From an uncultured Porphyromonadaceae bacterium (GTDB lineage Bacteria > Bacteroidota > Bacteroidia > Bacteroidales > Muribaculaceae): 64,000 nucleotides of DNA. How positions within the stretch are numbered: the first letter of the stretch is position 1; each line of letters opens with the position of its first letter. Location: NCBI GenBank assembly GCA_947649495.1, contig CANSRU010000011.1:1-64000 (forward strand). The letters are read 5' to 3'. A program made the position numbers and the translations under genes. Below, in pieces: positions 1-64,000 of the stretch. The notes beneath the pieces were generated by a model. The model did no database searches, was not told where the DNA came from, and saw only the letters and a program-made list of their open reading frames with translations.

Positions 1-1126
1 GCTTGATGTTGCCGTCCTTTGTCAGCCACGAGGACTGTTGCTGACCCTGACTGTTGCCTTGCTGCTGGTTCTGCTCCTGTCGTCGCACGCCGCCGGGTAC
101 AAATTCGACGCCCTTGCGGTCGGCTGACACCTGCAACACCACATTGTAGGTCTTGCCATTCTTGTCGGTAATCTGTTTAGGCGGGAGGGCTTTCCCTTTC
201 TTCAGTTCGCTTATTTCAGCCATAGTCAGTTTTGTCTGCCCGATGGTGTCCTTGATGAACACGGCCTTTACGGGCACCGACACAATCTCGTTGGTTAGAC
301 GGTCAACGCTGACATAGGAGGGCTTGACTTCCCCGGTGGCTTTGTCAACAAGGTCAACGACCTTGCCCAGATTGCCGGTTGTTTTCAGAGCCTCTTTATC
401 TTCCTTTGTGAACTTGTACCCCTCAAACTCTTGGTCGAGTTTGGGCTCGCGGTGTATGAAATGGGGCACCACCTTCACATTGCCGTCGGCATCGGTTCTG
501 AAAGAGAGTCGTGCGTCAATCGGGAATTTCTCCCCACCGAAATTGGGCGTGACGGTCACAATCTGCGACTTGCGGTTGTAGAGCATCTCGCGGAGGTCGC
601 CCGACTTTTCAAGCTGGTCGCGGTCTATGCCCCATTTCTCCTTGAGCATCGTCCAGTCGATTTTGCTTTCGTCGATGGCGTGATACTTTGGCTGTTCAGT
701 CTGTGCAGCCTGTTCCTCCGCCGGCTTCTGCGCCTGAGTTTCGGTCGCCTTATTCTCCTGAGCCTGTTCCTTGACGTTTGTCTGCGTCTGCTGGGGAACA
801 TCGACCTTGAAGTCTTTGAGAATTTCAGCGTTTGTTTCGGGATCCTTGATAAAGTCACACATTGCCATGCCAACACAATCGTAACGATCGGCAGGAACTT
901 TGAAGAATCCGAACATAGTGGGGTTCTTGCATTGTCTGACAAAATTTGACAAGAACGCTTCCAGCGGATTTTGTCCTTTCTTAAATTTTACGAGATCCTC
1001 CAGTGTGACGAACATTGGATCGGTGATTTTGGGTGTGCCGTCCTCATTGAGTCCGGTCACTGCGCCTACCTGCCCGGTTTCGTTGTTCCGGACAATCAGC
1101 ACTTCTTCATTCTGGTCTTTTGCCAT
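1..1126 (-). CDS. DUF3945-type mobile-element protein (3' part beyond window)
   Basis: This open frame has no stop before the left edge, so the ORF track misses it; the C-terminus lies outside the window. It starts MAKDQNEEVLIVRN and continues with an N-terminal block (NETGQVGAVTGLN, then NPLEAFLSNFVRQ) that I recognise from DUF3945 proteins of Bacteroidetes conjugative and integrative elements. A Gln/Glu/Ala-rich linker follows around residues 110-145, then a block with a DUF4099/DUF3945 look (IDWTMLKEKWGI, residues ~150-300), ending in a Gln-rich stretch at the window edge. The molecular function of the family is not established. It sits on the same strand as the integrase and two DNA-binding genes, which marks it as element cargo. 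The ATG at 1126 is the first in frame and is followed directly by the conserved start of the family. Confidence 0.8.
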   Translation of the reverse strand, partial: MAKDQNEEVLIVRNNETGQVGAVTGLNEDGTPKITDPMFVTLEDLVKFKKGQNPLEAFLSNFVRQCKNPTMFGFFKVPADRYDCVGMAMCDFIKDPETNAEILKDFKVDVPQQTQTNVKEQAQENKATETQAQKPAEEQAAQTEQPKYHAIDESKIDWTMLKEKWGIDRDQLEKSGDLREMLYNRKSQIVTVTPNFGGEKFPIDARLSFRTDADGNVKVVPHFIHREPKLDQEFEGYKFTKEDKEALKTTGNLGKVVDLVDKATGEVKPSYVSVDRLTNEIVSVPVKAVFIKDTIGQTKLTMAEISELKKGKALPPKQITDKNGKTYNVVLQVSADRKGVEFVPGGVRRQEQNQQQGNSQGQQQSSWLTKDGNIK

Positions 1127-1195
1127 AATTAAAAGAATTTTGGGTTAGAAACTTGCGCCGTTGCCGACGCGATAATTATTGTGTGTATGGATTGT

Positions 1196-1504
1196 CTATG
1201 CGTTGCGCAATGCGAAAAACTCAATCACATCTATGATGCGGTACTTGATTTTGGAATTTTTGGCGTTGCCGGTCTTGATAAACGGTAGTTCTCCGCTGGC
1301 CCGATACTCATATAGTTGCCTTTCGGAAATGCCATAATGTCTGCAAACCTCGGCGGTTGACATGGTATCTTTGTCCGGGTCTATGATGCCGAGCCCTTTG
1401 AGAGCGTCAAACATATTTTTCGCAAAGCGGTCAATCTTTCCCGACAATGAAGTTTCCATCGACTTTATCAGCTGGCATAGCTGGCGGTATTCTACGGAGT
1501 TCAT
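1196..1504 (-). CDS. Small helix-turn-helix protein, excisionase/MerR-like
   Basis: A 102-residue protein. The N-terminal half is probably helical (SGKIDRFAKNMFDALKGLG). The C-terminal half is a winged-helix DNA-binding domain of the HTH_17 / excisionase type: MSTAEVCRHYGISERQLYEY, then a basic wing (FIKTGNAKNSKIKYR) leading into IDVIEFFALRNA. Proteins of this kind accompany tyrosine integrases in Bacteroidetes elements and act as recombination directionality factors or local repressors. Which role applies here cannot be told from sequence. The start codon overlaps the stop of the upstream gene (ATGA, 1501-1504), so the two are translationally coupled, both downstream of and collinear with the integrase. 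Confidence 0.75.
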   Translation of the reverse strand: MNSVEYRQLCQLIKSMETSLSGKIDRFAKNMFDALKGLGIIDPDKDTMSTAEVCRHYGISERQLYEYRASGELPFIKTGNAKNSKIKYRIIDVIEFFALRNA

Positions 1505-1866
1505 CGTACTGTTGGGATTTTACGGTTGGACTTCTTGATTTCATCCAGTACCGCCTCGCTCCACTTTAATTGAAGACGGGCTATTGCTTTTAGAATAGGT
1601 GCAAGATGATAGTAAACCTCACGTCCGCGTTCCTCCCATGTGAGCCGGTATTTGTGGCGGACACGTTGCAGTTGTCTGGTTGACATTTTCAGCAGTCTTG
1701 CAGCTATTGAGTTTGGTATAGGCGGAATGGATGATATTTCATCACACTCGTTCTTCAACTCTTTTTTCTTTCGTTCCTCTTTTGTGAGTAGCTCAAGAAT
1801 CAAGGTCAGCGTTTCTTCAAGCGTGACCGTTCTTTGGTAGAGGGTTTCCAGTGTAATTGTTTCCAT
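1501..1866 (-). CDS. Small mobile-element DNA-binding protein (putative)
   Basis: The track ORF begins at 1926, but I prefer the internal Met at 1866 (METITLETLYQ). It is preceded by the same 16-nt leader sequence that precedes the integrase start. The resulting protein has about 121 residues: an acidic/helical first half with a Lys/Glu-rich stretch (TKEERKKKELKNE), then a helix-turn-helix-like segment (IAARLLKMSTRQLQRVRHKY) and a Tyr/basic segment (WEERGREVYYH). It resembles the second small HTH protein commonly found beside Bacteroidetes integrases; I cannot assign a named family. It overlaps the next gene by 4 nt. A role in excision or regulation of the element is inference from position. 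Confidence 0.6.
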   Translation of the reverse strand: METITLETLYQRTVTLEETLTLILELLTKEERKKKELKNECDEISSIPPIPNSIAARLLKMSTRQLQRVRHKYRLTWEERGREVYYHLAPILKAIARLQLKWSEAVLDEIKKSNRKIPTVR

Positions 1867-1875
1867 AAATTGTTT

Positions 1876-1891
1876 CTTGGATTTAGTGTTA
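1876..1891 (-). repeat. 16-nt leader repeat, copy 1
   Basis: On the minus strand this reads taacactaaatccaag and ends 9 nt before the ATG of the small DNA-binding gene. An identical copy lies just before the integrase start (3271-3286). It may be a shared translational or regulatory leader. Confidence 0.75.
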
Positions 1892-2046
1892 CGCTGGCAA
1901 AGTTCGGCATTCAGCAAAAGGTGCATAAGGTAGTTCCCGAGGTACTACCCTGATATTTTAACTTTCGTTAAGTGTTTCAATAAAAGACAAAGTGCCGGCC
2001 ATTGATATATAGCCGACACTTTATCAGTGAATTAGCGGTATATCAA

Positions 2047-3264
2047 CTAAAAATTGAGAGAGCCGAGATTTTGTGCGAGGTTTTCCATGTCCTTGCTGAT
2101 TTTCTCATTCGTGATTCGTGCATAGATTTGGGTGGTCTGGATATTTGTATGCCCCAGCATCTTACTGACCGACTCGATAGGTACACCCTTACCGAGCGTC
2201 ATGGTCGTGGCAAACGTATGCCGCGCCAGATGAAACGTGAGATTCTTCTCAATCCCACAAATATCCGCAATCTCCTTCAGGTAGCAGTTGAGTTTTTGGT
2301 TGGTAATGATGGGCATCAACTGTCCATCGAGATACTTGCCCTCATACTTTTTCAGTATTTTGAGAGCCGGAGGCAGGAGTGGAACTGTCACCTTGGTGTT
2401 GGTCTTCTGACGATGGGTGACAATCCACAGTCGGCCGTCGAACATCTTTTGGATATTATCGACACGGAGATGAGCGAGGTCGATGTAAGCCAGTCCAGTA
2501 AAGCAAGCGAAGATGAACACATCGCGCACTTGCTCCAGTCTGACAGAGCCAAACTCCTTTGCCATCATTTTTGAAAGTTCATCTTCCGTGAGATAGCCGC
2601 GGTCAACTCTCTCGCAACTGATTTTATAACCGTTGAAAGGGTCAACGAAAATCAGTCCGGCACGAATGCCTTTGTTGATTACCTGCTTGAAGAACTTCAT
2701 ACACTTGTAAGTGGTATTCTGCGAATACTTGTATTCCGTGCGAAGGAAAAACTCCAGATCGGTGATGAAGGAGGTCTTGATTTCTCGCAGGGGAATGTCT
2801 GTTATGTTGTATTTCTTCTTCATAAACTCCACCACACGGCGGTACATCCGCTCATATTTTCTATAGGTGGGATCGGCTTTGCTTAGGCCGACGAGCTTCT
2901 TGGTGTCTTCCAGATGCTGGAGGTAAAGTGGTACGAGAGATTCCTCTTTGGCGGTAACACCTGTAAAGGCATTCTTCACCATCTCCGCAGTCACATAGCC
3001 GTGACGATTGAGGATGTCGTAGTAGTGTTCCTTTAGAACGACTCTCATATCTTCAAGTCGTTTATTTATTTCAAGGACTTTGGCTGAACGACCAATGGCT
3101 TTACCAGCTTTTACGTCCCATAGTTCCGGCTCTACTGACAGAGTGGAGTTGATTCTTGCATACTCGCCGTTCACCGCTATACGTACTGTGATAGGGCACT
3201 TCCCATCCTTGTTGGTATAGTTGCCACGGATATGATAAAGAATCTTGAATGTGTTCTTTTTCAT
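2047..3264 (-). CDS. Tyrosine site-specific integrase of a mobile element
   Basis: A 405-residue phage/ICE-type tyrosine recombinase. It has an arm-binding N-terminal region (ITVRIAVNGEYARINSTLSV), a SAM-like core-binding domain (residues ~110-210) and a catalytic domain (~220-395). Catalytic residues visible: H345 and R348 in HLARHTF, H372 in LGHTNIQTTQ and the nucleophile Y381 in QIYARI. In the position of the first catalytic arginine the protein reads FTGLAYIDLAHL, so the usual Arg of TGLR is Ala. Bacteroidetes integrases related to IntDOT are known to lack the canonical first Arg, so this is a family trait rather than inactivation. The gene points away from ssrA, with about 500 bp of non-coding DNA between its start and the ssrA 3' end, the standard layout of an element integrated at that gene. 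Confidence 0.92.
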   Translation of the reverse strand: MKKNTFKILYHIRGNYTNKDGKCPITVRIAVNGEYARINSTLSVEPELWDVKAGKAIGRSAKVLEINKRLEDMRVVLKEHYYDILNRHGYVTAEMVKNAFTGVTAKEESLVPLYLQHLEDTKKLVGLSKADPTYRKYERMYRRVVEFMKKKYNITDIPLREIKTSFITDLEFFLRTEYKYSQNTTYKCMKFFKQVINKGIRAGLIFVDPFNGYKISCERVDRGYLTEDELSKMMAKEFGSVRLEQVRDVFIFACFTGLAYIDLAHLRVDNIQKMFDGRLWIVTHRQKTNTKVTVPLLPPALKILKKYEGKYLDGQLMPIITNQKLNCYLKEIADICGIEKNLTFHLARHTFATTMTLGKGVPIESVSKMLGHTNIQTTQIYARITNEKISKDMENLAQNLGSLNF

Positions 3265-3270
3265 TTCTTC

Positions 3271-3286
3271 CTTGGATTTAGTGTTA
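3271..3286 (-). repeat. 16-nt leader repeat, copy 2
   Basis: Identical on the minus strand to the sequence at 1876-1891 (taacactaaatccaag). Here it ends 6 nt before the integrase ATG. Confidence 0.75.
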
Positions 3287-3590
3287 TCATGAAGACGATT
3301 TCACCCGGCTTCGATATGATAACAAGTTTAACTTCTTGTCCGATTGGACGCTTTGAAGTCAAACATCAGACATATCAGCGACTTACGTCATTTTTAACAT
3401 GTCAGACATTTATACGACACTATGTAAAAGCCTGTCTGTATCAAGGCTTATCACAATATATCGGAAATCTGTGTCGGCACTTACTTTAACATCCATAGAT
3501 TCTGCTGTTAAAATGTCGCCTAAAATTCCGAGTTGCGTCTGAGTTAGGTCTTAGGAAGATATTGAACACCAATTTATTACACCGTTATCG

Positions 3591-3619
3591 GTCACATTTT
3601 TGTCACAATTCTCGTCACA
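3591..3619. repeat. Three phased GTCACA repeats
   Basis: GTCACA occurs at 3591, 3602 and 3614, spaced 11 and 12 bp, so all three lie on one face of the helix. Their place between the integrase and ssrA suggests integrase arm-type or accessory-factor sites; this is inference. Confidence 0.45.
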
Positions 3620-3711
3620 AGAATTCTTGAAACGATTTGGTGACGAATAGTGGTCTGAGGAGGTCTTAACTTGGTCTGAAATCGGTCCTGAATCCGATAG
3701 GATAAGACACG

Positions 3712-3746
3712 AAAAAACCTCGGAACTATCTGATAGTCCGAGGTTT
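3712..3746 (-). terminator. Terminator downstream of ssrA
   Basis: On the minus strand: stem AAACCTCGGA / TCCGAGGTTT enclosing a secondary CTATCAGATAG dyad, followed by a run of T. It lies 37 nt past the mature tmRNA end. If the element recombined within the ssrA 3' end, this terminator belongs to the element. Confidence 0.8.
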
Positions 3747-3782
3747 GTCTCGTATTGTCCGAATTAGGTCGGATGCCATAAG

Positions 3783-4181
3783 TGGAGCTGGAGGGACTCG
3801 AACCCTCGTCCAAACGCGGAACTAATGTGCTTTCTACATGCTTAGCTTTTACTTGGTTTTCGTGTTGCGGCAGGCAAAAAGCGACCAACCGCAGCCTTAT
3901 CCTCTAAAATTTCGGATGCTTCGCGAGGCTTTCAGCATCCTATTCCCGATTTACCTGCACCGCCTTGTCGATTAGTCTCGGAAAAAGGACAATCGGGCGA
4001 TGTCTTGTCGCTGCAACTGTTGCGGCGATTAAGCGTAATCTACTATACTTCGATTAGGCAGCAAGAGCGTAGTTGTTTTCGCCATTTAAAAAAGTCGATG
4101 TCGGAGATTATAGAGCACCTTCCATCATGGCTCTGCATGCTTACACACCACTTCTACACGCTGTCAAAACCAGTCAACCCC
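3783..4181 (-). ncRNA. ssrA: tmRNA (SsrA), about 399 nt
   Basis: Transfer-messenger RNA that rescues stalled ribosomes and tags nascent peptides. The 5' end GGGGTTG pairs with CAGCTCC at the 3' end (one G-U, one U-G pair) as the acceptor stem. The T-arm GAGGGTTCGAGTCCCTC-like sequence lies just inside the 3' end, and the discriminator A is at 3783. CCA is not encoded, since the next bases are CTT. The tag frame reads GGC GAA AAC AAC TAC GCT CTT GCT GCC TAA, giving (A)GENNYALAA, close to the AGETNYALAA tag I recall for Bacteroides. The ORFs the track lists across this region (3592-3888, 4005-4187, and the 5' half of 4073-5938) are chance readings of this RNA. The mature 5' end is about 40 nt downstream of the promoter, so an RNase P-processed leader is expected. 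Confidence 0.95.
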
Positions 4182-4230
4182 ATGTAATCGTTGTGTTTTC
4201 GTCGATAATCGCTCCCGACCATCGACGCTG

Positions 4231-4262
4231 CAAATATACAACAATTTCACCATGTGGACAAG
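4231..4262 (-). promoter_or_regulatory. Promoter of ssrA
   Basis: On the minus strand, TATATTTG (4238-4231) matches the Bacteroidetes -7 box TAnnTTTG. A TTG lies 20 nt upstream (4261-4259) in the -33 position. Confidence 0.7.
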
Positions 4263-4421
4263 TTCAGTATTTTTTATACTGTTGTACAATCTTGGATAAA
4301 TACATTCTGTTTTTAACCATAATTGGTAAATATACAGTGAAAACATATTTTTCCTCACCGCTTACGTGGTTAAAGATATTTAATCTTGCACATTGCGCAT
4401 ATACAACGAATAATTATTTAC

Positions 4422-4429
4422 TAATTTTG
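4422..4429 (+). promoter_or_regulatory. -7 box of the nhaC-like gene
   Basis: TAATTTTG, a full match to TAnnTTTG, 45 nt before the proposed GTG start. No clear -33 TTG at the standard spacing. Confidence 0.5.
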
Positions 4430-4474
4430 CATCCGAATTTTTATACAGCAATAATTCACAAAAGAAAGAAGATT

Positions 4475-5938
4475 GTGTCAATACTGAATATAAAGCGCAC
4501 CATATCGCCATCGTTCCCGGTTTCAATCGTACCTATAGCCCTGCTGCTCGTAGCGTTGGTGGCAGTGATAGTTATAGACGGTGCCGATGCCGTGCAAAAT
4601 TACAGTTACTACATACTGTCGGCAGCTGCCGCTATATGTATATTGATAGGCCTCGCAACCACGCGCCGCAAGAAGTGTATAATTCCGGGGTTGCTTAAAA
4701 GCGCCCGGCAGATATTACCAGCCGTACCCATACTGATATTCATCGGAACTCTTTCCGCCACATGGATGCTCAGCGGAGTGGTGCCAACGCTGATAGACTA
4801 TGGTCTTGAACTCCTCAATCCCGATTCGTTCCTGCTGGTGGCATGCCTGACATGTGCCGCAATCTCGGTTGTGACCGGCAGCTCCTGGACCACCATAGCC
4901 ACTATCGGTGTAGCACTTCTTGGTGTTGGAACCGTAATGGGATATAACGCGGGATGGATTGCCGGAGCAATAATCTCGGGAGCTTATTTCGGCGACAAGG
5001 TGTCGCCGCTCAGCGACACGACGGTACTTGCGGCATCGACCTGCGGAGTGCCCTTGCTAACCCACATACGCTATCTGATGCTAACCTCCATACCGGCCTT
5101 GGCCATAGCTTTGGCCGTATATACAGCAGTAGGCTACAGCAGCGATCTCACTGCATCCAGCCATGCCGATGAAATAATACAGGCCATAAGCTCCACATTC
5201 AACATCACACCATGGGTGCTGGTGATACCGGCCATAACCATAGCCATGATATGCCTGCGTGCAGGCACCACACTGACATTAGCGGCAGGCTCAGCAGCCG
5301 GACTGGTCGGGATATGGATATTCCAGCCACAGATAGCTTCTGAACTCGCAGGTGGCGACGGAATCATACCTGCCGTTACGAGTTCGCTTAAAATATTGCT
5401 CACAAGCACTTCCCTATCGACAGGCAGCGAGATACTCGACCCGCTCGTGGAGACCGGTGGCGTGGAGGGAATGCTGCCGACAATATATCTCGTGCTATCG
5501 GCCATGCTGTTTGGCGGTGCAATGATAGGGACCGGAATGCTCGGCACCATAACTCATGCCATAACCTCGCGTCTGCGCCGAGCGCACTGCCTGATTGGCG
5601 CCACCGTAGGCAGCGGCCTGTTTCTAAACTCCTGCACAGGCGACCAATATCTGTCAATAATAATAGGTGCCAATGTCTACCGCAACACCTATCGCCGCCG
5701 TGGCATGAAACCTCAGGCTTTGAGCCGCACTCTTGAGGACTCCATCTCTGTGACATCGGTGTTGATTCCATGGAATTCGTGTGGCGTGACACAATCGACA
5801 GTGCTCGGAGTGTCGACATTCGTATATATGCCGTTCTGCCTGTTCAACATACTCAGCCCTATAATAACCATGGTGATGGCATGGAGCGGGTGGCGACTTC
5901 ACGCAAAACCGGCCCAAACCACCATGTCGGCAGCATAA
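4475..5938 (+). CDS. nhaC: NhaC-family Na+/H+ antiporter
   Basis: The track ORF starts at 4073 inside the tmRNA and cannot be right. The first sensible start is GTG 4475, after an A/G-rich AGAAAGAAG and downstream of a -7 box, giving about 487 residues, normal for NhaC. The protein is almost wholly hydrophobic, with about 11-12 membrane helices. NhaC-type signatures include SVVTGSSWTTIATIGVALLG, GAIISGAYFGDKVSPLSDTT (the conserved GDxxSPLSDTT block) and a symmetric second half ending TGDQYLSIIIGANVYRN and SVLIPWNSCGVTQS. It exchanges sodium for protons across the inner membrane. A glutamate decarboxylase follows 134 nt downstream on the same strand, so a joint role in acid or ion homeostasis is likely. 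Some relatives transport other solutes, so substrate is inferred from the family. Confidence 0.85.
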   Translation: MSILNIKRTISPSFPVSIVPIALLLVALVAVIVIDGADAVQNYSYYILSAAAAICILIGLATTRRKKCIIPGLLKSARQILPAVPILIFIGTLSATWMLSGVVPTLIDYGLELLNPDSFLLVACLTCAAISVVTGSSWTTIATIGVALLGVGTVMGYNAGWIAGAIISGAYFGDKVSPLSDTTVLAASTCGVPLLTHIRYLMLTSIPALAIALAVYTAVGYSSDLTASSHADEIIQAISSTFNITPWVLVIPAITIAMICLRAGTTLTLAAGSAAGLVGIWIFQPQIASELAGGDGIIPAVTSSLKILLTSTSLSTGSEILDPLVETGGVEGMLPTIYLVLSAMLFGGAMIGTGMLGTITHAITSRLRRAHCLIGATVGSGLFLNSCTGDQYLSIIIGANVYRNTYRRRGMKPQALSRTLEDSISVTSVLIPWNSCGVTQSTVLGVSTFVYMPFCLFNILSPIITMVMAWSGWRLHAKPAQTTMSAA

Positions 5939-6072
5939 TCCTTGTTCACAAAAAAATTAACAGTCAACAGCCAATCTTTTTTATCGAGAGAGATGTTATA
6001 AATGTTGTAAGAAAAACAGATACACTATTGCGTCCGTTTATCCACATTTATCTAACATAAACACTCTCACCG

Positions 6073-7497
6073 ATGATTGACAAAAATTTCCGCGAAGGTG
6101 ATGCCAAGACAGACACCTTCGGCTCAAATGCAATGCTTCAGCCTTCGCCAGTGGAAAGAATTCCGGAAGGCCCCACAACTCCTGAAACCGCGTATCAGAT
6201 GGTAAAGGACGAGATATACGCCCAGACCCAACCGCGTCTTAACATGGCCACATTCGTAACCACCTACATGGACGACTATGCCACCAAACTGATGAATGAG
6301 GCCATCGCAATAAACTATATTGACGAGACTGAATATCCACGCGTGGCTGTGATAAACGGCAAGTGTATAAACATTGTGGCCAACCTGTGGAATTCTCCTG
6401 AAGAAGGCAAATGGAAAACCGGCGCCGTGGCCATCGGTTCGTCAGAAGCATGCATGCTCGGCGGAATCGCGGCATGGATACGTTGGCGCGAGAAACGCAA
6501 AGCCCAGGGGAAGCCTTACGACAAACCTAATTTTGTAATCTCCACCGCTTACCAGATATGCTGGCAGAAGTTTGCCGAACTTTGGCAGATAGAGATGCGC
6601 ACAGTGCCTCTAACTCTTGAGAAAACCACGCTCGACCCACAGGAAGCGCTTAAGCTCTGCGATGAAAACACCATTTGCGTAGTGCCGATAATGGGTGTGA
6701 CATGGACCGGCCTCAACGATGATGTGGAAGCTCTCGATGCAGCTCTTGACAAATTCAACGCCGAGACAGGATATGATATACCTATCCATATCGACGCAGC
6801 TTCGGGCGGCTTCATACTTCCCTTCCTGAACCCCGAAAAGAAGTGGGACTTCCGGCTTAAGTGGGTGCTCTCCATCTCCACATCCGGACATAAATACGGT
6901 CTGGTCTATCCGGGTCTGGGCTGGATAGTGTGGAAAGACAAGCGGTATCTCCCCGAAGTGATGTCGTTCAGTGTAAATTATCTTGGCGCGGAAATTCGTC
7001 AGGTAGGTTTGAACTTCTCACGTCCTGCCGCCCAGATTCTCGGTCAGTACTACCAGTTTATCCGTCTGGGATTCCAAGGCTACAAGGAGGTTCAGTTCAA
7101 CACTCTGGCCGTAGCCCAGTACCTGCACGATGAAATATCGAAAATCGAACCATTCGTAAACTACGACAAGAGTTGTCCGAATCCGCTGTTCGCATGGCTA
7201 ATCAAGCCTGAGGTTCAGAAAGACTACAAGTGGACCTTATTTGACCTCCAGGACAAGCTGGCCCAAAAGGGGTGGATGGTTCCCGCCTACACCATGCCTA
7301 AGGATATCGAGGAGATTGTTGTGATGCGCATAGTGGTGCGCCACGGTTTCAGCCGCGACATGGCCGACCAGCTGCTTGCCGACATCAACTTCGCCATATC
7401 GGAACTCAACCAGCTTGAATATCCTACACCATCGAGAATCAAGATGGAGAAAAACATACCGATAGAAGCAGCCAAATTCAACCATACGGGAAGATAA
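6073..7497 (+). CDS. gadB: Glutamate decarboxylase
   Basis: PLP-dependent decarboxylase of 474 residues that converts glutamate to GABA while consuming a proton; cytoplasmic. The PLP lysine is K274 in STSGHKYGLVYPG, the cofactor-binding aspartate is D241 in HIDAASGG, and the phosphate-binding part is GSSEACMLGG (residues ~122-131). The N-terminal MLQPSPVERIPEGPTTPETAYQ and C-terminal VVRHGFSRDMADQLL blocks are typical of GadA/B, and the length is right. No glutamate/GABA antiporter is next to it; the upstream gene is an NhaC antiporter. The intergenic region shows no clear -7 box directly before the start, so co-transcription with nhaC is possible. A strong hairpin follows the stop. Confidence 0.95.
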   Translation: MIDKNFREGDAKTDTFGSNAMLQPSPVERIPEGPTTPETAYQMVKDEIYAQTQPRLNMATFVTTYMDDYATKLMNEAIAINYIDETEYPRVAVINGKCINIVANLWNSPEEGKWKTGAVAIGSSEACMLGGIAAWIRWREKRKAQGKPYDKPNFVISTAYQICWQKFAELWQIEMRTVPLTLEKTTLDPQEALKLCDENTICVVPIMGVTWTGLNDDVEALDAALDKFNAETGYDIPIHIDAASGGFILPFLNPEKKWDFRLKWVLSISTSGHKYGLVYPGLGWIVWKDKRYLPEVMSFSVNYLGAEIRQVGLNFSRPAAQILGQYYQFIRLGFQGYKEVQFNTLAVAQYLHDEISKIEPFVNYDKSCPNPLFAWLIKPEVQKDYKWTLFDLQDKLAQKGWMVPAYTMPKDIEEIVVMRIVVRHGFSRDMADQLLADINFAISELNQLEYPTPSRIKMEKNIPIEAAKFNHTGR

Positions 7498-7518
7498 CCG
7501 GCCTCTTCATGGAAACGC

Positions 7519-7558
7519 AATAAAATAGCGGCGCTATATAACGCGCCGCTATTTTATT
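7519..7558. terminator. Bidirectional terminator between gadB and the lgt operon
   Basis: A 16-bp perfect stem AATAAAATAGCGGCGC / GCGCCGCTATTTTATT with an 8-nt loop. A and T runs are built into the arms, so it can act on both strands. It serves gadB (+) and the convergent 68-residue membrane gene (-), whose stop codon touches the right arm. Confidence 0.9.
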
Positions 7559-7764
7559 TACTTCTTAGTATCAGATTCACGTTCACGGCGCAATCGTTCG
7601 CGACGCTTGAGGGTGAAATGCAGCAGGATTATGGCCGTGAGGCTTCCTAATATTATACCGAAATAGTAAAGATAGTGACCTTGCTGGAACTCACCTCGCC
7701 CTATATAGCTCATCACGGCGAGATATACCAGCAGAAGAAGTGGAATGAGAGTGGATCGTTTCAT
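7558..7764 (-). CDS. Small two-helix membrane protein
   Basis: A 68-residue protein with two predicted membrane helices (STLIPLLLLVYLAVMSYIG and YFGIILGSLTAIILLHFTL) and a highly basic tail (KRRERLRRERESDTKK), which should face the cytoplasm. I do not recognise a named family; short proteins of this kind are common in Bacteroidales. It is the last gene of the lgt-bioD-exonuclease operon, and its ATG overlaps the exonuclease stop by 4 nt (ATGA), so it is probably translationally coupled. Its stop codon lies at the base of the bidirectional terminator. Function unknown. Confidence 0.7.
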   Translation of the reverse strand: MKRSTLIPLLLLVYLAVMSYIGRGEFQQGHYLYYFGIILGSLTAIILLHFTLKRRERLRRERESDTKK

Positions 7765-8420
7765 GGATTTTGTGTATCGGGTTGGACAATATAAGGTGAT
7801 TTTTCAGGTTCAAACAGCCCCTGCAGTAGATGAAGGTATATCCGCAGACACGCCCATGCGTCTATAGCCGCATAATGTTGCTGGGCTTCTGAAAGTTGGG
7901 GCGCTTCCCAATTGGACAAACGCTGCCCTTTGGAAATTCTCGCACCGAAAATAATGCCATAGATCTTCTGAAGACTTGCATCGACAATGCCGTAGTCATT
8001 GACGAATGTCTGCAGGTCAATGAATCCGCCGGGATGAAATTCGGAAACCTTGTGGAGCACAAAAAAATCGTCTTTCAACGACAATCCTATTTTTATCACC
8101 GAGTCATTTTCTATAAACTCGAGCAATTCGGGCAATATGCCGGTCTTATTTATGCGGAACAGATAGCTGTGTGTCAAAGTTGAGACCTGCACGAGCGAAA
8201 CATTGAACCTGCGGCCCTTCTGAAATGCAGGCCGGGTCTCGGTGTCAAATCCCACCACAGCCTCGCGCGAAAGCTCCATCAAAGCCATGCGCGCAGTATC
8301 GGAATCCTCTACAACCGTAATCTCGCCCTTGAATTCAACGAGCGGCATAGCCGCAAGGATATCTTTAGGTATCGAAATACTTACTGTATGCGGTGTCATT
8401 GGTAATGTTTTAATGTTCAT
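7761..8420 (-). CDS. DEDDy-type 3'-5' exonuclease domain protein
   Basis: A 219-residue protein containing only a 3'-5' exonuclease domain of the RNase D/WRN superfamily. Acidic catalytic residues are visible: DxE in VVGFDTETRP (residues ~57-61), D in GLSLKDDFFVL (~120) and the DEDDy tyrosine and aspartate in HYAAIDAWACLRIY (~183-187). No HRDC domain follows, so it is not classical RNase D. The nucleic-acid substrate cannot be predicted. The ATG overlaps the bioD stop (ATGA), placing it in the lgt operon by chance of organisation rather than obvious pathway logic. Single-domain proteins of this kind are widespread in Bacteroidetes. Confidence 0.85.
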   Translation of the reverse strand: MNIKTLPMTPHTVSISIPKDILAAMPLVEFKGEITVVEDSDTARMALMELSREAVVGFDTETRPAFQKGRRFNVSLVQVSTLTHSYLFRINKTGILPELLEFIENDSVIKIGLSLKDDFFVLHKVSEFHPGGFIDLQTFVNDYGIVDASLQKIYGIIFGARISKGQRLSNWEAPQLSEAQQHYAAIDAWACLRIYLHLLQGLFEPEKSPYIVQPDTQNP

Positions 8421-9058
8421 GCCCCCACAATGGGAACATCAATCACTTCAGTTCCGGGGAAATGCCTGTTGACATACCGCTCGACAAAGCCTCTGCTGTC
8501 GGCGGATATTACAGGGTCGGCATCGTAATAGTGGTTATAGGCCACTGAGTGCAGATGCATACCCCGGTTTTTTATAGCCTCGAGAGATAGAACAGTATGA
8601 TTTATGGAACCCAGCCGGCTGTTGGTTACCAGCATTACCGGCAGATTGCGTGTACGGGCATAATCTATCGAGAAAAAATCGTCGGTTATAGGCACCATCA
8701 GTCCTCCGGCACCTTCCACAAGCACCACATCGTACATTTCCGATAATTTCTGCGTGGCCGCATCAATAACCGACAAATCTATATCGCAACCATCAATGGC
8801 AGCTGCAAGCTGTGCCGATGCGGGATATGTGAATATGACGGGAGCTGTGGTGCGGTCAATGTCGCACGGCTGCATATCCATGCCCATCAGGCGGCGGTGA
8901 ACCTCTATATCCTCGGAGGTTCCGTTGCAACCGGTCTGTATGAATTTCTGTGTGATAACACTTTTACCTTCGGCCATCAGGCGGCGGGCAATGAATCCTG
9001 TCACATAACTTTTACCCGCGTCAGTGTCAATGCCCGAAATGAATATCACTTCGCTCAT
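8417..9058 (-). CDS. bioD: Dethiobiotin synthetase
   Basis: ATP-dependent enzyme that closes the ureido ring of dethiobiotin in biotin synthesis. The Met at 9058 is chosen over the track start at 9094 because MSEVIFISGIDTDAGKSYVT is the typical N-terminus and it follows the lgt stop directly. The P-loop is GIDTDAGKSYVT (residues ~8-19), substrate-binding residues lie in QKFIQTGCNG, and the second conserved block is VLVEGAGGLMVP with VTNSRLGSINHTVLSLEAI after it. The 213-residue length fits. No other biotin gene is in the window, so bioD here is separated from the rest of the pathway. Confidence 0.93.
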   Translation of the reverse strand: MSEVIFISGIDTDAGKSYVTGFIARRLMAEGKSVITQKFIQTGCNGTSEDIEVHRRLMGMDMQPCDIDRTTAPVIFTYPASAQLAAAIDGCDIDLSVIDAATQKLSEMYDVVLVEGAGGLMVPITDDFFSIDYARTRNLPVMLVTNSRLGSINHTVLSLEAIKNRGMHLHSVAYNHYYDADPVISADSRGFVERYVNRHFPGTEVIDVPIVGA

Positions 9059-9059
9059 A

Positions 9060-9923
9060 TCACTTCTTCTTAGATACATTGCCTTCGTCGGCAAAACGGT
9101 TAGGGAATGATAATTGGACAGCAGGGCGCATCATGGCATAAATTATGAAAAATATGCCGAGAGCGATAAACGGCAGACTCAGCCACTGCCCCATGTTCAA
9201 TGTCATGTCGGCCTCGAAAGCCACCTGATCGTTCTTTATGAATTCAATAAAGAACCTCGGCACAAATATACCAAGGAAGAACACTCCGAATATCAGACCC
9301 GGGCGACGCTCGGCATTTTTCTTCCAATACATCCACATAAGGAGAGCGAACAAGGCGAGATAGCACAACGCCTCGTAAATCTGCGTGGGATGGCATGCCT
9401 GACCGGCATACAACTCATGCCATTCGCGCGAGCGCACGAACATCATACCCCATGGCAAATCTGTGGCATGGCCGAATATCTCGGAATTCATCAGATTACC
9501 GAAGCGTATCAACGCGCCGACCAAGGCTATGGGTATTACCAGACGGTCGAAAGTCCATATCGGATTGCGCTTTGTGGTAAAAATGGAAAACATTATCACG
9601 CCAAGAATCACACCTATCGTGCCGCCGTGGCTTGCAAGCCCTCCATTCCACACCTTTATTATTTCGCCGGGGTTGGCGCTATAGTAGTCCCATTCATAGA
9701 AAAACACATGGCCGAGACGAGCCCCGATTATGGTTCCCGCCATAACCCAAAGCAGCAACACCCCGAGCCAGCGCTCAGGAGCACCCTCGTGTTTATATAT
9801 ACGGCTTTCTATCTCGTAACCAATCAGAAATCCGATGGCAAACATAAGTCCATACCAACGTATGGACACCGGACTGCTGATAAGCTCGGGACTGACATTC
9901 CACACTATGTGTTCGAGTATCAT
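9060..9923 (-). CDS. lgt: Prolipoprotein diacylglyceryl transferase
   Basis: Inner-membrane enzyme that adds diacylglycerol to the lipobox cysteine of prelipoproteins, the first step of lipoprotein maturation. Length is 287 residues with about seven membrane helices. Signatures: RWYGLMFAIGFLIGY near the N-terminus, GARLGHVFFYEWDYY, the Lgt signature region WNGGLASHGGTIGVILG, RFGNLMNSEIFG and HPTQIYEALCYL. It is first in an operon with bioD (2-nt spacing), the exonuclease and the small membrane protein, transcribed from a -7 box only about 20 nt upstream. The many lipoproteins in this window (SusD, DUF1735, TamL, ApbE, C11) are its substrates in principle. Confidence 0.96.
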   Translation of the reverse strand: MILEHIVWNVSPELISSPVSIRWYGLMFAIGFLIGYEIESRIYKHEGAPERWLGVLLLWVMAGTIIGARLGHVFFYEWDYYSANPGEIIKVWNGGLASHGGTIGVILGVIMFSIFTTKRNPIWTFDRLVIPIALVGALIRFGNLMNSEIFGHATDLPWGMMFVRSREWHELYAGQACHPTQIYEALCYLALFALLMWMYWKKNAERRPGLIFGVFFLGIFVPRFFIEFIKNDQVAFEADMTLNMGQWLSLPFIALGIFFIIYAMMRPAVQLSFPNRFADEGNVSKKK

Positions 9924-9940
9924 TTTCGTTTACTTTTTTG

Positions 9941-9948
9941 CAAAGTTA
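9941..9948 (-). promoter_or_regulatory. -7 box of the lgt operon
   Basis: TAACTTTG on the minus strand, 18 nt before the lgt ATG. The leader is about 10 nt. Confidence 0.6.
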
Positions 9949-9995
9949 CGCAATTCTTTTGAAAAGGCCATCGGCATGCATCATACCTGACGGAG

Positions 9996-11570
9996 TCAAT
10001 CGTCGGGGCTGAGATTGTATAATTCGAGATTAAAATAATCCATTGCCCTGACATCATCTACAATGCTCTTCAGCATAGCCACCACATCGGGATGGTCGGC
10101 AGCCACATTACGTGTCTCGGCGTCAACCGTCACATCATAAAGCTGAGGCATGGCGAGGTAGCCGGTCTCTATCTCCGTGCCCCATGGCACTATCGCCGGA
10201 CCGGTACTCGGCTCTATATATTTCCATTTCGGTGTGCGGAGCGATAATGTTTTGTCAGCGGCCTGCTCCAACACCCAAGGACGCGGCCTCGGGTCTGTGC
10301 CAAGCAGATTTCCGAGACGATTATAGCTGTCGGGAGCACTTCCTTGCGGCACGCGCACACCGACGAGCGAAGCCATCGACTCCAGCCAGTCAATCTGCGA
10401 AACAAGACAGTCTGTCGTCTTTCCTCCGGCCACATGTCCGGGCCACCGCACAATTACGGGCACACGGGTGCCTCCTTCAAACGCACTGTACTTACCGCCA
10501 CGCAATCCGCCCGTGGGAGAATGACCGGAGAGAAGTTCCTTTGCCCGGTCATCATAACCGTCGTCGACCACCGGACCGTTGTCGCTCGACAGAATGACAA
10601 GAGTATTGTCGGTCAGGCCGAGGCTATCGAGCGCGGCCATGATACGTCCCACACTCCAGTCGAACTGCACAATAGCATCGCCGCGCACGCCCATCTTATT
10701 CTTACCGCGGAATCTTTCGTGAGGAAACCGGGGCACATGGACATCGTTGGTAGCGAAGTACATGAAAAACGGCTCATCCTTATGCTTTGCCATGAATGCC
10801 ACAGCGTGGTCTGTTATCGAATCGGCAATATTCTCATCTTTCCAAAGTGCCTTTCCCCCACCCTTCATGTAGCCTATGCGGCTTATACCATTGACTATGG
10901 ATTGGTCGTGCCCATGGCTTGGACGCATGTTGTAAAGCAGCTCAGGATTATCCTTGCCGGTTGGCTCGCCATCAAAATTCGACTCATAGCTAACCGATAT
11001 AGGGGCTTCGGGGTCGTGATTGGCCACCATCCCATTCTCAATGAACACACAGGGAACACGGTCGGCCGTCGCCGCCATTATATAGGAATAATCAAAGCCC
11101 AAATCGCCCAATGCGGCCGACAAGGGAGCATTCCAGTCCTGCTCACCCGACTTATCGCCGAGGCCGAGATGCCATTTTCCGAAAGCTCCGGTGGCATAAC
11201 CTTTGCTCTTGAACACATCGGCCATTGTAAACTGCTCGGGGCGAATAATCATACCGGCATTTCCGGCAGCCACATCCGTACCCGGTTTGCGCCAGGCATA
11301 TTCGCCGGTAAGCATGGCGTAGCGCGAGGGCGTACTTGTAGCGGCAGCGGCATGAGCATTGGTGAAACGAAGGCCCTCCGATGCCAGACGGTTGACATTA
11401 GGCGTGCTTACATTTTTAGCTCCGTAGCATTCCAGATCACCATAACCGAGGTCGTCGGCATAGATAAGAATCACATTAGGTCTCTCAGGCTTACGGTCGG
11501 TGGCCGATGCTTGAACTCCGACACCCATGGCCATGGCGCAGACTGCGACTTTATTTAGAAGATTGTTCAT
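9996..11570 (-). CDS. Secreted sulfatase, serine-type
   Basis: A 524-residue formylglycine-dependent sulfatase with a signal peptide (residues 1-23, VAVCAMAMGVGVQASA). The modification motif is S79-T-P-S-R83 in ATSTPSRYAMLTG, so the nucleophile comes from serine and needs an anaerobic sulfatase-maturating enzyme, as usual in gut anaerobes. Metal ligands D39/D40 are in ILIYADDLGYGD, and the second metal site is LSSDNGP. The lysine/histidine block FGKWHLGLGD and GLRGGKYSAFEGGTRVP are typical. It is probably periplasmic or surface-associated and removes sulfate from glycans or aryl sulfates; the exact S1 subfamily and substrate cannot be read by eye. It is transcribed alone from a -7 box that begins at the glyA terminator. 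Confidence 0.93.
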   Translation of the reverse strand: MNNLLNKVAVCAMAMGVGVQASATDRKPERPNVILIYADDLGYGDLECYGAKNVSTPNVNRLASEGLRFTNAHAAAATSTPSRYAMLTGEYAWRKPGTDVAAGNAGMIIRPEQFTMADVFKSKGYATGAFGKWHLGLGDKSGEQDWNAPLSAALGDLGFDYSYIMAATADRVPCVFIENGMVANHDPEAPISVSYESNFDGEPTGKDNPELLYNMRPSHGHDQSIVNGISRIGYMKGGGKALWKDENIADSITDHAVAFMAKHKDEPFFMYFATNDVHVPRFPHERFRGKNKMGVRGDAIVQFDWSVGRIMAALDSLGLTDNTLVILSSDNGPVVDDGYDDRAKELLSGHSPTGGLRGGKYSAFEGGTRVPVIVRWPGHVAGGKTTDCLVSQIDWLESMASLVGVRVPQGSAPDSYNRLGNLLGTDPRPRPWVLEQAADKTLSLRTPKWKYIEPSTGPAIVPWGTEIETGYLAMPQLYDVTVDAETRNVAADHPDVVAMLKSIVDDVRAMDYFNLELYNLSPDD

Positions 11571-11585
11571 TGGCTTTGTTTTTCA

Positions 11586-11593
11586 CAAAAGTA
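11586..11593 (-). promoter_or_regulatory. -7 box of the sulfatase gene
   Basis: TACTTTTG on the minus strand, 15 nt before the ATG, directly after the T-run of the glyA terminator. Confidence 0.6.
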
Positions 11594-11636
11594 ATAAAAA
11601 AAGCTATTCCCCGCACAGCTAATGCGCGGGGAATAG
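11594..11636 (-). terminator. Terminator of the pyrBI-glyA operon
   Basis: On the minus strand, a strong stem CTATTCCCCGC / GCGGGGAATAG with a short loop is followed by CTTTTTTTAT. It lies 24 nt past the glyA stop and overlaps the start of the sulfatase promoter. Confidence 0.92.
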
Positions 11637-11659
11637 ACATATTGCGGTTATTCAATGCT

Positions 11660-12940
11660 TTACCATGCAAACATGGGATAATTATCCATAATACCGTTGA
11701 CCTTCTCGCGCACGGATTTGATTACGTTGGGGTCATCGGGACTGGACAGCACCATGTCTATCATCTCCACAATCTCACCCATGAGTTCCTCCTTGGCGCC
11801 ACGGGTGGTGATGGCCGGGGTTCCGAGACGTATACCCGAGGTCTGGAAGGGAGAGCGGGAGTCGAAGGGCACCATATTCTTATTAGCGGTAATGTCAGCC
11901 TCCACAAGCACCTTTTCAGCAACCTTACCGGTCAGTTCGGGGAATTTTGTACGCAGGTCGAGAAGGATACAATGGTTGTCGGTACCATCGGAAATCACCT
12001 TATAACCCTTGTCCATAAGCGCGGTGGCCATAGCCTTGGCATTGCGCTGCACCTGAAGCTGATATTCACGGTAAGCCGGCTGCAAAGCCTCACCGAAAGC
12101 CACTGCCTTACCGGCAATAACGTGTTCGAGCGGGCCACCCTGCACTCCGGGGAACACAGCTGAATCGAGCAGAGCCGACATCATGCGAACCTCGCCCTTG
12201 TTGTTGGTCTTTCCAAAAGGATTGGGGAAATCCTCGCCCATAAGAATCACACCGCCGCGGGGTCCGCGCAGGGTCTTGTGGGTGGTGGAGGTTACGATAT
12301 GCGCGTATTTCACCGGATTGTCGAGCAAACCTGCTGCAATCAGGCCTGCGGGATGGGCCATATCGACCATGAATATAGCACCTATCTCATCGGCAAGACG
12401 GCGCATACGGGCATAATCCCATTCGCGGGAATATGCACTTGCTCCACCTATTATCAAGCGGGGACGCTCACGGCGGGCCACTTCCTCCATCTGCTCGTAA
12501 TCAACCAGACCATCCTCGGCACGCACATTGTACTCAAGAGCCTGGAACATGAGACCGGAGAAATTGACAGGGCTGCCATGCGACAGGTGACCACCGTGCG
12601 ACAGATTGAGACCGAGGAACTTATCGCCAGGCTTCATGCACGCCATGAACACCGCCATATTGGCCTGCGCTCCGGAGTGGGGCTGAACATTGGCATAAGC
12701 GGCACCGAACAGTTCCTTCAGACGGTCTATGGCAAGCTGCTCCACCATATCGACCACTCCGCAACCACCGTAGTAGCGGTGTCCGGGATAGCCTTCGGCA
12801 TATTTGTTGGTCAGGCATGAACCCATGGCCTTCATAACCTCGTCGCTCACGAAGTTTTCAGAGGCAATCAGCTCGATACCCTTCTTCTGGCGTTGATACT
12901 CGCGTTCGATTAAATCAAAAATCTGATTGTCAAATTGCAT
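11660..12940 (-). CDS. glyA: Serine hydroxymethyltransferase
   Basis: PLP enzyme that interconverts serine and glycine and feeds one-carbon units into tetrahydrofolate. Length 426 residues, normal for bacterial SHMT. The PLP lysine lies in [15 protein letters not shown] (residue ~226). Other conserved blocks are [52 protein letters not shown] and the folate-binding [14 protein letters not shown]. It lies 29 nt downstream of the flavin reductase on the same strand and ends in a strong terminator, so it is probably the last gene of the pyrB-pyrI-flavin reductase-glyA run. One-carbon supply for nucleotide synthesis gives a plausible reason for linkage to pyrBI. Confidence 0.97.
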
Positions 12941-12969
12941 AATGTTGGGGATATAATTTATATGTGTTA

Positions 12970-13536
12970 TTATTTCTTCTTTTTAGCCACTGACCAGCCG
13001 AAACGACCGAGAGGCTCACCCTGTGAGTAATATTGTCCATGGGTATAGTTGAGCAGACCCGCATCGCCGAGCCTGAAAGCTCCGGTGGTGGCATCCATCA
13101 GACTTTCGTCGGCATACACACCAAGCACTTCGGCAATGAACATGTCGTGGCTGCCGAGATGCAATATCTCCTTGACCCGGCATTCTATGCTCAACGGCGA
13201 CTCAGCCACCTGCGGACATCCCACCTTGACACCGGGTGCGGGTGTCAGTCCTGACTCGGCCCACTTATCGTAATCGCGCCCGGAACGCACACCGCACCAG
13301 TCGGTGGCACGCGCCATGGCCGCCGTAGTGAGATTGATGGTGAATTCCATCCGCGACTTTATTATATCGTAGGAATACCGCTCGGGACGCACCGATATGT
13401 AGCACATAGCCGGATCGGTGCATATTGTGCCGGTCCATGCCACAGTGAGGAGATTGCTTCTCTCCATAGTGCCACAGCTCACCAACACCGCCGGCAAGGG
13501 ATAAATCATGGTTCCGGGTTTCCACTCCTGTTTCAT
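12970..13536 (-). CDS. Flavin reductase-like FMN-binding protein
   Basis: The track start (13605) lies inside pyrI. The Met at 13536 ([20 protein letters not shown]), 17 nt after the pyrI stop, is the better start and gives 188 residues. It matches the flavin reductase-like, FMN-binding split-barrel family: [48 protein letters not shown] and the C-terminal block [25 protein letters not shown]. Such proteins bind FMN and reduce flavins or act as redox partners. The physiological substrate is unknown, as is why it sits between pyrI and glyA. It ends with a lysine cluster (VAKKKK). Confidence 0.85.
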
Positions 13537-13553
13537 AGGCTGTCGGGGCTTTT

Positions 13554-14015
13554 TCAGTCTATTATGGCATCGCCGCTCTTCACCGTCTGCCCGCAATAAT
13601 GGCAACGTATGGTCACATCATCGCGGTCCACCACATGAAAACGGGTACGCATCGGTTCATTGTTGGTGATGCACTTCGGATTTCCGCAACGCACTATGCC
13701 AACAATCTCGTCGGGAAGTTTGACCTGTCGCTTATCCACCACCTCAAAATCGCGTATAGTATTGATTTTGGCATGCGGGGCAATCAGCGCTATGCGGTTA
13801 ATGACATCCTCGGGAAATTCCACATCGGCCACCTTTATTATACCCTTTAGACCGAGACGACGGCTCGAGAGATTGTTACCGATTGTCACGCTGTTGGGCA
13901 TACGCTCTATGCCGAGAATCTTCACGGCCTTAAACAGCATATCGTTAGGGATATGGTCTATCACCGTTCCGCGGCGCAGTGCGGCTACCGCGAGTTCTTT
14001 CTTATCTGTAGTCAT
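13554..14015 (-). CDS. pyrI: Aspartate carbamoyltransferase regulatory chain
   Basis: Regulatory subunit of aspartate transcarbamoylase; it binds CTP/ATP and controls PyrB. At 153 residues it is standard length. The N-terminal allosteric domain includes [20 protein letters not shown], and the C-terminal zinc domain has the four cysteines in CGNPKC (residues ~111-116) and CHYCG (~139-142). The ATG overlaps the pyrB stop by 4 nt, as in many pyrBI operons, so equimolar translation is likely. Presence of PyrI implies the allosteric dodecameric type of enzyme. Confidence 0.97.
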
Positions 14016-14944
14016 ACCTTAGCTTCTTTGTAAATGTCAATACCGAGTGCCTTGCATATTATGGCCTGACGGGCATAGAGTCCGTTGCGTGCCTGCTCGA
14101 AATAGTAAGCCTTGGGGTCGTCGTCCACATCCTGAGCAATCTCATTGACCCTTGGCAGCGGATGCAGCACACGCAGATTGGGCTTGGCATCGGCAAGCAT
14201 AGAGGCGTGGAGATTGTATAGATTCTTTACCTTCTCATATTCCATTATGTCGGTGAAACGCTCACGCTGCACACGTGTCATATACAGAATATCGGAGGCG
14301 TTTATCACATCCTGACTGAATTCGGTGTGTTCGTAATACTTCAAACCATTGGCATCGCAAAAATCCTTGTATTCCTTTGGCATTTTCAGTTCATCGCACG
14401 CCACGAAATGGAATGTAGGATTGAAATAGCGCAGAGCCATGAGCAGCGAATGGACCGTGCGGCCATATTTGAGGTCGCCAACCATGGTAATGGTCAAATC
14501 GTTGAGCTTTCCCTGCGTCTTCGATATGGAATAAAGGTCGAGCATGGTCTGCGACGGATGCTGATTGGCGCCGTCGCCGGCATTTATCACCGGCACATCG
14601 GTCACTTCAGTTGCATAGCGCGCGGCCCCCTCGAGATAATGACGCATTATTATAAGATCCACATAGTTGCTCACCATCTTTATGGTGTCTTTGAGGGTCT
14701 CGCCTTTGGATGAGCTGGTGGTGGAGGCATCGGAGAAGCCTATCACACGTCCGCCAAGACGGTTCACTGCGGTTTCAAAACTGAGGCGCGTGCGGGTCGA
14801 CGGTTCAAAAAAAAGAGTCGCCACGACCTTCCCATCGAGAATTTTCTGGTCGGGGTGCTCTTCAAAGAAGCGCGCTCGCTCTATTAAGTCGAGGATTTCA
14901 TCGCGGGAGATGTCGTCAATCGACACGAGACTGTTGCTGTTCAT
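14012..14944 (-). CDS. pyrB: Aspartate carbamoyltransferase catalytic chain
   Basis: Catalytic subunit that joins carbamoyl phosphate and aspartate in the first committed step of pyrimidine synthesis. Length 310 residues. Carbamoyl-phosphate-binding motif [12 protein letters not shown] (residues ~49-60), then the [12 protein letters not shown] and HPLPRVNEI blocks. The mobile 80s loop [11 protein letters not shown] is present with its active-site lysine. It heads the operon with pyrI, and a clear -33/-7 promoter lies 33-64 nt upstream. I saw no pyrimidine attenuator in the short leader. Confidence 0.97.
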
Positions 14945-14976
14945 AATGCCGGAAAGTTATATAAGTATCCTGAGTG

Positions 14977-15008
14977 CAAAGTTAATGAATCTCCACACCT
15001 TTCGCAAA
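14977..15008 (-). promoter_or_regulatory. Promoter of the pyrBI operon
   Basis: On the minus strand, TTTG (15008-15005), 20 nt, then TAACTTTG (14984-14977): a textbook match to the Bacteroidetes -33/-7 promoter. Confidence 0.85.
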
Positions 15009-15035
15009 TTTTCCAACACTTGCAGATCTGCCTTT

Positions 15036-17381
15036 TTATTTCACGGCAACAGTGGTGCGCAGCTTTATATCGGCCGATGAAGAACCTATCATAAGTTCAA
15101 AATCGCCCGGCTCGATGACCGGCTTGTAATCCACACCTATAATCTCGAAATCGGCAGGCGTGAGACGAAACGACACAGATGTGCGCTCACCCTTTTTCAA
15201 CGCCACTCTCTCAAATCTTTTGAGCTGCATTACAGGCTGCACGGTAGAGGCTACGCAATCGCGCATATAAAGCTGAGCCACCTCCTCGCCATCGCGGCCG
15301 CCGATATTTTCCAGCACGAAAGTCACCGCCTCGGGCATACCGGTATTTTCATTTACCGCCACACGCATATCTGAATAGCTGAACTGCGTGTAACTTAGTC
15401 CGTAGCCGAAAGGATAAAGCGGCGTGGCACTGAGCTCCACATAATCGTGCAGGGCCGGCTGACGCTTATTGTAATAAAGCGGTATCTGTCCTACGGAGCG
15501 CGGCACTGTAAACGGCAGGCGTCCGGCAGGATTGTAAGTTCCGAACAGCACATCGGCTATGGCCATACCACCCTCTTGTCCGGGATAGTAGGCTGTAAGC
15601 AGGGCGTCTGCATTGGCCGCACTCCACACTTTGTCGAGCGGGCGACCTTCGATATACACCACTACCAACGGCTTTCCAGTGGCTTTCAACGCTTCGAGCA
15701 GGCGGTTCTGGTCGCCAAGCAGGGTGAGAGAGGCGCGGTCGTAGCCTTCGCCACTCTCCATATCGCTTACGGATGTAGCATTGACCTCGGCGGCACCAGT
15801 CTCCTTATAAGATGTCTTGAAATCGCGGGCACTCGAACCGCCAACCACCGCAATCACCACATCGGCACGGCCTGCAGCCGCAACGGCAGCCTCGATGTCG
15901 GAAAGTGAAGTATCGCGCACGGCACACCCCTTGACATATTCCACCCTGTCCGCACCAACGTATGCCTTAACTCCGTCGAGCACGGTTTTGACACATCCTT
16001 GAGCCTGTGGCGCCGTGTAGTCGCCAAGCTGATTGTAGACATTATCGGCATTGGGACCAACCACCGCCAAACGCACTTTACGTGAATCCAACGGCAGTAT
16101 ACCGCCCCTGTTCTCCAACAGCGTCACCGACTGTCGGGCAACCTCGAGAGCCACATTGCGGTGTGCCGCTGAATTAACCACCGCGACAGCACGCTCAGGC
16201 TTCACGTATGGATTCTCAAACAGCCCCATCTCGAATTTTAGAGCAAGCACATGACCTACGGCACGGTCGAGAAGAGCCATATCAAGACGACCGGACTTTG
16301 CGGCCGAAAGCAGATTCATATAAGCATCGCCACCGAGATCCACATCCAGACCGGCTCCGAGGGCAAGAAGAGCTGCATCCTCCATGGTGGGGACAACGTG
16401 GTGAGTCTCACACAGTCCCTCCACACTATAGAGGTCGGATACGGTAAAACCGCGGAAGCCCCACTGATTGCAAAGAATATCGGTAAGAAGCAAGCGGTTG
16501 GCCGTACATGGCATTCCATCAATAGAATTGTACGACGTCATTATGGACAACGCCCCCGCATCGACCGCCTTGTGGAACGGCGGAAGAAAATATTGCAACA
16601 GGTCGCGCATACCCACGGTGGAATAGTTGCCGTTCTGCCCACCTTCGGGCACAGCGTATGCCAGAAAATGCTTGAGTGTGGCAATAGTGGCATCGGGACG
16701 CGATATGTGTCCGCCACCAAGTCCGGTAACCATCGCCGCCCCCATAGTGCCGCTCAGACACGGGTCCTCGCCCATAGTCTCCTCAACGCGGCTCCACCGC
16801 GCGTCGCGCGACAGGTCGAGCACCGGACCGTAGCTTATATGGCCACCCTGACTGCGCACTTCGGCTCCGATGGCCTTGCCTACTCGCTCCATAAGAGCGG
16901 GATTCCATGTGGCGGCCATACCTATGCCGGTGGGAAACACCGTAGCTCCGATGGCCATGTGGCCGTGGGGCGCCTCCTCGGCAAGAAACATAGGTATGCC
17001 AAGCCGTGTATTCTCTATAACATATTTCTGTAAGGCGTTTCCGGCCATGGCGGCAAGACGGGGATTCAGGCCATTGTCAAGAGTTTTCCGTGTCCATGGA
17101 TCGGCACGGTACACCGCCCACAGCATTCCGGCACAGCGCTCATCAACAAGACGCTTGAATGTATCGGATACCTCCACTCGGTCCGGCCCCTTGATTTCAT
17201 ACATCTGCCATCCAAGCGGACATAGGAGCTGCCCCACTTTCTCCTCCACAGTCATGCGCCGCAACAGGTCCGACACACGTTTTTCCACAGAGAGTTTCGG
17301 ATTGAGATAATCGCCTTTCTCGCTACGTGCATAGACCGGCAGCGACATCAGAAGTGCAAGGATAATGGTGGTCAGTCTCAT
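15036..17381 (-). CDS. Glycoside hydrolase family 3, beta-glucosidase-like
   Basis: A 781-residue exported enzyme with a signal peptide (MRLTTIILALLMSLPVYARS). GH3 N-terminal (β/α)8 domain, residues ~30-370, with EEAPHGHMAIGATVFP, WSRVEETMGEDPCLSG, KHFLAYAVPEGG and the nucleophile Asp in FTVSDLYSVEGL. The C-terminal α/β sandwich (~400-640) starts at VTLLENRGGILPLD, and a fibronectin III-like domain (~680-770) ends the protein. This is the BglX architecture, usually periplasmic, cleaving β-linked glucosides or xylosides; specificity is not readable. The upstream DUF1573 gene is 25 nt away on the same strand, so they probably share a transcript. Confidence 0.93.
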   Translation of the reverse strand: MRLTTIILALLMSLPVYARSEKGDYLNPKLSVEKRVSDLLRRMTVEEKVGQLLCPLGWQMYEIKGPDRVEVSDTFKRLVDERCAGMLWAVYRADPWTRKTLDNGLNPRLAAMAGNALQKYVIENTRLGIPMFLAEEAPHGHMAIGATVFPTGIGMAATWNPALMERVGKAIGAEVRSQGGHISYGPVLDLSRDARWSRVEETMGEDPCLSGTMGAAMVTGLGGGHISRPDATIATLKHFLAYAVPEGGQNGNYSTVGMRDLLQYFLPPFHKAVDAGALSIMTSYNSIDGMPCTANRLLLTDILCNQWGFRGFTVSDLYSVEGLCETHHVVPTMEDAALLALGAGLDVDLGGDAYMNLLSAAKSGRLDMALLDRAVGHVLALKFEMGLFENPYVKPERAVAVVNSAAHRNVALEVARQSVTLLENRGGILPLDSRKVRLAVVGPNADNVYNQLGDYTAPQAQGCVKTVLDGVKAYVGADRVEYVKGCAVRDTSLSDIEAAVAAAGRADVVIAVVGGSSARDFKTSYKETGAAEVNATSVSDMESGEGYDRASLTLLGDQNRLLEALKATGKPLVVVYIEGRPLDKVWSAANADALLTAYYPGQEGGMAIADVLFGTYNPAGRLPFTVPRSVGQIPLYYNKRQPALHDYVELSATPLYPFGYGLSYTQFSYSDMRVAVNENTGMPEAVTFVLENIGGRDGEEVAQLYMRDCVASTVQPVMQLKRFERVALKKGERTSVSFRLTPADFEIIGVDYKPVIEPGDFELMIGSSSADIKLRTTVAVK

Positions 17382-17406
17382 ATCTTATTCTTGAAAGTTA
17401 AATTCA

Positions 17407-18141
17407 TTATCGGGCAATATAAGTGACCGGAATAGGTGTCAGTTCGTAGCCATTGGCCACAGGAACAATAGTTGTGGACACGTTACCTTGTGTGTCCTGT
17501 CCGGGCGACACCGTAACCGACACCTCTCCATCGCCCTCGGGCGACAGTATATATCCATTTGTCACTGACACTCCGGCACCGGAATCGGCAACACGGAAAT
17601 CGAGATTGACAGTCACAGCACAATCACTTGTAAATTTCAGTACCATTTTCCGTGTCTGCCCTGCCTTGACAGAACCAAAATCCATGGCTGAACGGTCGGC
17701 ATATATGTCGTGGCCTATATGGTGGCTGTAACGTATGCCTCCGGCCTTGGGTGAGGCTTTCACTGTGCCCTTGATGCGGAGCTTGTTGAACTGCCGTCCA
17801 GAGCTCACCACGTTAATCTCTTTGCTGAATTTGCCGGGCCGGCCTTCAGGATTGAACGTAACGGAGACATAGCCCGATTCGCCGGACTTCAATGGACGTT
17901 TCGGGATGTCGGCACGTACACAGCCACATCCGCTCCGCGCATAGAGAAACGCCAGCGGTTCAGGACCGGTGTTGGTCACTTTAAAGCGGTGTGACACCTT
18001 TCCCCCACCTTCATCAACCGTGCCGAAATCGTGAAGTGTGGTGTCGAAGCGCGCATACCGGTTGACGGTCTGCGCCGATGCGGCCAACGCCGCAATCACA
18101 CACACCGACACCATGATTAATCTGCGCAAATTCTTCATCAC
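17407..18141 (-). CDS. DUF1573 secreted protein
   Basis: A 244-residue exported protein (hydrophobic MVSVCVIAALAASAQ) with a DUF1573 domain: HDFGTVDEGGGKVSHRFKVTNTGPEPL, then the signature SGCGCVRADIPKRPLKSGES, and GRPGKFSKEINVVSS. A second, more divergent β-sandwich half follows (FGSVKAGQTRKMVLKF). The fold is immunoglobulin-like and the family is abundant in Bacteroidetes, with unclear function. Start choice is uncertain: the -7 box ends only 3 nt before the track ATG at 18141, so transcription should begin near 18138. The mRNA is then leaderless from the second Met, or translation starts at the Met at 18114. It is probably co-transcribed with the GH3 gene. Confidence 0.85.
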   Translation of the reverse strand: MMKNLRRLIMVSVCVIAALAASAQTVNRYARFDTTLHDFGTVDEGGGKVSHRFKVTNTGPEPLAFLYARSGCGCVRADIPKRPLKSGESGYVSVTFNPEGRPGKFSKEINVVSSGRQFNKLRIKGTVKASPKAGGIRYSHHIGHDIYADRSAMDFGSVKAGQTRKMVLKFTSDCAVTVNLDFRVADSGAGVSVTNGYILSPEGDGEVSVTVSPGQDTQGNVSTTIVPVANGYELTPIPVTYIAR

Positions 18142-18143
18142 AG

Positions 18144-18174
18144 CAAAATTACCTATATTCTCTTAACACAACAA
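18144..18174 (-). promoter_or_regulatory. Promoter of the DUF1573-GH3 unit
   Basis: On the minus strand, TTG (18174-18172), 20 nt, then TAATTTTG (18151-18144). The box abuts the annotated start codon. Confidence 0.75.
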
Positions 18175-18202
18175 CATCAAAAATCACTTACACGTGATTA
18201 TC

Positions 18203-18238
18203 AAAAAAATGAGAGGGCGCACCATCGCTGGCACGCCC
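18203..18238 (-). terminator. Terminator of the polysaccharide utilization locus
   Basis: On the minus strand, a GC-rich stem GGGCGTGCC / GGTGCGCCC with loop AGCGAT is followed by TCTCATTTTTTT. It lies about 97 nt downstream of the last PUL gene. Confidence 0.88.
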
Positions 18239-18334
18239 CCCGGGGTTGGGTAACTTTTATATGAAGTCAAACGTAAGCCTTACACAATCTTTATAAACCT
18301 TATACTATTAAATACACTGTTATCGTAACAGAGA

Positions 18335-19531
18335 TCAGAAAGGACATTTCTGGTTGTCGACATAAGTCACGTTGCCAAACGGAGTGGCGTTGTAGCCATG
18401 ACCGGTCTCATCAAGAATAGTGCCGTCGTCCTGAACTTCACCGTTGAATCGCCAGTAAGCTATGAGACCCTCCGATGTGGGATCTACGTAACAGATACCG
18501 TTTTCAATCTCATCGAGCGTACGGGCCACACCCCACACGCGGCATTCGCTCACGTATCCGTTGAAATAACGCTGATAGCCGGTGGAGCGACCGATAGAGA
18601 ATCCGTCGTTCCATGTGTGGCCGTCGTAGGCCATGGATAGATTGATGGTTCCACCTTGCGACTCGATGGAGTGGATTAACTCTCCATCAAGATATACACG
18701 GAGGAAGTGGCCATCGTACACAGCAGCGAAGTGCAACCAGTGGCCAGTGGGGAACTCCTTGTCAATCTTGGTGTCGAAGTGTTCCTTCTGGTCGGGATGG
18801 GTAGGATTACCTATAGAGCCTTTGGCAAGCTGGAGCTTGTTGCCGGGGAATCCGGCACCGTCGCCAAAGCGGAACAAGAAGTTTTCCTCGCATCCGCAGA
18901 GAGAACCGATCCATCCCATATCGAACGACACAGGCAACACCTTCATTTCAAGAGTCATTGCGCCAAGAGACTCGACAGGTGTATTCTCATTGAGATGTTT
19001 CCAAAAGCCCTTTATATCGAATCCACCGTTACCGCCAAGGTTGGCAGCCTTGATGTTGATTACCTTTGTAAACAACACGTAGGCTGTACGTGACGACTCC
19101 ATGACACCGACTCCACCCTCAACGTTGGTTATAGATACAGGTAGACAGTAGCCGACACCCTCCTGAAGTTTATCGCCATCGGCGGTGAGGAGTATGGATG
19201 TAGATTGATTACTGCCGGCTTTGATTATCACCTGCTCGCCATCGAGTGTATAAGCCTCTTCGGGAGGAAGCTGATAATTACGTCCGGTTTTCTTATTGTA
19301 GGCATCGAGAAGTTCGGGAGCAGCTTTCAGATGAACAGCCATATCGCCCTCGGCTTTTGCCGAAGAGGTGACGGTGAGACCCATCGACGATTGACCATCG
19401 ACCAGAAAACGCACGTTCTGCGAGGTAAGAGTTCCAGTAACGAACACAGCATCCTCGAAATCGGTGCCTTGCGAACAGCCTGCAAGCAGCATGGCTGCGG
19501 CTGCGAGTGTTCCTAAAATATATTTTTTCAT
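18335..19531 (-). CDS. DUF1735/LamG-domain lipoprotein of the PUL
   Basis: A 398-residue lipoprotein; the lipobox is LLAGC at residues ~15-19. Residues ~25-165 form a DUF1735 (BT_3987-like N-terminal) β-sandwich with the hallmark LLDAYNKKTGRNYQLPPEEAY and VGYCLPVSI. Residues ~185-395 form a LamG/concanavalin A-like domain: FLFRFGDG, HWLHFAAVYDGHFLRVYLDG, FSIGRSTGYQRYFNGYVSECRVW, GLIAYWRFN. This is a carbohydrate-binding architecture, so the protein is probably a surface glycan-binding lipoprotein. It is the last gene of the SusC/SusD operon, 14 nt after its neighbour, and is followed by the PUL terminator. Ligand unknown; homologous gene sets act on host N-glycans. Confidence 0.85.
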   Translation of the reverse strand: MKKYILGTLAAAAMLLAGCSQGTDFEDAVFVTGTLTSQNVRFLVDGQSSMGLTVTSSAKAEGDMAVHLKAAPELLDAYNKKTGRNYQLPPEEAYTLDGEQVIIKAGSNQSTSILLTADGDKLQEGVGYCLPVSITNVEGGVGVMESSRTAYVLFTKVINIKAANLGGNGGFDIKGFWKHLNENTPVESLGAMTLEMKVLPVSFDMGWIGSLCGCEENFLFRFGDGAGFPGNKLQLAKGSIGNPTHPDQKEHFDTKIDKEFPTGHWLHFAAVYDGHFLRVYLDGELIHSIESQGGTINLSMAYDGHTWNDGFSIGRSTGYQRYFNGYVSECRVWGVARTLDEIENGICYVDPTSEGLIAYWRFNGEVQDDGTILDETGHGYNATPFGNVTYVDNQKCPF

Positions 19532-19545
19532 GATTGGTCAGATAA

Positions 19546-20583
19546 TTATTTAGCGTAAACATTGAAATCGCCACATTCTATTTCCGGATTGCCCCAACCG
19601 GAAGTATTCGGTACCACAAGTTTGATGTAGCGCATGGGCACGGCGCCATATAGACCAACGAACGATTTGCCACTCCAATCGGAAACCTGAAGAGTACCGA
19701 TATCATTCCAATTACTGTTGTCAGTGCTGAAATATAGCTGAGTACCATCGGCGAAAGTACCGTAATCATAACCCCAGTTTTGGTAACAAGCTTTGATTCC
19801 GGCGACATTGTATACTCGACCCATGTCTACGACTACAGTTGCGACATCGCCTGATCCTTCGAACACGGCAGAGTTACCGGCATCGCCATCGAACCAGGCC
19901 GCTGGATCGCATGGAACTTGCTCCCAAGTACTATAATCGTACTTGGTACCCACCTCAGTGCCATCTATTCCGGTCACAGTCCAAGCGCTGCGGTCAGAGA
20001 CGAGCGAACCGATACAATTTCCTTCGGTCGCATCGTCGTTGACAATCTTCTCACTGATTCCTACAGTAAGATAGGAAATCGAGTTGACACTTTGAGCCGG
20101 ACGGGCGGAACCGCCATTGACCGACGACATGCGCACGGGGATAATGTATCCTTTTCTATCGGTGAGATTGGGGAGATATTCTTCGCTGATGGAGACAAAA
20201 GCTGTATCGACCGATTCAAACGCACCGGCGGGAATAGTGACAACATCCTGACTCAAGCTGACAGCTTCGGCAGGAACGGCCAGAAATTCAGTGCCGTTTT
20301 GCTCATTATAAGCATCAATGAGTGAGTTATCAACTTCAATCCCGATTTTGATGTCACCGGCAGCACTCGAACGAGCCTTGGCTATGAATCCGCAGTTGAC
20401 GCCACCGAAAGTACCTACGGGAGTCTGTATGATACCGTATGAACCTGAATTATCGGGTATGTAAACCACATTGTTTGCGTCGCCCGGAAAATCGTATTCA
20501 TCATCGTCGTCGCACGATGTGAATCCCATCGAGCAAACAGCAATAGCACTTGCTATTATTGATATATTTCTAAATTGTTTCAT
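19546..20583 (-). CDS. DUF1735/discoidin-like lipoprotein of the PUL
   Basis: A 345-residue lipoprotein; the lipobox ends at Cys in MGFTSC, followed by an acidic DDDDEYD surface-export-like stretch typical of Bacteroidetes surface lipoproteins. Residues ~45-175 are a DUF1735 domain (LIDAYNEQNGTEFLAVPAEAV, GYIIPVRM). Residues ~190-345 look like an F5/8 type C (discoidin) domain: DGDAGNSAVFEGSGDVATVVVDMG, GIKACYQNWG, MRYIKLVVPNTSGW and an ending IECGDFNVYAK. This is a likely surface glycan-binding protein with no catalytic motif. It is encoded 14 nt after the GH18-like gene and 14 nt before the LamG gene on one transcript. Confidence 0.82.
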   Translation of the reverse strand: MKQFRNISIIASAIAVCSMGFTSCDDDDEYDFPGDANNVVYIPDNSGSYGIIQTPVGTFGGVNCGFIAKARSSAAGDIKIGIEVDNSLIDAYNEQNGTEFLAVPAEAVSLSQDVVTIPAGAFESVDTAFVSISEEYLPNLTDRKGYIIPVRMSSVNGGSARPAQSVNSISYLTVGISEKIVNDDATEGNCIGSLVSDRSAWTVTGIDGTEVGTKYDYSTWEQVPCDPAAWFDGDAGNSAVFEGSGDVATVVVDMGRVYNVAGIKACYQNWGYDYGTFADGTQLYFSTDNSNWNDIGTLQVSDWSGKSFVGLYGAVPMRYIKLVVPNTSGWGNPEIECGDFNVYAK

Positions 20584-20597
20584 GTTGATTCAAATTA

Positions 20598-21593
20598 TTA
20601 GTAAAGTGCGGGATTCTGAATCTGAATGCAGCGACGGAAATGATAATATGGTTCGATATTGGTTTCCGTCACGTTATAATTACGATGGATGAAGAATGCA
20701 CCGAAACCACCCTTGCGGCCTGATGTCGGTTTCCAACGAGCCTGATTGTACAGACCTGAAAGATCACCTTTCCAGTTATCGCCCACATTCTCGCAATTGA
20801 CAACCTTGCTATCGGGCCAACCGGCTGCGCCACCGACACCACCTCCGTAGGACTGCTTGAAATAGTAATTGGAAAGTTCCGCAGTTCCGGAAGGTGCGCC
20901 ACCGTCAATACAAAGCAGTTTATCGCAGATTCCCTCCTGATTTGCAACCTCATCGCCATAGCGTTCGCGTATGAGCTCGCGACGTTCCTCTTTAGTAATG
21001 TTGGGATTCGGGCCAAGATACTGGGCGAGGTGACGGTAGAAAATCATAAAGTTATCACCGCTCAGATAGTCGCCTTCAGGCTCATAGTCGGCATCGAAGC
21101 CATCGAGGTCGTTATCGAAAATCTGATCAAGGAAGTAATTGGCATACTGACGGAACGACTCCTCGATTTTCTCACGGTCGTTTTCAGCACGACCCTCGTT
21201 GTAAAGCTGCTTGAAGGGTTTGTCGTTGGTTTCGGCATCTATACGTGTAATAGCCACCACAAGCATCTTTGTTCCCTTGACTTTCTGCACGAAACGCATC
21301 TCTTCTACAACATCGGGCTTGGTAGGTATACCACCCCAGAGCGAACAGATGTCGAGCGAGTCGGGCAAGCCCATGAAGCGTACGGCCATGGAGTTCTGAG
21401 GGCCATACTCGGCAAACCAGCCGAAAGCAATCTCGTGGTCGCTGGCCTTGTAGTCGCGCAGGTTCTGGTAGTACTGCGGTCCGTAGGTGAACGGAGGATT
21501 GATAACATCGGGCTCTATGCGCTCAACATCATCGCAAGCGGTAAAGGCCGTGCCGACAACCACCATCGGAAGAATATATTTGAAAAGTTTCAT
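20598..21593 (-). CDS. GH18-like lipoprotein of the PUL
   Basis: A 331-residue lipoprotein (lipobox Cys in GTAFTAC). It has a GH18 chitinase/endo-β-N-acetylglucosaminidase TIM-barrel look: HEIAFGWFAEYGP on the first strand, VKGTKMLVVAIT, then the catalytic signature LDGFDADYEPE, a complete DxxDxDxE with the acid/base Glu at about residue 172. Later parts include ICDKLLCIDGGAP and the barrel end GFGAFFIHRNY. Many PULs of this gene order carry both an enzyme and a catalytically silent GH18-like binding protein directly after SusD. Here only one is present and its acidic residues are intact, so hydrolysis of the chitobiose core of N-glycans is possible but unproven. Encoded 30 nt after susD. Confidence 0.8.
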   Translation of the reverse strand: MKLFKYILPMVVVGTAFTACDDVERIEPDVINPPFTYGPQYYQNLRDYKASDHEIAFGWFAEYGPQNSMAVRFMGLPDSLDICSLWGGIPTKPDVVEEMRFVQKVKGTKMLVVAITRIDAETNDKPFKQLYNEGRAENDREKIEESFRQYANYFLDQIFDNDLDGFDADYEPEGDYLSGDNFMIFYRHLAQYLGPNPNITKEERRELIRERYGDEVANQEGICDKLLCIDGGAPSGTAELSNYYFKQSYGGGVGGAAGWPDSKVVNCENVGDNWKGDLSGLYNQARWKPTSGRKGGFGAFFIHRNYNVTETNIEPYYHFRRCIQIQNPALY

Positions 21594-21623
21594 AATTCTT
21601 AAAGTGATAATGATAAAATGTGA

Positions 21624-23246
21624 TTAACGTTTAACATCCCACCACAGACGGGTGCCGGCATTGTCCTGTCCGCCGAGCATCTGAACGGCAGCATTGACAT
21701 TGGCGGTATTGTTGGAGAACTCGGTGGAGGGGAACTGGATACGGCTTATCATCTCGTTGTTGCTCACACCTGAAGCATAGCTGTAGGTCTCGATGCGGAC
21801 CCAACCGGGATAGCCTGTGCGACGCATCTCGCTCCATGCCTCCTGACCGTCGGGATAAAGGGCAATCCACTTCTGAAGCATGATACGCTCAAGTTTCTCA
21901 TCCTGCGAAGCACTGTTGTCCCAGGCGACGGTGAGATTTGAAAGCATGCTTCCTACATTGACATCGCGATTGGTACGGGGATCAGTCCATGCTGTTTTGG
22001 GCAGAGAGGAGTTGTCGGCAATATAGCTGTCGGCACCACTTACACCGGCACTCTCGAATGAAGTGCGTATGCCCTGTTCGTACAGCTCCTGCACATTTCC
22101 GTTACCCATACCGAGACGGAGCTTGGCTTCAGCCTGCAGGAACCACGCTTCGGCAGCATGCATCCAAGGGAGATTGGAATTGGTGTCGTAGTTGGCCTGC
22201 GAGGTTATGCCGGGATATGAACCGAGATTACTTGTCATGCCGTTGCGCATACCGGTATACTCGCCGGTATCGGTGGCGGGGATAAAATAGGCTCTCATAC
22301 GCGGGTCGCCGAGACCGTTGAGATAGCAATCCATAGTGGCGCTCATGCGAAGGTCGCCGTTGCTGTTGAACGAGCGGGTCACTTCGTAAATCGGGTTGGT
22401 GAACGAGAAGGTGGCACTCTGTGTCAGTGCTGCATCATCGCTCGCAGAAGCCATGAAACCACAGGGGGCATCGAATGCTTTCTGTGCTTCGGCTCGTGCT
22501 TTAGCCTCGTCAACGTAAGATATACGCATGGCAAGACGCAGACGCAATGTGTTGGCAAACTTGAGCCATTTGGCCACATTGCCCTGGTATACGAAATCGT
22601 ATTTCTGCATGTAGGGCTTACCAATGGTGCTCTGATAGTTCTGGAGCACATCCATTGACTGGTCGAGTTCGGTGAAGAACTGATTGTAGACCTCCTGCTG
22701 GGAGTCGTAGGCCACATTGATACCTGTGCCGAACTGGCTGTAGGGTATAGGGCCGTATTTGTCGGTGATGCGGTTCATTGCAAACACCTTGACCACTGTG
22801 GCGAGTGCGCGGTCCACTGAATTTTCGTCGGTGTACTTCACTATTTCGCTCCAGGGCTGCATTATGTCGGTGTAAGCACGGTTGAACGGCATGTTGTACC
22901 AATGGTCCTGCATCTGGTAATGGTCGTGGTGACGGTTACCGATATTGTATCCGCTGTTCACGTTGGCAAAGTAGCTTGCGAAGATATCGCCGGTGAGCAT
23001 CTGGCATATCTGATATGTGCCGCCTTCGTCCTGACCCACCACGAACACACCGCGCTGCATCTGTGCGAAGAAAGCGCCTGTGCGGAGCTGGTCGCGGTCA
23101 AGTTCCTCGTCGGTGACTTCGTTAGGGTTGACGTTCCAGCTCTCGAACGAATCGGTACATGAGCTCAACATCATACCTCCGGCCAGAATGGCACCGCTGA
23201 TATAAGCGGAAAGTCTGTTGATATTTTTCATTTTGATTTGTTGCAT
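21624..23246 (-). CDS. SusD/RagB-family outer-membrane lipoprotein
   Basis: A 540-residue (or 535 from the internal Met at 23231) surface lipoprotein with lipobox MMLSSC. It is the SusD-like_2 type: the N-terminal NPNEVTDEELDRDQLRTGAFF helps define it, DHWYNMPFNRAYTDIMQPW and TVVKVFAMNRITDKYGPIPYS are TPR-like helices, and PWMHAAEAWFLQAEAKLR and MLQKWIALYPDGQEAWSEMRRTG are near the C-terminus. It forms the lid of the SusC transporter and captures glycan. The first ATG overlaps the susC stop (TAATG), giving translational coupling; the downstream Met gives a more usual signal peptide. Confidence 0.95.
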   Translation of the reverse strand: MQQIKMKNINRLSAYISGAILAGGMMLSSCTDSFESWNVNPNEVTDEELDRDQLRTGAFFAQMQRGVFVVGQDEGGTYQICQMLTGDIFASYFANVNSGYNIGNRHHDHYQMQDHWYNMPFNRAYTDIMQPWSEIVKYTDENSVDRALATVVKVFAMNRITDKYGPIPYSQFGTGINVAYDSQQEVYNQFFTELDQSMDVLQNYQSTIGKPYMQKYDFVYQGNVAKWLKFANTLRLRLAMRISYVDEAKARAEAQKAFDAPCGFMASASDDAALTQSATFSFTNPIYEVTRSFNSNGDLRMSATMDCYLNGLGDPRMRAYFIPATDTGEYTGMRNGMTSNLGSYPGITSQANYDTNSNLPWMHAAEAWFLQAEAKLRLGMGNGNVQELYEQGIRTSFESAGVSGADSYIADNSSLPKTAWTDPRTNRDVNVGSMLSNLTVAWDNSASQDEKLERIMLQKWIALYPDGQEAWSEMRRTGYPGWVRIETYSYASGVSNNEMISRIQFPSTEFSNNTANVNAAVQMLGGQDNAGTRLWWDVKR

Positions 23247-26200
23247 TAGAAGTTAACTTTAACTGAGAAGCCGAGGTTGCGCATCGACGGCATCATGAAG
23301 TAGTCGATACCGCTCCAGCCCATGTTGGTGTTGGCTGTAAGTTCGGGGTCGTAAGGGGCTTTCTTGTAGAAGAAGAACAGGTTGCGGCCGATGAACGACA
23401 CGTTCAGACCCTGAATCCAGTTGACCCAACGCTTAACCGGGATGTCGTAGCCGAGGGTGAGTTCGCCAAGACGCACGTTGGTTGCCGAATAGACATAGTT
23501 CTCACCGATATTCGAACCTACATATTCAATATATTTCTGAGCTGCGGGGACAATGGCACCGTTTATCATCACGCCGGCATTATCGCGGGCTATAGCCGAG
23601 GTCTTCGACACACCGTAGGCATCCATCATGGCTTCAGTCATCGAAACGACCTGACCGCCGATGCGGGCATTGATAAGGAAGCCGAGTGAAAGTCCGTTCC
23701 AGTGGAAGGTGTTACGCCAGCCCATGGTGTACTTGGGTTCGGCGTTGCCGGCATAAATCCAGCCATCGCCGAGAGGACCGGCCTTGTCGTCCTTGCTCAC
23801 GGTGTTTTCCACATAATCCACTATCACATTACCGTGGAAGTCGCGCTTGAGAGTGGTAACGTAGAGGTCGCCTATGGAACCGCCCTCAATCAGACGGCTC
23901 TTGACATTGCCCACGGTTGCTATGTCGAGCACTTTCTGCTCGGCAACGATGCCGGGAGCCACCTCTACAGGACGAAGAAGCTTGACAATCTTGTTGCGGT
24001 TGATGGTATAGGTGAAGTTGGACTCCCACTGAACCGGGCCGAGAGGCTGATTGATGCCGAGGCTCAGTTCGATACCCTTGTTGTCAATCTGACCGCCGTT
24101 GATATAGATTGAGCTATAACCTGATGCGGCTGAGAGTGTGGGGTTGAAGAGCTGATTGTAAGTGGAGGTCTTGTAAAGAGAGATGTTGAAATTAATCTTG
24201 TCCATCCACAGGCGTGCGTTCAAACCTACTTCCCATGCCTTGGTACGTTCGGGCTTGATGTTATTGTTGGGATAGGTTGTGGTGGTCGATGGATAGCCTG
24301 ATTCAAAGGGATAGGTCTGATAAGCGATATAGCGCATGGGCGAGTTACCCACCTCAGAGTATGAACCGCGTACTTTCAAGAAAGAAAGCACATTGCCGCG
24401 CATGGCGGGAATCATGTCGGTGAGGATGGCCGAGAGACCTACGGAAGGATAAGCCACGTAGCTGCTGCTGGTCCATGCCAATGCCGACGACCAGTCGATG
24501 CGGCCTGCGAGGTCAAGATAGAGCATGTCACGCCATCCGAGCTGTGCAGTGGCGAATACCGACTGTGTCTGGTCGTGCCAGTTTTCCTGATCCTCTACGT
24601 AGTGCTGACCATTTTTATTAACCTGCTTGAGGGTGAATTTGTTGGCCACCGAAGTGAGGTCGCCACCGGTCTTGTACCAGTCGTACTTCATATCGTTGAT
24701 AGAGGCTCCTGCTGTGGCAGTGAGCGATACATCGCCAAACTTATTGCTGTAGTTGGCCATCACATCGGCATATATCTGACGTGTGGTGGCATCGGCTTTG
24801 TAATAAAGACCGTTTTCACCGGCAAATGTACCGTTGGTCGATGCACTGTACTTGGTCTCGTATTTCTCACCGGTCTGGTCAAGTTTGGCGCGGGCGCTGA
24901 TGTTAAGGCCTTTCACCACATTGTCCCAATATAGACCGCCGGTCATCATGAAGCGGTTCTTGTGGTTGATGAAGTTGTCGCGCTGGGTAATCCAGTAGGG
25001 GTTCTGGCTTGCGAGGTCGTCGTTCCAGGGCCAATACTGGGTCTTGAAGTTTCGGCTCGGGTCGTACATCTCGAATACCTTATAGGTGTCAAGACTATAG
25101 GACGGCGACATAAGGTAAAGGGGCACGAGGGGGTTCATGTATTTACCCGACGACACCATGTTGCGTTCCTTGACATTCATGTAGCTCGAAGCAAGGTCCA
25201 GACGGAGCTTGTCCTTGATGAGGTCAGTGGTGTTGCGTATGGTGAAGTTGTAACGGTCGAGAGTGTTGTTCTCGATGATACCCTCGGCATTTGTGGCTGC
25301 CAATGAGAGGAAAGTCTGATTGTTGGATGTACCGGTGGTCAATGTCACTGCATTGGTCTCATTGAAACCGGTCTGGAAGAAATCAGTGGGATCGTACGAA
25401 CTTGGCTGACCGAGTTTGGCACCCCAGCTGCGGAATTCACCGTTGGCGGCACCGTAAGTGTTCTGGAACTCGGGAGTGGCAGTGGCCTTGAGGAACTGAG
25501 TGGAGTTGGAGTAAGTGACCTTGGTCTTTCCCTCAGCACCCTTGCGGGTGGTAATCATTATGACACCGTTGGCGGCATCGCTACCGTAAAGAGCCGAGGC
25601 TGCGGCACCTGAAAGCACCGACATCGATTCGATATCCTCGGGGTTTAACATCGCAGCACCGTCGCCCGACATGCCCATGCCGGTGAAACCGTCCTTCATG
25701 CTATTGAGAAGCTGCTGGTTTTCAAGCGATGGCATAGGTATACCGTCAATAACATAGAGGGCGTTGTTGTTACCCGATATTGACTTGGTACCGCGCATCA
25801 CCACCTTGGCACCACCGCCAATACCGGTGGAGGAAGCATTGATGTTGACACCGGCTACCTTACCGGCCAGAGAGTTTACGAAGTTAGCATCTTTCACATT
25901 GGTGAGCTCGTCGGCCTTAATCTGCTGGGTATTGTAGGTAAGGGCTTTTTCCGAGCGCTTGATACCGAGGGCAGTCACCACCACCTCGTCGAGACTTGTG
26001 GCCGTGGGATCCATCTTGAGGTCGGCCACATCGCCCGAAGCCTTCAGTTCCACCGGTTTGTAACCTACGTATGTAGCCGAAACCACCGGATCGGTTCTAT
26101 CGGTAGTTATAGTGTAATTACCGTCAAAGTCGGTGGTGGCCACAGTTTTTGTGCCTTTGATACGCACGGTGACACCAATCATCGGGTCGCCGTTCTCATC

Positions 26201-26572
26201 AAGAATCTGACCGGTAATCTTACGTTTTTTCCCTACCGCGGGTGTTCCCGACTTTTTGGCCGAATCAACTTTTTTAAGATAAATGTGCTTGCCCTCTATC
26301 ACAAATGTGACTGAGGTTCCGTCAAGCAATTTCCTAAGCGCCTCATCTACCGGCTTGTCTTTAATCACTGCCGGACGCACCTTGGTGGTGGTAATGGCAT
26401 CGTCGTAAAAAAACTCGTAGCCCGCACCCGACCTGATTTGAGTTATCACATCGCCGAGATTGGATTTGTCGGTGGTGGTGACTGTGACATTTGCCATAGC
26501 CAGCGCCGACATCGCCAGGAATGTTCCGACAAACACATGCCGCATTCTGACTTTAAGGAATTTAATAAACAT
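23246..26572 (-). CDS. SusC/RagA TonB-dependent transporter with STN domain
   Basis: An 1108-residue outer-membrane importer. Domains: signal peptide (1-27); secretin/TonB N-terminal (STN) domain, residues ~30-105 (DKSNLGDVITQI ... VDEALRKLL); carboxypeptidase-regulatory-like β-sandwich, ~118-205 (ITGQILDENGDPMIGVTVRIKG, DGNYTI); plug, ~215-335 (LAGKVAGVNI, VMRGTKSISGNNNALYVIDG); β-barrel to the C-terminus, which ends in an aromatic strand (LGFSVKVNF). The STN domain means it can signal across the envelope to the FecR anti-sigma encoded upstream, as in FecA-type systems. With SusD it imports an oligosaccharide in a TonB-dependent way. The substrate is unknown, but the accessory genes suggest host glycans. 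Confidence 0.96.
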   Translation of the reverse strand: MFIKFLKVRMRHVFVGTFLAMSALAMANVTVTTTDKSNLGDVITQIRSGAGYEFFYDDAITTTKVRPAVIKDKPVDEALRKLLDGTSVTFVIEGKHIYLKKVDSAKKSGTPAVGKKRKITGQILDENGDPMIGVTVRIKGTKTVATTDFDGNYTITTDRTDPVVSATYVGYKPVELKASGDVADLKMDPTATSLDEVVVTALGIKRSEKALTYNTQQIKADELTNVKDANFVNSLAGKVAGVNINASSTGIGGGAKVVMRGTKSISGNNNALYVIDGIPMPSLENQQLLNSMKDGFTGMGMSGDGAAMLNPEDIESMSVLSGAAASALYGSDAANGVIMITTRKGAEGKTKVTYSNSTQFLKATATPEFQNTYGAANGEFRSWGAKLGQPSSYDPTDFFQTGFNETNAVTLTTGTSNNQTFLSLAATNAEGIIENNTLDRYNFTIRNTTDLIKDKLRLDLASSYMNVKERNMVSSGKYMNPLVPLYLMSPSYSLDTYKVFEMYDPSRNFKTQYWPWNDDLASQNPYWITQRDNFINHKNRFMMTGGLYWDNVVKGLNISARAKLDQTGEKYETKYSASTNGTFAGENGLYYKADATTRQIYADVMANYSNKFGDVSLTATAGASINDMKYDWYKTGGDLTSVANKFTLKQVNKNGQHYVEDQENWHDQTQSVFATAQLGWRDMLYLDLAGRIDWSSALAWTSSSYVAYPSVGLSAILTDMIPAMRGNVLSFLKVRGSYSEVGNSPMRYIAYQTYPFESGYPSTTTTYPNNNIKPERTKAWEVGLNARLWMDKINFNISLYKTSTYNQLFNPTLSAASGYSSIYINGGQIDNKGIELSLGINQPLGPVQWESNFTYTINRNKIVKLLRPVEVAPGIVAEQKVLDIATVGNVKSRLIEGGSIGDLYVTTLKRDFHGNVIVDYVENTVSKDDKAGPLGDGWIYAGNAEPKYTMGWRNTFHWNGLSLGFLINARIGGQVVSMTEAMMDAYGVSKTSAIARDNAGVMINGAIVPAAQKYIEYVGSNIGENYVYSATNVRLGELTLGYDIPVKRWVNWIQGLNVSFIGRNLFFFYKKAPYDPELTANTNMGWSGIDYFMMPSMRNLGFSVKVNF

Positions 26573-26741
26573 AGCTGATGTTTTGGTATTAATGATTGGT
26601 TATTACAAAACCATGAGGTTTATACACTATAAGCACATCTACATGCTAAATTACCTATCGGAAAGTTAAAAAATAAAATATGTTCTACAACATGTTTTTC
26701 TCTCCTGAACAACACCGTCCACCCCACCGCACTTTACAGAC

Positions 26742-26782
26742 CGTGGCGGGATCGCTCGAACATAGAGCCTGACCCCGCCACG
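26742..26782. terminator. Hairpin between fecR-like gene and susC
   Basis: A 9-bp stem CGTGGCGGG / CCCGCCACG with a 23-nt loop, about 19 nt past the FecR stop on the minus strand. No T-run follows, so it may be a processing or attenuation structure separating the regulators from the PUL operon. Confidence 0.5.
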
Positions 26783-26800
26783 TAACTATAGTAATTGATT

Positions 26801-27790
26801 TTATCTTTTCTTAGCCGATATCCACACCTCTCCATTCTCAATCGTATAGATTATAGGGAGAGTGTTGGACAGGATATTGAGAGTGGTATCAATGCTGTCA
26901 TATTTCATCGCCGCACCTGAATATGTGGCATTTGAACTAACATTGTCCTTTACATGCACTTTCATACCATATAGACGCTCGAGCGCCGAGGCAATCTGAC
27001 GTATAGTGGCATTGCGGAACGGAATGTTGTTGTCGTGCCACACGGCATCGAGCGGTGTGTCGGTATCGTTGACCGTAAGGAGACGGCCTTTGGGATCGTA
27101 AGTGGCTTTCTGTCCCGGAGTAAGCATCACACAACCGTCGCCCTCCGTTTCATTGACCTTGACACTCCCCTCCACCAGACTCACAAAGCTGAAAGCATCG
27201 CCTTGACTGCTGCGGAACGTAAATTTAGTTCCAAGCACGGTTACGTCGAGGTATTCACCATCGACAGTGAACGGGTGCGCCTCGTCGCGCTCCACCTCAA
27301 AATATGCCTCTCCATGAAGCGACACACTGCGGTTGGAAGCAAACGTTTCGGGATATTCAATAGTGGAATATTTATTGAGCCACACTTTGGAGCCATCGGG
27401 CAGAACGGCCTCAACCGGCGATGCCGCAGCCGTGAGCGTGACCATCTGAGTCTGTGTCGACATGATAAAAGGCATGGCGACAGCCACCAGCAACGCCACC
27501 GTTGCAGCCACCGCACCACCCCACAGCCATTTCCGGCGGCGCCGCGCCCGGGATATTCCCTCCTCGGCTGCAATGCGCCGGCAAAGCCTGGCGTAAGCCT
27601 TGTCACGCTCCGCGCATGAGGCATCTGAACCATAGCCGTCACGGGCAATAACATCGGCACGCTCAAGATCGAACAGCAGGCGGGCATTGTCGGGCGACCG
27701 GGATATCCAGTCGTTTATTTCGGCCAACTCGCTGTCGGAGCATTGCGAAGTGAGAAAGCGCGTAAGTATATCTTCTGATAATTTGGTCAT
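26801..27790 (-). CDS. FecR-family anti-sigma factor
   Basis: The Met at 27790 is preferred to the track start (MTKLSEDILTRFLTSQCSDSEL is the family N-terminus), giving 329 residues. Cytoplasmic sigma-binding part ~1-85; an Arg-rich stop (ARRRRKW) before a single membrane helix ~90-112 (GGAVAATVALLVAVAMPFI); periplasmic FecR domain ~125-225 (VEAVLPDGSKVWLNKYSTIEYP, GEAYFEVERDEAHPFTV, VLGTKFTF); C-terminal DUF4974 domain ~255-325 (IRQIASALERLYGMKVHV). It should hold the ECF sigma factor inactive until the SusC STN domain signals that substrate is bound. It lies 62 nt after the sigma gene. Confidence 0.93.
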   Translation of the reverse strand: MTKLSEDILTRFLTSQCSDSELAEINDWISRSPDNARLLFDLERADVIARDGYGSDASCAERDKAYARLCRRIAAEEGISRARRRRKWLWGGAVAATVALLVAVAMPFIMSTQTQMVTLTAAASPVEAVLPDGSKVWLNKYSTIEYPETFASNRSVSLHGEAYFEVERDEAHPFTVDGEYLDVTVLGTKFTFRSSQGDAFSFVSLVEGSVKVNETEGDGCVMLTPGQKATYDPKGRLLTVNDTDTPLDAVWHDNNIPFRNATIRQIASALERLYGMKVHVKDNVSSNATYSGAAMKYDSIDTTLNILSNTLPIIYTIENGEVWISAKKR

Positions 27791-27852
27791 GATAAAAATT
27801 GGCGTTCTAAGTATATTTAACACCAAAAGTGGGAAATATACTTAACGCATGA

Positions 27853-28416
27853 TTAAAAAAACGTATTAATGAACAACAAAAAGAACAAATAGCGCAATTT
27901 TTCGCGCAAAATGCGCAGTGCTTTATAAATATGGGCGTCGACCGTGCGCACCGAGACACCCATGGCATCGGCAATATCGCGATTGCGCAGACCGTGGATA
28001 TAGCTCAACTTGAATGCCTCCCGGCATTTATCGGGCAATTCGCTTATAGCCACATCTATCTGACGCCGCATCTCCTCACGCTCGATATCGACAGACTGAT
28101 CGGCCTCGGTGAGAAGATGCTCCATACGCATGGAATCGATTGATTCCAACAAATCTATCCTCAATGAATCAGCGCCACGACCACGCAACACATTAAGCGA
28201 ACGGGTCGATACAGCCTGATAAAGATAGCCGGATATGTTTCCGCTGAAATCTATGCGGTTTCGGTTCTGCCAAAGTTCGAAAAACACATCCTCCACCACA
28301 TCCGCGGCATCGTCGTCGCTGTCAAGAAAACGGCGCGCATGAACTCGGAGGCGCGTATAGTACGTCTCAAAAAGATGGCGGTAATATTCTGATATGTCTA
28401 ATTCTTCGGAATCCAA
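27853..28416 (-). CDS. ECF RNA polymerase sigma factor of the PUL
   Basis: A 187-residue sigma-70 family protein of the Bacteroidetes FecI-like group. Region 2 is at ~10-80 (YYRHLFETYYTRLRVHARRFL, DAADVVEDVFFELWQNR) and region 4 at ~125-180 (ELPDKCREAFKLSYIHGLRNRDIADAMG with the HTH SVRTVDAHIYKALRILREKL). The hydrophobic tail (FFLLFINTFF) is unusual but seen in relatives. The start appears to be TTG at 28416; an ATG 8 nt upstream is out of frame and an in-frame stop lies just before. It pairs with the FecR anti-sigma and the STN-bearing SusC, and is predicted to activate the PUL. Confidence 0.92.
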   Translation of the reverse strand: MDSEELDISEYYRHLFETYYTRLRVHARRFLDSDDDAADVVEDVFFELWQNRNRIDFSGNISGYLYQAVSTRSLNVLRGRGADSLRIDLLESIDSMRMEHLLTEADQSVDIEREEMRRQIDVAISELPDKCREAFKLSYIHGLRNRDIADAMGVSVRTVDAHIYKALRILREKLRYLFFLLFINTFF

Positions 28417-28621
28417 TGTTTCATGGCACGCACAAGGTCATTATAATATTGTCAGGGTGCGCAGCTGTTTGAATTTCACCTTATGTTCCTGTACGCCGCA
28501 AAATTATAAAAAATGTGAAAAATTACCCCCCCCAATTGTTAAATCATATTAACAGACCTATATAACATAGGCCACCCATACTTAGTACAGGCAGCCTATA
28601 TATATTATATATAAGGTGTAT

Positions 28622-28753
28622 CTAACGGCCCATCTCAAAGACAAACCCGTTATCGTCGAAACCATCCGGAGCCACGATGTAAAAATATATCATGCGATGG
28701 CTCGGTTCGTCACCCTGTATACGATTATCCAACAATGGATTACTTTTGGCTAT
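28622..28753 (-). pseudogene. Coding-like remnant or frameshifted tail of the phosphodiesterase gene
   Basis: This lies in the 323-nt gap between the sigma factor and the phosphodiesterase gene and is too short for the track. In the frame one base off the phosphodiesterase, 43 sense codons run to a TAG and read like real protein: NPLLDNRIQGDEPSHRM, then FYIVAPDGFDDNGFVFEMGR. There is no good start codon, and the frame overlaps the last codons of the upstream gene. It is either the original C-terminus of that gene, cut off by a 1-nt frameshift, or a decayed fragment of another gene. The rest of the gap (28430-28620) is AT-rich with nothing recognisable. Confidence 0.4.
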
Positions 28754-29639
28754 TCAGAAAGATTGAATAAGGGACGCGACCTCGCCATATAGTATCAGGG
28801 GTGAGGCCGAGTATATGTGCCATGAGCGGGGTTATGTCGGTTGACATTACCAATTCTGGAATCTGGTATCCATGCTTGATACCTTTTCCCCACACCACCA
28901 ACGGTGACAGCATCTCAGACATTGAGGTGCCACCATGATTTTTATCCAGGCCACCATGGTCGGCCGTTATCACAAACACCGTATCGTCTATTATGCCGGC
29001 CTCCTCCACTGCCTTGACTATCCGGGCTATGCAGCTGTCAAGATACGTCATCATCCCATAATATTCCGCAGACCCCCAACCGGTATCGTGCCCGGGATGG
29101 TCGGGACGGTCAAAAACCACAGCTATCAATTCGGGACGGTTGGCACGTATGTAATCACATGCCCGCTGTGTTATATTTTCAAGAGTGGGCTGCTCGAAAT
29201 GGTTGAGCGACAATGTATCCACAAGATGTTTTATACCGTCCCATTCAGCAAACAGCGCGAGGTTGGCATCGGGGTTCTCGTTTCTCGCCACCTGAAATAT
29301 AGTAGGCAGTATGCCATTTTTCTTCACCGCTCCGGCAGGTTGCTCAAGTTCGGGTGTTTTTGAACCCCATTGCAGGTATCCATGTACCTCCGTAGGCACC
29401 CCCATGAATATCGAGGCCCAGTTGATGGCACTTGACGATGGCAACACACTGCGTTTGCTCAACGTCAGGGCGCCCTCCGACGCAAGTTTCTTCACTGTGG
29501 GCATATCCGATTTTTCGTAAGTATTTGCAGCCCACCCGTCAAGACCGATAAACACCACATGACCCGCTACATTGTCCGTAGCACCACACGCGAACCACAC
29601 CATAAGCATGGCCGCGACTGTACTTAAAAATCTAACCAT
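28740..29639 (-). CDS. Exported alkaline-phosphatase-superfamily phosphodiesterase
   Basis: A 299-residue protein with a signal peptide (VRFLSTVAAMLMVWFACGA). It belongs to the type I phosphodiesterase/nucleotide pyrophosphatase group of the alkaline phosphatase superfamily: VVFIGLDGWAANTYEKSDMPTV gives the first metal aspartate, SSAINWASIFMGVPTEVHGY the nucleophile region, VFDRPDHPGHDTGWG the second metal site and VFVITADHGGLDKNHGG the third. All metal ligands appear present. The nucleophile position, usually Thr or Ser before an Asn/Trp-like context, is not certain by eye. Substrate unknown. It may be truncated at the C-terminus, because a coding-like stretch follows in another frame. It has its own promoter and looks monocistronic. 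Confidence 0.8.
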   Translation of the reverse strand: MVRFLSTVAAMLMVWFACGATDNVAGHVVFIGLDGWAANTYEKSDMPTVKKLASEGALTLSKRSVLPSSSAINWASIFMGVPTEVHGYLQWGSKTPELEQPAGAVKKNGILPTIFQVARNENPDANLALFAEWDGIKHLVDTLSLNHFEQPTLENITQRACDYIRANRPELIAVVFDRPDHPGHDTGWGSAEYYGMMTYLDSCIARIVKAVEEAGIIDDTVFVITADHGGLDKNHGGTSMSEMLSPLVVWGKGIKHGYQIPELVMSTDITPLMAHILGLTPDTIWRGRVPYSIFLNSQK

Positions 29640-29673
29640 ATCTTTACTCTTTTGTATAATTATTCAGCAAGTA

Positions 29674-29704
29674 CAAAGATACAAAGAGCGTGGATAGAAT
29701 ACAA
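29674..29704 (-). promoter_or_regulatory. Promoter of the phosphodiesterase gene
   Basis: On the minus strand, TTG (29704-29702), 20 nt, then TATCTTTG (29681-29674). Confidence 0.75.
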
Positions 29705-29715
29705 GTTTAACGCCA

Positions 29716-30654
29716 TCAGCGGCGGGCAAGAGACAGGAATGAAGCCGGTATCGGAGTGGCAAACGACATCTCCTTACGTGTTATCGGATGAATGAACCGG
29801 AGTGTCTGCGCATGCAATGCCAACCGGTGTATCGGGCTTGCCGCGGCTCCATATTTGCGGTCGCCCGATATTGGATGTCCGAGATCTTTCATGTGAACAC
29901 GTATCTGATTTTTGCGGCCGGTATCCAGTTCAACCTCAAGCAAAGAGTAATCCCGACCTTTGCGGAGAGTGGAATACCTTGTCACCGCAAGCTGTCCCTC
30001 CTCCTCGTTGTCGGTGGAGTAGACCTCAAACTGCGAATTCTCCACAAGATAACTCCGCACGGTTCCGCAATCCTGTTCAGGAGCGCCCTCCACCACAGCA
30101 AGATACTTTCGGTTCAGCACCATATTGTTCCAGTTGTGCTGCATTCCCTCTTTGGCTTTCTCGTTTTTGGCAAACATCATAAGCCCCGAGGTGTCACGGT
30201 CAAGCCGGTGCACTATAAACAGCTTGTTGAGCGGATTTTTCTTCTTTACGTAATCACGCAGTATTGAATAGGCCGTTCCATCCTTGGTCTTGTCATTGCC
30301 CATTGAAAGCAGACCGTAGCCTTTATTAACCACAATTATATCATCGTCCTCATACACCAGTTTCAAACGGCGGTGATAGAACACATGAAACTCCCGGGTG
30401 AAATTGACCTTCACTACCTGTCCGGGCTCCAACGGCAGGTCAAACTGTCGCTGCGGCATGTCGTCCACCGCCACCTGATTGTGTGCCAGCATCTGCTTAA
30501 TCACTGTACGCTTCACCCCTTCCACGTTGGCAAGGAGAAACTCAAGCAGGGTATACTGTTCGGCAACAGTATACGACTTTATCACATCGGGGCGCACCGG
30601 AGTACGCTTACGACGGGCTGCGGCCCGGTCCTCATTCTTATTTCTTTGAGACAT
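29716..30654 (-). CDS. RluA-family rRNA/tRNA pseudouridine synthase
   Basis: The start is set at Met 30654 (MSQRNKNEDRAAARRKRTPV), 2 nt after the topA stop; the longer track ORF reads into topA. Of 312 residues, a basic N-tail is followed by an S4-like RNA-binding segment (~25-90: TLLEFLLANVEGVKRTVIKQML) and the pseudouridine synthase domain with LYVYEDDDIIVVNKGYGLL-like entry and the catalytic Asp in FIVHRLDRDTSGLMMFAK (residue ~155). The ending GRKNQIRVHMKDLGHPISGDRKYG is characteristic. It isomerises uridine in structured RNA; which position cannot be assigned (RluC/RluD-type likely). Transcriptionally coupled to topA. Confidence 0.9.
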   Translation of the reverse strand: MSQRNKNEDRAAARRKRTPVRPDVIKSYTVAEQYTLLEFLLANVEGVKRTVIKQMLAHNQVAVDDMPQRQFDLPLEPGQVVKVNFTREFHVFYHRRLKLVYEDDDIIVVNKGYGLLSMGNDKTKDGTAYSILRDYVKKKNPLNKLFIVHRLDRDTSGLMMFAKNEKAKEGMQHNWNNMVLNRKYLAVVEGAPEQDCGTVRSYLVENSQFEVYSTDNEEEGQLAVTRYSTLRKGRDYSLLEVELDTGRKNQIRVHMKDLGHPISGDRKYGAAASPIHRLALHAQTLRFIHPITRKEMSFATPIPASFLSLARR

Positions 30655-30656
30655 TC

Positions 30657-32993
30657 TTATTTTTTCTTTCTCGACGTGGCAGTTCTGCGGGAAACCTTCT
30701 TGGGCTGGGCATCCTGCTCTTCGATGAGTTTCATACACTCCTCAAGCGTGAGCGCAGCCGGATCAGTCACAGTCTTTGGTATCTTGTAATTTTGTTTTTT
30801 ATAGGCGATATACACACCGTAGCGGCCGTTGAGTATCTGCAAATCGGCATTGTCGTCAAATGTCTTTACCACCTTCTTGCTGTCAGCATCCCGCTTGGCC
30901 AATATCAGTTCCTGAGCCTCTTCAAGGGTTATAGTCAGCGGATCTTTATCGGATGGTATGGACACAAACTTTCCTGAATGACGCACATACGGACCGAACC
31001 GACCTACAGCTACCGAGACCTCCGCCCCTTCGAAATCACCGAGTGTACGCGGCAAGTCAAACAGTTTCAATGCCTCTTCGAGAGTGATATCAAACACCGA
31101 CTGATCCTTTCGGAGTGAGGCAAAGCGAGGTTTCTCGTCACCGGTGCTGTCGCCAATCTGCACCACCGGGCCGAATCGGCCTATTTTCACCGAAACAGTT
31201 TTTCCGCTTCCGGGCTCAGTGCCGAGCATGCGCTCACCCACCTTATGTTCCAGGCGGGTATCACTTGCCTTTTCCACTTCGGGGTGGAACACCTGATAGA
31301 AATCGCCAATCTCCTTCTGCCATCCGGCATTACCCTCGGCAATCAGGTCAAAACGTTCCTCAAGGTCGGCCGTGAAATTATAGTCAAGTACATTAGGGAA
31401 ATACTGGGTGAGGAATTCATTAACCACCACACCTGTGTCTGTAGGCAACAGTTTGCCCTTGTCAGCACCGACATTAACCGACGATGTATCCGACACAACA
31501 GTTCCATTCTTCAAAGTGAGTGTCACCACTTCATGCTCCTCGCCGGCACGGTCGCCTTTCTCCACGTACTCGCGATGCTGAATGGTCGAGATGGTGGGAG
31601 CGTATGTCGACGGACGTCCGATACCCAGCTCCTCCATTTTCTTTACAAGCGATGCTTCCGTAAAACGCGGTGGATGCTGAGTGTAACGTTCCGATGCACT
31701 TATACCGATGGGAGCAAGTTGTTCTCCCCGCTCCATCAACGGCAGCTGGGAATCGGACATCTCTTCCGACGCATCATCGTGTCCCTCCGAGTACACCCGT
31801 AGGAATCCATCAAACCGCACCACTTCGCCGGTAGCCGTAAAATGCTCCTGACGGGTAGACGGCGTGATTTCCACGGTTGTCTTCTCTATCTCCGCATCGG
31901 CCATCTGCGATGCGATGGTGCGCTTCCATATCAACGCATACAGACGGCGTTCCTGAGGAGTGCCATCTATATCGTGATTGCTTATATATGTGGGGCGTAT
32001 GGCTTCGTGTGCCTCCTGCGCGCCACGCGATTTGGTATGATAATGGCGCACCTTCAGATAATTGTCGCCAAGAGTGTCCTTTATTTCTTCCGATATATTT
32101 TCTATGGCCAATTTCGACAGATTGAGCGAATCGGTACGCATATATGTTATGTGACCGGCCTCGTAAAGTCGTTGGGCCACCATCATGGTCTGCGACACGG
32201 TAAATCCGAGCTTGCGCGAAGCCTCCTGCTGCAGGGTCGATGTGGTGAATGGAGGTGCCGGAGATTTTTTCAGCGGCTTTACCGCCACATCCGTAACCTT
32301 GAATGAGGCATTGGCGCAATCCTCAAGAAATCCTCGCGCCGCAGCCTCATCGGAAAGACGTTTCGGCAACTCGGCTTTCACAGTCTTGCCGATGGTGTTC
32401 TTGAACTGTCCGGTAACACGGAAATATGCCTCGGGGACAAAAGCACGTATCTCATTCTCACGCTCCACTATCAGCCTCACTGCAACCGACTGCACGCGGC
32501 CGGCCGACAATGCCGGCTTGATTTTGCGCCACAGCACAGGCGACAGCTCGAAACCCACAATCCTGTCCAGAACCCTGCGGGCCTGCTGTGCATCGACAAG
32601 ATTCAGGTCTATGCCACGTGGATTCTTAATGGCGTGGAGTATCGCATCTTTGGTTATCTCATGGAACACTATGCGCTTTGTGGTGTCGGGCTGCAACCCG
32701 AGCACCTCATACAGATGCCAGGCTATAGCTTCCCCCTCGCGGTCCTCATCAGATGCGAGCCACACCATCTGTGCCTCCTTTGCCGCTTTGCGCAAGCTTT
32801 TGACAAGTTCCTGCTTGTCGGCCGGAATTTCATATTCCGGTTCAAACTGATGGTCGGTATCTATGCTGAAATCCTTCTTGCGGAGGTCGCGTATGTGTCC
32901 GTAGCTTGACATCACCTTATAGTCCTTGCCAAGAAATTTCTCTATCGTCTTGGCCTTGGCCGGCGATTCCACTATTACCAGATTCTTTATCAT
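30657..32993 (-). CDS. topA: DNA topoisomerase I
   Basis: A type IA topoisomerase of 778 residues that relaxes negative supercoils. TOPRIM domain at the N-terminus (NLVIVESPAKAKTIEKFLG; LASDEDREGEAIAWHL with the metal-binding DxD/E). The catalytic tyrosine is in ITYMRTDS (residue ~295), followed by SRGAQEAHEAIRPT. The C-terminus carries three degenerate topoisomerase repeat modules without zinc cysteines (IGRFGPVVQIGD, VGRFGPYVRHSGKF, NGRYGVYIAYKKQ), then a very basic tail (KKVSRRTATSRKKK). This zinc-free form is common in Bacteroidetes. The rluA-type gene follows at 2 nt. Confidence 0.97.
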   Translation of the reverse strand: MIKNLVIVESPAKAKTIEKFLGKDYKVMSSYGHIRDLRKKDFSIDTDHQFEPEYEIPADKQELVKSLRKAAKEAQMVWLASDEDREGEAIAWHLYEVLGLQPDTTKRIVFHEITKDAILHAIKNPRGIDLNLVDAQQARRVLDRIVGFELSPVLWRKIKPALSAGRVQSVAVRLIVERENEIRAFVPEAYFRVTGQFKNTIGKTVKAELPKRLSDEAAARGFLEDCANASFKVTDVAVKPLKKSPAPPFTTSTLQQEASRKLGFTVSQTMMVAQRLYEAGHITYMRTDSLNLSKLAIENISEEIKDTLGDNYLKVRHYHTKSRGAQEAHEAIRPTYISNHDIDGTPQERRLYALIWKRTIASQMADAEIEKTTVEITPSTRQEHFTATGEVVRFDGFLRVYSEGHDDASEEMSDSQLPLMERGEQLAPIGISASERYTQHPPRFTEASLVKKMEELGIGRPSTYAPTISTIQHREYVEKGDRAGEEHEVVTLTLKNGTVVSDTSSVNVGADKGKLLPTDTGVVVNEFLTQYFPNVLDYNFTADLEERFDLIAEGNAGWQKEIGDFYQVFHPEVEKASDTRLEHKVGERMLGTEPGSGKTVSVKIGRFGPVVQIGDSTGDEKPRFASLRKDQSVFDITLEEALKLFDLPRTLGDFEGAEVSVAVGRFGPYVRHSGKFVSIPSDKDPLTITLEEAQELILAKRDADSKKVVKTFDDNADLQILNGRYGVYIAYKKQNYKIPKTVTDPAALTLEECMKLIEEQDAQPKKVSRRTATSRKKK

Positions 32994-33045
32994 TGTTTAC
33001 GAATAGTTTCGCGTGATTATGTAAGAGTTATGTGAATTTCGGCGA

Positions 33046-33053
33046 CAAAATTA
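33046..33053 (-). promoter_or_regulatory. -7 box of topA
   Basis: TAATTTTG on the minus strand, 53 nt before the topA ATG. No clear -33 at 20 nt. Confidence 0.5.
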
Positions 33054-33168
33054 GAAAAAGAAATCCACAAATATCTTAACACATTATTAAATTTAACACA
33101 CCGCCTACCCTCTAAAGATTATATCTTTAAAGGACAATAAGATTTAACACTTCGGTGCGTCGGGCGCC

Positions 33169-33729
33169 TTAATATTTATATAGCATACCCTGTGCTACCG
33201 CTCCAGCGGCCTCAGCACCTTTCGATGCCTCCACTATTGCAAGGGCGAATGCAAATGTGCTTGCCGGACCGTTGCCGGTTATCACATTTCCGTCACGCAC
33301 CACCCTCTCACCGGTCATCTCGGCCTCGGTTGTAGCCAGGGACTCCATACCAGGATAGCATGTGGCCTTGCGTCCGTCTATTATGCCGAGCGGCGACAGC
33401 ACCAACGCGGGCGACGCGCAGATTGCGGCTATTTTTCCACCGGCGGCATTATGGTTGCGCAGCATTTCGCTCAGTTTGCCGCAGGCTGCAAGATTGGTCG
33501 CTCCGGGCATACCGCCGGGGCATATCAGCCACGAGTCAGTTTCAGGAAGCTCCACATTATTTATTACTGTGTCAGCCGTAACCTTCACGCCGTGGGCGCC
33601 TGTCACTTCGGCTACCGGATTTATCGACACTGTCTTCACATTCATTTCCGCCCGGCGCAGAACATCCACCGTAGCCAGTGCCTCGACTTCCTCAAAGCCA
33701 TTGGCAAGGAAAATATAAGATTCTTGCAT
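33169..33729 (-). CDS. DJ-1/PfpI family protein
   Basis: A 186-residue class I glutamine amidotransferase-like protein of the DJ-1/ThiJ/PfpI superfamily. The N-terminal conserved Glu is in FLANGFEEVEALATVDVLRRA, the glycine-rich block is LICPGGMPGATNL, and the nucleophile elbow is AAICASPALVL with Cys at about residue 106, followed by a conserved YPGMES. DJ-1 relatives act as stress-protective chaperones, deglycases or glyoxalases; the precise activity is unsettled in the family. It is monocistronic, and its promoter is back to back with apbE. Confidence 0.9.
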   Translation of the reverse strand: MQESYIFLANGFEEVEALATVDVLRRAEMNVKTVSINPVAEVTGAHGVKVTADTVINNVELPETDSWLICPGGMPGATNLAACGKLSEMLRNHNAAGGKIAAICASPALVLSPLGIIDGRKATCYPGMESLATTEAEMTGERVVRDGNVITGNGPASTFAFALAIVEASKGAEAAGAVAQGMLYKY

Positions 33730-33758
33730 GATTGTCTGTTTTTATGGTCTGTTTGATG

Positions 33759-33766
33759 CAAAACTA
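33759..33766 (-). promoter_or_regulatory. -7 box of the DJ-1 gene
   Basis: TAGTTTTG on the minus strand, 29 nt before the ATG. It is divergent from, and 24 nt away from, the apbE -7 box. Confidence 0.5.
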
Positions 33767-33789
33767 ATAAAAAGTAGTGGATTTATAAC

Positions 33790-33797
33790 TACCTTTG
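33790..33797 (+). promoter_or_regulatory. -7 box of apbE
   Basis: TACCTTTG, 16 nt before the ATG. Confidence 0.55.
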
Positions 33798-33813
33798 CGC
33801 ACAATAAGTTCAC

Positions 33814-34809
33814 ATGACAACGCGACTGACATCAACAATCATGGCTGTCGCTGCCGTAATCCTGTTGGCAGGATGCGGCGGCAGCAGAGACACGGACTAC
33901 CGGAAAGCCGAAGGCATCGTATGGGCCACCACCTATCACATCACCTACCGTAGCCCGCTGGACCTTGACGATTCGCTCCAGATTGTATTCAGACAAGTCG
34001 AGGAGTCGCTGTCGCCTTTTGACCCCACATCGACTGTATCACGCATAAACCGTGGGGAGTCTGCCATTACCGACACTATGTTCCGGCACATATTCAACGC
34101 TTCGTGCCAAGTCAATGCCATAAGCCACGGGGCGTTTGACCCAACGGTGGCTCCGCTCGTCAACCTGTGGGGATTCGGCTACCGCGAGCATGGCGGAGAG
34201 CCTACCGACGCTCAGATTGACAGCGCCCTTCAGCTTGTCGGGATAGACCGCTGCCACTTGGACAAAGATAAGTTAGTGAAACAACATCCCGGCATCGAGT
34301 TCAACTTCAGCGCAATCACCAAAGGCTACGGATGCGACATGATAGGTGAGATGCTGCGCCGCAACGGATGTACAGACTATATGGTGGAAATTGGCGGGGA
34401 AGTGGCGGTCTCAGGCTCAAACCCGCACGGAACACCTTGGCGCATAATGATTGATTCTCCCGACGAATCAAATCGCGAAGTGCGGCACCGGCGTCTGGCT
34501 GTGGCCGAGATAACCGACTGCGGAGTGGCCACCTCGGGCAACTACCGCAATTACCGCGACACAGGTTCCGGTAAAGCATGGCACACCATAAGCCCCGTCA
34601 CCGGCCGGCCGGCAATTACCACCACTGTAAGTGCCACTGTAGTCGCGCCATCAGCCATGCTCGCCGACGCTCTTGCCACAGCATGCATGGCTATGCCTCT
34701 TGATTCGGCAAAAGCTATGATTGAACGGCTGCCAGGCACCTCGGCGCTACTCGTTGAACGCCGCGACTCATCATTGCAAGTCACAATCACCCCCGGATTT
34801 CCGATATAA
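33814..34809 (+). CDS. apbE: FAD:protein FMN transferase
   Basis: A 331-residue lipoprotein (lipobox ILLAGC, residues ~17-21) that covalently attaches FMN to threonine of target flavoproteins such as NqrB/C and RnfG/D. Conserved blocks: VEESLSPFDPTSTVSRIN; SHGAFDPTVAPLVNLWGFG; FNFSAITKGYGCDMIGEML; MVEIGGEVAVSG; VATSGNYRNY; and the metal-binding HTISPVTGRP near residue 265. Length and order fit ApbE. It would sit on the outer face of the inner membrane or in the periplasm. No Nqr/Rnf operon lies in the window. The amidase gene follows after 56 nt with its own promoter. Confidence 0.95.
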   Translation: MTTRLTSTIMAVAAVILLAGCGGSRDTDYRKAEGIVWATTYHITYRSPLDLDDSLQIVFRQVEESLSPFDPTSTVSRINRGESAITDTMFRHIFNASCQVNAISHGAFDPTVAPLVNLWGFGYREHGGEPTDAQIDSALQLVGIDRCHLDKDKLVKQHPGIEFNFSAITKGYGCDMIGEMLRRNGCTDYMVEIGGEVAVSGSNPHGTPWRIMIDSPDESNREVRHRRLAVAEITDCGVATSGNYRNYRDTGSGKAWHTISPVTGRPAITTTVSATVVAPSAMLADALATACMAMPLDSAKAMIERLPGTSALLVERRDSSLQVTITPGFPI

Positions 34810-34850
34810 CAAAAGTGTAAATTCACACCCATGGCCCTCTATATGTGCTG

Positions 34851-34858
34851 TAACTTTG
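34851..34858 (+). promoter_or_regulatory. -7 box of the amidase gene
   Basis: TAACTTTG ending 7 nt before the amidase ATG. The mRNA is expected to begin at or next to the start codon. Confidence 0.6.
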
Positions 34859-34865
34859 CAGTGTT

Positions 34866-35270
34866 ATGAGGAGGATTGACAAAATTATAATTCATTGTTC
34901 GGCCACACCGGCGGGACGCAATGTTACAGTAGCCGAGATAGACAGATGGCATCGCGAACGAGGATTCAACGGCATAGGCTACCATTATGTGATAATGCTT
35001 GACGGCACTGTGTGTAAGGGACGCGACATAGCTATAGCCGGTGCGCATTGCAAGGGGCACAATGCGCATTCCATAGGCATCTGCTATGTAGGAGGATGTG
35101 ATGCACGCATGCAGCCGGCCGACACACGGACACCGGCTCAGAAACACGCTCTTTCAAGACTTGTCGCGGAACTGTCTGGCAGATATCCTGACGCGACAAT
35201 ACACGGACATCGGGAGTTTGCCGCAAAGGCTTGCCCATGTTTCGATGCCGCAAAAGAGTATGGCAATTAG
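34866..35270 (+). CDS. N-acetylmuramoyl-L-alanine amidase (T7 lysozyme-like)
   Basis: A 134-residue amidase_2 domain protein without a signal peptide. Zinc ligands: His in IIIHCSATP (residue ~10) and His/Cys in the C-terminal HGHREFAAKACPCFD (residues ~117-128). Other blocks are IDRWHRERGFNGIGYHYVI and AGAHCKGHNAHSIGICYVGG. It is the phage T7 lysozyme type that cleaves the amide bond between MurNAc and the stem peptide. Small versions are common in Bacteroidetes genomes and prophages; here there are no other phage genes, so it is probably a domesticated or housekeeping gene. The start is fixed by the conserved IDKIIIHCSAT. Convergent with the HD gene, stops 3 nt apart. Confidence 0.9.
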   Translation: MRRIDKIIIHCSATPAGRNVTVAEIDRWHRERGFNGIGYHYVIMLDGTVCKGRDIAIAGAHCKGHNAHSIGICYVGGCDARMQPADTRTPAQKHALSRLVAELSGRYPDATIHGHREFAAKACPCFDAAKEYGN

Positions 35271-35272
35271 GT

Positions 35273-35815
35273 TCAACAGCCGAATTCGGCAGCCATCGCA
35301 TCAAACCGCGCGAGGGTATCCGCACCGAATCGTGCAAGCGAGCTCCGCACTTTGTCGAATGATTTACGCTTCATGTCGCCACTCTTTGAATAAAACTTAT
35401 CGGCATAGCACACCACTCGCTCAAGCAAAGTCTCGGGAAGGAAATCACGATGGGGCAGCGGCAGGTGCTGTTCCACCACATCCTTAACCGTAATGCCGGC
35501 GCCGGTATGTCGTTCGGCCACGCGGGCATATATCTCCGGCATCCCTTCACGGCGCAGCAACTCTGCTCCGATTAAGCCGTGACGTATGTATGGTTCCATC
35601 CCCCGACATTCTATCCCCGGGGCATCGGTGGCATATATACCGATATCGTGCAGCATGGCAGCCGCGCGTACCTCATTCTCGTCGAGCGGCAGATTGCACC
35701 GGCGGCATATCGCCACCGCCTCATCGGCCACCGCCCGGCAATGTGCCAAATAAATATCCCGCAGTGCAGTGCCCGCGGGATAATATTTATCTATAATAGA
35801 ATTGTAATATATCAT
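35273..35815 (-). CDS. HD-domain phosphohydrolase
   Basis: A 180-residue protein with a metal-dependent HD domain. Motifs: HCRAVADEAVAICRRC (first His), AAMLHDIGIYATDAP (the HD pair, residues ~54-55), YIRHGLIGAELLRREGMP and VAERHTGAG. A later ERVVCYADKFYSKSG carries the last conserved Asp. This corresponds to the uncharacterised bacterial HD hydrolases often annotated as HDIG or phosphohydrolase; the substrate is unknown. Its ATG overlaps the ilvE stop (ATGA), so it is translated with the aminotransferase. Confidence 0.88.
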   Translation of the reverse strand: MIYYNSIIDKYYPAGTALRDIYLAHCRAVADEAVAICRRCNLPLDENEVRAAAMLHDIGIYATDAPGIECRGMEPYIRHGLIGAELLRREGMPEIYARVAERHTGAGITVKDVVEQHLPLPHRDFLPETLLERVVCYADKFYSKSGDMKRKSFDKVRSSLARFGADTLARFDAMAAEFGC

Positions 35816-36849
35816 TTTGTCTCCTCTATCACAGTGTTCCAGCCATGAGTGTCGGGAATCTCGCCGAGCTGTATGGCACGCAACGTATTGTATAGCTTCG
35901 TGGTGACCGGACCGGGTTTGCCATCCTTGGCTATTATGTATTTATGGCCGGTATCAAGGTCGTCAATCTCACCTACGGGCGAAGCCACAGCCGCTGTGCC
36001 GCAGGCAGCCGCTTCCTGCACCTCATCAAGTTCCTCCACAGGGATATGGCGCGATTCCACCTCTATACCCATATCCTTCGCTATCTGTTGCAGACTCATA
36101 TTGGTAATCGACGGCAAAATTGAATCTGACGCAGGAGTGATATATTTTCCATCCTTTATTGCGAAGAAGTTGGCCGGGCCGCATTCGTCAAGATACTTTT
36201 TCTCTTTCGGATCGAGATAAAGCACAGCTGAATAGCCAAGTTCATGAGCATGTTCACCGGCGCCGAGGCTCGCGGCATAATTGCCACCCACTTTCCATCG
36301 TCCGGTACCTTTAGGAGCCACTCGGTCGTACTCACGCATTATACAGATATTAGTCGGAGCAAAACCGGTCTTGAAATAAGGACCCACCGGACTTACCAGA
36401 ATCATGAACAGATACTCCGTGGAGCTGCGCACTCCCACACTCGCACTCATACCGATTTCAAGCGGACGGATATACAAAGAGGCTCCGCTACCGTAAGGCG
36501 GGACAAAACGGGAGTTCAACTGCACCGCCTTAGTCACCATCTCGCAGAACAGTTCCACAGGCACAGGCTGCATTTTCAAACCCAGCGCCGACTCCTGTAT
36601 ACGATGGGCATTCTCGCGCATACGGAACACGCGTATCTTTCCATCCTCACCACGGAAAGCCTTCAGTCCCTCGAATATCTCCTGACCGTAGTGCAACGCA
36701 GTGGCAGCCATATGTATATTGATGGTTTCCGACGATGAAACTTCTATTTCGCCCCATTTACCGTCGCGATAATAACACCGCACATTATAGTCCGTGCGTA
36801 TATAACCGAAAGGCAGATTAGCCCAATCCAGATTAAGTTCTTCTTTCAT
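35812..36849 (-). CDS. ilvE: Branched-chain amino-acid aminotransferase
   Basis: A PLP class IV aminotransferase, 345 residues, catalysing the last step of Leu/Ile/Val synthesis and the first of their breakdown. Conserved blocks: LHYGQEIFEGLKAFRGEDG; YIRPLEIGMSASVGV; the PLP lysine in GRWKVGGNYAASL (residue ~187); LYLDPKEKKYLDECGPANFF; and the C-terminal ACGTAAVASPVGEID. It is the longer eukaryotic/Bacteroidetes-type BCAT. No other ilv/leu genes are adjacent. It heads a two-gene operon with the HD hydrolase. Confidence 0.95.
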   Translation of the reverse strand: MKEELNLDWANLPFGYIRTDYNVRCYYRDGKWGEIEVSSSETINIHMAATALHYGQEIFEGLKAFRGEDGKIRVFRMRENAHRIQESALGLKMQPVPVELFCEMVTKAVQLNSRFVPPYGSGASLYIRPLEIGMSASVGVRSSTEYLFMILVSPVGPYFKTGFAPTNICIMREYDRVAPKGTGRWKVGGNYAASLGAGEHAHELGYSAVLYLDPKEKKYLDECGPANFFAIKDGKYITPASDSILPSITNMSLQQIAKDMGIEVESRHIPVEELDEVQEAAACGTAAVASPVGEIDDLDTGHKYIIAKDGKPGPVTTKLYNTLRAIQLGEIPDTHGWNTVIEETK

Positions 36850-36873
36850 ATTCTATGGTTATGAATTTCGTCA

Positions 36874-36881
36874 CAAATGTA
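36874..36881 (-). promoter_or_regulatory. -7 box of ilvE
   Basis: TACATTTG on the minus strand, 25 nt before the ATG; a TTG lies 17 nt upstream, slightly short spacing. Confidence 0.5.
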
Positions 36882-37049
36882 ACAATTCTTTTATTAACCA
36901 AGTTTAAAATGCACAAAAACCCACCGTCTGCGCAATCCCCCGCCATTATTCAAATCGTTTTACTACCTTTTGTATACAGTATTTCCTGCATTAAACCACT
37001 CCTGACGCAACAACACGAAACCGCAAGTTAGTTAAAAGCCGTGCAATAA

Positions 37050-37081
37050 TTGTGATTTTACAAGGATTGGTAGTATCTTTG
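37050..37081 (+). promoter_or_regulatory. Promoter of lptD
   Basis: TTG (37050-37052), 21 nt, TATCTTTG (37074-37081). Transcription should begin about 20 nt before the TTG start codon. Confidence 0.7.
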
Positions 37082-37107
37082 CACACAATTATATTGTCAT
37101 TGTCACA

Positions 37108-40026
37108 TTGAGACATTCTCAACTATATATAATCTTTTTGGTAGCGGTAATGGTGACTCTTGGAGCCACCGCGTCGCGTCATGCCGTATCCGAGCTTGAA
37201 ATTCCGGTTCCGGAAGTTGGTCGCATGGCGGTTGACACTCCGGAGAATGCCGTAGACTCTCCCACCATATTATCACGGCAACGCACCACCGAATCCCGCC
37301 GCGAAGCTATGCGCCACCGCGCAACACGCCGGCCTAAACTCCGGCCAGACAGCACGCTAATTCCCGACAGCGTCACCACAGTAACCGATTCGACATCCAA
37401 TCAGGCTGACAGCGTGGCTATTTCGCTCAAACGCACCAGGCTTAACACCGAAACTGACACTGTGAAAAAAAGTGGAGGCAAACGCATATCCCGCATAAAG
37501 GTTGATCTTGATAACCCTGTTGACATCTATGCAAAGGACTCCATGGTGCTGCACGGACAAAGCAACGCATATCTTTATGGCGAAAGCAAAGTGGTCTACG
37601 GGCAAATCGACCTTCAGGCGGCACGCATCCAGCTGAACATGGACAGCAGCACGGTTTATGCTGTAGGCGTACCCGATTCGGTAGGCGAAATAGTAGGCTC
37701 GCCTATTTTCACTGACAAAGGTACCGAATACCAGTCAAAGACCATGCGCTACAACTTCGAGACCGAAAAAGGATTCATCACAGATGTGATAACCGAACAA
37801 GGCGAAGGATACCTCACCGGTGGATTGTCTAAAAAAGTAGGCGACAATACATTCTACATCCAGAATGGGCGGTACACCACATGCGACAACCACGAGGACC
37901 CGCACTTCTGGCTTCAGCTCACCAAAGCCAAGGTCCGGCCGAAAAAGGACATTGTATCCGGGCCGGCCTACATGGTGCTCGCAGGTCTCCCGCTGCCTCT
38001 TGCCGTGCCGTTCGGCTACTTCCCATTTTCTGAAAAATACTCCAGCGGCATAATATTCCCATCGTTCGGCGACGACTACAACCGCGGCTTCTATCTCAAG
38101 GACGGCGGTTACTACTTCGCCATAAACGACAACATAGACCTTGCCCTCACCGGCGAACTTTACACAAAGGGGTCATGGGGACTTCAGGCTCGTTCATCTT
38201 ACGTCAAGCGATACAAGTATTCGGGCAACTTCAACCTAAGCTATCTGCGTACAGTGCTCGGCGACAAGGGGCTACCCGACTACTCCAAGCAGACCAACTT
38301 CCAGATTCTCTGGAATCACACACAGGATGCAAAGGCCAACCCGATATTCAACTTCTCGGCATCGGTCAACTTCACCACATCGGGCTATTCACGCAACAAT
38401 CTCGACAGTTACTATTCCAATTCGTTTACCGAAAACACCAAGAGCAGCACCGTCAATTTCACTTGGCGGCCTCCGGGCTCAAAATGGTCGGTTTCCGGAA
38501 CCGCAAGCGTGGCTCAGCGAAGCCAGGACTCCACACTTGCCGTATCGTTCCCGAACTTCACGGTAACCATGTCGCAGGTTTATCCATTCAAGCGCAAACG
38601 CGCCGTGGGTACCGAAAAATGGTATGAGAAAATAAAACTCTCCTATTCCGGTCAGTTCAACAACTCACTCACCGCCAAGCAAAACGAATTTTTCAAAAAG
38701 AACCTTATAAAGGATTGGCGCAACGGCATGCGGCACAGCATACCTATCTCCGCCACTTTCAACATATTCAAATACCTCAACCTCACACCGAGCATCAATC
38801 TCACCGACCGAATGTACACCTCCAAGGTACGCCGCCAGTGGGATCCCAACGCTGCCCGAGAAATATGCGACACAAGCTATAATTTCTACAACGTGTGGGA
38901 CTTCAACGCATCCGTATCGCTCGACACCAAAATTTACGGTTTCTTCCAGCCGCTGCCATTCCTTGGCGATAAGGTCAAGATGATACGCCACGTAATGACC
39001 CCCACAATCAGTTTCTCCGGTTCCCCCGACTTCAGCAGTCCTTTCTTCGGTTACTACGACCAATATCAGTATACCGGAGCCAATGGAGAGATGATGACGC
39101 GTAAATACTCCCTGTTCCCCAACGCTCTTTTCGGTGTTCCCGGACAAGGGAAGCAGGGGGTGGTCAATTTCTCGTTGGCCAACAATGTGGAAATGAAAGT
39201 GAAGTCCGACAACGACTCCATTGGTGAGAAGAAAATATCACTGATTGAGAACTTCACCATATCACAAAGCTACAACTTCGCAGCCGACTCACTCAACTGG
39301 AGCAACATCAACACATCGCTGATGCTGCGTCTGGTCAAGAACTTCAACCTCAACCTGTCGGCTGTATGGGACGTTTACACCTACCAGTTGAACTCCGCCG
39401 GTAATCCGGTGCGCGTCAACATTCCTCGTTGGAAAGCAGGCAAAGGCTGGGGACGCCTGTCGAGCACCGGCACCTCGTTCAGCTATACATTCAACAACGA
39501 CACATTCAAGAATCTATTCAAGAAAAAAGACGAATCGTCGGACGACGATAACGACAAGTCTAAAAACAGACGTCAGGATGCCTTTGCCAACCGGCGCGGG
39601 GAAGAAGAGGACGATCACGACCACTCCGACCAGATGGAGATGAATCCCGACGGATACATGAAATGGGAAGTACCCTGGAGCCTGACCCTTAACTATTCTG
39701 TACAGTACGGCTACGGTGCTTTCAACAAAAAGAAGATGGAATACGACGGAAAATTCACCCAGAACCTGAGCATGTCAGGCAACATCCGTCCCACAAAGAA
39801 CTGGAACTTCAGTTTCACCGCAAGCTACGACTTCAACACCCACAAACTCGCCTACATGAACTGCAACATCTCGCGCGACCTGCACTGCTTCACCATGACG
39901 GCAAGTTTCGTGCCTGTCGGTCCGTACAAATCCTACAACTTCCACATCTCCGTCAACTCCTCAATGCTATCCGACCTGAAATACGACAAACGCTCGTCTG
40001 CATCCAACGGAGTCACCTGGTATTGA
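37108..40026 (+). CDS. lptD: LPS-assembly outer-membrane protein LptD
   Basis: A 972-residue outer-membrane β-barrel that inserts LPS into the outer leaflet. Translation starts at a TTG: the hydrophobic MRHSQLYIIFLVAVMVTLGA follows directly and no better start exists after the promoter. A low-complexity linker covers ~30-130, then an LptA/OstA-like β-jellyroll ~135-280 (LYGESKVVYGQIDLQAARIQLN, YQSKTMRYNFETEKGFITDV), then the LptD barrel (ISGPAYMVLAGLPLPLAVPFGYFP-type start, KYSSGIIFPSFGDD). Near residues 805-850 sits a highly acidic/basic insert (KKDESSDDDNDKSKNRRQ; GEEEDDHDHSDQMEM), probably an extracellular or periplasmic loop. It is followed by tamB and tamL on the same strand. Confidence 0.9.
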   Translation: MRHSQLYIIFLVAVMVTLGATASRHAVSELEIPVPEVGRMAVDTPENAVDSPTILSRQRTTESRREAMRHRATRRPKLRPDSTLIPDSVTTVTDSTSNQADSVAISLKRTRLNTETDTVKKSGGKRISRIKVDLDNPVDIYAKDSMVLHGQSNAYLYGESKVVYGQIDLQAARIQLNMDSSTVYAVGVPDSVGEIVGSPIFTDKGTEYQSKTMRYNFETEKGFITDVITEQGEGYLTGGLSKKVGDNTFYIQNGRYTTCDNHEDPHFWLQLTKAKVRPKKDIVSGPAYMVLAGLPLPLAVPFGYFPFSEKYSSGIIFPSFGDDYNRGFYLKDGGYYFAINDNIDLALTGELYTKGSWGLQARSSYVKRYKYSGNFNLSYLRTVLGDKGLPDYSKQTNFQILWNHTQDAKANPIFNFSASVNFTTSGYSRNNLDSYYSNSFTENTKSSTVNFTWRPPGSKWSVSGTASVAQRSQDSTLAVSFPNFTVTMSQVYPFKRKRAVGTEKWYEKIKLSYSGQFNNSLTAKQNEFFKKNLIKDWRNGMRHSIPISATFNIFKYLNLTPSINLTDRMYTSKVRRQWDPNAAREICDTSYNFYNVWDFNASVSLDTKIYGFFQPLPFLGDKVKMIRHVMTPTISFSGSPDFSSPFFGYYDQYQYTGANGEMMTRKYSLFPNALFGVPGQGKQGVVNFSLANNVEMKVKSDNDSIGEKKISLIENFTISQSYNFAADSLNWSNINTSLMLRLVKNFNLNLSAVWDVYTYQLNSAGNPVRVNIPRWKAGKGWGRLSSTGTSFSYTFNNDTFKNLFKKKDESSDDDNDKSKNRRQDAFANRRGEEEDDHDHSDQMEMNPDGYMKWEVPWSLTLNYSVQYGYGAFNKKKMEYDGKFTQNLSMSGNIRPTKNWNFSFTASYDFNTHKLAYMNCNISRDLHCFTMTASFVPVGPYKSYNFHISVNSSMLSDLKYDKRSSASNGVTWY

Positions 40027-40109
40027 CAAATTAACCATTTTAACCAAAATTCAGAACCTTCGGCGCCAATCGTATGTTGTAACGTACGAATAAACCGACT
40101 ATTTTATTT

Positions 40110-43100
40110 GTGAGAACGAGTGTTGTACATCTATTGAAAAAGATTTCACTGTGGACCATCCTCATCATTGTGGCTACAGTGCTTATAATTCCGGTACTTC
40201 TGTATATTCCGGCCATACAGGAATTTGCTAAAAACATCGCCGTTACAGAGGTAAAGAAAGCCACCGGAATGGACATAACGCTCGACCGTATCTCCCTCAA
40301 ATTCCCTCTAAGGCTCAGTCTCGACCGCCTGATTGTAATAGAAGCCTCGGGCGACACCATGGCAACGGCCCGCCAGGCTGCCGTAGATGTCAGACTGCTT
40401 CCACTGTTCAAAGGTGAGATAGCCATAAGCGGCGCCGAACTCGACCATGCGTCTTACCGTCTCGGCACTCCCGATTCAGCAATGTTCCTTAAAGCCCGCA
40501 TCGAGAAATTCAAAGCCGAAAACACCGACCTCAACTTCTCCTTCTCAAAAATAGACATAGGCAACGCTGCTCTTGATGGAGCCGACATAAGTCTGGTTAT
40601 CAAAGATACCGTGACAGACACACCCGTCGACACCACCGCTGCGAACCCTATGCTGATCAAAGCCGGCGACATAGCTCTGAGCCGTGTCAGATTCCGCATG
40701 TCAATGCTCCCTGTCATTGACTCCCTCGGAACATATATAGGCATAGCTTCCCTCAAAAACGGCATTATCGACACCGGCAACCGCAGCATCGATGTCGGAA
40801 GTCTTTCGGTCGACTCCGTGACAGCCACTTATCTGACACCCTCAGCCCAATGGCTCAAGACGCATCCACAGACAGATTCGGTCAAACCGGCCACTGCCGA
40901 CAGTATCGCTGCCGATATTCTGCCATGGACCATAACAGCACGTCAGCTATCACTTACGGCACCTATGGCCATATATGCCATGCAGGGATCCAAGCCCATG
41001 CCCGGGCTCGACATGAACTACATTCAGGCAAGCCGCATAGCATTGCAAATAGACTCTTTCTACAATCGCGGCACCGAAATAAACGTCCCAATAAAACACT
41101 TCTCAGCCGAAGAACGGTGTGGCATAACGCTCAACGCCCGGGGCACATTCGCCATGGACTCCTCAGCCATCACAGTCTCCGGATTCGATATATCCACCCT
41201 GTTCTCCCATCTGAAAGCCGATGCGGAAATGGGATTGGGCGATTTGACCAAAGACCCGGCGTTACCGCTTAAACTCATCACCACAGGTACAATCTCCCCT
41301 GTCGATATCACTGCCGCCATGCCATCCATGCGGCAATACTTCCGGTCACTCCCCAAATCCTCAGGTCTGAACATGGACATTGACATAAACGGCACGGCGG
41401 GGGCACTTGACGTCAACAAACTGAAATTAGAACTACCGCACCACTTATCGGTCAATGCCAACGGCCATGTCGACAACCCGATGGATTTCAAACGCATGAA
41501 GGGGAAAATCGACATTAATGGCAACCTCAGGAACGCAAATTTCATAAAGCCGACGCTTCTCGATGCCAAAATGGCCCGAACAGTCAACATACCCCCCACC
41601 ACCATCAAAGGCACGGTTGACTACAACCCCGGTCTGATATCCGGCAATATCGCCATGCGCACAGGCTCCGGAAGAATGGCATTCAACGGACGCTGGAACT
41701 CCCGTGCCGAAGGTTACGATGCCACCCTTGGCATAGACCGTTTCCCGGTAGCCTCATTCCTTCCCACCTTAAGCATAGGCGATGTTACCGCCCACGCCTC
41801 CGTAAACGGCAACGGCTACAATCCATCCAACCGGCGCACCCATGCCAAAGCACGGATAGACATTGACGACATCACTTACCAAGGCCAGAAACTCACAGAT
41901 CTGTCACTCGATGCATCGCTTGACACATGCCGGCTCACCGGAACCTTGGCGTCGCGCAACCCCGATGCCGACCTCGACATTGATTTTGCCGCCACTCTTC
42001 TCCCCGACGAATATGAATGGGACATAAACGGCGACGTACGCCACCTTGACATGCAGCAGCTGAAGCTATCGTCAACACCGATGAACGGCATGCTTTCCAT
42101 CTATACCAACGGCACATACAACCCACGCAACGGATTTATAGATGGCGAAGCTGAAATCAGCAATCTGCACTGGACTCTCGACAAAAACACCCTGTCGGCT
42201 CCTGAAATCAAGGCACGGCTGCTTAGCACCGACACCCTTACACAAGCCTCGGTAAATTCCGGCGACCTCGCGGCAAATCTATCGGCTCTATGCCCTCTCG
42301 ATTCCGTATTGACAGGAGTTACGGCCTTTACCGACACCGTCATGCGCCAGATTGACCGGCGCAACATCGACGTCGTCGAGCTGCAACATACCCTTCCTCA
42401 CATGGCTCTTGACATGACAATGGGCAAGAACAATATCGCAGCCGACTACATCGCCGACCTGTCAGGAACCACATTCAAAAACGCCGCACTCACATTCTCC
42501 AACGATTCCCTCTTATCGTTCCGCGGCGACATCTCCGGGCTCGTTACAGGCTCGACGCGTCTCGACAACATCGCCCTCAGCGCCAATCAACACGGACGCT
42601 TCCTCGTATATCACGCTGCCGTCGACAACAAGCCCGGCACCATGGACAACTTCGCCCATATCAAGCTCAACGGCTTCATTGCCGCTGACAAACTGTCGGC
42701 GCTCCTCAAGCAGTCCAACATACGCAATGAAGAGGGATTCATGATTGGCTTCAACGCCGCAGTCACCGATTCCGCGCTTAACGTGCGCTTTGTCCCCTAC
42801 AAGCCCACCATCGCATATAAGAAGTGGGATATAAACCACGACAACAGCGTTACTTTCAACTTTGCCGAGAAACATCTTGACGCAAATCTGAAACTGATGT
42901 CGGGCGACAGCTATCTGCACCTCTACACCGAGCACCTTCCCGACAGTGCCATGCACACACAGGAAGATGTGGTGCTGCAGCTTGCCAACATTAACCTTGC
43001 CGAATGGCTGTCCATCTCCCCGTTCGCTCCTCCGGTGAAAGGCATGGCTGATGCCGACATGCGTTTCCGTTGGGATGAGAAGCAGATTACAGGCAACGGC

Positions 43101-44945
43101 ATGGTAAACCTGACAGACATCTATTACGGCCGCGACCGTGTCGGCACATTCACACTCGATCTTGATGTTGCCAACGACAACCGTACCGGAGCGCTCAATG
43201 CCGATGTATCGCTTATGGTCGACAGCGTGAAGGTGATTACCGCCACCGGAGCCCTTAACGACTCCACCGCCCGCAATCCATTCCTGCTCGACTTCTCGAT
43301 GATACGTTTCCCATTGCGCGTGGTCAACCCCTTCCTGCCCAAAGGCACAGCCCAACTCAGCGGAATGCTCAACGGACGCATGGACATAACAGGTTCGATG
43401 GCGCAACCCATTTTCAACGGCTACCTTGATTTCGACTCGACGGCTGTAAAAGTAGGCATAACCGGAGCAAGCTATAAGTTCTCGGAAGAGAAAATTCCTG
43501 TCGACAGCAACATTGTGCGGTTCACCGACTTCACCATAGGCGGTCTCAACGGCAACGATCTTCATGTCAACGGCACAGTCGATGCCCGTCGGCTGTCAGA
43601 CATACAGATTGACCTCGACATGCGCGGTCGCGACATGCAGATCATCAATTCCTCGCGTCCTCGTGGCGCCGATGCCTATGGCAAGGCCTTCATTGACCTT
43701 GACGCATCGGTTAAAGGCAACATGGATATGCTGAATGTCAATGCCATGCTCAACGTGCTTGCAGGCACCAACGTGACCTACATTCTGAGCAGTGACGCCC
43801 AGTCGGCTCTCTCATCGCAGAAGTCAGAAAAGATGGTACGGTTCGTAAACTTCGCCGACACCACACAGGTTATTGACGCCGATTCGATAACCTCCGCCCC
43901 CATGTCGATAAATCTTGAAGCCAACCTGATTATATCGGAGGGCTCGACCATAAACGTCGACCTGTCGACCGACGGTAAAAATAAAGTCTCGCTGCAAAGC
44001 AACGGCAACCTCACGTTCACCATGAACCCCATGAACGACGGACGCCTCACCGGACGTCTGAATATCGACAAAGGTTTTGCCCGCTATACACCTCCATTCC
44101 TCTCCGAGAAAAACTTCTCATTTCAGGAGGGAAGCTACGTGGCATTCAACGGCGACATGCTCAACCCCACGCTCAACATACATGCCACCGAGAAACTTAA
44201 AGCCAACGTCACTCAGGAGGGACAAAACTCCCGACTGGTTAATTTCGACATAATCCTCAATGTGACAAACACACTGCAGAACATGAACGTGGCATTCGAC
44301 CTCTCGACCAACGACGATCTGACCATACAGAACGAACTCTCCTCAATGAGCCCCGAACAACGGGCCAACCAGGCCATGAACATGCTGCTGTATAATGTCT
44401 ACACCGGGCCCGGCACCAAAGCCAATGCCAACCTTTCGGGCAATCCGCTATTCTCATTCCTCGAGTCGCAAATCAACTCGTGGGCGGCCAACAACATACG
44501 AGGTGTCGACATTTCGTTCGGCATAGACCAATACGACACCACCACCGATGGAGCCAAATCCACCACCACAAGCTATAGCTACCGCGTGTCCAAATCCCTG
44601 TTCAACGACCGTTTCAAGATTGTCGTTGGAGGCAATTACTCCACCGATGCCGATGCCGACGAGAACTTCTCACAGAACCTCATCAACGACATAGCATTCG
44701 AATACATGCTCAACCGCAGCGGCTCGATGTATGTCCGCCTGTTCCGCCATGTAGGCTTCGAGAGCATTCTTGAGGGCGAAATCACACAGACAGGTGTAGG
44801 TTTTGTACTCAAACGCAAACTCAACTCCCTGCGCGACCTCTTCCGGCGCAACCGCAAACCGGTTGCTCCGGCGCCGCAAGTGACCGAAAACAAAGTAACC
44901 CAACCTGAAAACAAAGCGACAGATGACCACTCCACGCAAAAATAG
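40110..44945 (+). CDS. tamB: TamB-like translocation/assembly module protein
   Basis: A 1611-residue AsmA/TamB superfamily protein, start GTG 40110. One N-terminal membrane helix (residues ~12-33, LWTILIIVATVLIIPVLLYIP) is followed by FAKNIAVTEVKKATGMDITLDRISLKFP, the AsmA-like beginning. A very long run of β-rich repeats forms the expected hydrophobic groove spanning the periplasm. The C-terminal DUF490/TamB domain, residues ~1250-1580, includes GRLNIDKGFARYTPP and NVTNTLQNMNVAFDLST, ending in a YRVSKSLFNDRFKIVVGG barrel-like segment and a basic/Lys-rich tail. TamB proteins act with BamA-like partners or in lipid transport to the outer membrane. The TamL gene overlaps the 3' end by 23 nt. 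Confidence 0.93.
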   Translation: MRTSVVHLLKKISLWTILIIVATVLIIPVLLYIPAIQEFAKNIAVTEVKKATGMDITLDRISLKFPLRLSLDRLIVIEASGDTMATARQAAVDVRLLPLFKGEIAISGAELDHASYRLGTPDSAMFLKARIEKFKAENTDLNFSFSKIDIGNAALDGADISLVIKDTVTDTPVDTTAANPMLIKAGDIALSRVRFRMSMLPVIDSLGTYIGIASLKNGIIDTGNRSIDVGSLSVDSVTATYLTPSAQWLKTHPQTDSVKPATADSIAADILPWTITARQLSLTAPMAIYAMQGSKPMPGLDMNYIQASRIALQIDSFYNRGTEINVPIKHFSAEERCGITLNARGTFAMDSSAITVSGFDISTLFSHLKADAEMGLGDLTKDPALPLKLITTGTISPVDITAAMPSMRQYFRSLPKSSGLNMDIDINGTAGALDVNKLKLELPHHLSVNANGHVDNPMDFKRMKGKIDINGNLRNANFIKPTLLDAKMARTVNIPPTTIKGTVDYNPGLISGNIAMRTGSGRMAFNGRWNSRAEGYDATLGIDRFPVASFLPTLSIGDVTAHASVNGNGYNPSNRRTHAKARIDIDDITYQGQKLTDLSLDASLDTCRLTGTLASRNPDADLDIDFAATLLPDEYEWDINGDVRHLDMQQLKLSSTPMNGMLSIYTNGTYNPRNGFIDGEAEISNLHWTLDKNTLSAPEIKARLLSTDTLTQASVNSGDLAANLSALCPLDSVLTGVTAFTDTVMRQIDRRNIDVVELQHTLPHMALDMTMGKNNIAADYIADLSGTTFKNAALTFSNDSLLSFRGDISGLVTGSTRLDNIALSANQHGRFLVYHAAVDNKPGTMDNFAHIKLNGFIAADKLSALLKQSNIRNEEGFMIGFNAAVTDSALNVRFVPYKPTIAYKKWDINHDNSVTFNFAEKHLDANLKLMSGDSYLHLYTEHLPDSAMHTQEDVVLQLANINLAEWLSISPFAPPVKGMADADMRFRWDEKQITGNGMVNLTDIYYGRDRVGTFTLDLDVANDNRTGALNADVSLMVDSVKVITATGALNDSTARNPFLLDFSMIRFPLRVVNPFLPKGTAQLSGMLNGRMDITGSMAQPIFNGYLDFDSTAVKVGITGASYKFSEEKIPVDSNIVRFTDFTIGGLNGNDLHVNGTVDARRLSDIQIDLDMRGRDMQIINSSRPRGADAYGKAFIDLDASVKGNMDMLNVNAMLNVLAGTNVTYILSSDAQSALSSQKSEKMVRFVNFADTTQVIDADSITSAPMSINLEANLIISEGSTINVDLSTDGKNKVSLQSNGNLTFTMNPMNDGRLTGRLNIDKGFARYTPPFLSEKNFSFQEGSYVAFNGDMLNPTLNIHATEKLKANVTQEGQNSRLVNFDIILNVTNTLQNMNVAFDLSTNDDLTIQNELSSMSPEQRANQAMNMLLYNVYTGPGTKANANLSGNPLFSFLESQINSWAANNIRGVDISFGIDQYDTTTDGAKSTTTSYSYRVSKSLFNDRFKIVVGGNYSTDADADENFSQNLINDIAFEYMLNRSGSMYVRLFRHVGFESILEGEITQTGVGFVLKRKLNSLRDLFRRNRKPVAPAPQVTENKVTQPENKATDDHSTQK

Positions 44946-47226
44946 ATTCATTCTGCTGGCAGGCCTACTGGGCCTCATCGTCTCCGCATGCATCTCCTCG
45001 TGCTCCACCACCAAAAGGCTCGGAGCCGACGACATACTCTATACCGGCGTGAAGAAAATAGACATCTCCACCCCCTCCAAAGAACAGAAATTGGCTCCCG
45101 GTTTAGCGGCCGATGTCAAAGCTGCCGTCAACGTAAAGCCCAACAACAGTCTCTACTCCCCCTACATCCGCTGGCCATTCCCTGTTGGGCTGTGGGTCTA
45201 CAACAACTGGTCCAATCCACCAAAGGGACTGAAACACTGGCTCTACGAAAAACTCGTGGCCGAGCCGGTGCTCATTTCCGACGTGCGCCCCGAAGTCAGG
45301 GTAAAGATGATTGACGAACTGCTCGACAACAACGGTTATTTCCGCGGCAATGCCTCTTACGAACTGATTCAGGGCAAAAACAAAAAGAAAGCGAGGATAC
45401 TCTACCGCGTCAATACCGGCCCCGAATATCCCATAGACACCGTAGAACTCCTACCCGACACCTGCCACCTCTACCATATAGTCGACTCTGTAGCCGCACG
45501 CCTACCATATCTGCAGGCAGGCAACCGCTACTGCACCGACTCGCTCAGCGCCGCCCGCGTACGTATTGCCAACGTAGTGCGCAACCGCGGATACTACTTC
45601 TTCAAACCCGACTACATAGAATATCTCGCCGACTCCATAGCCACACCTGGCAAAATAGCCATGCGCATGACCATGGCCCGCAATGTGCCTGCCGCCGCTA
45701 CCCGCCGTTATGTGACAGGCTCGGTGATAACCCGCGTCCACCGTAATCAGGGAGGCGGCACTCCCGACACCTTCGATACCCGACGTGGCAAAGTGGTGCA
45801 GATGCTGCCATCACGCCTGCGTAAAGACCTCCTGCCGGGATGCATCACATTCCGTGGTGGCAAGACATTCTCCGTACGCGACATGAACCGCACTCAGACC
45901 TATCTCTCACGCCTCGGCATTTTCAGCGGCATCGAAATCAACGTGGTGCCCGACACCCTCAGCCCCCGCACGCTGAATGTGGAGATAGACTGCACGCTCG
46001 ACGCTCCGCTCGAAGCATCGGTGGAGGTCAATGTTACATCCAAATCCAACAGCTACCTCGGTCCCGGTGTGGACCTGCGCCTCACCAACAAAAACCTGTT
46101 TGGCGGGGGCGAACAGTTCAGCATAGACCTTGTAGGCAGTTACGAATGGCAGACAGGACGCAACCGCAGCTCAGTATTCAACTCCTACGAAGCCGGTCTT
46201 ACCGCCTCACTTGCATTTCCCAGACTCCTGGCACCGCGGTTCATACCCCGCTCCCGCCGTGAGTTGAACTGGACACGCATATCGCTCGGAGCCGATCTCC
46301 TCAACCGCCCCCATTACTTCAACATGGCGCAGTTCAATGCCGCATTCACCTACGACTGGCGCGCCAGCAGGCATGTCACCAATTCACTCACTCTCCTGAA
46401 AATAACCTACACCAAACTCATGCGCACCACCCACGAGTTCGACTCAATAATGGATGCCAATCCGGCCATAGCGCAGAGTTTCCGGAGCCAATTCATTCCG
46501 CAGATGTCGTTCAGCTACATCTACGACCGTGCATTCGACCGCAATAACTCCATCAACTGGCAGTTTACCGTACAGGAAGCCGGCAATATATTCTGGAGTA
46601 TCTGGCAGGCATGTGGAAAGAAAGGTGAGAAGGAACTGTTCCACACTCCGTTCTCCCAATTCGTAAAAGGGCAGACCCAATTGGTCTACAACCGCCGCCT
46701 GAGTGGCGACAACTGGCTCGTGAGCCGTCTGGCCGTAGGTGCGGCCCACGCATACGGCAACTCCACCCAAGTGCCTTACAGCGAGCAGTTCTATGTTGGT
46801 GGCGCCAACTCCATCCGAGCCTTCACCGTGCGCAGCATCGGTCCGGGCAGCTACCGGGTTCCCGCCGACCAGGTCAACGGCTACTTTGACCAGACCGGAA
46901 CGTTCAAGCTCGAGTTCAATGTCGAATACCGCTTCCCTATATTCGGCCCGCTGCACGGCGCCATGTTCATCGATTCGGGCAACGTGTGGCTGCTCAAGAA
47001 CGATCCGAACCGACCCGGCGGCACACTGCGTGCACGCACATTCTGGCGCGACATTGCCCTTGGAACAGGTGTGGGGCTACGTGTGGACATCGGCATGCTC
47101 GTGGTGCGCGGCGACCTTGGTATAGGCATACACGCCCCTTATCACACCGGCAAGCGTGGCTACTACAACATGACCAAATTCAAGGATTCCCTCGCATTCC
47201 ATCTTGCCATAGGCTACCCATTCTGA
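44923..47226 (+). CDS. tamL: TamL, BamA/TamA-family lipoprotein
   Basis: A 767-residue outer-membrane protein of the Omp85 superfamily with a lipoprotein signal (LLGLIVSACISSC), the feature that separates Bacteroidetes TamL from TamA. POTRA-type domains occupy ~50-390 (LVAEPVLISDVRPEVRVKMIDELLDNNGYF; SLSAARVRIANVVRNRGYYFFKPDYIEY; TQTYLSRLGIFSGIEINVV). The Omp85 β-barrel begins near DLRLTNKNLFGGGEQFSIDL and includes the conserved lid-loop motif GGANSIRAFTVRSIGPG (residues ~625-641), ending GIHAPYHTGKRGYY ... FHLAIGYPF. It overlaps tamB by 23 nt, strongly indicating co-translation and a shared complex. Predicted role: assembly of outer-membrane proteins with TamB. Confidence 0.95.
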   Translation: MTTPRKNRFILLAGLLGLIVSACISSCSTTKRLGADDILYTGVKKIDISTPSKEQKLAPGLAADVKAAVNVKPNNSLYSPYIRWPFPVGLWVYNNWSNPPKGLKHWLYEKLVAEPVLISDVRPEVRVKMIDELLDNNGYFRGNASYELIQGKNKKKARILYRVNTGPEYPIDTVELLPDTCHLYHIVDSVAARLPYLQAGNRYCTDSLSAARVRIANVVRNRGYYFFKPDYIEYLADSIATPGKIAMRMTMARNVPAAATRRYVTGSVITRVHRNQGGGTPDTFDTRRGKVVQMLPSRLRKDLLPGCITFRGGKTFSVRDMNRTQTYLSRLGIFSGIEINVVPDTLSPRTLNVEIDCTLDAPLEASVEVNVTSKSNSYLGPGVDLRLTNKNLFGGGEQFSIDLVGSYEWQTGRNRSSVFNSYEAGLTASLAFPRLLAPRFIPRSRRELNWTRISLGADLLNRPHYFNMAQFNAAFTYDWRASRHVTNSLTLLKITYTKLMRTTHEFDSIMDANPAIAQSFRSQFIPQMSFSYIYDRAFDRNNSINWQFTVQEAGNIFWSIWQACGKKGEKELFHTPFSQFVKGQTQLVYNRRLSGDNWLVSRLAVGAAHAYGNSTQVPYSEQFYVGGANSIRAFTVRSIGPGSYRVPADQVNGYFDQTGTFKLEFNVEYRFPIFGPLHGAMFIDSGNVWLLKNDPNRPGGTLRARTFWRDIALGTGVGLRVDIGMLVVRGDLGIGIHAPYHTGKRGYYNMTKFKDSLAFHLAIGYPF

Positions 47227-47260
47227 TTTTCCCCATCCCTCTCCGAACCATAAAACGACA

Positions 47261-47290
47261 CGCAGGGCCATCTTTAAGATGACCCTGCGC
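47261..47290. terminator. Convergent terminator between tamL and the ROK gene
   Basis: Stem CGCAGGGcCATCTT / AAGATGaCCCTGCG with a single A-C mismatch and a tight loop. T-runs are poor on either side, but the location 35 nt past tamL and 24 nt past the ROK stop fits a shared terminator. Confidence 0.65.
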
Positions 47291-47313
47291 ACTTCATTAT
47301 CTTATTCTCAATC

Positions 47314-48336
47314 TTATGCCATGGGGGCGGCAGGAGCAGCTGATGCAGGCTGCACCATTGTCACTGTGAGAGGTTTAGCCTCCCATCCGAGAGCGCTTGC
47401 ACCAAGCACTGCGGCATCGGCCTCCTTAAGTTCCGACTGGAGCACCTTCACCTTGTTCTTCCAGATGCTGAGCATGTTGCGTTCCATTGACTCGCGCAAC
47501 GGACGGAGAAGCAACTCACCAGACTTGGCAAGGCCACCGAATATCACAAACGCCTCAGGAGAAGAGAACACAGTGAAATCAGCCAAAGCCTCACCCAATA
47601 TGTTTCCTGTATACTCGAACACACGCTTGGCCAGCTCATCGCCTGCCATAGCCGCATCGTAGACATCTTTAGATGTGATTTCCTCGACCGGTATGTCGCG
47701 AAGCAGCGAAGGCTCGTCGGTAATCTCCACATATTCGCGCGCTGTACGGGCCACGCCGGTAGCTGAGCAATAAGTCTCAAGGCATCCCGTACGGCCGCAA
47801 CCGCACAGACGGCCATTATTGCGCTTCACAATAACGTGACCGAGTTCACCGGCAAATCCATCGTGGCCATACACCAGCTGACCGTTTATCACGATACCGC
47901 TGCCCACACCTGTTCCGAGAGTTATCATTATGAAATCTTTCAGACCGCGCGCCGCGCCGTAGGTCATCTCACCGATAGCCGCTGCATTGGCATCGTTGGT
48001 TATAGCCACCGGTATGCCGAATTTCTCGCTGAGCATCTGAGCGAAAGGTATAGGAGTAGGCCACGGCAGATTGACACCATCCTCTATCATTCCGGTAAAA
48101 TAGTTGGCATTGGGAGCACCAACTCCTATGCCGAATATCTTGTCCTCGGCATCAATGCTGCTAAGCAGACGCATTATCTCCGTGTGGAGTTCATCTATAT
48201 AATCGTTGAAATCGGCATGCTTACGGGTCTTTATCGAATTGCTGGCAAGCACCACACCGCGGGCATCTACCACACCGAACACGGTATTGGTACCACCCAT
48301 GTCTATTCCTATCACATAGGGCTTTGGACTGTTCAT
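47314..48336 (-). CDS. ROK-family sugar kinase (glucokinase-like)
   Basis: A 340-residue ROK (repressor, ORF, kinase) protein without an N-terminal HTH, so an enzyme rather than a repressor. ATP-binding DxGGT in GIDMGGTNTVFGVVD (residues ~10-24), the sugar-binding ITNDANAAAIGEM, LGTGVGSGIVINGQL, and the zinc motif GRLCGCGRTGCLETYCS with the substrate His in GELGHVIV. It is likely a glucokinase or N-acetylhexosamine kinase; the family does not allow certainty. Alone on its strand with its own -7 box. Confidence 0.92.
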   Translation of the reverse strand: MNSPKPYVIGIDMGGTNTVFGVVDARGVVLASNSIKTRKHADFNDYIDELHTEIMRLLSSIDAEDKIFGIGVGAPNANYFTGMIEDGVNLPWPTPIPFAQMLSEKFGIPVAITNDANAAAIGEMTYGAARGLKDFIMITLGTGVGSGIVINGQLVYGHDGFAGELGHVIVKRNNGRLCGCGRTGCLETYCSATGVARTAREYVEITDEPSLLRDIPVEEITSKDVYDAAMAGDELAKRVFEYTGNILGEALADFTVFSSPEAFVIFGGLAKSGELLLRPLRESMERNMLSIWKNKVKVLQSELKEADAAVLGASALGWEAKPLTVTMVQPASAAPAAPMA

Positions 48337-48370
48337 CTGATATTAGTTTAAATTTTAATATGTTTTGCCA

Positions 48371-48378
48371 CAAAGTTA
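48371..48378 (-). promoter_or_regulatory. -7 box of the ROK kinase gene
   Basis: TAACTTTG on the minus strand, 35 nt before the ATG. Confidence 0.55.
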
Positions 48379-48464
48379 ACCGATTTTCTCAAAAGCCACG
48401 CACACATTTGCAGTTTTTTAACCATAACAGCCCCATTTATCGGCCATAGCCCCATTTGGGCAGG

Positions 48465-48495
48465 TTGGCCAAATCTACGGATTTGAGTAACTTTG
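48465..48495 (+). promoter_or_regulatory. Promoter of the clostripain-like gene
   Basis: TTG (48465-48467), 20 nt, TAACTTTG (48488-48495). The ATG starts 5 nt after the box, so the transcript should be leaderless. Confidence 0.85.
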
Positions 48496-48499
48496 CACC

Positions 48500-49693
48500 A
48501 TGAAATTTCTGAAATCACTATTCATCAGTATAATTACATGCTGCCTTATGGTGGCAATAACATCGTGCGGCAACAGCGACAGCGATAACGAACCCACGCC
48601 ACCTGAGCCATCGCAATCCGATGATGTATCGCGCACAGTACTCGTCTACATGGCGGCCAACAACAATCTCTCGGCCAATGCCCTGAACGACATTGCCGAA
48701 ATGAAACGCGGACTTACCCAGGGAGCACGTCTCAACGGAGGCCAGCTTCTGGTCTATCTCACATACCCCGGAAAGGCACCCCGCCTGTTTGAGATAGACA
48801 GCGATGGAACCGAACACGATATAGTAACATACGCCACCGACATATCCTCGCTAACCATCGAACGCATGCGCCTGGTGGTTGACGACATGCGGCGTGCAGC
48901 TCCCGCCGACGAATATGGTCTGATTCTTTGGAGCCACGGCACCGGATGGCTGAACGATACCGGAGTGATAACAGAGCCCGAGACGGAAGCCTCCGGCATA
49001 TCCCCCCTGTCGTTCGGAGCCGACGGATATCCATGGAAAAAGATGTCAATCAGATCACTTGCCAGAGCTATTGCCGATGTGCACTGGGAATTCATATATT
49101 TCGACTGCTGCCACATGGCCACCGTGGAGGTAGCCTACGAGCTGCGCCACCTCACCGGCAGCATAGCAGGCTCAGTAACCGAACTTGAGATAGACGGAAT
49201 GCCCTATCACCACAATCTGGAGTGCTTTTTCGCCACCACACCCGATATCCGGCAGGCTGTGATGAACACTTACCTCTATTATGCCAATCAAGTAACCGGC
49301 CCCAACGAAGGCTGCTCGATGACACTCATCGACACATCTCACCTCGACCGCCTCGCCGAGGCCACCAAAGCGATATACCTGTCAGGAGCGCAACCTGACG
49401 GCGATTACACACCTGTGCCATGCTTCCGCAAACTGGTGATGAGCACAGGCATATTCGACATGCACCATTACATGAACTCACTCCAGGCCGACCCTCAGTT
49501 ACTGCAGAACTGGAACGAGATATTCAACATGACCGTCGTAGCGCACCACTCCACGTCTGAAGTATATGGGCTTGACACCTCCGGATTTCACGGACTTGGC
49601 AGCCACATATTAAACATGCCCGAAGATGCCGGGCTCTATGGCTACGACGACACATCATGGTGGCATGATGTAGTGTCGGCACGTTTCAATTAA
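48500..49693 (+). CDS. Clostripain-family (C11) cysteine peptidase lipoprotein
   Basis: A 397-residue lipoprotein (VAITSC lipobox, then a Ser/Asp/Pro-rich linker SDSDNEPTPPEPSQSDD). The peptidase C11 fold starts at TVLVYMAANNNLSANALNDI. Catalytic His is in GLILWSHGTGWLND (residue ~152) and the catalytic Cys in FIYFDCCHMATVEVAYEL (~200). Relatives cleave after Arg or Lys and often self-activate at a basic site. The protein is predicted to be anchored at the cell surface or periplasm. Followed after 23 nt by mscS on the same strand, so the two may be co-transcribed. Confidence 0.92.
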   Translation: MKFLKSLFISIITCCLMVAITSCGNSDSDNEPTPPEPSQSDDVSRTVLVYMAANNNLSANALNDIAEMKRGLTQGARLNGGQLLVYLTYPGKAPRLFEIDSDGTEHDIVTYATDISSLTIERMRLVVDDMRRAAPADEYGLILWSHGTGWLNDTGVITEPETEASGISPLSFGADGYPWKKMSIRSLARAIADVHWEFIYFDCCHMATVEVAYELRHLTGSIAGSVTELEIDGMPYHHNLECFFATTPDIRQAVMNTYLYYANQVTGPNEGCSMTLIDTSHLDRLAEATKAIYLSGAQPDGDYTPVPCFRKLVMSTGIFDMHHYMNSLQADPQLLQNWNEIFNMTVVAHHSTSEVYGLDTSGFHGLGSHILNMPEDAGLYGYDDTSWWHDVVSARFN

Positions 49694-49716
49694 CCTAACA
49701 CCAACATAATCACAAT

Positions 49717-50817
49717 ATGTTCAAAATACAGCTCCCGGAGATGCCCGTCATACCTGATTCCATCCCCTCCCCATCAAAAGAACTCAGTTCGCTTAAAGCC
49801 CTATCAGCCGACGAACTTATTAACAAGCTCGTCAGCACAATGGTAGACTTCGCCATACACCTCGCCATAGCCATTTTCGTGTTCTATGTAGGCAAGTTCA
49901 TAATAGGCAAACTATACTCGTTCGTAGCGGGCATAATGGTGCGCCGGAAGGTCGACCGCTCCCTCAGCACATTTGTGCTGAGCCTTGTGCGTATGCTTCT
50001 GTATTTCATACTGATAGTGACCGTAATCGGCATCCTCGGCATAAACACAAGTTCATTCATCGCTATCTTCGCATCGGCAGGCGTCGCAATCGGTATGGCG
50101 TTGAGCGGCACTTTACAGAATTTTGCCGGCGGTGTACTGATTCTCCTTCTCAAGCCATACAAAATCGGCGACTACATCGAAGCCCAGGGATTTGCAGGAA
50201 CAGTAACCGAGATACAGATATTCTCCACCATAATCTGCACCCCCGACAACAAATCTATCATAATCCCCAACGGCGGACTGTCAACCGGATCAATCAACAA
50301 TTGGTCGCGCGAGGAATTCCGGCGCGTACAGTGGGATGTGTCCATATCCTACGGCGACGATGTCGCTGTGGCTCGCCGTATAATCACCGATATGCTCCTC
50401 GCCGACAGCCGCGTAATCAAAGATTCAGCCAATGCCGACCGTATAGCCGATGAAATCAAGGCCGAACATCACACGGAAGAGATTGCTGAAGAACAATCTA
50501 CCAACTGGTTCGGACGTCTCCTGCAGCGCCGGCACAGAAAAATCAAGCAGCGCATGGAGCAGGCCGAGGAACGCCAGCAACAGCAGTTGCTCACACTGCG
50601 TCCCGCAGTCGACCGCCGTCCCACGGTAGTGCTCGGACAGATGGCCGACAGCAGCATAAACCTCACGGTAAGAGCCTGGGTGCGGTCGTCCGACTACTGG
50701 GGTGTGTACTATGACATCAACGAACTCATCTACACCACCCTGCCCCAGCACGGTCTCTCATTCCCCTTCCCCCAGATGGACGTACACATAGTTCCGGCCG
50801 ACACTCCGGCTCAGTAA
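49717..50817 (+). CDS. mscS: Small-conductance mechanosensitive channel
   Basis: A 366-residue MscS-type channel that opens on membrane tension to release solutes during osmotic downshock. Three membrane helices (~45-65, ~85-110, ~112-145); the pore-lining TM3 is IAIFASAGVAIGMALSGTLQ, and the conserved β-domain begins GGVLILLLKPYKIGDYIEAQG. Compared with the usual small MscS, the cytoplasmic α/β domain contains a charged insert of roughly 60 residues (~245-305: EHHTEEIAEEQSTNWFGRLL, then RHRKIKQRMEQAEERQQQQL) before resuming VVLGQMADSSINLTVRAWV. The insert is probably a coiled coil. Function of the insert unknown. Confidence 0.93.
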   Translation: MFKIQLPEMPVIPDSIPSPSKELSSLKALSADELINKLVSTMVDFAIHLAIAIFVFYVGKFIIGKLYSFVAGIMVRRKVDRSLSTFVLSLVRMLLYFILIVTVIGILGINTSSFIAIFASAGVAIGMALSGTLQNFAGGVLILLLKPYKIGDYIEAQGFAGTVTEIQIFSTIICTPDNKSIIIPNGGLSTGSINNWSREEFRRVQWDVSISYGDDVAVARRIITDMLLADSRVIKDSANADRIADEIKAEHHTEEIAEEQSTNWFGRLLQRRHRKIKQRMEQAEERQQQQLLTLRPAVDRRPTVVLGQMADSSINLTVRAWVRSSDYWGVYYDINELIYTTLPQHGLSFPFPQMDVHIVPADTPAQ

Positions 50818-50840
50818 TCACCAACCGGCACAACCGTGCC

Positions 50841-50899
50841 TAATTTTGATAAATATAACAGTTAAGGCTGTGCGGTTCGCATTTTTTTTGCTACTTTTG
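50841..50899 (+). promoter_or_regulatory. Two tandem -7 boxes before the recJ leader
   Basis: TAATTTTG (50841-50848) and TACTTTTG (50892-50899) both match TAnnTTTG. Neither has a clean TTG at 20 nt. The second lies about 193 nt before the recJ ATG. Confidence 0.55.
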
Positions 50900-50905
50900 T
50901 AGCAA

Positions 50906-51085
50906 GCATGGTTTGCGTCCGAACCAACACTATTGTCACGGTAGGGCACGCCGGCATGGCGGCCCATCTCTTCTCACAAATACTTGCCGTTTATTGACAT
51001 TCCGGCCCCCGGAGGGGCAACGGCGCCGACCGATGCCCGGAGTTGCGCTGTCAATCTCCCTGCGACTGAGAAAATAAAAAATAAC
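50906..51085 (+). ncRNA. GC-rich structured leader or small RNA upstream of recJ
   Basis: No ORF occupies this stretch. It folds readily by eye: GGGCACGCC...GGCGGCCC hairpin (50944-50964), then an outer stem TTGACA (50994) / TGTCAA (51049) enclosing TCCGG / CCGGA and a GCCCCcggaGGGGC hairpin. Position, length of about 180 nt and own promoter would fit a cis-leader or an independent RNA such as a 6S-type RNA. The identity is not established. Confidence 0.4.
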
Positions 51086-51092
51086 GACATAA

Positions 51093-52820
51093 ATGACAAG
51101 TAAATGGAATTATCTACCCCTTACTTCCGACGAGCAAAAATCAGAGGCAGCGTTAGCTAAGAAATATGCCGACGTGCCCCCGGTCAGCGAGCTGCTGGCC
51201 CAGCGGGGCATATCCACGATTGAGGAGGCCGAGAAATTTTTCCACCCCTCACTCAAGGATTTGTACGACCCCTTTTTGATGCCTGACATGGACAAAGCAG
51301 TCGGGCGACTCAACAAAGCAATGGGTAGGAAAGAACGTATCATGGTATACGGAGACTACGACGTCGACGGCACCACTGCCGTGGCTCTTGTCTACAAGTA
51401 CCTGCAGAACTTTTACTCCAACATCGAGTATTACATCCCCACTCGCTACGACGAGGGCTACGGAATATCACGCCGAAGCATAGACTATGCAGCCGAGCAG
51501 GGAGTGAAACTCATAATAATCCTTGACTGCGGTATAAAGGCTATTGAGGAGATTGCCTATGCCAAAACTCTTGGCATAGACTTTATAATCTGCGACCATC
51601 ATGTGCCTGATGACGAACTGCCTGATGCCGTGGCAATCCTCAATCCGAAACTTGATGGAAGCACATATCCATGCCCCCATCTGTCGGGCTGCGGAGTGGG
51701 ATTCAAATTCATGCAGGGATTCGCGCAAAGCAATGGCATTCCGACGTCTGATCTCGAGGGTATGCTCGACCTTGTGGCTGTCAGCATAGCTGCCGACATA
51801 GTGCCCATGGTCGATGAAAACCGCATAATGGCCTACCATGGTCTGCGACGTCTCAACACCAACCCCAACATGGGGCTGCGTGCCATAATACGCATCTGCG
51901 GACTTATGGGAAAGGAAATCACCATAAGCGATGTGATATTCAAGATTGGCCCCCGCATCAACGCATCGGGACGCATGCAGAGCGGACGCGAGGCTGTGGA
52001 ACTGCTGGTGGCACGCGATGTGGCCGATGCCAACGAGAAGAGCAAAGCCATAGACCAGTACAACAAGGACCGCAAGGAACTCGACAAGCGGATAACCGAA
52101 GAGGCCAGTACCATACTCCAGCAGCACGATGATATGCTCGACGACCGTAAATCGATAGTGATTTACAACAAGGACTGGCACAAGGGCATAATAGGAATTG
52201 TAGCATCAAGGCTCACCGAGCTATATTACAAGCCTTCGGTGGTGCTCACCCTCACCAACGGTCTGGCCACAGGCTCATCGCGTTCGGTTCAGGGATTTGA
52301 TGTATACAAAGCCGTAGACTCCGCCCGCGATATTCTCGAGAATTTCGGCGGCCACGCCTATGCCGTGGGGCTTTCACTCAAGGAGGAGAACATTCCGGAA
52401 TTCACACGCCGCTTTGAGCAATATGTAGCCGAGCACATCCAGCCGGAACAGCTGCGGCCCATGCTCGACATCGACGCATATCTCACATTCTCCGAAATAA
52501 CACCGGCATTCGTCAACACCTTGCGCCGTTTCAATCCATTCGGCCCGGGCAACAGCAAACCGGTGTTCTGCACACGCAATGTGATGGACTTCGGCACAAG
52601 CAAACTCGTAGGCAAAAACCTTGAGCACATCAAGTTTGAGCTTGTCGACGACACCTCGGGAAAAGTATTCAACGGCATCGCGTTCAACATGGCCGAACAC
52701 TTCGACCACATACATTCGCGCCGACCGTTCGATATATGCTATACCATCGAGGACAACAAGCATCAGAGCGCCACATCGTCCATACAACTGCTCATAAAAG
52801 GCATACATCCTAAAAAGTAA
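51093..52820 (+). CDS. recJ: Single-stranded-DNA-specific exonuclease RecJ
   Basis: A 575-residue DHH-family 5'-3' exonuclease used in recombination and mismatch/base-excision repair. N-terminal DHH phosphoesterase motifs: MVYGDYDVDGTTAVALVY (residues ~83-100), IILDCGIKA, FIICDHHVPDDELP (the DHH triad, ~168-170). DHHA1 domain: GIIGIVASRLTELYYKPSVV and GSSRSVQGFDVYKA ... NFGGHAYAVGLSL with the GGH motif. An OB-fold C-terminus (NPFGPGNSKPVFCTRNV) completes the usual length. recQ follows after 7 nt, forming a repair operon. A long structured leader precedes it. Confidence 0.96.
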   Translation: MTSKWNYLPLTSDEQKSEAALAKKYADVPPVSELLAQRGISTIEEAEKFFHPSLKDLYDPFLMPDMDKAVGRLNKAMGRKERIMVYGDYDVDGTTAVALVYKYLQNFYSNIEYYIPTRYDEGYGISRRSIDYAAEQGVKLIIILDCGIKAIEEIAYAKTLGIDFIICDHHVPDDELPDAVAILNPKLDGSTYPCPHLSGCGVGFKFMQGFAQSNGIPTSDLEGMLDLVAVSIAADIVPMVDENRIMAYHGLRRLNTNPNMGLRAIIRICGLMGKEITISDVIFKIGPRINASGRMQSGREAVELLVARDVADANEKSKAIDQYNKDRKELDKRITEEASTILQQHDDMLDDRKSIVIYNKDWHKGIIGIVASRLTELYYKPSVVLTLTNGLATGSSRSVQGFDVYKAVDSARDILENFGGHAYAVGLSLKEENIPEFTRRFEQYVAEHIQPEQLRPMLDIDAYLTFSEITPAFVNTLRRFNPFGPGNSKPVFCTRNVMDFGTSKLVGKNLEHIKFELVDDTSGKVFNGIAFNMAEHFDHIHSRRPFDICYTIEDNKHQSATSSIQLLIKGIHPKK

Positions 52821-52827
52821 GGCAGCC

Positions 52828-54729
52828 ATGTCTCTCTCCCCTCTGGACGTACTCCGCCGGCACTGGGGCTACGACTCGTTCCGCGAGATGCAGCTCCCCA
52901 TCATCGACTCCATACTGGCAGGCAACGACACCCTCGGACTTCTACCCACGGGAGGCGGAAAGTCCATTACATTTCAAGTGCCGGCCATGATGCTCGACGG
53001 GCTTACACTCGTGATAACGCCCCTTATATCGTTGATGAAGGACCAGGTGGACAATCTGGCACGCATAGGCATCAGGGCCGTTGCCCTGCATTCAGGGCTC
53101 ACACGGGCAGAACACCGTCTCGGTCTCGACCGATGCCGCCTTGGCAAAGCCAAACTCCTGTATCTTTCGCCCGAGAAGCTTCAGTCCAAGACATTCATAG
53201 AGGAGCTGCAGCAGATGCAGGTGAGCCTGATAGTGGTCGACGAGGCACATTGCATATCGCAGTGGGGCTACGACTTCCGCCCCTCCTATCTGCGAATAGC
53301 TGCGTTGCGCCGGCTGTTCAGCGACGCACCTGTGCTCGCGCTCACAGCATCGGCCACACCGGAAGTAGCCGACGACATAATGGAACGGCTGGAATTCCGT
53401 TCACGCACGCTTTTCTCAAAAAGTTTCTCCCGCCCGAACATAACCTATGTGGTGCGCCACACCGACCACAAACCGGAGATGATACTGCGTGTGCTCCGGG
53501 CCACCCGCGGATGTGCCATAGTCTACGTGCGGTCGCGGCGCCGTACGCGCGAACTGGCAGAAATTCTGGTCAAAGAGGGCATAACGGCCGATTTTTACCA
53601 TGCCGGTCTCGCCCCCGAGGACAAAAACACGAAACAGAACCGGTGGAAAAACGATGAAGTGCGGGTAATGGTGGCCACCAATGCTTTCGGCATGGGCATA
53701 GACAAGCCTGATGTGCGCACAGTGATTCATGCCGACCCTCCCTCATCGCTTGAGGAATACTATCAGGAAGCGGGGCGCGCCGGACGCGACGGGCTACCAT
53801 CATACGCCGTGGTGGTAACAGCTCCCGCCGACAAAGCCACTCTCACCCGCCGCCTCAACGAGAGCTTTCCCGACAAAGACACGATAAGGCGCGTCTATGA
53901 ATTGGCCGGAAACTTCCTCGATGTAGCCGTTGGGAGCGGTTACAATAATCTTTATGAATTCAACTTCAGTCTGTTCTGCGAACGATTCAGAATGCGGCCG
54001 CCGGTAGTGCGCAACGCTCTCGCCATTCTGTCGCGTGCGGGCTACATAGACTATGTGGACGAAGTAACCACCCGCTCACGCGTAATGGTGGTGATGAGCA
54101 AGCACGACCTCTATTCACTGCGGCTCGACGACACAACCGACAGGGTATTCCAATTGTTGCTGCGCACCTATACAGGCCTGTTTGCCGACTACGTTTATAT
54201 CTCCGAACCTCTCATGGCCTCACGCCTGAACATAACTGAGGAAAGCATATACAATGCCCTGCTCTCTTTGGCCCGCCAACATGCCATACACTATGTGCCC
54301 CGCAAAACCACACCTTATATATTATATACCACATCGCGCGAACTGCCACGGCATATCACCCTCACCCGCAAAGTCTACGAAGACCAGCGCGAACGCATGG
54401 CCCACCGCATCGAGGCCATGAAGCGGTTCATATTCTCCGATACTGAATGCCGTGTCAACACCATGCTCCGCTATTTCGGGGAAAAACCGGCTGAACCATG
54501 CGGACTGTGCGATGTGTGCCGCAGCCGGCGCAAAACCGTCCGGCCTACTGACTACGGAGCTCTCCGCGACAATATACTCCGTCTTGCCTCTCAGCCCGGC
54601 GGCCATACTGTGGACTACATCGCCGCACAACTATCCATGCAACCTGCCACGATAATCCCGCACATCCGCACACTGATGGACGAAGGCGCAATAATTCTCA
54701 CCGGCAACACCATTACCATCGCAAGGTAA
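52828..54729 (+). CDS. recQ: RecQ-family ATP-dependent DNA helicase
   Basis: A 633-residue superfamily 2 helicase. Motif I LLPTGGGKSITFQVPA (~residue 45), motif II VVDEAHCISQWGYDFRPSYL (DEAH box), motif VI EAGRAGRDGLPSY. The RecQ zinc-binding region carries cysteines in DTECRVNTMLRYFGEKPAEPCGLCDVC (fourfold Cys). A winged-helix-like C-terminus ends the protein; I see no HRDC domain. Such shorter RecQ forms are common in Bacteroidetes, which often have two RecQ paralogues. Seven-nt spacing after recJ indicates co-transcription, giving a helicase plus 5'-3' exonuclease pair, the classic RecQ/RecJ partnership in end processing. Confidence 0.95.
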   Translation: MSLSPLDVLRRHWGYDSFREMQLPIIDSILAGNDTLGLLPTGGGKSITFQVPAMMLDGLTLVITPLISLMKDQVDNLARIGIRAVALHSGLTRAEHRLGLDRCRLGKAKLLYLSPEKLQSKTFIEELQQMQVSLIVVDEAHCISQWGYDFRPSYLRIAALRRLFSDAPVLALTASATPEVADDIMERLEFRSRTLFSKSFSRPNITYVVRHTDHKPEMILRVLRATRGCAIVYVRSRRRTRELAEILVKEGITADFYHAGLAPEDKNTKQNRWKNDEVRVMVATNAFGMGIDKPDVRTVIHADPPSSLEEYYQEAGRAGRDGLPSYAVVVTAPADKATLTRRLNESFPDKDTIRRVYELAGNFLDVAVGSGYNNLYEFNFSLFCERFRMRPPVVRNALAILSRAGYIDYVDEVTTRSRVMVVMSKHDLYSLRLDDTTDRVFQLLLRTYTGLFADYVYISEPLMASRLNITEESIYNALLSLARQHAIHYVPRKTTPYILYTTSRELPRHITLTRKVYEDQRERMAHRIEAMKRFIFSDTECRVNTMLRYFGEKPAEPCGLCDVCRSRRKTVRPTDYGALRDNILRLASQPGGHTVDYIAAQLSMQPATIIPHIRTLMDEGAIILTGNTITIAR

Positions 54730-54942
54730 AAAGTGTCGGCCAATCGGGTTCACATTATTTAATCTCTTTTAGTGGTGGGCTTTCCCACTCTCGGCTTGCA
54801 GGATTGTTTCTATATATGAATCCGCACCGCGGCACACACGTCCGCCTGCGGATCGGGAACATAACGCACATCCCTCGTCCTTAATACCGGATAGTGATTA
54901 TTAGATATTAAGGCTCTCATAAATAAATAGTTGAAACGGCGA
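54730..54942. other. Intergenic region with hairpins between recQ and ychF
   Basis: No ORF. It has AGTGG...CCACT near 54773-54789 and an ATCCGC/GCGGAT stem with inner GCGG/CCGC at 54820-54853. It may encode a small RNA or hold only processing signals. Strand is undecided. Confidence 0.3.
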
Positions 54943-54973
54943 GGATGAACCACACCCAAGGTGAGGTTCATCC
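54943..54973. terminator. Terminator between recQ and ychF
   Basis: GGATGAACC-a-CACC / GGTG-a-GGTTCATCC: a near-perfect 13-bp stem with one A-A mismatch and a 3-nt loop, followed by TTT on the plus strand. On the minus strand it lies 35 nt past the ychF stop. It probably serves both directions. Confidence 0.85.
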
Positions 54974-55007
54974 TTTGTCGTCATATTATCAAGTAAATCA
55001 GCGGGGA

Positions 55008-56111
55008 TCACACATTGAAGAGGAAGTGCATTATGTCGCCGTCCTGCACTATGTATTCCTTACCTTCGATGTTCATTTTGCCGGCCTGGCGCACAGCGGC
55101 TTCGCTGCCAAGCGTAACATAGTCGTCGTATTTTATCACCTCGGCGCGTATGAATCCCTTCTCGAAATCCGTGTGGATAATACCGGCACACTTCGGAGCC
55201 TTGCTGCCGCGGAGGAATGTCCACGCACGAACCTCATCCTCGCCCGCGGTGAAATATGTCTGCAGATCGAGCAATGCATAGGCGGCACGTATCAGACGCG
55301 ACACGCCTGATTCCTCAAGCCCTATCTCGGCGAGAAATTCCTTACGGTCCTCAAAAGTGTCAAGCTCGGCTATCTCAGCCTCGGTCTGAGCCGCAACCAC
55401 AAGAATCTGGGCATTCTCGCTTTCAACGGCCTTGCGCACAGCCTCGACGTAGGCATTGCCTGTGGCAGCAGAAGCGTCGTCGACGTTGCACACATACAGC
55501 ACCGGCTTGTTGGTCAGCAGAAAGAGGTCGCGGGCAAAACGCTGTTCATCGACAGTCTCAAACTCCACCGAACGTGCGGGAAGTCCTTGCTGAAGAGCTT
55601 CCTGATATTGACGGAGCACCTCATACTGCATCTTGGCCACCTTGTCGCCGCCAGTCTGTGCCTGCTTCTGTGTCTTAGCCATGCGGCTCTCCACTGTCTC
55701 AAGGTCCTTTATAAGAAGCTCGTAGTCTATAATCTCCTTGTCGCGCACCGGATCAACCGAGCCATCCACATGGGTTATATTATCATCGTCGAAGCAGCGG
55801 AGCACATGGATTATTGCGTCGGTCTCGCGGATATTGGCGAGAAACTTATTGCCGAGACCTTCACCTTTGCTCGCGCCCTTTACCAGACCGGCGATATCCA
55901 CAATCTCCACTGTGGCCGGAACCACGCTGCGTGGCTTGCACATATCCACAAGAGTGGTGAGACGGTCGTCGGGCACGGTAATCACACCCACGTTAGGTTC
56001 TATGGTGCAGAACGGAAAGTTGGCCGACTGGGCTTTCGCGTTTGACAGACAGTTGAAAAGAGTGGACTTACCCACATTGGGCAGACCCACTATACCGCAT
56101 TGTAATGCCAT
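55008..56111 (-). CDS. ychF: Ribosome-binding ATPase YchF
   Basis: An OBG-family ATPase of 367 residues, redox-regulated and associated with ribosomes and translation of stress proteins. G1 is GLPNVGKSTLFNCLSNA (P-loop, residues ~8-18). The switch and G3 region is VEIVDIAGLVKGASKGEGLGNKFL, and the G4-like NVDDAS shows the non-canonical nucleotide-specificity motif that makes YchF an ATPase. It has a coiled helical insert (~130-180) and a C-terminal TGS domain (FEKGFIRAEVIKYDDYVTLG, KEYIVQDGDIMHFLFNV). Monocistronic with its own promoter. Confidence 0.97.
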   Translation of the reverse strand: MALQCGIVGLPNVGKSTLFNCLSNAKAQSANFPFCTIEPNVGVITVPDDRLTTLVDMCKPRSVVPATVEIVDIAGLVKGASKGEGLGNKFLANIRETDAIIHVLRCFDDDNITHVDGSVDPVRDKEIIDYELLIKDLETVESRMAKTQKQAQTGGDKVAKMQYEVLRQYQEALQQGLPARSVEFETVDEQRFARDLFLLTNKPVLYVCNVDDASAATGNAYVEAVRKAVESENAQILVVAAQTEAEIAELDTFEDRKEFLAEIGLEESGVSRLIRAAYALLDLQTYFTAGEDEVRAWTFLRGSKAPKCAGIIHTDFEKGFIRAEVIKYDDYVTLGSEAAVRQAGKMNIEGKEYIVQDGDIMHFLFNV

Positions 56112-56143
56112 GTTTGTATATTCAGTTTATAATATTCAGAGTG

Positions 56144-56151
56144 CAAAGGTA
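56144..56151 (-). promoter_or_regulatory. -7 box of ychF
   Basis: TACCTTTG on the minus strand, 33 nt before the ATG. Confidence 0.55.
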
Positions 56152-56177
56152 GTGAAAATAGCTCTTACGGCGAAACC

Positions 56178-57146
56178 TTATCGCTCGAACACCTGACGCA
56201 CCTTATAGCCGAACTCATTGAGCATCGACATCATGGGAGTGAGCAGCGGACGAAACGGTTTGTCGGTCGGCGGAGTATAGACACACAGCTGACGCTCGTG
56301 GCAGCGAATGTCAATATCCGGATCCATCACCATAGGCTCCCCATCGACATGCACCGCGCCCGACGTTTTACGCGAGATAGAGATGTTCTTGGCACGGAAC
56401 GAATGTATCAGAAAATTCTTGTCAATAAATCCGGTGAGCAGATCCACACCGACCAATGCAGTGGTGAGCAGATTGCCGTAATGGATTATGGTCACATCGA
56501 GCAGTCCGTCGGTAATGGAAGCGTGCGGGGCAATATAAGCATTGTTGCCATACTGCGAGGCATTGCACACAGCCACCACAAAAGCTCTCTCCGTAAGCAC
56601 CTCGCCATTGGCCTTTATCACATATTCCTCAGGCTCATAGCTCATAAATTCCTTGAATGTATTGCGGATATATGTGAGCTTTCCGCGGCGTTTAGATTTC
56701 GCGAATTTCTCACTCACAGCAGCATCGAATCCGGTGCCGAACGTGCAGAAAAACGGGATGCCGTTGGCACTGCCGCTATCGCAAATCTCTGTATGCCCCT
56801 GAGCTATAATATCCAGCGAGGCCTTTATATCAATCGGGATGTTAAGATGGCGTGCAAGTCCATTGCCGGAACCACAGGGTATTATGCCCATCGGCACCCC
56901 TGTTCCACACATAGCAATGGCTGTTTCATTAATAGTTCCGTCGCCCCCTGCTGCTATCACCATGTCGTAACCCTTGGCCACGGCGTTTTTAGCCAGCCGC
57001 GTGGCATCGCCACGGCATGTGGTCCAAGCGTGAGTCACGCCTATGCCCAGCGGAGCGAGGCGCGCGTCGACCACCTTGGCAAGCCCGCGCTTGTTGGTGG
57101 TGCCCGATATCGGATTGACTATTAAAAATGCTCGTCGGTGTGTCAT
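56178..57146 (-). CDS. Diacylglycerol/lipid kinase family protein
   Basis: A 322-residue protein of the YegS/DgkB/BmrU lipid-kinase group. The catalytic domain starts FLIVNPISGTTNK; ATP-binding GGDGTINETAIAM (residues ~68-80) and GSGNGLARHL (~95-104) are the diagnostic motifs. The β-sandwich domain includes FFCTFGTGFDAAVSEKFAKS, DGLLDVTIIHYGNLL and HVDGEPMVMDPD (conserved DGE near residue 280). It is predicted to phosphorylate diacylglycerol or a related lipid at the inner membrane; the true substrate varies in the family. The -7 box abuts the start codon, so the message is probably leaderless. Confidence 0.9.
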   Translation of the reverse strand: MTHRRAFLIVNPISGTTNKRGLAKVVDARLAPLGIGVTHAWTTCRGDATRLAKNAVAKGYDMVIAAGGDGTINETAIAMCGTGVPMGIIPCGSGNGLARHLNIPIDIKASLDIIAQGHTEICDSGSANGIPFFCTFGTGFDAAVSEKFAKSKRRGKLTYIRNTFKEFMSYEPEEYVIKANGEVLTERAFVVAVCNASQYGNNAYIAPHASITDGLLDVTIIHYGNLLTTALVGVDLLTGFIDKNFLIHSFRAKNISISRKTSGAVHVDGEPMVMDPDIDIRCHERQLCVYTPPTDKPFRPLLTPMMSMLNEFGYKVRQVFER

Positions 57147-57153
57147 GGTGGCG

Positions 57154-57184
57154 CAAAGATAATCGTTTTACCCCAAACCTCCAA
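57154..57184 (-). promoter_or_regulatory. Promoter of the lipid kinase gene
   Basis: On the minus strand, TTG (57184-57182), 20 nt, TATCTTTG (57161-57154). Seven nt separate the box from the ATG. Confidence 0.8.
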
Positions 57185-57209
57185 CTCGACCCGACGGATG
57201 CATTTATTA

Positions 57210-57258
57210 CACATGGTAGCCGGATTTGACTTTAATCAATCAATCCGGCCACCGTGTG
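57210..57258. terminator. Hairpin downstream of the PEGA-like lipoprotein
   Basis: CACATGGTAGCCGGATT / AATCCGGCCACCGTGTG with small mismatches and a 15-nt loop, 25 nt past the lipoprotein stop. No clear T-run. Confidence 0.5.
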
Positions 57259-57282
57259 CCATCACTTTCTTTGAACCCTCCT

Positions 57283-58041
57283 CTACTCTTTAGGAACGAG
57301 TTCAAAGAAACCGCTTATCTCCTGTTGATCAAGTGCCTGACGTACATTAAAGCGCTTGACCTGTTCCTCATATCCCCGCTTCTGTACCTTCACCTCAATA
57401 GTAACATCTTTGGAATTATCATAGGTAAGACCGAGAATATTGAATCCACGTGTTTCCTCGTAGGGCGTGGTAGTAAGATAAGTCTCATTTGTATTCTTAA
57501 CTTCTGCAGGAACACTTGATATCACGCGCCAAAATATTCTGGCTCCACGCGGGTCAGAATCAAAATACCATCTTATTATTGCGTCTTCCATCTTCGTTGT
57601 CCCGGGCGCTTCGCGAGTGACCACTTCTCTTTTTTCAGACATTGCCTGCGGTTTCTTTTCAGCCGGCTTGAACATGTGGAACACAGCATCAGGATACACA
57701 AAAGGATATACTGAAGCATCCGGAACTATGCTCTCAACGCCATTGGCATAACCATCCTTAATGAACATAAAATGAATACGATTCATTTCCTGAGTGTTTT
57801 GCAATCTCTTACCAGGAGTCTTGAACCCGGTATTGTCAGTTTTGTAGGTAAGAGGAATGGACACCTTTGCCGGAGTGGACTCACACAACACCTGACCGTT
57901 CATCACCACTTTTGCTCCACGGGGCTCACTGTCAAGAGTTATTATTTTTGTCTGAGGCGCAGACACTTTCTTTGCCGCGCAACCCGCCAGTAACACAATA
58001 GCCATAAATACGGCTACAATCGACACTAAATTTGTTTTCAT
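57283..58041 (-). CDS. PEGA-like lipoprotein of unknown function
   Basis: A 252-residue lipoprotein (VLLAGCAAKK, Cys at about residue 21). Two segments look like PEGA repeats, the surface β-domain named for its P-E-G-A residues: LDSEPRGAKVVMNGQVLCES (~36-55) and YFDSDPRGARIFWRVISSVP (~160-179). Each is followed by a STPAKVSIPLTY- or TTPYEETRGF-like strand and a KDGYA/KRGYEEQV block. So the protein appears to be an internal duplication of one unit of about 110 residues. I do not recognise a named protein. PEGA domains occur in envelope proteins and probably bind other proteins or surface polymers. Downstream of a striking inverted-repeat region. Confidence 0.65.
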   Translation of the reverse strand: MKTNLVSIVAVFMAIVLLAGCAAKKVSAPQTKIITLDSEPRGAKVVMNGQVLCESTPAKVSIPLTYKTDNTGFKTPGKRLQNTQEMNRIHFMFIKDGYANGVESIVPDASVYPFVYPDAVFHMFKPAEKKPQAMSEKREVVTREAPGTTKMEDAIIRWYFDSDPRGARIFWRVISSVPAEVKNTNETYLTTTPYEETRGFNILGLTYDNSKDVTIEVKVQKRGYEEQVKRFNVRQALDQQEISGFFELVPKE

Positions 58042-58369
58042 TACATAAATGATATTACACCGACCAACACAGCCCCGACTTGGCCAAAAACATTACGATA
58101 TCTATAAATGAAGAGCGTGGGACTGTAGCCATACCATCGTTAGAAGGTCCTGAGAAAACCATGGAAAATGAGTATGGGAATAGCAGCCCACGCTATACGC
58201 GTGAGAACCACTATGCCTATCTTGTTTCCGTTGTTTGAAAATTTCTCAGGTTTTCTAACGCAAGATTAGCATAACGCTCCTCTAAAATTCAATATGTAGG
58301 TGACGGCTTCTCCAAGTCGTCGTGGCAAAAATACAAAAAAACGTCGAATATTCCGTTATTGAACTTTTT
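58042..58369. other. Intergenic region with nested, competing inverted repeats
   Basis: 328 bp without a gene. Inverted repeat A: GCGTGGG...CATAC (58115-58134) with GTATGG...CCCACGC (58172-58193). Inverted repeat B: CGTTAGAAGGTCCTGAGAAA (58138-58157) with TTTCTCAGGTTTTCTAACG (58242-58260). A third dyad, CACGC tatac GCGTG (58189-58203), uses the same bases as repeat A, so the structures are mutually exclusive. A GACGGCTT/AAGTCGTC hairpin at 58302-58321 lies downstream of the ABC ATPase and may be its terminator. Strand of any RNA is not known. Confidence 0.6.
58302..58321 (-). terminator. Hairpin downstream of the ABC ATPase gene
   Basis: Stem GACGACTT / AAGCCGTC (one mismatch) with a 4-nt loop, about 49 nt past the stop on the minus strand; no clean T-run, so termination strength is doubtful. 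Confidence 0.45.
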
Positions 58370-59164
58370 TCATTTCAGGCGGTAGTCGCGGGCGGAGTAG
58401 TCGAAACGGACGCCGCGCCCCTCAAAGAGCCGCTCCATGGCCCGGGAGGCAATCATCTCGTCGACTGTGCCGCAAAGCAAACTTCCATCGCCCGGCAGCA
58501 ACCATAGCCGCGAAGCGACAGACAGCGCATCGGCCACATCGTGCGTGGACAGCAACACAGCCTTACCACGGTCGGCGGCAAGAGCCGACAGCAGCCCCAT
58601 CACCTCAAGACGCGAGGCCACATCAAGAAACGATGTCGGCTCATCGAGCATCATCACCGGTGTCTGCTGCGCCACAGCCCTGGCTATCATCACCTTCTGA
58701 CGTTCACCATCAGACAATGTGGCCATAAACCGACCTGAAAGAGTGGCGATGCCCACGGCAGCCATACTTTCGTGGACAATACGGCGGTCGTCGGCCGACA
58801 ACCTCCCGAAAAAACCTGTATATGGCTGGCGTCCGAGCCCCACCACCTCATCGACCGTCAAAGCTCCGGCATGGGTACGCTCGGTGTATACAACACTGAC
58901 CATACGGGCCGACTCGACCGCCGGCAATGAGTAGATGTCGCGACCGTCAACCATGACGTGTCCTGACAATGGCTGCTGCTCACGTGCAAGGGTGCGCAAC
59001 AATGTGCTCTTACCTGCACCGTTGGCTCCGAGCAGGCACACCACCTCTCCGGCACGCAGATCCACATCAATATTTTCCAACACCGCCGACACACGCCGAC
59101 CTGCCGACCTGTAACCAACCGCCAGACCGCGGGCTTTCAACAATATGTCTCCTACGGTCTCCAT
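58370..59164 (-). CDS. ABC transporter ATPase of a FecCD-type metal-chelate importer
   Basis: A 264-residue ATP-binding subunit of the FepC/BtuD/FecE group. Walker A LLGANGAGKSTLLRTL (residues ~42-57), Q-loop region VSVVYTERTHAGALTVDEVV, ABC signature in TLSDGERQKVMIARAVAQ (a slightly unusual LSDGE for LSGGE), Walker B VMMLDEPTSFLDVASR, and the H-loop LLSTHDVADAL. The start overlaps the permease stop (TGATG), so it is translated with it. It supplies energy for uptake of a siderophore, heme or cobalamin; no riboswitch or Fur-like box was visible to decide between them. Confidence 0.9.
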   Translation of the reverse strand: METVGDILLKARGLAVGYRSAGRRVSAVLENIDVDLRAGEVVCLLGANGAGKSTLLRTLAREQQPLSGHVMVDGRDIYSLPAVESARMVSVVYTERTHAGALTVDEVVGLGRQPYTGFFGRLSADDRRIVHESMAAVGIATLSGRFMATLSDGERQKVMIARAVAQQTPVMMLDEPTSFLDVASRLEVMGLLSALAADRGKAVLLSTHDVADALSVASRLWLLPGDGSLLCGTVDEMIASRAMERLFEGRGVRFDYSARDYRLK

Positions 59165-60210
59165 CAGTTGAAATACATTAACCGTTTACGACACACTATC
59201 ACATACACCACAATCGGCACTCCGATAACAGGCGTTATGGCATTGACCGGTATCACCCCGACACCCGCGGGAAGCACGGATACAAGAGCGCACAACAGAG
59301 CCGTGGCACCACCGGTAAGTGCCGTGACAGGCATAAGCACCGAGTGATTGGAGGTGCGCAGCATTATGCGGGCTATGTGCGGCACTATCAACCCGAGAAA
59401 CCCTATGGGACCACAAAAAGCCGTGACAAATGCAGTGAGTGCTCCCGAGGCCATGAGCAAGCGCACACGCACACCTTTTATATCCACGCCGAGACTTTCG
59501 GCATATCGCGCACCGAGCAGCAGGGCATTAAGCGGCTTGACAAGGAGCATGGACAAAGCCACGACAGGCAATGTGACCGCGGCAAAGAGGGCGGCACGGT
59601 CGAGCGACACTCCCGAAAAGGTACCAAGCCCCCATATTATAAAGGAATGCACCCCCTCCTGAGTTGCGAAAAAGTTGAGCAATGATATGGCCGATGAAGC
59701 AAAATAGCCCACAAGAATACCGACAATAAGCAGCATTGTGGAGCTGTGGACCACTCTTGCGAACAGAAGAAGGACACAAAGCACAACGGCCGCCCCGGCC
59801 AAAGCTCCGACCAAAGCCCCGACATACTGCCCCACTCCGGCCACCATTCCGGCACAGGCCAGCATGACGACAGCAACTCCGAGCGACGCTCCGGTGGACA
59901 CACCGAGTATCGACGGCCCGGCAAGAGGATTGTCAAAGCAAGTCTGCAACAGCAATCCGGCCACAGCAAGAGCACATCCGGCCACAAAAGCAGTGATAAC
60001 CATAGGAACACGTGTGTGCAGCACAATCGTACGCCATGCCTCCCGCGACACATCGCCACCGATAAGCGACTTCCATACATCGCCGGCGGGAATGTCGACA
60101 GAGCCAAACATAAGGCAACCTATGGACAGCACCACGGTGCATACGACAAGCAGAGTTATGAAAAATGCTTTGCGTCCGAACCTATTATTATATGTGGCTG
60201 AGTGTATCAT
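59164..60210 (-). CDS. FecCD-family ABC transporter permease
   Basis: The Met at 60210 (MIHSATYNNRFGRK) is preferred to the track start at 60240 because it follows the -7 box by a normal distance; the product has 348 residues. About ten membrane helices; conserved FecCD blocks are RVPMVITAFVAGCALAVAGLLLQ, NPLAGPSILGVSTGASLGVA, GILVGYFASSAISLL, IKGVRVRLLMASGALTAFVTAFCGPIGFLGLIVPHIARI (the segment that contacts the ATPase) and GVIPVNAITPVIGVPIVVYV. The binding protein is probably the one encoded at 62458-63594, two genes away. Imports an iron-chelate or cobalamin-type ligand by family. Confidence 0.93.
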   Translation of the reverse strand: MIHSATYNNRFGRKAFFITLLVVCTVVLSIGCLMFGSVDIPAGDVWKSLIGGDVSREAWRTIVLHTRVPMVITAFVAGCALAVAGLLLQTCFDNPLAGPSILGVSTGASLGVAVVMLACAGMVAGVGQYVGALVGALAGAAVVLCVLLLFARVVHSSTMLLIVGILVGYFASSAISLLNFFATQEGVHSFIIWGLGTFSGVSLDRAALFAAVTLPVVALSMLLVKPLNALLLGARYAESLGVDIKGVRVRLLMASGALTAFVTAFCGPIGFLGLIVPHIARIMLRTSNHSVLMPVTALTGGATALLCALVSVLPAGVGVIPVNAITPVIGVPIVVYVIVCRKRLMYFN

Positions 60211-60220
60211 AAATATATCG

Positions 60221-60258
60221 CAAAAGTAATGAATTTTCAATTAAATCGACTAATTTTG
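60221..60258. promoter_or_regulatory. Divergent -7 boxes of the permease and a lipoprotein gene
   Basis: Minus strand: TACTTTTG (60228-60221), 10 nt before the permease ATG. Plus strand: TAATTTTG (60251-60258), 27 nt before the lipoprotein ATG. The two promoters nearly overlap. Confidence 0.55.
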
Positions 60259-60285
60259 AACATATCTAAAACGCTCATAACAATT

Positions 60286-61104
60286 ATGTCACACCGACTT
60301 CTTGCCCTTATTACGCTTATATGCCTCACCATAGCATCAATCTGTTTCTCGTGCGGCACGAAACCGGCCGAAAACCCGTCGGCCGAACATGGAGCCACAT
60401 ATTTCAGACTACGCAAGGAGGTGAAAAAAATCAACGATGAATGCCCGATACCTTTAGGAGCGGCAGGAAAGATATCGTCGATGAAACTCAATGCCGACTC
60501 CAATATTGTGATAATGACAGTGGATATGCCCGGACAGCAAGCCTTCGACCTGATGACCGGCGACAGGAATCTCGGGAAAAGACTTGTCAACGACCTTGCA
60601 GGAGACTTGGACATGGAATCGGAGAGCGACCTTTTCAGACTGATTGCCGAAAACGGCACATCATTCACCATAACATACCGGTACAGGCACAACAGCCGGA
60701 GCCTGACCATAACCCCGGCTGAACTCGACTCGGCAATAAACTCCACCGCCGATACACGCACACGAGCCGCAACGTCGCTCCAGTACATGCTCGACAACTA
60801 CCGCACGAACCTACCCTTAAAAATCAGCGACAAGATTTCGCTCACCGATGTTATGGAACATGGCGACACATTGGTGTTCCAATACACCGTGGCCGACCGC
60901 CTTACCGAGATGGAGCGGGACTCAGACCCGCTGAAGGACCGGCTGATCCATACCATGCTTACCGATCCCGGCCTACATGCAGATATAGAGACAATACGCG
61001 ATACGGGAAAATCGCTCACTTACCGCTACACATCGTCCTTCTCCGGACGACATATCGATATAATTTTCTCCAACGACGAACTCCATTACCTGACTCGCAA
61101 ATAA
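60286..61104 (+). CDS. Hypothetical lipoprotein with a duplicated domain
   Basis: Start Met 60286 (MSHRLLALITLICLTIASI) is preferred over the track start at 60202, which lies upstream of the promoter. The protein has 272 residues with a lipobox-like SICFSC. I do not recognise a family. The mature part seems to be two copies of one unit: each half begins with a short CPIPLG/LPLKIS strand, has a K(I)S(S/L)xKL or KISLTDVMEHGDTLVF turn, a helix of acidic/charged residues and ends in a strand pair (TSFTITYRYRHNSRSLTITP versus KSLTYRYTSSFSGRHIDIIF). Its function is unknown. It is divergently transcribed from the metal-chelate permease and convergent with galK. Confidence 0.7.
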   Translation: MSHRLLALITLICLTIASICFSCGTKPAENPSAEHGATYFRLRKEVKKINDECPIPLGAAGKISSMKLNADSNIVIMTVDMPGQQAFDLMTGDRNLGKRLVNDLAGDLDMESESDLFRLIAENGTSFTITYRYRHNSRSLTITPAELDSAINSTADTRTRAATSLQYMLDNYRTNLPLKISDKISLTDVMEHGDTLVFQYTVADRLTEMERDSDPLKDRLIHTMLTDPGLHADIETIRDTGKSLTYRYTSSFSGRHIDIIFSNDELHYLTRK

Positions 61105-61175
61105 CCATCTGAACAAGCAGGGAGCCGATTCAAAACCGGCTCCCCACATAAAAAATACACATCAGATATCAGTGA

Positions 61176-62315
61176 TTATTGCTCCTCGTAACGGCGGGCG
61201 CCATCAGAAACAATAACGGGATATATTTTCGGCTCGTGGCCATAGCGTTCGTTAAACTTGCGTGTAACAGTGGCAATGAAGTTGTCGTAAAGCTCATCTT
61301 TAACCAGATTGACTGTACAGCCACCGAAACCGCCACCCATTATGCGCGAACCGGTCACCCCACACTCCTTGGCAACATCGTTGAGATAATCGAGTTCCTC
61401 ACAGCTCACTTCGTAGAGTTTCGACATACCTTCGTGAGTACCATACATGCAGCGTCCCACAGTATCGTAATCGCCACGGTTCAAGGCATCGCACACATCA
61501 AGCACACGTTGCTTCTCCTCGATAACATATTTAGCACGGTTATAGTCCTCAGCGCTCACTTTGTCCTTGGCGGCATCGAGCATAGCCATGTCGGCATCGC
61601 GCAATGTCTCCACACCGAGAGTGGCGGCCACGCGCTCACAGCTCTCACGGCGCTTGTTGTAGGGAGAATCGACCAATTCATGCTTCACACGCGAATCCAC
61701 AAGCACGAGCTTGTATCCATCGAGTTTGAACGGGAAATATTCAAATTCACCTGAGCGGCAGTCAAGACGCATCAGATTGTCCTTCTTACCGTGAACCGAT
61801 GCAAACTGGTCCATAATGCCGCAGTTCACACCGCAATAATTATGTTCGGTGCTCTGTCCGATCTTGGCAAGCTCCATTTTGGGGAACTTATTGTCGTTGA
61901 ACAGTTCGTTGAGAGCGTTGGCAAAACAGCTTTCCAAAGCGGCACTCGACGACAGACCGGCTCCAAGAGGTACATTGCCGGCAAACACTGCATCGAAACC
62001 TTTCACCTCACCACCGCGCTTGATTATCTCGCGGCACACGCCGAATATGTAGCGCGCCCACTGCTGTGAGGGTGCATCTTCCTCATTAAGGCCAAATTCC
62101 ACGTATTCGTCGATATCGATGGAATAAACACGCACCTTATCGGTACCGTTAGGCTTGATCTCGGCCATAATGAACTTGTCGATGGCTCCGGGGAATACGA
62201 AACCACCATTATAATCGGTATGCTCACCGATAAGATTGAAACGGCCGGGGGCTACAAACAGAATGCCATCCTCGCCAAAACGCGATTTGAATTGCTCTTT
62301 GATTTTAGTTTTCAT
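61176..62315 (-). CDS. galK: Galactokinase
   Basis: GHMP-family kinase making galactose-1-phosphate, the entry to the Leloir pathway. Met 62315 (MKTKIKEQFKSRFGEDGILF) is the family-typical start; the product has 379 residues. The galactokinase signature is VAPGRFNLIGEHTDYNGGFVFP (residues ~21-42). The GHMP ATP-binding motif is PLGAGLSSSAALE (~112-124), the catalytic Asp lies in NCGIMDQFASVHG and the C-terminal motif is GSRIMGGGFGGCTVNLV. No galT/galE genes are next to it. It lies between the ABC binding-protein gene upstream and the divergent lipoprotein downstream; the promoter is not obvious. Confidence 0.96.
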   Translation of the reverse strand: MKTKIKEQFKSRFGEDGILFVAPGRFNLIGEHTDYNGGFVFPGAIDKFIMAEIKPNGTDKVRVYSIDIDEYVEFGLNEEDAPSQQWARYIFGVCREIIKRGGEVKGFDAVFAGNVPLGAGLSSSAALESCFANALNELFNDNKFPKMELAKIGQSTEHNYCGVNCGIMDQFASVHGKKDNLMRLDCRSGEFEYFPFKLDGYKLVLVDSRVKHELVDSPYNKRRESCERVAATLGVETLRDADMAMLDAAKDKVSAEDYNRAKYVIEEKQRVLDVCDALNRGDYDTVGRCMYGTHEGMSKLYEVSCEELDYLNDVAKECGVTGSRIMGGGFGGCTVNLVKDELYDNFIATVTRKFNERYGHEPKIYPVIVSDGARRYEEQ

Positions 62316-62457
62316 GATTGTATGTATGGATTGAATGATAATCGCAATAAGGTTCGTAAAGGTAACAAAATAATCCGAATCCACATCCATAAGCGGATGA
62401 AACTTATTTTTATCAACCTCACATACCGATTATATCACACCATACATACCATAATTA

Positions 62458-63594
62458 TCATATTGACATGCGTCGATAATAACGAGGTTCGCCCGGCAGC
62501 AAACCGGGATGGAATATAATGATATAGTCCTTCAACAACCGTTCGGGATGAAACGGAAATTCATCGAACAATGGCGAAACAGAAGTGTCGCACACCCACA
62601 CATTCCCGTCCTTAAAAGCATCGAAACTTGCATTCAACGGATTATTGGCCTTGAGCGCACCCATATCCATAGGCCCATAGCTCCTTATCAGCCAGCAATC
62701 GGCATGGACAGCACAGTCAAGCACAGCGGCGTAATCAAGCTGAAGCGAACCTGCGCTGCCATCGGAAGCCCAGGGATAGACGGCTCCGGCATCCTGAAGC
62801 ATACGCGCCATGTAGCTGCGGCCACCGGGCATGGCCCACACGCCGTCGAAACACTGTTCGGTTATCACCTCCGGACGCGTCTTTACGTCACCGACAAGCG
62901 CCGTGAGCGCTTCATAATCGTGGCAAACGCTATTGAATATAGAATCGGCCCGCGGCATATCGCCATACAACGCACCAAGAAATTTGATCCACTCAGCCCG
63001 GGCTATGGGTGTTGACTCCATATAGTCGGCACAATCAATCACCGTGATACCAGCCTGGTCTATCACTCCATGCCCGGCATTCTCGTACGGCGAAGCCAGA
63101 ATAACCTCAGGGTTATGCTCTACAATCTTCTCCAACGATGGCGACATTGATGAACCGACATCAACAATCGAACCGTCGGCCAGTCCTTTCACAATAGCCG
63201 GCGTGCGGAAATAAGAGCCATCGGCCACCGATGTGACAGCCGACACCTTTCCAAGCTCATCGATAACGCCGGCATGCACTCCACTGTAAACCAGCGATGA
63301 TTCCACCGGCACCCTTACCACAGCAGCACCATCGACCTGAGGCACCTCGCGCGCATCCCGCGGCACCAGCACATACCGTGCCATAAGCCTCGTGGTGTCC
63401 CATGGATTTTTCACATCCGCAATCATATAGCCGCCGCAATCCACCAATGTGAGCAATTCCGATGCTACCGTAAGCGTATCGCCCACCTCCTCTCCGGCAT
63501 GCCGTCCGCTCCCGCTTCCGCACGAATTAAGCATGACACACAGCGATAACACCAGATGCCACAACACAAATACCGACAATCTCAATCCTTTCAT
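62458..63594 (-). CDS. ABC transporter substrate-binding lipoprotein (FecB/BtuF-like)
   Basis: A 378-residue exported lipoprotein (LSLCVMLNSC lipobox, then a Gly/Ser linker SGSGRHAGEE). It has the type III periplasmic binding-protein fold: a first lobe with VPVESSLVYSGVHAGVIDELG and SPSLEKIVEHNPEVILASPYENAG, a long helix linker (TPIARAEWIKFLGALYGDM) and a second lobe with GGRSYMARMLQDAGAVYPWA. The family captures iron-siderophores, heme or cobalamin and delivers them to FecCD permeases; the permease and ATPase at 58370-60210 are the obvious partners, although galK and another gene intervene. The 143-nt gap to galK suggests a separate or partly coupled transcript. Confidence 0.87.
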   Translation of the reverse strand: MKGLRLSVFVLWHLVLSLCVMLNSCGSGSGRHAGEEVGDTLTVASELLTLVDCGGYMIADVKNPWDTTRLMARYVLVPRDAREVPQVDGAAVVRVPVESSLVYSGVHAGVIDELGKVSAVTSVADGSYFRTPAIVKGLADGSIVDVGSSMSPSLEKIVEHNPEVILASPYENAGHGVIDQAGITVIDCADYMESTPIARAEWIKFLGALYGDMPRADSIFNSVCHDYEALTALVGDVKTRPEVITEQCFDGVWAMPGGRSYMARMLQDAGAVYPWASDGSAGSLQLDYAAVLDCAVHADCWLIRSYGPMDMGALKANNPLNASFDAFKDGNVWVCDTSVSPLFDEFPFHPERLLKDYIIIFHPGLLPGEPRYYRRMSI

Positions 63595-63620
63595 ATTCTG
63601 CTATAAAATCATTCCATCGG

Positions 63621-63628
63621 CAAATTTA
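63621..63628 (-). promoter_or_regulatory. -7 box of the substrate-binding protein gene
   Basis: TAAATTTG on the minus strand, 27 nt before the ATG. Confidence 0.5.
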
Positions 63629-63695
63629 GACATAAAAGAATCCCCGGCATGTGTGAATCCGCACTTTTTTTTAACCAAGAATTGATTTAAATCAC

Positions 63696-63703
63696 TAAAT
63701 TTG
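63696..63703 (+). promoter_or_regulatory. -7 box of mdh
   Basis: TAAATTTG, 34 nt before the ATG; a T-rich -33 region precedes it. Confidence 0.6.
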
Positions 63704-63737
63704 CAGAAAGCAAACAATTAACCAAAATCAAAACAAT

Positions 63738-64000
63738 ATGTCAAAAGTAACCGTAGTAGGCGCCGGCAATGTGGGCGCTACATGTGCAAATGTATTGGTA
63801 ACCCAAAGTATAGCCGATGAAGTAGTGCTCATCGACATCAAGGAAGGTCTTGCCGAAGGAAAAGCGATGGATATAATGCAGACCGCCAACATACTCGGTC
63901 TGAACAGCCGTCTCACCGGTGTGACCAACGACTATGAGAAGACCGCCGGCAGCGACATGGTAGTGATAACCTCAGGCATTCCCCGCAAACCCGGCATGAC
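63738..64000 (+). CDS. mdh: Malate dehydrogenase (5' part; 3' end beyond window)
   Basis: An incomplete NAD-dependent lactate/malate dehydrogenase family gene, visible for 87 codons; the track lists only an antisense ORF here. The Rossmann dinucleotide-binding motif [18 protein letters not shown] opens the protein, then [18 protein letters not shown] ends β2 with the NAD-binding Asp, and the substrate-loop start [14 protein letters not shown] carries the conserved arginine of the LDH/MDH active-site loop region. GxGxVG at the N-terminus and the GKAMDI motif are typical of the LDH-like malate dehydrogenases found in Bacteroidetes. It interconverts malate and oxaloacetate in the branched TCA/succinate pathway. 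Confidence 0.92.

Follow-up and report, generated by a model that had tools for sequence, protein, structure and literature searches.

A ssrA-inserted integrative element, most likely a CTnDOT/TraG-type ICE, at the start of a Muribaculaceae contig

The window, here the whole 64,000-nt stretch of DNA that was analysed, opens with the first base of a contig (C11) from a genome assembled to 2.45 Mb in 34 contigs, and the nearest named relatives bearing related integrases are Muribaculaceae and neighbouring Bacteroidales. At its left end lies a run of genes that a sequence-only reading had described as a tyrosine integrase, two small genes and a DUF3945 gene on the minus strand, separated from the 3′ end of ssrA by about 500 bp of non-coding DNA (Table 1). 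Domain searches bear out this arrangement, with all genes on the minus strand, and the non-coding stretch measures 517 bp from the integrase start (3264) to the ssrA end (3782). The integrase carries the arm, core-binding and catalytic domains. The small gene that follows it has no Pfam or NCBIfam match with either of its possible starts. The DUF4099/DUF3945 gene is truncated here, and in a relative where its homologue is complete a topoisomerase-like gene comes next. Within the non-coding stretch, the CRGAC-type repeats are probable protein-binding sites, as judged from their sequence and conservation.

Table 1. Features of the ssrA-proximal end of the element (window coordinates).
Feature	Position	Strand	Basis or remark
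ssrA (tmRNA), integration target	3782-4181	(-)	ARAGORN; Rfam RF00023, 133 bits
attR core, last 17 nt of ssrA, AGTCCCTCCAGCTCCAC	3782-3798	(-)	exact repeat at C17:411-427 (attL)
Element-borne rho-independent terminator just past ssrA, CCTCGGACTATCAGATAGTTCCGAGG-TTTTTT	3712-3743	(-)	folding and alignment of related right ends
Four CRGAC-type repeats, 10-12 bp spacing	3652-3691	(-)	sequence and alignment; conserved in related elements
Motif X cluster, GTCACCA-type, direct and inverted copies (putative arm-type sites)	3590-3646	(-)	function inferred
Tyrosine integrase, 405 aa	2047-3264	(-)	Arm-DNA-bind_5, Phage_int_SAM_5, Phage_integrase
Small gene, 121 aa from second ATG or 141 aa from first	1501-1866 or 1501-1926	(-)	
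HTH_17 gene, putative Xis/RDF	1196-1504	(-)	weak TIGR01764 excisionase-family match, below cut-off
DUF4099+DUF3945 gene	2-1126	(-)	open at window start, cut by contig end

The far junction had been predicted to lie to the left of the window. The direction holds, but the junction cannot be reached there, as the contig itself starts at window base 1, and it is found instead on another contig, C17. A search of this genome with the last bases of ssrA places the expected direct repeat of the ssrA 3′ end at C17:411-427, where AGTCCCTCCAGCTCCAC matches at 17 of 17 positions. The assembly contains exactly two copies of the 15-mer TCCCTCCAGCTCCAC, against about 0.005 chance matches expected by our own arithmetic, and a reversed control gives none. 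Past the repeat, C17 continues with AAAAAAAGCTCGCTTATGCGAGCTTTTTTT, a terminator like those found after ssrA in relatives such as G009, and then with chromosomal-looking genes. C17 aligns with the left ends of ssrA elements elsewhere over positions 1-427 and no further, and positions 428-3000 match none of these elements. The displaced ssrA fragment has the same orientation as the gene, on a separate contig. Following the direction of ssrA, one meets the gene itself, then element DNA (C11, leftward), the gap, further element DNA (C17:1-410), att and the native terminator. The part of the element that falls in the gap is absent from the assembly. Comparison of the ends of C11 and C17 with contigs C18-C34 gave no linking overlap (C34 consists entirely of N), and no synteny between the native genes of C17 and ssrA was found in the genus.

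Comparison with genomes lacking the element, also proposed at the outset, gives a clear answer in the family and a weak one in the species itself. A left-end pattern built from a few examples and scanned across 397 family genomes gives 39 matches in 35 of them, and its reversed control none. The sequence that follows attL in filled genomes equals the sequence that follows ssrA in empty ones, starting from the first base (99% over 115 bp for L174 against the empty L222; 93% over 101 bp for L122 against the empty L019; further pairs agree). For the C17 flank the corresponding match to an empty-site flank is weak (76% over 42 bp), and no syntenic empty ssrA site was found in the genus. Two bins (G026 with L019/L179; G214 with L222/L168) hold an empty ssrA site together with an attL, their native flanks being 85-88% similar; these are perhaps mixtures of strains or species. 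In two other genomes (L030 in G009; L025 in G005) the ssrA 3′ end is repeated, in partly decayed form, about 80-110 bp downstream of ssrA with no adjacent element, perhaps the scar of an older insertion.

How specific is the integrase for this gene? The 49 integrase loci taken from genome contigs form two main sets. Integrases at least 80% identical to that of the window lie about 510 bp from the ssrA 3′ end wherever the flank is long enough; most of those at 50-69% identity adjoin a tRNA-Ser gene. In the tree, the 20 ssrA integrases group in a single clade (support 95/96), whose sister clade uses tRNA-Ser. Wherever the flank allows a check, integrases of the ssrA clade adjoin ssrA and no other site, in favour of the original reading. 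Identity to the core-binding domain of the window integrase is 88-100% in the ssrA clade and 50-57% in the tRNA-Ser elements, and across targets this domain tracks the target. The ssrA integrases at four loci (L061, L063, L064 and L075) are identical or nearly so, and the corresponding records bear the names Heminiphilus, Muribaculaceae, Bacteroidaceae and Palleniella (Prevotellaceae). The occurrence of near-identical integrases in different families points to recent transfer, as expected of mobile DNA.

A strong terminator hairpin stands directly past ssrA in every related element and is kept in all 22 right ends that were folded. Its stems vary with compensated changes (CCTCGGA, CCGCAGA, CCGCACA and CCTCAGA types), and it ends in a T run in the sense of ssrA. 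Since insertion carries the native terminator to the far end, the element-borne hairpin would seem to stand in for it and so preserve ssrA expression. The position of strand exchange can also be narrowed. In attL copies the loop sequence ACAAGT is nearly constant before CCCTCCANCTCCAC, whereas host T-loops vary, which argues for an exchange within the final 13-14 nt, right of the T-loop; strand exchange would then probably take place within CCCTCCANCTCCAC. The variable acceptor-stem base of attL differs from the host base in about nine cases and agrees in others, and with these mixed signals the crossover is claimed only as a window.

Both ends of the related elements also carry copies of a short motif, here called motif X. 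The right cluster lies about 125-190 nt past ssrA, with direct and inverted copies at a pitch of about 11 bp, and at the left end two direct copies precede att by a little less than 100 bp. The motif reads GTCACCA at the right end in the window and GGCACTA, GTTACCA, GTTACAC, GTTACTA, GTTGCAA/GCTACAC or GTGGCA elsewhere, these strings having been set by eye after the data were seen, while an automatic search missed several elements. The two ends of an element tend to share the motif. In a small set of 13 ssrA integrases, the distance between X motifs correlates with the distance over residues 1-100 (r=0.645, p=0.0002, Mantel test, shared ancestry not removed) and not with that over the catalytic domain (r=-0.18). 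The N-terminal domain has a mean distance of 0.335 in this set, against 0.081 for the core-binding and 0.114 for the catalytic domain. Motif X is most simply read as a candidate arm-type site of the integrase, bound by the N-terminal domain. It is possible, at somewhat less than an even chance, that the docking site at ssrA has stayed fixed in the clade while the arm-type sites at both ends and the N-terminal arm domain have repeatedly changed together. If so, the core would set the docking place and the arm code which element moves, allowing elements to be stacked without cross-excision. Co-variation of this kind would offer a simple, testable rule for how elements keep their independence at a common attachment site, and would supply natural integrases that combine one core target with different arm specificities. 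It is put forward as a hypothesis worth testing, not as a result.

Taken together, the gene order, the 17-bp att repeat on C17, the homology of both ends to ssrA elements and the empty sites in relatives make it very probable that the region is attR, the integrase-proximal end of an integrative element (most likely a CTnDOT/TraG-type ICE) that an ssrA-dedicated integrase has placed at the 3′ end of ssrA. In the proposed mechanism, Int would join the attP site of the element's circular form to the end of ssrA and leave ssrA complete. The native terminator would shift to the far junction, and the element would supply its substitute about 40-70 nt past the gene. The N-terminal domain of Int may bind the motif X clusters at both ends, and the HTH_17 protein would act as the excisionase. 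The predicted circle junction has the left end TTTGGAGCGTTGGGAACAAG...CTCCAC joined to TTATGGCATCC.

The nature of the element is best judged from a complete relative in Barnesiella sp. WM24, which spans 88.3 kb from ssrA to attL on a single contig. It encodes the same integrase and DUF4099/DUF3945 genes, followed by a topoisomerase-like protein, a large methylase/helicase-like protein, MobA/B/C, ParA, TraG, TraJ, TraM, TraN, TraO, a primase-like protein and a type I restriction system, with profile matches to TIGR03783, TIGR03779, TIGR03780, CtnDOT_TraJ, TraO and Bacteroid_MobB/C. The large protein of this 88-kb ICE (L102:11974-18051) has 2025 aa, with a MutS domain I between its methylase-like and helicase-like parts. 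Homologues of TraG and of the 2025-aa helicase occur nowhere in the window genome's assembly, which misses the interior of the element, and its small contigs hold no convincing homologues of the other interior genes. One match to the 2025-aa protein, on C21, was set aside: it is confined to the MutS-like part and probably represents MutS itself. By comparison with the 88-kb relative, the window element is most probably a Bacteroidales ICE of the CTnDOT/TraG type, its transfer functions being presumed from that relative.

Do the ends on C11 and C17 belong to a single element? The right end is of the GTCACCA type and the left end on C17 of the GGCACTA type, so there may be two stacked elements or one mosaic. 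Left and right motifs agree in five cases (G114/G061, G176/G065, G017, G029 and G091), differ in the window genome and in G253, and are ambiguous in G437; only G114/G061 is a proven contiguous, complete element, the ends in the other genomes lying on different contigs. In G065, whose integrase is 96% identical, a GTCACCA-type left end runs directly into a GGCACTA-type right end, which is the order that two stacked elements would have here. Among the 31 left ends examined in the family, about half likewise pass from att straight into the integrase end of another element, and at L085 an integrase gene lies just past such a junction, although some of these joins could be circle junctions instead of arrays. 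These observations favour two or more tandem elements at ssrA, the window holding an inner right end and C17 the outer left end. But the assembly has no third att core, and C17 is itself a patchwork in which 1-54 and 107-261 resemble GTCACCA-type left ends and only the last ~170 bp are of the GGCACTA type, which could also fit one mosaic element. The ends on C11 and C17 may therefore belong to different elements, and the tandem arrangement, a refinement of the attR reading, is about evenly balanced against its alternatives.

Other irregular arrangements occur at ssrA in the family. In G166 (L238, C1:139400-154200) two opposite att copies lie about 9.8 kb apart downstream of ssrA, together with an integrase fragment of ~75 aa, an inverted or decayed array. 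In G061 (L124, C37:91530) a contig other than that of ssrA holds an att copy whose left end is of the GTCACCA type, along with a degenerate integrase end. There are also ssrA-att cassettes of about 1.2-2.9 kb with no integrase (L240, L241, L243 and L239, in G287, G086, G381 and G087). They contain an AbiLi/AbiLii pair (G287), a PDC-S01-like AAA_14/DUF4143 gene (G086) and a PDC-M64B-like gene (G381) with a close homologue in G087, and they look like non-autonomous defence-gene cassettes using ssrA att sites. ssrA emerges as a docking site common to ICEs and small defence-gene cassettes in Muribaculaceae.

Alternatively, the window copy may be no active ICE but a mobilisable element, or the remnant of an island that has decayed and is immobile. 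The C17 left end lacks ~0.8 kb found in a relative and has a stop in a remnant of an HTH gene, the assembly contains no tra gene, and short or integrase-less att-flanked cassettes do occur at ssrA in relatives. This is nevertheless rather unlikely, given an intact integrase, an intact Xis-like gene and two intact att cores, and given the spread of near-identical clade integrases across families, a sign of recent transfer. A temperate phage is very improbable: integration at ssrA is common (Islander, PMC4383910), but the DUF4099/DUF3945 neighbour and the mob and tra genes of the complete relative speak against it.

Integrative elements that target tDNA are already known as a kind, and the attR reading places the window element among them, probably as an ICE. 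The literature searched contained no Bacteroidales ssrA case, which does not prove that none has been published. What the analysis adds is the far end on C17, an integrase clade dedicated to ssrA, a terminator brought by the element, the frequency of stacking and the co-variation of arm motif and arm domain proposed above. Among Islander-class islands, tRNA and tmRNA 3′ ends are targeted and tandem arrays are known (PMC4383910). The window element resembles them in that a tyrosine integrase adjoins the tmRNA gene, a 3′ fragment in the same orientation is displaced to the far end (here on the other contig) and family relatives have empty sites. It differs in an att identity of only 17 bp, with the exchange apparently near the very 3′ end. 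The tRNA-Ser(cga) sister clade shares the domain layout and the arrangement of terminator and motif X cluster, and differs in the core-binding domain. The likeness to CTnDOT-type ICEs is seen in the complete ssrA relative, which carries TraG/TraM/TraN/TraO with MobABC and has the integrase, DUF4099/DUF3945 and topoisomerase-like genes in one run. A relaxase, a coupling protein and a TraG-family T4SS are present in that relative; in the window genome they would fall in the missing interior, TraG being absent from the assembly. Differently to those ICEs, the ssrA element has a single dedicated target and an integrase of a separate clade.
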